Under the pieces are notes generated by a model, which was not told where the DNA came from, made no database searches, and was given only the letters and a program-made list of their open reading frames with translations. From a virus: a stretch of DNA of 25,018 nt. Location of the stretch: positions 1-25,018 of the IMG/VR virus record IMGVR_UViG_3300017772_000114, one strand, 5' to 3'. A program made the translations under genes and the position numbers. Each line of letters opens with the position of its first letter. Within the stretch, counting starts at the first letter, position 1. Positions 1 to 25,018 of the stretch are shown here, one piece after another.

Positions 1-103
1 AGCCATACTAGTTTACCGTCAGAAACTACGGGACTGGCCTGCAAAAAACGAAGACGGTGAATACATCAATGGCTTTCCAGACACAAGACCAGAGGTGGGC
101 TAA
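1..103 (+). CDS. C-terminal end of a tail-assembly-chaperone-like protein (partial)
   Basis: The frame starting at base 2 is open from the window edge to a TAA at 101-103; the 5' part lies outside. The visible tail contains VYRQKLRDWPAKN and FPDTRPEVG, which lines up with the end of the product at 1337-1633 (AYRTELRDWPAT, FPATKPTLGS). The Y-R-x-x-L-R-D/N-x-P signature is that of the phage tail assembly chaperone family (Phage_tail_APC type), small proteins encoded next to the fibre or tail proteins they help fold. The stop overlaps the next start as TAATG, as at 19978-19982. That it is a real gene end is well supported by the paralogy; the chaperone role is family-based inference. Confidence 0.7.
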   Translation, partial: AILVYRQKLRDWPAKNEDGEYINGFPDTRPEVG

Positions 104-477
104 TGGCATTAACCAAAGTAAAAACAGGTGTTATTGCTGACGATAGCATTGGTGCTGCTCAGATAGCAGATGGTGCTGTAGGTACGGCTGCGTTAGCGTC
201 TACGATAGCCACTGGTATTCCTACGGCAACTGTGAGCAGCAACGCGAACGCTACAGCTAACACGCATCATTACGTTGGCACTGCTGGCGTAACGCTAACG
301 CTACCTACGCCCACTGTTGGCATGAAGGTGTACGTCACTGTAGGTAACTTTGACACGACAGTCATTGGGCGTAATGGAAGCACTATCGTAGGTGACGCTT
401 CAGACTTAACAATCAACGTAGCTAATATGTCTATAGGACTTATTGGTACATCAACTTCATCATGGGTGTTCATATAA
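103..477 (+). CDS. Short tail-fibre-type structural protein
   Basis: 124 aa. The first 35 residues (MALTKVKTGVIADDSIG, then AAQIADGAVGTAALAS) are of the low-complexity Ala/Gly/Asp type that opens many phage tail-fibre proteins. The rest is Thr/Val/Gly-rich, beta-prone and free of cysteine, as expected for a fibre or adhesin segment. Its start overlaps the previous stop by one base and its stop directly abuts the ATG at 478, so the two genes are translationally linked. I infer a virion surface or fibre component, perhaps the attachment part for the following glycine-rich protein. No catalytic motif is visible. Whether the two adjacent products assemble together cannot be told from sequence. 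Confidence 0.65.
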   Translation: MALTKVKTGVIADDSIGAAQIADGAVGTAALASTIATGIPTATVSSNANATANTHHYVGTAGVTLTLPTPTVGMKVYVTVGNFDTTVIGRNGSTIVGDASDLTINVANMSIGLIGTSTSSWVFI

Positions 478-1326
478 ATGTCGAATCTAACTGACCTTAT
501 CTCAGCAGCTGGTGGCGGTGGTTCTCTACCAGTAAACATAGTGTTAACTTCATCACAGACATGGGTTCCACCCGTTGACGGGAACATTTGTATCCACGTT
601 ATCGGGGGCGGTGGTGGCGGTGTAGGTGTTACTGGTACGCCCTACTCTGGAGGTGCAGGCGGTTATTGCAAGAAGACCTCTTTAGCCGTCACAACGTCTG
701 GGTCATTTACGGTGGTAGTAGGTGCTAAAGGGTTGGGTGGCACTAACAGCACCTATACTGGGGCTAGTGCAGGAAGCGGGGGCAACTCAACTGTTGCTGG
801 CACAGGACTATCATCCACCCTAACCGCTAACGGTGGAACAGGGGCATCTAGTAATTCTAGTGGCGTAGGAGGCACAGCGGCCAACGGGAGTGTAAATAAT
901 ACGGGGGGAGGCGGCTCCGGTGGAACAGAATGTGGCGGTGGTGCTGTTGGGGTTTATGGGACTGGAGAAACACCGAGTGCTGGTGGGAATGCTTGGAATC
1001 GTGGTGGAGAAAGCGATTCTCAAGCAGAGGGTTTTGAAACGATGAGTGGTTACGGTTATATAGTTGGCGGTAAAGCAGGAAAGCTAGTAAAAATACATTC
1101 TGGTGGTCAGGATAACGTACAACCTACATCAGCTGAGATTCACGGTGGGGCATTGTCTGGTGGTGGCGCACAAAAAAATCGTTCATCAAATTCACAAACA
1201 TGGGTGCTCGGTGGTGACGGAGGTATTGGAGCTGGGGGCGGGGGGTGTCGTGCGTCAGACGGGTACTACGCTGCTGGTGGTGATGGCGGTAGTGGTTGCG
1301 TAATCATCCAGTACCTACCAGCGTAA
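478..1326 (+). CDS. Glycine-rich adhesin-like tail protein
   Basis: 282 aa. After about 20 residues comes a segment with TSSQTWVPPVDG and IHVIGGGGGGVGV, the usual entry into glycine-rich domains found in phage fibres and bacterial surface proteins (Gly_rich_2-like). Residues about 40-275 are dominated by Gly-Gly and poly-Gly runs spaced by short polar loops, and the protein ends in a hydrophobic CVIIQYLP strand. This recalls polyglycine-II sandwich receptor-binding proteins such as the gp38-type adhesins of T4-like phages, where loops between glycine runs bind the receptor; that comparison is by composition only. It abuts the fibre-type gene and precedes a tail-chaperone-like gene, fitting a receptor-binding cassette. 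G-rich codons make the DNA locally repetitive. Confidence 0.7.
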   Translation: MSNLTDLISAAGGGGSLPVNIVLTSSQTWVPPVDGNICIHVIGGGGGGVGVTGTPYSGGAGGYCKKTSLAVTTSGSFTVVVGAKGLGGTNSTYTGASAGSGGNSTVAGTGLSSTLTANGGTGASSNSSGVGGTAANGSVNNTGGGGSGGTECGGGAVGVYGTGETPSAGGNAWNRGGESDSQAEGFETMSGYGYIVGGKAGKLVKIHSGGQDNVQPTSAEIHGGALSGGGAQKNRSSNSQTWVLGGDGGIGAGGGGCRASDGYYAAGGDGGSGCVIIQYLPA

Positions 1327-1336
1327 GGAGAATAAT

Positions 1337-1633
1337 ATGCGATATAATATTTTAGATGTTGATGGAAACGTAATTAACACGATTAACTCAAGTGCTGAGT
1401 TTGTTGAAGCTAACTTTGAACATTACGAACTAGATGTTCAGCCAACACCCGCAGAACCTTCAGCAGAAGAAGAGGCGCGTGAATGGCGCAATGGCGAACT
1501 GTCATCCACCGACAAAGCAGCACAAACTCCAGACTGGCCGAATCGTGACAACATCCTAGCCTACAGAACTGAATTGCGTGACTGGCCAGCTACTTCTGAT
1601 TTCCCCGCTACTAAGCCTACTTTAGGAAGCTAA
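1337..1633 (+). CDS. Tail-assembly-chaperone-like protein
   Basis: 98 aa. The start has a clear AAGGAG about 6 bases upstream. The C-terminal half contains EWRNGELSSTD, then NILAYRTELRDWPATSDFP and a Pro/Thr-rich end. The W-R-x-x-E/L...Y-R-x-x-L-R-D-W-P pattern is typical of the Phage_tail_APC region, which assists folding or assembly of the fibre protein encoded next to it. Here it follows the glycine-rich adhesin, its likely client. Two relatives occur in the window: the partial gene at its start and the product of 19980-20393. Function is inferred from family and position. Confidence 0.68.
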   Translation: MRYNILDVDGNVINTINSSAEFVEANFEHYELDVQPTPAEPSAEEEAREWRNGELSSTDKAAQTPDWPNRDNILAYRTELRDWPATSDFPATKPTLGS

Positions 1634-1634
1634 T

Positions 1635-2090
1635 ATGATTGCAGAAATCTCACTGTTGATATCCGGCCTCAAAGCAATTAACGAGGGGGTGCGGGTAGTC
1701 AAGGAAAGCGGCTCACACCTGGAAGGACTTGCTGGGGTTTTTGACAAGCTGACCGAAAGTAAAAAAACCATCGAGACTATCGAGCATGAGACCAAGGAAG
1801 GTGCTCATGTTTTGTCTCAGCAGGAAGCCCTGGACCTGGCATTTGCTCGAGCTGAGCTTAAGAAAGAAGAAGCTAGGTTACGTAAGTCTGTTCCTGCTGC
1901 TGTGTGGCGCGACATGCTGAATCTACAGCATCAGTCAGTTATGGCGCACAAGCAGGGCCTGGAGAAAAAGCGCCTGGCCGCACTCCGCGCTAGGTCCAAA
2001 CGCGAAGACACTTTCTACCAGGTTGTCGGTGGTGTTGCCCTGGCAATCACTAGCTACTTTATATACGTCTATTTCACGGCAGGAGCCTAA
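1635..2090 (+). CDS. Coiled-coil phage protein with C-terminal membrane anchor
   Basis: 151 aa, start with AGGAAG 6 bases upstream. The N-terminus (MIAEISLLISGLKAINEGV) is a mildly hydrophobic amphipathic helix. Residues about 35-125 are charged and helical with E/K/R-rich stretches that look coiled-coil. Residues about 128-148 (VVGGVALAITSYFIYVYF) form one clear transmembrane segment at the C-terminus. Proteins of this architecture lie just before the holin/lysozyme genes in marine T7-like podoviruses and have no assigned role that I know of. Position suggests a lysis accessory or a membrane-linked virion factor. An inner-membrane spanin normally has an N-terminal anchor, so I do not call it one. 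Confidence 0.6.
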   Translation: MIAEISLLISGLKAINEGVRVVKESGSHLEGLAGVFDKLTESKKTIETIEHETKEGAHVLSQQEALDLAFARAELKKEEARLRKSVPAAVWRDMLNLQHQSVMAHKQGLEKKRLAALRARSKREDTFYQVVGGVALAITSYFIYVYFTAGA

Positions 2091-2092
2091 GA

Positions 2093-2263
2093 ATGCAGAA
2101 CGAGTCAAAGGAGCTGCTTGATGTTGCTGCAGCAAGTACCGCTGTTATGTCATTGGCTGCTTGGCTGCCTCCAACAGCTTCTGTGTTCACAATAGTGTGG
2201 CTTGGGATAAGGATTTACGAAAGCGACACTGTCCAGGGCGCCCTGGGCAAACGAAAGGAGTAA
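2093..2263 (+). CDS. Small holin-like membrane protein
   Basis: 56 aa, short enough to be easily missed. ATG at 2093 has AGGAG about 8 bases upstream and the TAA is 3 bases before the lysozyme ATG. After a polar N-terminus (MQNESKELLDVAAAS) there is one hydrophobic span, about residues 16-40 (VMSLAAWLPPTASVFTIVWL), followed by IRIYESDTVQ and a basic tail ending KRKE. A single span, a charged C-terminus and a position directly before the muramidase match small phage holins such as T7 gp17.5 in size and context. The LPP...IVW...IRIYE pattern resembles holin-like proteins of other podoviruses from memory. The role is to permeabilise the inner membrane so the lysozyme can reach the wall. Confidence 0.7.
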   Translation: MQNESKELLDVAAASTAVMSLAAWLPPTASVFTIVWLGIRIYESDTVQGALGKRKE

Positions 2264-2266
2264 CAA

Positions 2267-2689
2267 ATGGATATGAACAGAATCAGGGATACCCTGGTCA
2301 AACATGAGGGCCTGCGCCTGGATATGTATCAGGACCACCTGGGCATCTACACGGTAGGTGTCGGCCACAACATCCAGGAGCGAGGCATTAGTGAACGTGT
2401 TGCCTACATCATACTCGAGGAAGACATCGCTGTGGCTGTTAAGGACCTACAGAGAAACATATCGTATTTCGATAAGCTGCCTACTTGTGTCCAGGAAGCC
2501 CTGGTCAACCTAAGCTTTAACCTGGGAATGCCCAGGCTGATGTCTTTTAAAAAGACCCTGGCATACCTGCGTGAGGGTAAGTGGGAGAAAGCCGCAAATG
2601 AGCTTCTCGATAGTCGCTATGCTACCCAGGTTGGATACCGCGCAGTCGAAGTGGCTGCAATGATACGGGGGGCTGCTGACGATGCTTAA
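2267..2689 (+). CDS. Endolysin: T4-type lysozyme (N-acetylmuramidase, GH24)
   Basis: 140 aa. Start chosen at 2267, 6 bases after AAAGGAG. Residues E14, D23 and T29 have exactly the spacing of the T4 lysozyme catalytic triad (E11, D20, T26), within KHEGLRLDMYQD and GIYTVGVGH. Further family features are the VQEALVNLSFNLGM helix and the SFKKTL segment. The enzyme cleaves the MurNAc-GlcNAc bond of peptidoglycan. There is no signal peptide, so release through a holin is expected; the small membrane protein directly upstream is the likely partner. It overlaps the next gene by 8 bases. Unlike T7, whose lysozyme is an amidase that also inhibits its RNA polymerase, this phage uses a muramidase. Confidence 0.95.
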   Translation: MDMNRIRDTLVKHEGLRLDMYQDHLGIYTVGVGHNIQERGISERVAYIILEEDIAVAVKDLQRNISYFDKLPTCVQEALVNLSFNLGMPRLMSFKKTLAYLREGKWEKAANELLDSRYATQVGYRAVEVAAMIRGAADDA

Positions 2690-3059
2690 ACTTTTGATTG
2701 GACCAATCACTGACATGGTTGGCAGCTACATGAACAACAAAGCAGAGGAGAAGCAGGCGAAGCACCAGGCAAAGATGACTGCTATCCAGAACGATGCTAA
2801 CTGGGAGGCTAAGATGGCTGATGCCTCATCGTCGTCCTGGAAAGACGAATGGTTTACGATTTTGCTCAGCTTACCCCTACTATTGATTGGCTATGCGGTG
2901 ACTGTCGATGACATAACTATCATCGAACGAGTCAAAGCTGGCTTCCAGACCCTGGAGGAGCTCCCGGAGTTCTACCAGTACCTACTATTTATAGCTGTCA
3001 GTGCCAGCTTCGGTATCAAAGGTGCCGATAAGCTGATGAACCTGCGCGGCCCTAAATAA
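2682..3059 (+). CDS. Two-TM phage membrane protein (putative holin or lysis accessory)
   Basis: 125 aa, overlapping the lysozyme gene by 8 bases. Residues 18-50 form a charged helix. Two membrane segments follow at about 57-75 (WFTILLSLPLLLIGYAV) and 98-115 (YQYLLFIAVSASFGI), with GADKLM near the C-terminus. Small proteins with WKDEWFT, a first span, an LPEFYQYLL segment and a second span are common in lysis clusters of phages, from memory; they are sometimes labelled holin, without proof. Two candidate holin-type proteins therefore flank the lysozyme, and one may be a holin and the other an antiholin or pinholin. I cannot say which. It is the last gene before phage promoter P1. Confidence 0.65.
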   Translation: MLKLLIGPITDMVGSYMNNKAEEKQAKHQAKMTAIQNDANWEAKMADASSSSWKDEWFTILLSLPLLLIGYAVTVDDITIIERVKAGFQTLEELPEFYQYLLFIAVSASFGIKGADKLMNLRGPK

Positions 3060-3090
3060 CCCCTTCCGAAACAGCCTAAAAGCCTGCCAT

Positions 3091-3116
3091 AAGACTTTTG
3101 TCCACCTTTAGAACAA
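3091..3116 (+). promoter_or_regulatory. Phage RNA polymerase promoter P1
   Basis: Reads AAGACTTTTGTCCACCTT followed by TAGAACAA, 22 bases before the start at 3139. The same 26-base element recurs at 3458, 5560, 8323 and 15533, always intergenic and always + strand, which is how T7-like promoters appear. P1 and P3 are the most similar pair. Confidence 0.85.
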
Positions 3117-3138
3117 GTGGTAGCAAAAGGACCATACT

Positions 3139-3330
3139 ATGGCAGGCAAAGGCTCGTCCCCTAGACCCTTCACTGATTACAAAAAATTCCAAGATATCTT
3201 TGACGCAATATTCAACAAGCCGCAGCTCGAGCCTACTTTAGAGTACAAAAAGTGTGAGCACTGTGGCCTGTTCTGGCAGACGGAAAAGGTCAGCAAAAAC
3301 CACTGTATATGTCCACCAGGAACCCCCTAA
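3139..3330 (+). CDS. Small conserved phage protein with Cys pairs
   Basis: 63 aa, directly behind promoter P1, with AAAGGA upstream of the ATG. The opening MAGKGSSPRPFTDYKKF, followed by a D-x-I-F motif, matches a very common family of short phage proteins (usual style MxGKGSxxRP...W/FDxIF). The C-terminal half has CEHC (residues about 39-42) and CIC (about 56-58), enough for one zinc site. It is separated from the lysis genes by its own promoter and followed by a terminator at 3428-3458, so it may be a single-gene transcript. Function is unknown in the family as far as I know. Confidence 0.7.
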   Translation: MAGKGSSPRPFTDYKKFQDIFDAIFNKPQLEPTLEYKKCEHCGLFWQTEKVSKNHCICPPGTP

Positions 3331-3340
3331 TTTCATGAAA

Positions 3341-3372
3341 CATGTGACCACCATTCCCCTTATAGTCACATG
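3341..3372 (+). repeat. 8-bp inverted repeat (hairpin)
   Basis: CATGTGAC at 3341-3348 and GTCACATG at 3365-3372 are perfect complements around a 16-base loop. No T-tract follows, so it is not a classical terminator; it could be a transcript-end structure or a protein-binding site. Confidence 0.5.
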
Positions 3373-3427
3373 CCCACAACGCATCTGAAGCTAAGCAGAG
3401 GCCGCGTGGTTACTGGCCTGTGGCCCG

Positions 3428-3458
3428 CCAGGTTGCTTCGGTGACCTGGTGTTTTTTT
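3428..3458 (+). terminator. Intrinsic terminator with TTCG tetraloop
   Basis: A 9-bp stem (CCAGGTTGC with GTGACCTGG, two G-T wobbles) closes a TTCG tetraloop at 3437-3440. A 7-base T-run at 3452-3458 follows. It ends transcripts from the lysis side and lies directly against promoter P2, insulating the early region. Confidence 0.85.
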
Positions 3459-3483
3459 AGACTTTTGTCCACCTTAGTACAAC
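3458..3483 (+). promoter_or_regulatory. Phage RNA polymerase promoter P2
   Basis: TAGACTTTTGTCCACCTT followed by AGTACAAC: the core is identical to P1, with a changed downstream part. It begins at the last T of the preceding terminator and would transcribe the control region and early genes. Confidence 0.8.
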
Positions 3484-3486
3484 CTA

Positions 3487-3515
3487 TTGCCACACGACGG
3501 GGCAATTGATATTAT
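3487..3515 (+). promoter_or_regulatory. Host sigma-70 promoter with extended -10
   Basis: TTGCCA (-35, 3487-3492), a 17-base spacer, then TATTAT (-10, 3510-3515). TG at 3507-3508 gives an extended -10 (TGA-TATTAT). Each hexamer matches the consensus at 5 of 6 positions with ideal spacing. It lies upstream of all early genes including the phage RNA polymerase, the expected place for the promoter that starts infection before the phage polymerase exists. Predicted start near 3522. Confidence 0.7.
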
Positions 3516-3640
3516 GTACATGTAGTCAGTTGATGTGATTACGGGGTGGCTCCCCACGGCAGTACAGATGACAGCCCCTTGGCCCACTTTGTGGCACCGA
3601 CCAAGGTAAAGACCCCTAAGTCCAGGATGACTACGAAGGG
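3516..3640 (+). other. Structured non-coding leader of the early transcript
   Basis: No convincing ORF. Visible hairpins are GGGG/CCCC (3543-3546 with 3552-3555, loop TGGCT) and CCTTGG/CCAAGG (3577-3582 with 3601-3606) enclosing a short CCAC/GTGG stem. It lies just downstream of the host promoter and P2, so it would be the 5' part of both transcripts. Role unknown. Confidence 0.4.
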
Positions 3641-3689
3641 CCTGCATTAGTTCTTACATCAGCAATATCCATTGCTTGACTAATGCAGG
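3641..3689 (+). repeat. 11-bp perfect inverted repeat with nested inner hairpin
   Basis: CCTGCATTAGT (3641-3651) pairs perfectly with ACTAATGCAGG (3679-3689). Inside, AGCAAT (3661-3666) pairs with ATTGCT (3671-3676) around a 4-base loop. The outer arm extends into GCAGGAAG (3685-3692), which is itself repeated inverted at 3759-3766 beyond the tRNA-like segment. It has no T-tract. Next to int and a tRNA fragment, it may hold integrase or excisionase binding sites. Confidence 0.6.
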
Positions 3690-3706
3690 AAGCGCCTGTC
3701 TCGACT

Positions 3707-3759
3707 CTACGACCAATCGATTATGAGTCGACTGCTCTAACCAACTGAGCTATGGGCCC
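3707..3759 (-). other. attP: Probable attP: 5' part of a CAU-anticodon tRNA gene
   Basis: Read on the - strand from 3759: acceptor 5' strand GGGCCCA, TA, a D-arm with GCTC/GAGC around AGTTGGTTA, a 5-bp anticodon stem GTCGA/TCGAT around CTCATAA (anticodon CAT at 3725-3723), then TGGTCGTAG. This resembles bacterial tRNA-Ile2 (lysidine type; E. coli ileX shares the AGCAG, CTCATAA and TTGGTCG features) or elongator tRNA-Met. After GTAG the expected T-arm and acceptor 3' strand are missing; only an imperfect GGCCC occurs near 3639. It is thus a fragment, not a working tRNA gene. It lies 0.6 kb upstream of the integrase, where temperate phages carry an attP core matching a host tRNA. Inverted repeats GCAGGAAG/CTTCCTGC (3685-3692, 3759-3766) flank it. 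Confidence 0.65.
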
Positions 3760-3821
3760 TTCCTGCGGCAATGGATTCTACACATGTAAATCCACGAAAT
3801 ACAGATGTAAACACCCACAGA

Positions 3822-3844
3822 GCTGCCTTTTGGTGGCTTTTTTT
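3822..3844 (+). terminator. Intrinsic terminator in the early leader
   Basis: GCTGCC (3822-3827) pairs with GGTGGC (3832-3837) with two G-T wobbles around TTTT, followed by a 7-base T-run. It lies between the early promoters and the first early ORF at 3870, so it could attenuate expression of the integrase-side genes. Confidence 0.6.
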
Positions 3845-3869
3845 ATACCTACGATTTGAGGGAATCATT

Positions 3870-4328
3870 ATGAACACTACTAAATTTGAAACTAACGCTG
3901 ATATCCAAGCCCGCCACGAAGAATTTGTTGCTGAGAACCAGGCAGTAATAGATGCCTCTAGCCTGACCAGGGAGATGGCTAAAGAGCTGAGCACTGAGTA
4001 TATGTCTCTAACGGTTGAACAGGAGACTGAAGAGATGAAAACATTCATGGAGGGTGGAGAGTCCCTAATCCTAAGCTCTCTGGGAGTTAGCAATGCTTAC
4101 CACGCTTTAGAAAATCTGGGTAATGCAGCAAGTTATTTCATCGGAACTGCCAGGTACTTAATTATTGACAAAGGCGTCAAGCTGCTAAGCCCTGCAGGAT
4201 TCCACCATTCTGACAATGTCTGGGCACTCAGCAAAGAAAGCCAGGTACAGATACTGTCTGACCGTTTACCCAAGCACCTGTCTGGTCTTGTCGCATACGA
4301 CCTTCACAAGTGTGTCGTTGACTTTTAA
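3870..4328 (+). CDS. Early protein of unknown function
   Basis: 152 aa. I place the start at 3870, not the upstream in-frame ATG at 3771, because GAGGG precedes it in the leader TTTGAGGGAATCATT, which is repeated exactly before the integrase start. Also, the upstream extension would run through the terminator stem and T-run. The product is acidic and probably helical (residues about 10-60 rich in E, A and S/T), with a hydrophobic middle (SLILSSLGVSNAYHALENLG, then TARYLIIDKGVKLLS) and no recognised domain. It is the first gene after the early promoters and is followed by a strong terminator. By position it could be a host-takeover or lysogeny-control factor, but the sequence itself does not show this. 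Confidence 0.6.
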   Translation: MNTTKFETNADIQARHEEFVAENQAVIDASSLTREMAKELSTEYMSLTVEQETEEMKTFMEGGESLILSSLGVSNAYHALENLGNAASYFIGTARYLIIDKGVKLLSPAGFHHSDNVWALSKESQVQILSDRLPKHLSGLVAYDLHKCVVDF

Positions 4329-4337
4329 TCACTAATC

Positions 4338-4362
4338 GCCCCCGCCAGGGGGCTTCTTTTTT
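4338..4362 (+). terminator. Intrinsic terminator between the early ORF and int
   Basis: A perfect 6-bp GC stem, GCCCCC (4338-4343) with GGGGGC (4348-4353), loop GCCA, then TTC and six Ts (4357-4362). The integrase ribosome-binding site starts inside the T-run region. Read-through or phage polymerase transcription would be needed to express int from upstream. Confidence 0.85.
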
Positions 4363-4374
4363 GAGGGAATCATT

Positions 4375-5220
4375 ATGGAAACTTTAACTACCTTTATGGA
4401 TGCCCACGCGCATCGACTCTGGCACGACAAGCACCTACGTGACTGCCAGTTCATGGTCCAACGCCTGGCTAACTACCAGGACAACGCAGATAAGCCCCTG
4501 GCTGACTTTACGGTCAGGGACATCCTGGCATTCCAGGACCACCTGGTTCTGATGGGGCTTTGCGACAACACCGTCAACCGTTACCTAGCTTGCTTCAGCT
4601 GCCTATTCAACCTGGCAGTGGAACATGAAGTTATTGATAGGAAGCCGCGCATGAAGTTTCTGAAGGTTAGGAGCTCACGCCCCAGGTTCTTCACTGACAA
4701 AGAGATTGATGACCTGGTCAACTTTCTGGATAACAGCAGTCAGCCCTGGATGTCTCACTTTGTTGTCTTGGGCGTTAACACAGGTATGCGCCTGGGCGAG
4801 ATTCTCGGCATCAACAATTTCAACGGAAAGACCCACGGCTACATAAGTGCCTGTGGCACCTACGTCACTTTGACCGACACTAAGAATGGCGACCAGCGCA
4901 TCGTACCGCTGAACCAGGCGGCCAGGGACGCACTTCAAGCTCTGGATATGCACCCTGCTGGCCCGTATACGCACCGAAAGTTCTACGACACCTGGGCAGA
5001 AGCTCGTGACGAGTTGGCAAGGGAAGACAAGCATTATGTGTTTCATGTACTCCGTCACACCTGTGCTACCAAGTTAGCGATGGAGCATAACGTCGACTCT
5101 ATTACCCTGGGCAAGATACTTGGACACCGCTCCATAGCCACCACTCAGAAGTACGTCCACACCAAGCCTGACGCGCTTAGTGCAATTATGTGCAAACTCG
5201 AAAAAAGAGGGGCTGCATAG
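4375..5220 (+). CDS. int: Tyrosine recombinase (phage integrase)
   Basis: 281 aa with GAGGG 9 bases upstream. Residues about 1-95 form an N-terminal SAM-like core-binding domain (ending near CDNTVNRYLACFSCLFNLAV). Residues about 105-275 form the catalytic domain: R139 (TGMRLGEIL), K170 (TKNGDQRIVPL beta-hairpin), H224 and R227 (HVLRHTCATKL), H251 (GHRSIATT) and the nucleophile Y260 (KYVHTK), so the full R-K-H-R-H-Y set is present. It would join attP to a host site, very probably a tRNA gene matching the fragment at 3707-3759. There is no long arm-binding N-terminus, as in small phage integrases. Placement directly upstream of the RNA polymerase region is known from integrase-bearing T7-like cyanophages and pelagiphages. 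No excisionase is recognised nearby. Confidence 0.95.
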   Translation: METLTTFMDAHAHRLWHDKHLRDCQFMVQRLANYQDNADKPLADFTVRDILAFQDHLVLMGLCDNTVNRYLACFSCLFNLAVEHEVIDRKPRMKFLKVRSSRPRFFTDKEIDDLVNFLDNSSQPWMSHFVVLGVNTGMRLGEILGINNFNGKTHGYISACGTYVTLTDTKNGDQRIVPLNQAARDALQALDMHPAGPYTHRKFYDTWAEARDELAREDKHYVFHVLRHTCATKLAMEHNVDSITLGKILGHRSIATTQKYVHTKPDALSAIMCKLEKRGAA

Positions 5221-5228
5221 CCTCTCTT
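5201..5228 (-). terminator. Terminator reading the - strand at the end of int
   Basis: A 10-bp stem (5205-5214 with 5219-5228, one G-T wobble, loop GCAT) overlaps the int stop codon. On the + strand no T-run follows, but on the - strand the stem is followed by Ts (complement of the A-run at 5201-5205). It would stop transcription entering int from the right. Confidence 0.5.
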
Positions 5229-5245
5229 GACAAGGAATCTAATCT

Positions 5246-5536
5246 ATGAAAAATAAAACTTGGAAGAATCACCTAGCCCTAGTGAACTGCACAAGCGATG
5301 AGCCTGGGATAGGAACCCCGCCAGCAGGAGCAGAATACGACCATATAAGACGATGGTCAGATGTCGCTTGCAGCAAGCTTAAACATGTTATAGAGCAGGA
5401 CTTGCAAGAAATGCACCGACTCAAAGGAAGCCGTGATGAAGGTTTCTTAATGCAAGAAAGTCTCTCGATATCGCTCAGGAAACTAGAAGATGTCATACAC
5501 CTTTTAACGGACTTAAAAAACCAAAACATGCACTGA
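5246..5536 (+). CDS. Hypothetical early protein
   Basis: 96 aa, AAGGAA about 9 bases before the ATG. Probably helical: IRRWSDVACSKLKHVIEQDL and SLRKLEDVIHLLTDLKNQ look amphipathic, preceded by a Gly/Pro-containing N-terminus (GIGTPPAGAEYDHI). The segment EYDHIRRWSDVACSKLKHVIEQDL recalls DUF7681-type acetyltransferase/repressor-like small phage proteins only loosely, so I assign no function. It lies between int and promoter P3 of the RNA polymerase. The ORF has a proper ribosome-binding site and fills the gap, so I consider it real. Confidence 0.55.
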   Translation: MKNKTWKNHLALVNCTSDEPGIGTPPAGAEYDHIRRWSDVACSKLKHVIEQDLQEMHRLKGSRDEGFLMQESLSISLRKLEDVIHLLTDLKNQNMH

Positions 5537-5559
5537 CATATTGGTCAAAAAGTAATCAA

Positions 5560-5585
5560 AATACTTTTGTCCACCTTTAGAACAA
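5560..5585 (+). promoter_or_regulatory. Phage RNA polymerase promoter P3
   Basis: AATACTTTTGTCCACCTT followed by TAGAACAA, identical to P1 except G to T at position 3. It ends 19 bases before the ATG of the phage RNA polymerase itself, so the enzyme should boost its own transcription. Confidence 0.85.
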
Positions 5586-5604
5586 AACGTGAGGGATACG
5601 CACA

Positions 5605-8094
5605 ATGACGCTTAGTACTAATGAACTACTGGACCTAGAGATAAGAAGAGAGGAAGAGTTTTTTTCCAAAGGCCACCAAAGATTTAACGAAAGGCTTGAA
5701 AAAAACAACCGCCCATCAACTCAGAACAACCCCCAGTCTTTAATCACTGATGCATTGCCAAAGGTAGCAGCTGGCATACGTGCAGCACTTAAGTCTGAGA
5801 CCGACAAAGCGACTGGTCGTCCTTCGATATGGCTTGACGATTTACAGGACCTTGACGCAGATATCCTGGCATACATAGGTCTGAATGCCTGCATGGATAG
5901 CACTGTGTCTCATGGTAAAAAGACTTCACTGCTTGCAAAAATTGGGCACCGAGTTGAGCTTGAAGCTTGGGCTCAGGGTCTTAAGAAACACGATAAAACA
6001 CTGTTTAGCAGGCTCACTAAATATGTCGAAAAAGAACACGCTGGCCTCAAGCAGCGTGAGACAGCTGCACGTTCAATCGCAGCTAAGTCGCAATACAGTG
6101 TGAAAGAGTGGATGCAGGACAGACGTATCAAAGTGGCTTCACCTATCCTATCAGCCGTTCTTGAGCACTCAGGTATCTTTGAAACCTGGGAAAAGTTCAA
6201 TCGCAACGGCACCGACAAACGCATCGGACTTACTTTTGCTGCTTCAAATGCACTAGCCAATATGGACTATGAAGCTGCTTGGCAGGAACCTATGTTAGCT
6301 CCTATGATTGTCGCCCCCAAACCCTGGACCGCTTTCAACACGGGGTGCTACTTGGACGATGCAACAGCCGCTCAGGTGCCCCTGGTGAGAAGCGCAAGCA
6401 AGGCGCAGCGTAAGGCCATCAATTGGCAGCTTGCAAAAGGTCTTCCAGATTATGTCGAAGCCATCAATGCCATCCAGGCAACTCCCCTAAAAATTAATCA
6501 TTACGTACTCGAAGCTGTCGAACGCTGCTGGAATAACGCTGAAGTCTTCGGTAAGTTCCCCAGAGCAACTCAGATAGAGTTTCCAGACAAACCTGAGGTC
6601 TTTGATGATTTAACCAGTGAAGAGCAGCAGATTTACGTCAAGTCAGTGAAAGAAGTACGTGAAAAGAATCGTGAGGTGAACGCTGCCAGGATTCTTATGC
6701 TGCAGGACCTGGGCACGGCAAAAGAACTAGCGCAGTTTGAAGAGTTCTGGCTACCTTTTAACTTTGACTTCCGTGGCCGTGTTTACCCTGTACCTCACTT
6801 TAGCTACCACCGTGATGACCACATCAAAGCAATGTTTACGCTTAAACGTGGGAAGCCAATGGATGATGCTGGCGCTTTTTGGTTGGCAGTGCATTTGGCC
6901 AATACAGGTGACTTCGGTAAAATTTCCAAGCAGTCTTTGGAGTCTAGGGTTGCCTGGGTTGAAGAAAACAAAAGCCAAATCTATGACGTCGGGCGGGATA
7001 GTGCTGCGACTTTTGCGTTCTGGTCGACCGCTGACAAGCCCTTTCAGTTTCTAGCTGCCTGCCACGAGTTTGCCAACTACATGGACTATGGGTCTGATTA
7101 TGTCTGCAGCCTTCCTCCCCAACTTGATGGCACTAACAGTGGTGTTCAGCATTACTCCGCAGCGAGTTTAGATGAACAAGACGGTGCTTTGGTTAATCTG
7201 GTTCCAAGTGAAAAGCCGCAGGACGTTTACAAGACGGTTGCTGATGTTGTTAACACCAGGTTGGCCCAGGACACTGGCGAAGTGGCTGAATGTTGGAAAG
7301 CTTTTGAGGTTGGACGCAGCACCGTAAAACGGAATGTGATGACCTATGGATATTCTAGTGGCAAGTACGGTTTTGCCGACCAGCTCATGGATGACGTTAT
7401 GGGACCACTCGCTGACGGAGTGCTGCGTAAGGAGCAACACACGCATCCGTTTGGGGCCGACAAGGCCAGCCATAGATTGCATGCCAAGTACTTGGCTAAC
7501 CTTAATTATGAGGCAGTGTGCGAGGTAATATCGAGTGCTGCCCAGGGTATGGCATTTTTCCAAAAAGTTGCAGGAGCCTTGGCGCACGAAGGTAAGGCAC
7601 TGCGTTTTGACAACCCTGTAGGTTTCCCTGTGATTCAGCAGTATAACCATTGGGACGTCAAGAAGGTCAAGATATTCCTCTATGACAGAGTGACCGATGC
7701 GCCTAAGCGAGAGCAGGTGTCAGTTCGGGTACGCGCTTCAAGCAGAGTAGATAAGAAGAAAGCGAAGGCGGCAGTGTCGCCAAACATCATCCACTCTATG
7801 GATTCAGCTCACCTCCTACTTACCGTACTCACCGCGAAACAAAATGGCGTGAAGGATTTCTTTTTAATCCATGATAGCTTCGGCACAGTGCCATCCGACA
7901 CTGACACGATGTATCACTCAGTGAGACATTCTTTCGTCGAGTTGTATAAGGATTACTGTCTATACGACGATTTGAAAACGCAGGCAGGCAAGCAGCTTTC
8001 ATATGACGGCTTGAAAAAACTTGATGCCACAATCCCCGCAAAAGGTAATTTAAACCTGGCTGCCATTTTGGAGTCAGAATATTGTTTTAGTTAA
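5605..8094 (+). CDS. DNA-directed RNA polymerase, single-subunit T7 type
   Basis: 829 aa (T7 gp1: 883). The catalytic set is complete: D508 in QLDGTNSGVQHYSA (T7 D537), K575 and Y583 in VKRNVMTYGYSSGKYGF (T7 K631 and Y639), and H756-D757 in FFLIHDSFGT (T7 H811-D812). FDFRGRVYPVPHF (about 388-400) matches the T7 DxRGRVY block and SPNIIHSMDSAHL (about 727-739) the C-terminal conserved block. It transcribes phage genes from its own promoters, of which five copies (P1-P5) are recognised here. Initial expression should come from the host promoter near 3.5 kb; P3 then gives positive feedback. GTGAGGG precedes the ATG. No lysozyme of the T7 amidase type, which restrains T7 RNA polymerase, is present in the window. 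Confidence 0.97.
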   Translation: MTLSTNELLDLEIRREEEFFSKGHQRFNERLEKNNRPSTQNNPQSLITDALPKVAAGIRAALKSETDKATGRPSIWLDDLQDLDADILAYIGLNACMDSTVSHGKKTSLLAKIGHRVELEAWAQGLKKHDKTLFSRLTKYVEKEHAGLKQRETAARSIAAKSQYSVKEWMQDRRIKVASPILSAVLEHSGIFETWEKFNRNGTDKRIGLTFAASNALANMDYEAAWQEPMLAPMIVAPKPWTAFNTGCYLDDATAAQVPLVRSASKAQRKAINWQLAKGLPDYVEAINAIQATPLKINHYVLEAVERCWNNAEVFGKFPRATQIEFPDKPEVFDDLTSEEQQIYVKSVKEVREKNREVNAARILMLQDLGTAKELAQFEEFWLPFNFDFRGRVYPVPHFSYHRDDHIKAMFTLKRGKPMDDAGAFWLAVHLANTGDFGKISKQSLESRVAWVEENKSQIYDVGRDSAATFAFWSTADKPFQFLAACHEFANYMDYGSDYVCSLPPQLDGTNSGVQHYSAASLDEQDGALVNLVPSEKPQDVYKTVADVVNTRLAQDTGEVAECWKAFEVGRSTVKRNVMTYGYSSGKYGFADQLMDDVMGPLADGVLRKEQHTHPFGADKASHRLHAKYLANLNYEAVCEVISSAAQGMAFFQKVAGALAHEGKALRFDNPVGFPVIQQYNHWDVKKVKIFLYDRVTDAPKREQVSVRVRASSRVDKKKAKAAVSPNIIHSMDSAHLLLTVLTAKQNGVKDFFLIHDSFGTVPSDTDTMYHSVRHSFVELYKDYCLYDDLKTQAGKQLSYDGLKKLDATIPAKGNLNLAAILESEYCFS

Positions 8095-8105
8095 AGGAGA
8101 GAAAA

Positions 8106-8312
8106 ATGTCAACAATCGAAAGTCTCCACAAGGAGAATATCGACTTTATTAGGAAGCGTCGCAACCGTCAGCGAGTAGCTGATTTAGCTGGAGTTCACGT
8201 TAACACCATAAGTGAACTTATTCTAAACAAACGCTTAAGTCCCAACCTCAAAACTGTCATAGCTATTGAGAAAGCAGTCGCCACCATTAAGCGCAATTTA
8301 AACATTCGTTAA
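8106..8312 (+). CDS. Small helix-turn-helix DNA-binding protein
   Basis: 68 aa, AAAGGAG 6 bases before the ATG, 11 bases after the RNA polymerase stop, so co-transcribed with it. RQRVADLAGVHVNTISELI (about 24-42) is a good helix-turn-helix of the Cro/XRE style: ADLAG as helix 2 start, VHVNTIS turn and recognition helix. The C-terminal LKTVIAIEKAVATIKRN fits the last helices of that fold. It is a single minimal domain. It could regulate host or phage promoters, and it is the best repressor-like candidate in the window. No operator repeat was identified. Confidence 0.75.
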   Translation: MSTIESLHKENIDFIRKRRNRQRVADLAGVHVNTISELILNKRLSPNLKTVIAIEKAVATIKRNLNIR

Positions 8313-8322
8313 ACCCCCATCT

Positions 8323-8348
8323 AAGACTTCTGTCTGCCTTTAGAACAA
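8323..8348 (+). promoter_or_regulatory. Phage RNA polymerase promoter P4
   Basis: AAGACTTCTGTCTGCCTT followed by TAGAACAA: three changes within the core relative to P1, while the downstream TTTAGAACAA is intact. It lies 10 bases before the start at 8359 and heads the replication operon; likely a weaker variant. Confidence 0.75.
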
Positions 8349-8358
8349 AGGAACACAT

Positions 8359-8541
8359 ATGCACCCCAGAGAACGAGTTAGGGGCCTGGCTCAACTTATC
8401 TATGAAAAAGGCCAGCCATACCCTGACAAGCTTCAGCAAGAAGCATTAAGACTCGGCATTGATTTGCCAAAAATTCAACAGCAGCAACCAACCAACGTAA
8501 AATCAAAGGAGATGCCAAATGGCACAAACAGCAAAAGTTAA
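8359..8541 (+). CDS. Small hypothetical protein ahead of SSB
   Basis: 60 aa, first gene after P4; GGAACAC gives only a weak ribosome-binding site. The N-terminal 35 residues (HPRERVRGLAQLIYEKGQPY and PDKLQQEALRLGID) look helical, and the rest is a Gln/Ser/Asn-rich tail. The final 23 bases overlap the SSB gene in another frame. There is no recognised domain. Position between P4 and SSB resembles small gene-2-type proteins of T7-like phages, but I see no similarity to T7 gp2. Confidence 0.5.
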   Translation: MHPRERVRGLAQLIYEKGQPYPDKLQQEALRLGIDLPKIQQQQPTNVKSKEMPNGTNSKS

Positions 8542-9079
8542 ATTCACTTCAAATGCAGGACGCGCTCAGTACCCCTGGCTCAACGAGCCAGACAATGCGT
8601 TCGGTGGTGAGCCAAAATATAAAACTAATCTTATCGTCGAAGACTCGCAAGAGCTCAAAGCGATGATAGACAAGATTGCCGAGGACAACTTTGGTAGCAA
8701 AGCAAACAAAGCATCCATGCCCTACGACACCGATGAGGACACTGGTGAAACTGTATTTAAGGTTAAGTCCAAGTACGCCCCCACTTTCTTTGATGCCCAG
8801 GGACAAAATTTAGTGGGCAAGCAGGTGCCAAAGATTTGGGGCGGCAGCACAATCAGAGTGGGAGGCATAATTGCGCCCTGGACAGTCAGCGGTAAGTCTG
8901 GTGTATCCCTTCAGTTGACTCGGGTGCAGGTGATTGACCTGGTAACCAGCACATCTGCTGGCGAAGGATTTGATGCTGTTGAGGGCAGCTTCGTAGGAGA
9001 CGACATTATGCAGGAAGCTTTCGATGCCCCGATACCAGAACAAGTACAGCAGACGACCACAGCGGCAGACCGCTTCTAG
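8519..9079 (+). CDS. Single-stranded DNA-binding protein, T7 gp2.5-like
   Basis: 186 aa, AAAGGAG upstream of the ATG. The N-terminus (KVKFTSNAGRAQYPWLNEPD, then GEPKYKTNLIVED) and the middle (YAPTFFDAQGQNLV, IWGGSTIRVGG, WTVSGKSGVSLQLTRVQVIDL) match the OB-fold core of podovirus gp2.5-type SSBs. The C-terminus is acidic (about 155-175: GEGFDAVEGSFVGDDIMQEA) and ends in phenylalanine (ADRF). T7 gp2.5 also ends in an acidic tail with terminal Phe, which contacts polymerase and helicase, although here the last residues are less acidic. It would coat ssDNA at the fork and assist annealing. The endonuclease gene overlaps its last 56 bases. Confidence 0.88.
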   Translation: MAQTAKVKFTSNAGRAQYPWLNEPDNAFGGEPKYKTNLIVEDSQELKAMIDKIAEDNFGSKANKASMPYDTDEDTGETVFKVKSKYAPTFFDAQGQNLVGKQVPKIWGGSTIRVGGIIAPWTVSGKSGVSLQLTRVQVIDLVTSTSAGEGFDAVEGSFVGDDIMQEAFDAPIPEQVQQTTTAADRF

Positions 9080-9485
9080 CGCCAAGCAACGTGGAATCAA
9101 ACACGGGTACAGGAGTGGACTTGAGGACAAGATAGCTAAGCAGATTACCTCGGCAGGACTAGAGGTTAGCTACGAGACTGACAAGGTTCACTATGTAGTA
9201 CCTGAGCGCAATGCTAAATACACACCCGACTTCAAGCTACCTAAACCTGGTGGCTTTTTTTACGTCGAAACAAAAGGCATCTGGGACACCGCTGATAGGC
9301 AAAAGCATTTGCTGATTCAGAAGCAGCACCCAGATATCGACATTCGTTTTGTGTTTAGCAATTGCAACAACAAACTCTACAAGGGCTCGAAAACGACATA
9401 CGCATCCTACTGTGAAAAGAATGGATTTGTGTATGCCCATAAGACGATTCCTGATGAGTGGCTGCACGAAAGCGACATATGCTAA
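9024..9485 (+). CDS. Endonuclease I (Holliday-junction resolvase), T7 gp3-like
   Basis: 153 aa (T7: 149). Active-site residues are E34 (SGLEDKIA), D69 (YTPDF), E82 and K84 (YVETKG), corresponding to T7 E20, D55, E65 and K67; the E-to-D spacing of 35 is identical. The C-terminal KTTYASYCEKNGFVYAHK and PDEWL are also typical. It resolves branched DNA and helps degrade host DNA. The only in-frame start is the ATG at 9024, inside the SSB gene, with AGGAAG 6 bases upstream, giving a 56-base overlap. A terminator follows at 9508-9544. Confidence 0.92.
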   Translation: MPRYQNKYSRRPQRQTASSAKQRGIKHGYRSGLEDKIAKQITSAGLEVSYETDKVHYVVPERNAKYTPDFKLPKPGGFFYVETKGIWDTADRQKHLLIQKQHPDIDIRFVFSNCNNKLYKGSKTTYASYCEKNGFVYAHKTIPDEWLHESDIC

Positions 9486-9507
9486 GTGTAGTCAAGGAGA
9501 GCAAAAG

Positions 9508-9544
9508 AGGGGGTGGCCAAAGTATCGGCTGCCCCCTTTTTTTT
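9508..9544 (+). terminator. Strong intrinsic terminator inside the replication operon
   Basis: An 11-bp stem (9508-9518 with 9527-9537, two G-T wobbles, loop AAAGTATC) is followed by Ts to 9544. An in-frame GTG at 9513 sits within the stem and is therefore unlikely to be the primase start. It separates SSB/endonuclease from the fork proteins. Confidence 0.88.
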
Positions 9545-9560
9545 ATGCCTGGGGGAAATG

Positions 9561-11180
9561 ATGTTAGCTATTCAACAAACGCATGAAGACTCAAAGTTTG
9601 TCATGCATATTAACTGTGACGATTGCGGGTCAAAAGACAACGCTGCAATTTATGACGATGGGCACACTTATTGTTTTGGGTGCCAGAAACATTCACAAGG
9701 CAGTAGCGATGGCAAAGACAGTCATACTGCTGGCCCTGTCAAGAAAATTAACAGAGACCTTCTCGAGGGTGACTTTGCGTCATTAAGTGCCAGGAACCTA
9801 AGCGAGGCAACCTGCAGAAAGTTCGACTACCGCATTGGTGAGTACAAAGGACGCCCAGTACAGATTGCCAATTACCGCTCACCGATGGGTGAGGTGGTGG
9901 CACAAAAGATACGGGATGCCGACAAGAACTTCACTATCTTGGGCGATGGTAAAAAGATGGAGCTGTTCGGTCAGTGGCTTTGGAATGGCGGCAGGAAGCT
10001 TGTGGTGTGCGAAGGTGAGATATGTGCAATGTCTGCCTCCCAGGCCCAGGGCAACAAGTGGCCGACGGTGTCTGTACCTAACGGGGCGCAGTCTGCCAAG
10101 AAAAGTTTACTGAATGCCTGGGACTACCTAGAAAAGTACGAAGAGATAATCCTGATGTTTGACCAGGATGATGCAGGCCAGAAAGCTGCAATTGAGTGTG
10201 CCGAGGCTTTGCCAATTGGCAAGGTGAAGATAGCAAAGCTGCAATACAAGGATGTGAATGACGCCCTCCAGGATGGTGCTGAGAAGCACATCATCGATGC
10301 CATCTTCAAAGCCAACGACTGGCGGCCTGATGGCATTGTATCAACGGCAGAGCTGCGTAGTGAGATTACCAAGACTGAAGAAGAATCCCTGGTTCAATAT
10401 CCCTACGAAAAACTTAATGAAATCACTAAGGGCATTCGCCCGTCCACCCTGGTAACTATCTGTGCAGGGTCTGGAGTTGGCAAGAGTACTTTGATTACTG
10501 AGTTCGCCTACCACCTGCATTGCAACGACCAAAAGGTTGGCATGCTGATGCTTGAGGAAGAGAACCGCAGAACAGTGCGGGGCTTACTTGGGCTGCACCT
10601 GCATAAAAACATTGTGCAGGAATTCGATGCAGCTTCTGAAGAAGAGGTGCTGTCTGCCCACGACGAGCTGTTCCAGCACCACGACATCCAACTGTTCAAT
10701 CACTTCGGGAGCACCTCCCTGGACACCATTGTCAACCGCATCCAGTACATGGTGAAAGCTATGGGCTGTACCCACATATTCCTGGACCACATCAGCATCC
10801 TGGTCTCAGGTCTCACTGGGCAGGTCACCGATGAGAGGCGGCTCATCGATAGCGTTATGACAACCCTGCGGCAAATGGTCCAGGAACTTGGGATTACGTT
10901 GTTCCTGGTCAGCCACCTAACACGGCCTGGGGGTGCAGGGCATGAGGGCGGGGAGTCTATCAAGCTGTCCCAGCTGCGAGGCTCACACTCAATTGCTCAA
11001 TTAGCAGACTTCTGCATTGGGCTGCAGGTGAATCCAGAGAACCCTACCGATGACACCAGAACCCTGGTGGTGCTTAAGAACAGATTCACCGGCCAAGTAG
11101 GTTATGCCGGAACACTCAAGTACGACCGCAACACAAGCCGACTAATCGACATCGGCTGCAGGGAAGACCTGCGTTTCTAA
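9561..11180 (+). CDS. Bifunctional DNA primase-helicase, T7 gp4-like
   Basis: About 539 aa (T7 gp4A: 566). Two adjacent ATGs (9558, 9561) follow TGGGGG; 9561 has the better spacing. The zinc-binding primase domain has C19, C22, C38 and C41 (CDDC, CFGC). The TOPRIM domain shows VVCEGEICAMSASQ (about 150-163) and the acidic MFDQDDAG (about 198-205). The RecA/DnaB-type helicase domain has Walker A GSGVGKST (303-310, K308), a conserved LMLEEENR segment, Walker B HIFLDHISI (about 408-416) and SHLTRP. The hexamer unwinds DNA 5'-3' and synthesises primers for the adjacent polymerase. Expression must pass the terminator directly upstream. Confidence 0.96.
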   Translation: MLAIQQTHEDSKFVMHINCDDCGSKDNAAIYDDGHTYCFGCQKHSQGSSDGKDSHTAGPVKKINRDLLEGDFASLSARNLSEATCRKFDYRIGEYKGRPVQIANYRSPMGEVVAQKIRDADKNFTILGDGKKMELFGQWLWNGGRKLVVCEGEICAMSASQAQGNKWPTVSVPNGAQSAKKSLLNAWDYLEKYEEIILMFDQDDAGQKAAIECAEALPIGKVKIAKLQYKDVNDALQDGAEKHIIDAIFKANDWRPDGIVSTAELRSEITKTEEESLVQYPYEKLNEITKGIRPSTLVTICAGSGVGKSTLITEFAYHLHCNDQKVGMLMLEEENRRTVRGLLGLHLHKNIVQEFDAASEEEVLSAHDELFQHHDIQLFNHFGSTSLDTIVNRIQYMVKAMGCTHIFLDHISILVSGLTGQVTDERRLIDSVMTTLRQMVQELGITLFLVSHLTRPGGAGHEGGESIKLSQLRGSHSIAQLADFCIGLQVNPENPTDDTRTLVVLKNRFTGQVGYAGTLKYDRNTSRLIDIGCREDLRF

Positions 11181-11207
11181 ATGTCGACACTTTAAGGAGA
11201 CAAGGCC

Positions 11208-11453
11208 ATGAGCCACGCAACAATCGTTTTAGAACATCTGATGACTGGCGCAGGAATTACCAGTGCTTACGCTTTCAATAAGCTTGGAATTTCTAGGATT
11301 TCAGCAGTTATTTTTAAATTGAAGAAAGACGGATGGGACATCGAAAGACGCGACTTACCCGTCAAAACTCGTCAAGGAAAAAACTCGAAGGTAGGCTGCT
11401 GGTACATGCCTAAGCTACCCATCACTAAAAAGCAGACTGAGTTAGACCTGTGA
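11208..11453 (+). CDS. Small winged-helix/HTH protein
   Basis: 81 aa, AAGGAG about 8 bases before the ATG. The region ILEHLMTGAGITSAYAFNKLG (here VLEHLMTGAGITSAYAF) followed by ISRISAVIFKLKKDGWDI and ERRDL matches the pattern of phage HTH_39-type domains (helix, turn, then SRIS-x-x-I-x-x-L-K-x-x-G-W). The C-terminus is basic (KTRQGKNSK). It lies between primase-helicase and DNA polymerase, and its TGA overlaps the polymerase GTG as GTGA. It may bind DNA at the fork or regulate; this is inferred only from the fold. Confidence 0.65.
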   Translation: MSHATIVLEHLMTGAGITSAYAFNKLGISRISAVIFKLKKDGWDIERRDLPVKTRQGKNSKVGCWYMPKLPITKKQTELDL

Positions 11454-13222
11454 AGGTCGTCTTTGACCTGGAGAGCGATGGACTGCTGCACCAGCTGACA
11501 AAGATACACTGCATAGGGCACTACGACTTGGATGAAAGCAGCGGCCAAGTCAGCCTAGCTTACGCAGCCCAGGACATCGAGCAGTGCATCAGAATGCTGC
11601 AGGATGCCGATGAAATCATAGGCCACAACATCATTGCCTTTGATATCCCTGCGCTACAAAAAGTTTATCCCTGGTTCAAACCTACCGGAAAGATTACCGA
11701 TACTCTCGTCATCAGCCGCCTCGTTGCTGCGGATTTAATTAACGACGATGCGACCTCGGTAAGTTTGCCAGATGACTTCCAGAAAAGATTGTGGGGCAGC
11801 CACTCGCTGAAAGCCTGGGGCCTGAGAATGGGCACCATGAAGGGTGATTACGATGGAGGCTGGGAGGAGTGTAACCAGGAGATGCTGGACTACTGTATTC
11901 AGGACGTCAATGTTACCTCATCGCTTTACAGCTACCTTATGGACAAAGCTGCTGACTTCTCAGAACGCTCCCTGGACCTCGAGCATGAGCTTGCAGAGAT
12001 ATGCTTTAGGATAGGCAACAACGGTTGGACCTTCGACAGCAATGGTGCCAATGCGTTATACGCAGAGCTGGCTAAGCTCCGTATTGAGCTTGAGAAGGAC
12101 CTGCAGGAGCTCTTCGAGCCCTGGGAGGTACACCAGGTGTTTATCCCTAAGGTGAACAACAAGGCTCGTGGTTACGTTAAAGGAGAGCCGTACACGAAAG
12201 TCACTGTGGTTGAGTTCAACCCCAACAGCCGCAAGCACATCTACCGATGCTTGGTCGATAAGTATGGTTGGAAGCCTAAGCAGTTCACCCCGTCAGGTGA
12301 GGCTAAGGTCGATGAGCAGGTACTGTCTCAGCTGCCTTACCCTGAGGCCCAGAAGTTAGCTAAGTTCTTCCTGGTCCAGAAAAGGATTGCTCAGTTGGCA
12401 GAAGGGAGCCAGGCATGGATGAAGAAGGTAGACAACGACGGCAAGATACGCCACACCATCATCAGTGGCGGCACAGTGTCGGGCAGGGCAGCGCACCGCT
12501 CACCTAACGCGGCCCAGGTACCTTCGACCAGGGCAGCCTTTGGTAAGCAGTGTAGGGACCTCTGGACAGTGCCTAAAGGCTGGACGCTATGTGGTGCTGA
12601 CTTGTCAGGGCTAGAGCTCAGGTGCCTGGCACATTACCTGGAAGATGACGGTGAGTACGCTAAGCAGATACTCGAGTCAGACATTCATACCTACAACCAG
12701 AAGGCTGCAGGACTCCCGACAAGAGATGCTGCCAAGACCTTCATCTACTCACTGCTTTTTGGTGGGGGTGACAAGTTGATAGGTGAGATTGTCGGTGGTA
12801 ACTCAAAGCAGGGACGCCAGTTGAAGAAGGACTTCGACAAAAACGTGCCTGCATTCGCAAGGCTAAAGCAAGAACTAAAACAAGCATTTAAGCGTGGATA
12901 TCTCAAAGGTCTGGACGGCAGAAAGCTGTTCGTGAGGTCAGAGCACAGATGCCTTTCTCAATTACTCCAGTCGTCTGGTGCAGTCCTGTGTAAGCAGTGG
13001 TTGGCATTAATCGACAAGGAGATAACTAAGCAAGGGCTAGAAGCATACATCGTCGGCTGGGTTCACGACGAGGTGCAGATTGCCTGCAAGACCAAGGAGA
13101 TAGCAAACGATGTCGGTAATATCACTAGAAGAATGGCGCAAGAAGCAGGAGAAGCTTTCCAGTTCAACCTCCCAGTCGAAGCTGAGTTCAACCTCGGAAA
13201 AACCTGGAGCGACACCCACTGA
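11450..13222 (+). CDS. DNA polymerase, family A, T7 gp5-like with 3'-5' exonuclease
   Basis: 590 aa (T7: 704). Starts with GTG overlapping the previous stop. Exonuclease motifs: VFDLESDG (D5, E7), GHNIIAFDIPAL, and YCIQDVNVT (Y-x3-D). Polymerase motif A: ADLSGLELRCLAHY (D384); motif B: AAKTFIYSLLFGGG (K429, Y433; T7 K522 and Y526); motif C: GWVHDEVQI (H539-D540-E541). The tyrosine in motif B is kept, as in T7. The region corresponding to the T7 thioredoxin-binding insertion is much shorter (PKVNNKARGYVKGEPYTKV goes quickly to VVEFNPNSRKHI), and a finger segment before KGLDGRK is also shorter. Its last 113 bases are shared with the next gene. Confidence 0.96.
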   Translation: MKVVFDLESDGLLHQLTKIHCIGHYDLDESSGQVSLAYAAQDIEQCIRMLQDADEIIGHNIIAFDIPALQKVYPWFKPTGKITDTLVISRLVAADLINDDATSVSLPDDFQKRLWGSHSLKAWGLRMGTMKGDYDGGWEECNQEMLDYCIQDVNVTSSLYSYLMDKAADFSERSLDLEHELAEICFRIGNNGWTFDSNGANALYAELAKLRIELEKDLQELFEPWEVHQVFIPKVNNKARGYVKGEPYTKVTVVEFNPNSRKHIYRCLVDKYGWKPKQFTPSGEAKVDEQVLSQLPYPEAQKLAKFFLVQKRIAQLAEGSQAWMKKVDNDGKIRHTIISGGTVSGRAAHRSPNAAQVPSTRAAFGKQCRDLWTVPKGWTLCGADLSGLELRCLAHYLEDDGEYAKQILESDIHTYNQKAAGLPTRDAAKTFIYSLLFGGGDKLIGEIVGGNSKQGRQLKKDFDKNVPAFARLKQELKQAFKRGYLKGLDGRKLFVRSEHRCLSQLLQSSGAVLCKQWLALIDKEITKQGLEAYIVGWVHDEVQIACKTKEIANDVGNITRRMAQEAGEAFQFNLPVEAEFNLGKTWSDTH

Positions 13223-13475
13223 CACAACGCATATTGAGCACGACCAGGACATGCTTATTGCATTCTGGGAGGTCCTGGATGCAGCTGCTCGTTCACCCTT
13301 CACTGTTAAGTCCAACTTTGCCAGGAAAGCCGCCTGGTACATATCTGTCTGCGCCTCAAGAGGACTGCTCACCACAGAAATAGACTACGAGGTATTTGGG
13401 AACCACTGGTTGATAACTGAAGAAGGGCATGAGTTTAAGGAGGGTATAGATGAACATCTTAGAAACTTTATGTGA
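13110..13475 (+). CDS. Small conserved phage protein overlapping DNA polymerase
   Basis: 121 aa. The ATG at 13110 has AAGGAG 10 bases upstream and lies inside the polymerase gene, so 113 bases are read in two frames; the end overlaps the exonuclease gene by 26 bases. The N-terminus MSVISLEEWRKKQEK is a common style for small phage and bacterial proteins, followed by a Ser/Thr-rich linker (about 16-45). A compact domain (about 48-115) with ARSPFTVKSNFARKAAWYIS, ASRGLLTT, NHWLITEEGHEF and KEGID looks like a small winged-helix. Proteins with this second half occur next to the polymerase in other T7-like phages, from memory. Function unknown. Confidence 0.68.
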   Translation: MSVISLEEWRKKQEKLSSSTSQSKLSSTSEKPGATPTDTTHIEHDQDMLIAFWEVLDAAARSPFTVKSNFARKAAWYISVCASRGLLTTEIDYEVFGNHWLITEEGHEFKEGIDEHLRNFM

Positions 13476-14208
13476 CACCAAGACCACCTTACTAATTGAC
13501 GGCGACCTGTACCTGTACCAGGCATGTGTTGCTGTGGAGGAAGAGGTGGATTGGGGCGATGACATCTGGTCACTCTATTGCGATATAGGTAAGGCCAAGA
13601 ACATATTCAAAGGCCGCCTGGAGAGCTTCTGTGAGCGCCTGGGCACTGATGAATACCTGGTGTGCTTCACAACGGGTGACAACTTCAGAAAGAAGGTACT
13701 GCCTGGCTATAAAGGTAACCGTAAGAAGACACGGAAACCTGTCGGATACAAGGCCCTGGTCGAGTGGGCACTAGCAGAGTTCCCATGCCATACCCAGGAC
13801 ACTCTGGAGGCCGATGACATCATGGGCATCCTGCAGTCAGCAAAGACTAAGCCCACAGCCATTGTGTCTGACGATAAGGACATGAAGACGATACCAGGGA
13901 AACTTTACAGACCTATGTCCGATGAGCTGATGCACATCAAGGACCAGGAAGCCGACAAGTACTTCCTTACTCAGTGTCTCACTGGGGACACCACAGATGG
14001 CTTCTCAGGATGCCCAGGGGTTGGTCCCAAGAGTGCTGAGAAGATACTGGGGCCTCACCCTACCTGGGAGCTAGTAGCCCAGGCATACACCAAAGCAGGG
14101 CTTACAAGGGACGATGCAGTTGCCCAGAGTCGGTGCGCCAGGATACTTAGGTGGTGCGACTGGGATGAGCAATCAGAGACTATTAACTTATGGGAGCCAG
14201 GCCGATGA
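13450..14208 (+). CDS. 5'-3' exonuclease, T7 gp6-like (FEN/PIN superfamily)
   Basis: 252 aa (T7: 300), AAGGAGGG before the ATG. Metal-binding clusters in family order: TLLIDGDLYLY (about 14-24), TGDNFRKKVLPGYKGNRKKTR (F-R, Y-K-x-N-R-K; quoted in part: DNFRKKVLPGYKGNRK), LEADDIMG (about 119-126), IVSDDKDMK (about 138-146), and the H3TH-like GDTTDGFSGCPGVGPKSAEK (about 178-197). It removes RNA primers and degrades host DNA together with endonuclease I. Its stop overlaps the next start as ATGA. Confidence 0.93.
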   Translation: MNILETLCDTKTTLLIDGDLYLYQACVAVEEEVDWGDDIWSLYCDIGKAKNIFKGRLESFCERLGTDEYLVCFTTGDNFRKKVLPGYKGNRKKTRKPVGYKALVEWALAEFPCHTQDTLEADDIMGILQSAKTKPTAIVSDDKDMKTIPGKLYRPMSDELMHIKDQEADKYFLTQCLTGDTTDGFSGCPGVGPKSAEKILGPHPTWELVAQAYTKAGLTRDDAVAQSRCARILRWCDWDEQSETINLWEPGR

Positions 14209-14414
14209 TTATAACCAGGAGAAGCCAGCTAAGCGGCACCCTGTACACCAGGGACCTTGATGTCACCCAGAAGCAATTGGTGGCCTATGAGGACGGTGCG
14301 CTGCTGCAGGATGCATTCCCGAACCTCAGTGCCGATGACCGTGAGTTCATCAAGACGGGCATCAGTGCCCTGGAGTGGCAGCAAATGACTGGATGCCAAG
14401 GGTGTGAGACATGA
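14205..14414 (+). CDS. Small conserved phage protein (MIITRRSQLSG family)
   Basis: 69 aa from ATG 14205, overlapping the exonuclease TGA. This start is preferred over the in-frame ATG at 14190 because MIITRRSQLSG is the characteristic N-terminus of this family, and GGGAG lies about 9 bases upstream. The body (LDVTQKQLVAYEDGALLQDA, FPNLSADDREFIKTG) is also characteristic: these proteins are widespread in podoviruses downstream of replication genes. The C-terminus has a C-x2-C (CQGC). I know of no assigned function. Confidence 0.75.
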   Translation: MIITRRSQLSGTLYTRDLDVTQKQLVAYEDGALLQDAFPNLSADDREFIKTGISALEWQQMTGCQGCET

Positions 14415-14677
14415 ATGACTCAGAACTACTGCGGCTGGATGGTTTCAACGATGCCGTAGTAGGGCATACATGCAACCTGGGCCACCCTGTACTTGTTTAC
14501 GACATGGACAAGATTATTGAGATTCTGGAGCAGGAGCAGGGAATGGAGCACCACGAGGCCAGTGACTACTTCTGGTTCAACGTTGCCGGTGCGTACTTTG
14601 GTCCAGAGACCCCAGTGATTATCTGCCAGGACGAAGGAGATTACTTTCAACATGAAATTAACAACGCGAGACCTTAA
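14411..14677 (+). CDS. Small conserved phage protein of unknown function
   Basis: 88 aa, start overlapping the previous stop as ATGA. It contains RLDGFNDAVVGH, then VLVYDMDKIIEILEQEQGM, EASDYFWFNVAGAYFG and PVIICQDE, a pattern I recognise from small proteins common in tailed phages (DGFDD/N, VYD-x-D-x-I, EA-x-E/D-F/Y-F-x-F-N). Acidic and probably globular. Part of the overlapping run of accessory genes after the exonuclease. Confidence 0.7.
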   Translation: MNDSELLRLDGFNDAVVGHTCNLGHPVLVYDMDKIIEILEQEQGMEHHEASDYFWFNVAGAYFGPETPVIICQDEGDYFQHEINNARP

Positions 14678-14840
14678 ACAGCTGCGCCCTAATGAGTTCA
14701 GGCGCCCAAAGGCAGGTTATGACTTGCAGCAGATCGGGGACGAAGAAGACTTTCTCAGAACAGCCTACTGCAAGTGTTTACCTAAGAAAACTAATTGGAT
14801 GATGCCGTGTCGAGATTGCGGCAGGAGAGTAAGAATATGA
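14652..14840 (+). CDS. Small Cys-containing protein
   Basis: 62 aa, overlapping its upstream neighbour by 26 bases, with AAGGAG 12 bases before the ATG. The N-terminal half (LTTRDLKQLRPNEFRRPKAG) is basic. The C-terminal half has CKC (about 40-42) and CRDCGRR (about 53-59), which could bind one zinc ion. Its TGA overlaps the next start as ATGA. Unrecognised family; good translational coupling makes it likely real. Confidence 0.55.
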   Translation: MKLTTRDLKQLRPNEFRRPKAGYDLQQIGDEEDFLRTAYCKCLPKKTNWMMPCRDCGRRVRI

Positions 14841-15184
14841 GTATCAATATGGCAACACCAGCTGACTGGAATAACTTGCGGCAGAAACACCCTGCCATCG
14901 ACAGGTATGCCCAGGCAGCTATCGAGGAACACGATGAAATCTATGGTGGTCCTGAGCCCGACGCAGTGAACCACCCTGAGCATTATACCCAGGGCGGTGT
15001 CGAGTGTATCGATGGTATCCAGGCGGCCTTAGGAGGCAACACAGAAGCCTGGAGAGGCTTCCTGAAAGGCCAGGTAATTAAGTATGTCTGGAGAGAAAAC
15101 CTAAAGCACGGGTCAGGCGAACAATGTGTGCAGAAGGCTGACTTTTATCTGAAGAAGTTATTGTTAAGTTATCAAGAGCTATAG
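14837..15184 (+). CDS. DUF3310 / T7 gp1.7-type protein (nucleotide kinase family)
   Basis: 115 aa from ATG 14837, chosen over the in-frame ATG at 14795 because AGGAG lies 9 bases upstream and it forms an ATGA overlap with the previous stop. VNHPEHYTQGGVECIDGIQA (about 45-64), GFLKGQVIKYVWR (about 76-88), and KADFYLKKLL (about 102-111) are the hallmark blocks of DUF3310. In this family T7 gp1.7 has nucleoside monophosphate kinase activity, so a role in dNTP supply is plausible, though not shown. It is the last gene of the replication operon and is followed by a hairpin terminator. Confidence 0.88.
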   Translation: MSINMATPADWNNLRQKHPAIDRYAQAAIEEHDEIYGGPEPDAVNHPEHYTQGGVECIDGIQAALGGNTEAWRGFLKGQVIKYVWRENLKHGSGEQCVQKADFYLKKLLLSYQEL

Positions 15185-15234
15185 CACTGAGTGTTACTAA
15201 GGTGAAGATGAGCATGTAATTCATAAGGTGTATC

Positions 15235-15270
15235 TAGGTCCTCAGAAGGGTAAGTTGAGGACCTATTTTA
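15235..15270 (+). terminator. Intrinsic terminator at the end of the replication operon
   Basis: TAGGTCCTCA (15235-15244) pairs perfectly with TGAGGACCTA (15256-15265), followed by TTTTA. The T-run is short, so it may be moderate for host polymerase; the 10-bp stem is clear. Confidence 0.75.
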
Positions 15271-15356
15271 TAAATGATTCGCATTATCATCTAATGCCTA
15301 TTGCTCATAAATGTTATGCATGTTTGAATGACATTCTTGCTGGAAGAAGAGGCCGC

Positions 15357-15415
15357 CTACCAGGGCTCAACCATTAGTGGGTAGAGCAAGCTACCCGAGG
15401 TTGAGTACCTGGTAG
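15357..15415 (+). ncRNA. Three-tier nested hairpin: structured RNA candidate
   Basis: Three perfectly complementary arm pairs are nested in order: CTACCAGG/CCTGGTAG (15357-15364, 15408-15415), CTCAACC/GGTTGAG (15366-15372, 15399-15405), and GGGTAG/CTACCC (15379-15384, 15391-15396) closing AGCAAG. That is 21 base pairs with small internal loops in 59 bases, strongly suggesting a selected RNA fold. It sits in a gene-free stretch between the operon-end terminator and promoter P5. No T-run follows. It could be a stable small RNA, an RNase III processing site or a 3'-end protecting structure. Confidence 0.55.
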
Positions 15416-15532
15416 ACGACAGCGAGATTCTACTCCCGCGAAACATACTCTGTCTATAGCTACAACTACCCAAAAAAGGTATGTCTACCTCCAAGTCTAT
15501 TGCCATAAGTACAACTAATAAAAACTATAAGC

Positions 15533-15558
15533 TAGACTTTTGTCCACCTTAAAGAGAG
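15533..15558 (+). promoter_or_regulatory. Phage RNA polymerase promoter P5
   Basis: TAGACTTTTGTCCACCTT followed by AAAGAGAG: the core is identical to P2 but the downstream part is AAAGAGAG instead of TAGAACAA. It is the only copy before the structural genes and has a leader of about 640 bases to the first one (16204). Confidence 0.75.
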
Positions 15559-15633
15559 ATACATGGGTATACGACGTCGTGACTGACGATTACACCCAAT
15601 CACTCAAGTACCTGTGTCCTACTGCTGTTAACT

Positions 15634-15700
15634 CAAGACCCTTTTGGTTGTCCCCTTTGTCTCCCCCCTCAGTTCATTTGGGGTGACTAAGAGGGTCTTG
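15634..15700 (+). other. Long hairpin in the late leader
   Basis: CAAGACCCTTTT (from 15634) and AAGAGGGTCTTG (to 15700) form an almost complete 12-bp stem. Inside, GTTGTCCCC can partly pair with GGGGTGAC. No T-run follows. It lies about 75 bases downstream of P5, so it would be in every late transcript: possibly an RNase III site or a pause element. Confidence 0.5.
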
Positions 15701-16203
15701 AAATGATAGCTGGTAGGAGCTGCTAACTAGCCACCTACAAGTGCTAAGAGACACCTGGACCAGGGCTGAGGGATTGTGTCGCTTACTTGTGTACCCTGGA
15801 CAGGACAGGACAGGAGCCCAAGATAGCTTGAGTTCTTGAGTACCTATGTGTGGGTACTGGTGTTGACTAAGGTTGGCTTAGGATTACTTAGGTCCCGATT
15901 TTCACACAAGAAATAGTGCCTTATACCAATAAAATTTCCTAAGGTCCAAATGTCAAATGGATGTCGATTAGATCGGCAGCCTAAGGTCAATAGATAACAC
16001 ATCGATTGACGTAAGAAACCTAGTAACCACGCGGCCTTCAGCCTATAGCCCCAGGAATCTAGGGACTCCAGCCCAACAAATGCCCTCCCGCACCCAATGT
16101 CGACTAATGACTTCAAAAAGCCCGCTAAAGCCCCAGCTTGTTGTTGTTGTTGTCAGGCTTCTTTAAGCAGAGGCCCACCCCAGTTAAACAAAGGTAACCC
16201 CCC
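15701..16203 (+). other. Gene-free late leader with short repeats
   Basis: No supported gene on either strand. It holds CCAGGG/CCCTGG (15760-15765, 15794-15799), three tandem GGACA units (15798-15812), AGTACC/GGTACT near 15838-15858, two CCTAAGGTC copies (about 15938 and 15981), an imperfect CAATAGAT/ATCGATTG hairpin (about 15988-16008), and five TTG units (16138-16152). With 15271-15532 it makes a 1 kb region unusual for such a compact genome; a DNA-level role (replication, packaging) or RNA role is possible. Confidence 0.4.
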
Positions 16204-16935
16204 ATGCCCCTCGAATCAGCTACGACCATCAATCAGCTATCTGCGACTAATCCTGCAGCTACAGACCCCCTGAGCCAGGCAGATGAGCACCTACGTCTCA
16301 TTAAGTCTACCCTCCAGGCTACCTTCCCGAACATCACCGGACCTGTGACCAAGACGCACACAGAGCTCAATGCAGCCCCAACCGCATCAGCAATCACTTC
16401 AGATGGCTCAACGCCCTCCCTGGGCACTGGTATCACTGCTGCCGAGGTGAAGACCCTGCTATCTGTGACCGAGCCTGCGATAACCTCAGATGGCTCTAGC
16501 CCCTCCCTGGGCACTGGCATCAGCTTGGCTGCCCTGCAGACCCTTCTGGGTATCGATGCCCTGTTGTGCTACCCCGTGGGGGCTGTGTATACCTCAGTCG
16601 TAAGTACCACCCCCGACACTTTGTTTGGAGGTACCTGGTTAGCCATAGGGGCTGGTAGGGTCCTGGTCGGTATCGACAGTAGCGATACGGACTTTGATAC
16701 TGTAGGAGAGACTGGGGGTGCTAAGACTCATACCCTCAACGTCAGTGAGTTACCTGCACACAGCCACGACATCCTCTACCAGGAACTCGATAACCTGGGA
16801 CAGACCACGCACCCTGCAGGCACCAACCCAGGTGACCCCACAGCAACCATTGCCACCCAGGACACTGGGGGTGGTGGAGCCCACAACAACTTACAGCCTT
16901 ATATGGTTGTGTACATGTGGAAACGTGTAGCTTAG
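16204..16935 (+). CDS. Tail fibre with collar/baseplate-type C-terminal domain
   Basis: 243 aa, AAAGGTAA about 9 bases before the ATG. The N-terminus (PLESATTINQLSATNPAATD, then PLSQADEHLRLIKSTLQATF) is the standard opening of many phage fibres. Residues about 60-118 carry a 29-residue repeat (AITSDGSTPSLGTGI and AITSDGSSPSLGTGI; 87-base offset in DNA). The C-terminal half has YPVGAVYTSV, TPDTLFGGTW, GAGRVLVGID, GETGGAKTHTLNVSELPAHS and a final NNLQPYMVVYMWKR, the hallmark of collar / T4 gp10-C-type structural domains. It probably forms a trimeric appendage. First gene of the structural block behind P5. Confidence 0.85.
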   Translation: MPLESATTINQLSATNPAATDPLSQADEHLRLIKSTLQATFPNITGPVTKTHTELNAAPTASAITSDGSTPSLGTGITAAEVKTLLSVTEPAITSDGSSPSLGTGISLAALQTLLGIDALLCYPVGAVYTSVVSTTPDTLFGGTWLAIGAGRVLVGIDSSDTDFDTVGETGGAKTHTLNVSELPAHSHDILYQELDNLGQTTHPAGTNPGDPTATIATQDTGGGGAHNNLQPYMVVYMWKRVA

Positions 16936-16945
16936 GAGCTTAGAT

Positions 16946-18568
16946 ATGCCGCAGAATCTACCTATCAGAGGTCTAGGAACTGCAGGTGTAGTCACTGACA
17001 TTCCCCCTGCCTCGCTACCTGCAGAAGCTTTCACTAGGGCCAAGAATGTACGCTTTGATGAAGGCACTGTGTCTAGGGCTCCTGTATTCAGGAACATCCA
17101 GGATAGCCTGGCTATAGCCCCAGCCTTTGTACATGGCATCACTGCAGCCTCAGCCTCAGCATTCTCATCGGTAATCATTGCATCGGACACCTACCAGTTG
17201 CGTGAATACACCAACGGTAACCTAGTGTCTCGCCAGGGCAGCATAGCAACTACCTCGGCCAGCACCCTACGCTTCACAGCGACCACCCTAGCTGACATTA
17301 CGTACCTAAACCGCGCAGACAAGGTCCCTGCCTATATGGCTCAGGGAGGCACTCAGTTCGCTAGTTTGCCCCACTGGGATAGCAACTGGAGGGCTGCCTC
17401 AGTAAGGGCCTATGGGGACTTCCTGTTGGCTTTAAACACCACTGAGAGTGGCACTGGGTACAGCAGCAGAGTGCGGTGGTCTAACCCTGCATTAGCGAAC
17501 TCTGTACCAGATTCCTGGGATGCATCTGATGCTACAAAGAGCGCAGGTTTTAATGACCTGGTCGAGATGAAGACCCCCATCCTGGACGGAGCTTCCCTGG
17601 GTACCAACTTTGTTATCTACTCACGAGACCAGGTGTATCTGATGGAGTTTACAGGTGGTGCATTCATCTTTAACTTCAGGAAGCTGTTCTCGGATGCAGG
17701 TGTTATTAGCCAGAACTGTGCTGTTGAAATCGAAGGTAAGCATTATGTATTTGGCACCGACGACATCTACATTCACGACACTCACAGCAAGCAGAGTATT
17801 GCAGATGAAAAAGTTAAGCAGTACATCTTCTCGAGCCTCAACACCGCCAAGACCGACAAGTGTTTTGTCCAGGCTAACCCTCTCCTGGAAGAAATATATT
17901 TTTGTTATGTGTCTGGCGACGATATGGCCGAGTACACCAGCGGTACAGAATGTAACCGAGCTGCGGTGTTCAACTACAAAAATGGTACCTGGTCCTTCAT
18001 GGACCTCCCCAACGTGTCCTCAGCGACCCTGGCTTCAATACCTACTGCCGCCACATATGCGACGGTAACAGATACCTATTCAGCTATTGGTGGTACCTAC
18101 TTCAGCCAGGAGGCTGGGTACGACAGCCACAGTATCTTCGTAGGTAAGAGTGATACTCCCGACGGCATCAGTACGCACAAGCTGTACGGCCTGGACCTCA
18201 CGGGCAGCTCAAGCATGCTGTCGGCCCCTTACGATACGCAGGCCAACAAGGCACCCTTTGTGGAGCGTACAGGTATAGACCTGGACGAGATGATGCAAAT
18301 CTCAGCCTACAAAGTAATCTCGAGAATCTACCCCCAGGTGTCCACAGAATCCTCGGACATGCAGTTTCAGTTTAGCTTTGGTGCTTCTGACCTCCAGAAC
18401 TCTGCGCCTGCCTATGAGTCTCAGGTAACTTTTGACGCAGCGTATCAGCACAAGATTGACTCCCGTGCCGCAGGTCGGTACCTGGCCTACCGCATGGATG
18501 TCCTGGACACCAAGAACTTTGATTTCGCAGGGTTTGATGCAGAGATAACCACAACAGGCAGGAGGTAG
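16946..18568 (+). CDS. Tail hub / head-completion-like structural protein
   Basis: 540 aa, AGGAG 8 bases before the ATG. Beta-rich throughout. The opening LPIRGLGTAGVVTDIPPASL, then AEAFTRAKNVRFDEGTVSRA, is the style of podovirus beta-propeller tail proteins. So are the blocks LPHWDSNWRAASVRAYGDFL, FNDLVEMKTPILDGASLGTN, VIYSRDQVYLMEFTGG, and HYVFGTDDIYIHDTHSKQSI. These occur in P22 gp10-like DNA-stabilisation / tail hub proteins and in proteins of BPP-1-like podoviruses; that identity is from memory of style rather than a search. It would close the portal channel or bind fibres. It is too short for T7 gp12 (794 aa). Directly upstream of the tip/fibre gene (2-base gap). Confidence 0.6.
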   Translation: MPQNLPIRGLGTAGVVTDIPPASLPAEAFTRAKNVRFDEGTVSRAPVFRNIQDSLAIAPAFVHGITAASASAFSSVIIASDTYQLREYTNGNLVSRQGSIATTSASTLRFTATTLADITYLNRADKVPAYMAQGGTQFASLPHWDSNWRAASVRAYGDFLLALNTTESGTGYSSRVRWSNPALANSVPDSWDASDATKSAGFNDLVEMKTPILDGASLGTNFVIYSRDQVYLMEFTGGAFIFNFRKLFSDAGVISQNCAVEIEGKHYVFGTDDIYIHDTHSKQSIADEKVKQYIFSSLNTAKTDKCFVQANPLLEEIYFCYVSGDDMAEYTSGTECNRAAVFNYKNGTWSFMDLPNVSSATLASIPTAATYATVTDTYSAIGGTYFSQEAGYDSHSIFVGKSDTPDGISTHKLYGLDLTGSSSMLSAPYDTQANKAPFVERTGIDLDEMMQISAYKVISRIYPQVSTESSDMQFQFSFGASDLQNSAPAYESQVTFDAAYQHKIDSRAAGRYLAYRMDVLDTKNFDFAGFDAEITTTGRR

Positions 18569-18570
18569 AT

Positions 18571-19980
18571 ATGTCGCAACAGCAACTACCTCTGGGGTAC
18601 AAGCGTAAGCCTGTGCCGACGCTGGGTGAAAGCCCTGAAGTCATTAAGTCCTTTGTCGCGGATGAACTGCAGCGCATCGAGAATACCCTGGCACTGAATG
18701 GTCAGGAAACCAAGACAACCCTGGACGGTGTTGCTGAAGTAAAGCAGACTCTCGTTAATCTCAATAACACTGTCGGCCAAAACACTGCTGCGATTACTCA
18801 AGAAGCTACCACCCGTGTGTCCGAGAACTCAGCATTTGCCAGCCTCATAACCACAGTACAGGCTGATGTAGCCACCAACTCCGCTTCGGTAATTACAGAA
18901 GCAACAGCGAGAGCGACTGCTGACAGTGCAAATGCCGCTTTAATCACAACGCTGACGGCTGATTTGGGTACTGCTAATGGCAACATCAGCAACAACTACA
19001 ACATCTCAGTTGCTGCTGATAATGTGCTTACTCAAAGTATCAACGCCTTATCTGCTACGGTAGGTCAAAACACAGCGGCCATCAGCACAGAGGCTACCAC
19101 CAGAGCCTCCGCTGACAGCGCATCTGCCGCACTGATAACTCAGTTGAATGCTGATGTAGCGACAGCCAACGGCAACATAGCCAACAACTACACCATCTCT
19201 GTCAATGCAGATAACGCGCTCTCTCAGAGCATCAACAGTGTGTCAGCATCGGTAGGCACTGTGGCAGCCTCAGTGACAGCCGAGGCAACAGCCAGAGCAA
19301 ACGCAGATGGAATACTAGAAGCCAAGTATGGCGTATCGCTGAATTCCAATGGTTACATTACTGGCTTCTCCCAAAACAACAATGGCACTACTGGCAGCTT
19401 CAAGATTCTTGCAGACAAGTTCACCATCATTGACCCAGCAGCAGCAGGCTCAGGACTAGCAGGCACTCAGGTATTCGACATCACCAATGGCGTGGTGACA
19501 ATGGAAGCTGCCCATATCAAGAACCTGACAACAGGCAACATCGTCGGGGACGTGAACCCCACCTCAGCATTCTCAGGTAGCGCCAGCAAGACATTTGGTC
19601 CTACTACTGCTGGATTTGTTGAGCTAATGACAGTTGATTGTCCGGCCAGCAACCCGTCTAAGCCGCACACGCCTAGCATCAATATGGTTTTTGACGGTGC
19701 ATTTGCCACGGATACTGCATATGTAAAGCTAGAGGCAGCGCCAGTAAATGGTGGCAGCGTGGGCACCTACGTGCATATTCAAACACTACGCCACAAGACA
19801 GCAGCAGGCGGTAATTCCTGGACCACTATTCCAGTGGTCGGGAGCCTGTCAAACACAACCACCCAGACCACGCGATTCCGAGTCAGTATTCAAATGTACA
19901 GCGACAACGGCACTGGCACCACGAATCAATCGCGCAGCGGAACAGCGCACTGGTCAGGCACAACTACAGGTATTGTCTAA
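18571..19980 (+). CDS. Tail tip/fibre protein with lambda J-like (DUF1983-type) region
   Basis: 469 aa, AGGAGG 6 bases before the ATG. Residues about 25-250 are helical coiled-coil with degenerate repeats: EATTRVSENSAFASLITT, EATARATADSANAALITT, EATTRASADSASAALITQ and EATARANAD, alternating with NISNNYNISV / NIANNYTISV units. Residues about 255-320 (YGVSLNSNGYITGFSQNNNG, GSFKILADKFTIIDP, FDITNGVVTMEAAHI) match the region found near the C-terminus of lambda-like tail tip J proteins. The remaining 150 residues are a beta-rich tip, probably receptor-facing. A siphovirus-type tip module in a podovirus suggests module exchange. Stop and next start overlap as TAATG. Confidence 0.8.
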   Translation: MSQQQLPLGYKRKPVPTLGESPEVIKSFVADELQRIENTLALNGQETKTTLDGVAEVKQTLVNLNNTVGQNTAAITQEATTRVSENSAFASLITTVQADVATNSASVITEATARATADSANAALITTLTADLGTANGNISNNYNISVAADNVLTQSINALSATVGQNTAAISTEATTRASADSASAALITQLNADVATANGNIANNYTISVNADNALSQSINSVSASVGTVAASVTAEATARANADGILEAKYGVSLNSNGYITGFSQNNNGTTGSFKILADKFTIIDPAAAGSGLAGTQVFDITNGVVTMEAAHIKNLTTGNIVGDVNPTSAFSGSASKTFGPTTAGFVELMTVDCPASNPSKPHTPSINMVFDGAFATDTAYVKLEAAPVNGGSVGTYVHIQTLRHKTAAGGNSWTTIPVVGSLSNTTTQTTRFRVSIQMYSDNGTGTTNQSRSGTAHWSGTTTGIV

Positions 19981-20393
19981 TGTTTTATATCCGATTAGAA
20001 AATACTGAACCTAATGGAAGTCCACAGTTCCTCACGGAAGAGCAACTTGGACAGATGGGTGGCACCTGGTGCGAATACGTGTTCTGCAGCGACGCCATCG
20101 ATGAGCTTTTGCAGACTTATGTTGATGTCTATGACGCTGACCAGGAGCGCGTGACGCAGACAATTGTCGACCTAGAAAATCCAAGAGACCTGATTGTCGG
20201 CAATGTGAGAATCACGCGCAATGAGCTTTTAGCAGCTTCTGACTATACCCAGATGCCAGATGTCTTTTTCAATGCAGGTGTCAAGCAATCTTGGGCGACC
20301 TACCGTCAAGCCCTAAGAAATCTACCAGCTGACATACCAAGTGACACCACCAGTGTTGACGATGTTTTGTGGCCAACGCCACCCCCAGGGTAA
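19980..20393 (+). CDS. Tail-assembly-chaperone-like protein
   Basis: 137 aa, start overlapping the fibre-tip stop as TAATG. The N-terminus (MFYIRLENTEPNGSPQFLTE) and the middle (YVDVYDADQERVTQTIVDLE) resemble fibre-associated small proteins. The C-terminus (KQSWATYRQALRNLPADIPS, then VDDVLWPTPPPG) is a clear tail-assembly-chaperone signature: W-x-x-Y-R-x-x-L-R-N-L-P then WP-x-P. It is more canonical than the two related genes at the start of the window. Probable client: the tip/fibre protein upstream. Confidence 0.78.
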   Translation: MFYIRLENTEPNGSPQFLTEEQLGQMGGTWCEYVFCSDAIDELLQTYVDVYDADQERVTQTIVDLENPRDLIVGNVRITRNELLAASDYTQMPDVFFNAGVKQSWATYRQALRNLPADIPSDTTSVDDVLWPTPPPG

Positions 20394-20403
20394 GAGGTGC
20401 GAC

Positions 20404-20694
20404 ATGAGAGTACCTGTAATCCAATCACAGAACTTTGATGTTTTTTACGAGTACCACGACGGTCTTACCTGGATTCACTGCGACGTCAGGCGTTACAACC
20501 AAAGCGTCAAGAAAGAACTTGAGATGGGCATGCGCCTATTGATGGCTCTACGTGACACTCCGCTTATGTGTCTACATGAGCTGGACGATATTAAACACAA
20601 AAAATTTATCAAGATGCTGGGGTTTAAATACCAGCAAACCAATCTCTGTCACGACGGAACGATGAGAGATATCTACATTAAAGAGGTTAAGTAA
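20404..20694 (+). CDS. Small GNAT-like protein, positional counterpart of T7 gp13
   Basis: 96 aa from ATG 20404, behind AAGAGG; an in-frame ATG at 20341 would overlap the previous gene and lacks the family N-terminus. The C-terminal part (CLHELDDIKHKKFIKMLGFK, then YQQTN and DGTMRDIYI) has the H-x-K-F-I-K-x-L/M-G-F-x-Y pattern of the last strands of GNAT acetyltransferases. T7 gp13 ends similarly (HIRFLKTIG...DG...F), and also lies just before the internal virion proteins. The acetyl-CoA loop is not evident, so it may be a structural or assembly relative rather than an enzyme. Confidence 0.6.
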   Translation: MRVPVIQSQNFDVFYEYHDGLTWIHCDVRRYNQSVKKELEMGMRLLMALRDTPLMCLHELDDIKHKKFIKMLGFKYQQTNLCHDGTMRDIYIKEVK

Positions 20695-20695
20695 A

Positions 20696-21724
20696 ATGGG
20701 TGCAGCAGCAGCACAAGTCGCGGGGGCAGTCGTCGGAGGTATCGCTTCGAGAGGCGCAGCTAAGGACGCAAGAAGAGCTCAGGATGAAGCTAACGCCAAC
20801 ACAATGGCAGGCTACAATTTCTCGCAGCCATACATTAAGGATTCTTACGACTCTGCAGGCAACTACCTGCAGAACGTACAGGACACTGGCGCCTACATGG
20901 GTGATACCTATGCAGGTCCAAACCAGTACCAAATGTTGGGCAATCAGTACATGGGTAACATGGGTCTACAAGGCCGCCAGGGTGCTTTTGACATTGCCCA
21001 GCAAGGCCAAAACTTTGCCGCCAACTACGGTGACCTCTATAAGCAGTCTCAGCAGGATAACATTGCTGACAGCGTTCAGTACGCTCGTGACAACAGCCAG
21101 GGCCTTGTTGACTCAGCGATGCGTGATGACTTTCGCAACCTGACTGAGAATCAGCTGACGGGTAACAACATGAATGCCTCAGCAAGCGGCAACATGAATA
21201 GCAGCCGTGCAGGTATTGCCGATGCCAACCTAATGCGTGGCTTTAACGACCGCAAAGCTGACATGACGGCTAACATCGAAAACCGCCTGTCTAACCAATT
21301 CATGGACCAGCGAAACAACCAGTTCAACAACGCCATGAATGCCAATGCTGGACTTCAGCAGTCGTATGGACAGGGCATCAACGCGATGAACTCTTTCGGC
21401 AACATGATGAATAACTCTGGTAGAAATCTACAAGGATTTGACCAGGCAAGAATGAACGACCAGCGTGACCGATTTGAGCGCAATCGTGACTTCGGTCTTG
21501 ATAACCAGATCAAATATCAGCAAGGCATTCTCAATCGAGCTGTTTATAACTCCAGCAGCACCACACCCAACATGCACTCTCCCAATGCAGCCATGTTTGG
21601 AGGTGCCATGCAAGGCGCTGGTATCGGTGGGGACATGTATGACGCTTACCAGAATCGACCTGGAGCTTCTGGCGCAGCGTCAGGAACAACTGACCCTAAC
21701 AATTTCAAGGGGTTCTCATTCTGA
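20696..21724 (+). CDS. Putative DNA-ejection (internal virion) protein 1
   Basis: 342 aa, AAGAGG upstream. The N-terminus (MGAAAAQVAGAVVGGIASRG) is a glycine-zipper-like hydrophobic segment able to enter a membrane. The rest is very rich in Asn, Gln, Met, Gly and Ala with no cysteine (NNMNASASGNMNSSRAGIAD; NNSGRNLQGFDQARMNDQRD), and predicted helical. This composition and the N-terminal zipper are typical of podovirus ejection proteins (such as P22 gp7 and T7 gp14), which leave the virion to build a channel in the cell envelope. Stop and next start overlap as TGATG. Confidence 0.65.
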   Translation: MGAAAAQVAGAVVGGIASRGAAKDARRAQDEANANTMAGYNFSQPYIKDSYDSAGNYLQNVQDTGAYMGDTYAGPNQYQMLGNQYMGNMGLQGRQGAFDIAQQGQNFAANYGDLYKQSQQDNIADSVQYARDNSQGLVDSAMRDDFRNLTENQLTGNNMNASASGNMNSSRAGIADANLMRGFNDRKADMTANIENRLSNQFMDQRNNQFNNAMNANAGLQQSYGQGINAMNSFGNMMNNSGRNLQGFDQARMNDQRDRFERNRDFGLDNQIKYQQGILNRAVYNSSSTTPNMHSPNAAMFGGAMQGAGIGGDMYDAYQNRPGASGAASGTTDPNNFKGFSF

Positions 21725-22812
21725 TGCCAACCTTACGCGGATACAACCAGCAGAACTATATGCCCAACTATTTTCCTAGCGACTACACCAGTCCCCAGGG
21801 AATGAGTCAGCTGCAATCTAACATGGGCAACCTCCATATGTATGGTCCGGATGGTAATTATTTGCCAGAGTACCAGCAGAGATTCGACGACTACATAGCT
21901 AGTGTCAATATGACACCCGACCCAAATGGGCGCTATGCACAAACGCCTCCTCCCGTACTTGGCCAACAAGGCGCACCAGGTGCCGCTGTTCCACCAGCAC
22001 CAGTGCTGACCCAGCAAGGTCCCGCACCAATCGTGGAAGCCGTGCCACAGGCACCGATGACTGCACAAGAATCTGCGGCATTCCGTGCAGCCAATCCCCA
22101 AATCTACGATGACGATGTTGAGGTTACTGCAAGCCGCAGAGACGGTACGCAGATGGGACAGGCCAACAAGGGCAGTGGCTATCAAAAGATTGGTCTCAAC
22201 GAGCGCCTGATTAGGTTGGGCGGTGCCATGCAGGGTGCCAGTCACCTGGGCGGCAATGCCGCTATGGGGGCCTTTGGGCAAGAGTACGCCAATATCCAGG
22301 ACTCTGACCGAGCTGGTCTGGCTGCCTATGATAAAGCCCAGATGGACTATCAGACAGCCTTGGCAAAAGCGCAAAGTAATGGTGGAGAATCCCAAGAAAC
22401 CCTCATGCAATACGACATGGCTATTGCTGAGATGGATGCACTTTACAGCGACATTTCATCTGCTGGTGATAGCTTAACGGGGCTGAAAGATGGCACTTGG
22501 GGACGATTTGTAGACCGTATGACTGGTGACCCGAAAGCAGTGACAAGAATGAAGATGGAGCAGTTTAAAGTTGACCAGATTTTAATCTCGATAGCAAAAA
22601 CCAAAGGTGCAATATCCGACAAAGAAATGGCAGTCTTTGAGCGTCCGATGCCCTCGATTGCAATGGACCAAGAGGAAACCTGGTTAGCCTGGATAAAAGA
22701 AAGACGGGATACCACAGCCGATATTAGAAATCGTCTAGCGAATGGAACTACTGCTCCGAATGACCCCAGAGCAGTGATTCCCCAGGACGATGACGAACTG
22801 TTTAATTTCTAG
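21724..22812 (+). CDS. Putative DNA-ejection (internal virion) protein 2
   Basis: 362 aa, overlapping the previous stop by one base. Residues 1-50 are Tyr/Asn/Gln-rich, and about 70-125 are Pro/Ala/Gln-rich linker (PPPVLGQQGAPGAAVPPAPV). From about 155 it is helical with a small-residue stretch (RLGGAMQGASHLGGNAAMGA), then charged helices to an acidic C-terminus (PQDDDELFNF). No enzyme motif was seen. The middle gene of a three-gene ejection block by position. Confidence 0.6.
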   Translation: MPTLRGYNQQNYMPNYFPSDYTSPQGMSQLQSNMGNLHMYGPDGNYLPEYQQRFDDYIASVNMTPDPNGRYAQTPPPVLGQQGAPGAAVPPAPVLTQQGPAPIVEAVPQAPMTAQESAAFRAANPQIYDDDVEVTASRRDGTQMGQANKGSGYQKIGLNERLIRLGGAMQGASHLGGNAAMGAFGQEYANIQDSDRAGLAAYDKAQMDYQTALAKAQSNGGESQETLMQYDMAIAEMDALYSDISSAGDSLTGLKDGTWGRFVDRMTGDPKAVTRMKMEQFKVDQILISIAKTKGAISDKEMAVFERPMPSIAMDQEETWLAWIKERRDTTADIRNRLANGTTAPNDPRAVIPQDDDELFNF

Positions 22813-22829
22813 TCAAGGAATACTGAAAA

Positions 22830-25018
22830 ATGCAGAGAACACCGGAAGAGTACAAAGCGGCGTACCTACACCACAAAAATGCAGGTAACGCTGAAAAAGC
22901 AGCACGAGTGGCGCAGCTCTACCGGCAGCAATTAGCTGGGAATAACGGCTCTTACCAGTCACCTTTGCCTTCTCCATATGCTAACCAGGCAGCAGCTCCC
23001 CAGGCAAAAGATGGTGCATTTGAGGGATTTGGTGATGCATTTTATAGAGGTATAGACCAGCCACTAGAAAACATGGGCACCACCGCTGAGGCACTTGGCT
23101 ACGATAAAACTGCAGCGGCTCTGCGTAACGCAACTCAAGCGCCTCCAGGACAAAGTCCATCTGCCCAGTTTATGAACGAAGGTGGCGAATCTTTCGATTA
23201 CAAATACCTACCAAAGGCAGCTGTGGAGCAAAGTGGTCAATTTATTGGCTCTCTAGCAACGAGGGCAGCGGGCGCAGGAGTAGGTTCAGTAGCTGGTCCA
23301 GGCGGTGCTATTGTCGGTGGATTTGCTGGACCTATGTTGTTCGAGGCTGCCCAGCAGCTCGGTCCTATTGCCCTAGAACGCGCAAAGAACAACGGGCGTG
23401 ACAAGCCTAATGCATCGGACTGGGAATATGCGGTAGGAACCTCGGCAGGCATTGGTGCATTAAATGCATTAGCGCCTGGAGCAACTGGCAAACTAAAACG
23501 TATGCTGATTGAGGGTATTACTGAAGGCACCCAGAGTGTCGGTGAGCAGGTTGGTACGACGGTAAACACAGACAAAGGTTTAGAGGTAAGTGCTCGGCAG
23601 GCCCTTGGTGAAGGAATCATTGGCGGCAGCTCCGCAGGTATTGTCGATACCAGTTTGGGCACCATCGGTGCAGCAACTAACCTAGTCAGCGGGACTCCGA
23701 GTAAACCGACAACCGAGAGACAACGTCAGGCACAAGCAGATTTTGCACAGCGATTAGCTCAAAAAGTTGACGAATCACAAAATGCAGATGGTCCTGCTTA
23801 CAACCTTACCGATGTAGACCCTGACAGCAGGTCTGGGGCAAAAGCAGTAATCGATAGTAGTCACTCTGATATGGCTGCACGGCTAAAAACATTAGTAACT
23901 GTGTTGAAATCTCGCTTGAAGCCAGAAAACACCGATACTTTGGATGTTGTTCTGCAGAAATCTGACGCAGCTGTAGCCGCTGTAAAAGCTAAAAACAAAG
24001 TAAAAAGTGTGGTTGATGCAGGAGACTTTAATGCGTTTGAAGAACTTGTAGGGGACACTGCGGAAGGTCAAGAAGCTATCAATCTAATGCACGAAATGAA
24101 TGAACTTACTCGTGTTTACTCAGATGGTTTAACTGGAGGTATCAGTCGCTATACAGATGCTGTTTCTCCAGCTGGTGCGCTAGACAACTACTCCAACACT
24201 GGCGGGGTAATGCAAAATTTTGCCAGGCCACTAGCAACAGCTGCCCTAGCGGCAACTAATCCAGGTTTAGCGGCTGCCCAGGTAGGTACATTTGCTGCAG
24301 GTAGAGCTATAGATAAGCTCACTGGCAGGCGCAGTCGAGTTGCACGATATGTAGATGCTAATTCACGTATGCCCGGTCAATCTGCACCCTCAGCCCCCTC
24401 TTTACGAAACCAAGAAGTTGCGGCAGAGCAAGCGGCAGCTCAAGAAGCAGCAGAGCAAGCAGAAGCCGCTCGTGTAAGGCAAGAACAGTTAGCCGCTGAT
24501 GAGCGCGAAGCAAGTTTACGCAGGGTACAGCAGGGCGCTCCTCCTTTATTAGGAAGCCCCGAGGATATATTTAGAGATGGTACTGGTTTGGACCGTGATG
24601 GCTTGGCACAAGTTATCCGCATTATTAAACGAAACGAGAACACCCCCGCAGCGGTTCGCAAAGCGGTTGAGCAGTATGAAACTAGCATTGCTACTGGTGG
24701 CCGTGTTGACTACGGTCTTATCCGAGACATCAACGTATTGGTCGACCAATATCCACAACTAAAAGAACTGCAAGTGCGTGAGCGGAACACTCAGGCAGCG
24801 GCCCAGGGTGCCCAAGCACAACTCAGTCGAGAAGATGCTAACTATCAGCGCGGCATTGAGAACAACCAGGCGTTCAACCAGGAGCTACAGAATGCAGTTG
24901 ATGACGACGGGAGCATACCCCCGCTTAACAAGGCGCACCTGAAGGTTGCCCTAGCAGACCTAGCAAGAGACCTGGGCGCTCAGCCTCTCGACATGGTTAA
25001 CTCGATTATCGAGAGAGC
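22830..25018 (+). CDS. Large internal virion / ejection protein (partial, runs off the window)
   Basis: Open without a stop from ATG 22830 (AAGGAA 9 bases upstream) to the window end: at least 729 codons, in the frame of 22830. The N-terminus MQRTPEEYKAAYLHHKNAGN suggests a small helical domain. Residues about 125-290 contain Gly/Ala-rich membrane-like segments (SLATRAAGAGVGSVAGPGGA, IVGGFAGPMLFEA, GTSAGIGALNALAPGA), and IEGITEGTQSVGEQVGTTVN followed by ARQALGEGIIGGSSAGIVD, a pattern recurrent in very large phage internal proteins (T7 gp16-like, DarB-like). About 525-570 is Ala/Gln/Glu-rich coiled-coil. No transglycosylase or protease motif is visible in this part; such domains may lie beyond the edge. 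It would enter the envelope during DNA ejection. Confidence 0.75.
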   Translation, partial: MQRTPEEYKAAYLHHKNAGNAEKAARVAQLYRQQLAGNNGSYQSPLPSPYANQAAAPQAKDGAFEGFGDAFYRGIDQPLENMGTTAEALGYDKTAAALRNATQAPPGQSPSAQFMNEGGESFDYKYLPKAAVEQSGQFIGSLATRAAGAGVGSVAGPGGAIVGGFAGPMLFEAAQQLGPIALERAKNNGRDKPNASDWEYAVGTSAGIGALNALAPGATGKLKRMLIEGITEGTQSVGEQVGTTVNTDKGLEVSARQALGEGIIGGSSAGIVDTSLGTIGAATNLVSGTPSKPTTERQRQAQADFAQRLAQKVDESQNADGPAYNLTDVDPDSRSGAKAVIDSSHSDMAARLKTLVTVLKSRLKPENTDTLDVVLQKSDAAVAAVKAKNKVKSVVDAGDFNAFEELVGDTAEGQEAINLMHEMNELTRVYSDGLTGGISRYTDAVSPAGALDNYSNTGGVMQNFARPLATAALAATNPGLAAAQVGTFAAGRAIDKLTGRRSRVARYVDANSRMPGQSAPSAPSLRNQEVAAEQAAAQEAAEQAEAARVRQEQLAADEREASLRRVQQGAPPLLGSPEDIFRDGTGLDRDGLAQVIRIIKRNENTPAAVRKAVEQYETSIATGGRVDYGLIRDINVLVDQYPQLKELQVRERNTQAAAQGAQAQLSREDANYQRGIENNQAFNQELQNAVDDDGSIPPLNKAHLKVALADLARDLGAQPLDMVNSIIER

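Follow-up and report, generated by a model that had tools for sequence, protein, structure and literature searches.

The 5' half of a host tRNA-Ile2(CAU) gene as the probable attachment site of a marine T7-like phage

Elements that integrate into tRNA genes overwhelmingly supply the 3' half of the gene and leave the host promoter in place. A preliminary description of the DNA studied here proposed that a short segment near an integrase gene is an attP candidate carrying the 5' part of a CAU tRNA instead. This raises the question of whether the segment is an attachment site at all and, if it is, how the host tRNA gene would be restored and transcribed. The window, meaning the whole stretch analysed, is one linear IMG/VR virus record of 25,018 bp that may be incomplete.

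Pfam and PHROG profile matches identify an RNA polymerase of the single-subunit phage type, in a genome that is T7-like (Table 1), and, judged by its genes, the window phage is a marine T7-like (Autographiviridae-like) phage. Five copies of a GACTTTTGTCCACCTT-like repeat are found in the window versus 0.03 expected, and these are likely promoters for the phage's own RNA polymerase. The tyrosine integrase is apparently intact; its catalytic residues R139, K170, H224, R227, H251 and Y260 are invariant in an alignment of 11 integrases. The ORF between attP and int matched nothing in PHROG or Pfam. Directly after the RNA polymerase gene, the plus strand (8106-8312) encodes a 68-aa helix-turn-helix protein (PF01381), possibly a repressor or excisionase.

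Table 1. Features of the window (positions in the window) and the part of the tRNA carried by related phages (nt, tRNA nucleotides).
Feature	Position	Strand	Remarks
Phage-RNAP promoter-like repeat, GACTTTTGTCCACCTT-like	3093, 3460 (3460..3478), 5562, 8325, 15535	+	copy upstream of attP is that at 3460
Sigma70-like promoter TTGCCA-17-TATTAT	3487..3515	+	directed toward attP; 10/12 consensus matches; TG before -10
Conserved structured RNA element	3543..3689	+	adjoins attP on the int-distal side
Inverted-repeat arm, distal, TCCATTGC	3668..3675	+	candidate arm-type site
attP identity block, tRNA-Ile2(CAU) nt 1-53	3707..3759	-	nt n = window 3760-n
Anticodon arm, nt 28-44, putative crossover region	3716..3732	-	loop CTCATAA, nt 33-39 = 3727-3721
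Inverted-repeat arm, int side, GCAATGGA	3768..3775	+	candidate arm-type site
Candidate phage promoter CTGTAT-18-TAGAAT	3775..3804	-	15 nt before nt 1
Intrinsic terminator	3819..3840	+	between attP and int
ORF, 152 aa from ATG 3870	3870..4328	+	between attP and int; occurs in 5 near relatives
Tyrosine integrase (int), 281 aa	4375..5220	+	PF00589 5.7e-21; PF13102 3.3e-9; PHROG integrase 4.8e-43
T7-like RNA polymerase	5605-8094		PHROG 414 7e-198; PF00940 9.1e-89
Window's own clade, L058/L070	nt 1-53		
L063	nt 1-55		
L115, L125, L126	nt 1-48		
L060, L064, L071, others	nt 1-77		full
L106	nt 25-77		3' part
L109-L113	nt 21-77		3' part
L054	nt 17-77		3' part
L118	nt 29-77		3' part
L119	nt 9-77		3' part
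L120/L122	nt 17-77		3' part
L057	nt 4-77		tRNA orientation reversed relative to the rest

Read on the minus strand, positions 3759-3707 are GGGCCCATAGCTCAGTTGGTTAGAGCAGTCGACTCATAATCGATTGGTCGTAG. The exact 53-mer is present in 46 bacterial contigs of the GTDB collection (53/53 identity), and in all 46 it forms nt 1-53 of a complete 77-nt CAT tRNA that continues GTTCAAGTCCTACTGGGCCCACCA. These contigs are mostly from marine Halieaceae, Luminiphilus, SAR92 and Porticoccaceae; two are labeled Halothiobacillus or Halothiobacillaceae and one Alteromonadaceae. ARAGORN names every CAT tRNA 'Met', and we assign this one provisionally to tRNA-Ile2 because it resembles Ile2 of E. coli. The minus strand thus does hold the acceptor 5' strand, D-arm and anticodon arm of a CAU tRNA, as first described, and where a shared run of at least about 20 bases with a bacterial tRNA had been proposed as a check, a complete tRNA sharing 53 identical bases was found. 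That identity, repeated in 46 contigs, rules out a chance tRNA-like sequence. Phage tRNA genes returned by a blastn search reflected generic tRNA similarity and were uninformative. The match points to marine Halieaceae and SAR92-type bacteria as the probable hosts of this uncultured phage.

The block is identical to a host tRNA and reaches one end of the gene, as identity starts at mature nt 1, upstream of which phage and host sequences are unrelated. It ends within the T stem, on its 5' strand; beyond nt 53 the phage reads AGTCGAGACAGG... versus GTTCAAGTCCTA... in the host. The 53 nt span the 5' acceptor strand, D-arm, anticodon arm, variable loop and four of the five bases of the T stem 5' strand. 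No complete tRNA was detected in the window with ARAGORN, and the Rfam tRNA model matches 3759-3702 at 27.3 bits, short of the 29-bit gathering score, and the T-arm is missing from the match. The T-arm had been described as absent, which agrees with the Rfam match, but the four T stem bases included in the block are a short stretch of it.

To place the segment among relatives, the integrase was used as a query, yielding 11 viral loci on its own and 80 with an alignment of the 11 integrases. Among loci with an integrase at least about 53% identical and an att region present, tRNA-Ile2 sequence lies upstream of int in all but L127, where the 5' block corresponds to a CAT tRNA that differs slightly. 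Integrases of the related phages using this tRNA (the Ile2 group) are 54-67% identical. The block is kept in ten or more related phage contigs with diverged flanks. Among the 5'-type relatives L050-L070 it has 0-1 difference while the flanks differ, and the one difference, a C at nt 16, also occurs as a real allele in hosts (20/110 genomes of one family and 3/140 of another). Inverted TCCATTGC repeats flank the core in the window (p 0.016) and reach p <= 0.06 in 13 of the 16 att sites tested, the window among them; they resemble arm-type sites and are candidates for that role.

The block matches a host tRNA exactly, is conserved in relatives, lies between inverted repeats and is 616 bp from the start (4375) of the integrase gene, in agreement with the 0.6 kb given initially; segment 3707-3759 is therefore almost certainly attP. 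It is very unlikely that the 5' half is the remnant of a captured host tRNA gene with no attachment function, any integration taking place elsewhere. A remnant would not be expected to stay identical in relatives with integrases down to about 54% identity, to vary at nt 16 exactly as host alleles do, to be flanked by inverted repeats, or to have complementary 3' or full tRNA-Ile2 sequences in the same place beside int in other phages, even if no integrated prophage was seen and T7-like marine phages may carry integrases without stable lysogeny.

Related phages differ in the part of the tRNA that they carry (Table 1), and we joined phage and host sequences in silico in the anticodon loop. For the 5'-types an intact tRNA arises only from phage 5' plus host 3' sequence, for the 3'-types only from host 5' plus phage 3' sequence, and for the full-type phages and L057 both ways. 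The expectation that this phage would replace the 5' part and promoter side of the tRNA therefore holds in silico, and the window phage would swap the 5' half, leaving the tRNA under a phage-borne promoter. By these in-silico junctions it fits the 5'-tDNA-fragment class, in which the element supplies the 5' part and the 5' fragment is displaced. Since the anticodon arm (about nt 28-44) is the part common to 5'-, 3'- and full-type attPs, our best guess for the crossover is the 7-nt anticodon loop rather than another segment.

From these comparisons of sequence we are confident that the segment at 3707-3759 serves this T7-like marine phage as its attP, and that the tyrosine integrase acts on the host tRNA-Ile2(CAU) gene with recombination in the anticodon arm. 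On the phage, the 5' half of the tRNA is oriented with its 5' end pointing toward int. On integration the old 5' half and the host promoter would become a displaced fragment at the int-distal end, while at the int-proximal end a chimeric tRNA of identical sequence would form from the phage 5' part and the host 3' part. Transcription of this tRNA would then depend on a promoter located within the prophage. We infer the anticodon-loop crossover, transcription from a phage promoter and the occurrence of integration itself.

A complete 77-nt tRNA-Ile2 with phage sequence on both sides is found at the att position of L060 (2113-2189), L064 (6085-6161), L071 (1588-1664) and L072 (941-1017). Such a tRNA could serve either junction or be expressed. 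These four phages would fit tRNA-dependent lysogeny, where the host tRNA is disrupted on integration and a complete tRNA of the same isotype, encoded by the phage, takes its place in trans. For the window phage that is extremely improbable: its record, linear and perhaps incomplete, holds no complete tRNA, its core is 53 nt as against about 10 bp, and the junction restores the tRNA in silico, unlike in the definition of that lysogeny (PMC10865867).

The 5'-types also share an orientation, with the tRNA always on the strand opposite int and its 5' end toward int. Counted as integrase clusters at 80% identity, five 5'-types and four 3'-types have the tRNA on the opposite strand, and none and ten, respectively, on the same strand (Fisher p 0.011, related phages not being independent). 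Mapped on the integrase tree, the three states (5', 3' and full) require at least three changes, 5'-types lying on either side of a 3'-type clade. The deciding branches have only 92-94% support (unstarred), so the 5' type may have a single origin.

L118 (2422-2470) and L119 (3221-3289) have integrases identical in the aligned region and share their outer flanks. The tRNA identity reaches nt 9 in L119 and only nt 29 in L118, as though a segment of the att region had been swapped with a host tRNA. L134 and L138 have a tRNA-Asn 5' block resembling another 5'-type, and a search for a host with an exact 40-mer of this block found none. They are a tentative further 5'-type; like the 3'-type assignments outside the Ile2 group, they rest on tRNA-like motifs with no matched hosts.

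If the phage supplies the 5' half, a promoter would be expected before it. Good sigma70-like sites precede the 5' half in L115, L116, L125, L126 and L127, among them TTGATT-18-TAAACT, TTGTCA-17-TAAACT and TTGAAC-16-TAAACT, ending 12-21 nt before nt 1 (shuffle p 0.003-0.04). The best site of the window clade, CTGTAT-18-TAGAAT, scores no better than shuffles (p about 0.16-0.26), and in relatives the -10 hexamer is kept as TAGAAT or TAAAAT. Promoter replacement is thus supported by sequence for the family, with the window's own site weak by matrix score. Since the flank of one 3'-type, L111, likewise reaches p 0.03, the contrast between 5'- and 3'-types is suggestive but unclean. Full-type relatives carry the whole tRNA without an evident promoter; a phage promoter is therefore no general feature.

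On its int-distal side attP adjoins a structured RNA in which 13 pairs are changed on both sides in 10 relatives, a number reached by 0/500 shuffles and compared with 2-6 in slid controls. A covariance model built from eight sequences matches beside attP in phages outside the training set, including full-type and 3'-type phages, the reversed L057 and the tRNA-Phe-type L130. The element is present in most related phages, whichever part of the tRNA they have; the model has no match in L115, L116, L125 or L126. The element corresponds to no Rfam family. Along the plus strand the order is the repeat at 3460, the promoter at 3487-3515, the structured RNA, attP and the terminator at 3819-3840; by eye, relatives have hexamers similar to those of this promoter. 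A link between the structured RNA and integration is suggested by position alone.

This arrangement could also mean that the segment works as RNA, a plus-strand transcript whose antisense tRNA 5' half targets host tRNA-Ile2. The structured RNA on that strand, the promoters on its 5' side and the terminator past attP do span the segment. The same structured RNA, however, lies beside attPs with a 3' half, a whole tRNA, a reversed one (L057) or a different one (L130), so the antisense part is not constant, and we regard an antisense function as very unlikely.

The preliminary description suggested looking for prophages at this tRNA with matching attL and attR. None of the window type was found among GTDB contigs with the exact 53-mer, IMG/VR contigs with the core and about 970 distinct bacterial genomes searched with an integrase query. 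A lone 5' fragment was present in 0/46 genome contigs with the exact 53-mer, and no window-type junction among the IMG/VR contigs with the core. No close integrase was found in 44 genomes with the tRNA, where relatives are 24-38% identical, in 140 Halieaceae (a search without a positive control), in 112 SAR92-family genomes or in an order sample of 391 genomes. Queries with the L126 integrase in a class sample of 369 and for a T7-like RNA polymerase in the 140 Halieaceae, both without a positive control, likewise gave no close match and no polymerase, respectively. Candidate prophages from the Halieaceae, SAR92, order and class sets came down to two moderately close relatives (39-42% identity), neither established as 5' type.

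As some of the searches lacked a positive control, the missing prophage is weak evidence. Moreover, integration without stable lysogeny is described for T7-like cyanophages that have int and attP (PMC8776855), so on that account a missing prophage decides nothing. By analogy, lysogeny may be transient in the window phage too.

Two arrangements at the host tRNA were seen in the course of these searches. L019, a Luminiphilus contig, has an intact tRNA-Ile2 at about 636-712 and a second 3' fragment at 5202, about 4.5 kb downstream, an arrangement that suggests a 3'-type element at the same tRNA. L183 (G191:C13, SAR92 family) starts exactly at tRNA-Ile2 nt 1 and downstream is the same as L184 (G191:C16), which shows the upstream sequence. 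Two upstream versions in the population are possible, but a single base difference would give the same picture, and the pair carries no weight in the argument.

Taken together, we slightly favor a broader reading in which one integrase family at one tRNA gene, in closely related marine T7-like phages, has switched between supplying the 5' half, the 3' half and both, with the crossover still in the anticodon loop and a promoter gained where the 5' half is supplied. Under this reading phages with the full tRNA are a plausible intermediate, and the transcription unit of the structured RNA spans attP. With related integrases, a single tRNA target and all three forms (5', 3' and full), this one family allows promoter capture, orientation and crossover position to be set side by side. 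Natural test cases bearing on the rarity of the 5' solution, and on the way elements pass from one solution to another, are few.

A 5'-type att is already known as a minority class. Islander lists a 5' fragment in 159/3919 islands (PMC4383910), islands with a 5' tDNA fragment are also reported by Williams 2002 as cited in PMC8371274, and a review of archaea describes pTN3-like elements with 5'-half att sites and element promoters, seldom seen in bacteria (PMC8371274). Like the window phage, pTN3-like elements have the tRNA 5' half as att, and their restored tRNA uses the element promoter (PMC8371274). Their att lies inside the integrase gene (suicidal integrase), whereas the window attP is outside int and no gene is split. 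Similar to the window phage, P-SSP7 and S-TIP37, from the T7-like cyanophages and pelagiphages, are marine and have a tyrosine integrase and an attP identical to part of a host tRNA; their target is tRNA-Leu (PMC8776855, PMC3861242), in contrast to the 5' half of tRNA-Ile2. The phages with tRNA-dependent lysogeny (PMC10865867) also have a tyrosine integrase acting at a tRNA gene and a complete tRNA as in the full-type relatives, unlike the window phage, whose core rebuilds the tRNA.

Among open-access papers we found no report of a 5'-type attP in T7-like phages and no description of 5', 3' and full forms of one tRNA within one integrase family. The Islander 5'-fragment islands resemble the window phage in mode, with a tyrosine integrase, the element's 5' tRNA part and a displaced old 5' end. 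They are integrated islands mapped in genomes, whereas the window is a T7-like phage for which no lysogen was found. Unlike those islands, the window phage has relatives with similar integrases that use the 3' half or the whole of the same tRNA, and, judged by the open-access papers, what is new here is that a single integrase family uses the same tRNA in several modes.
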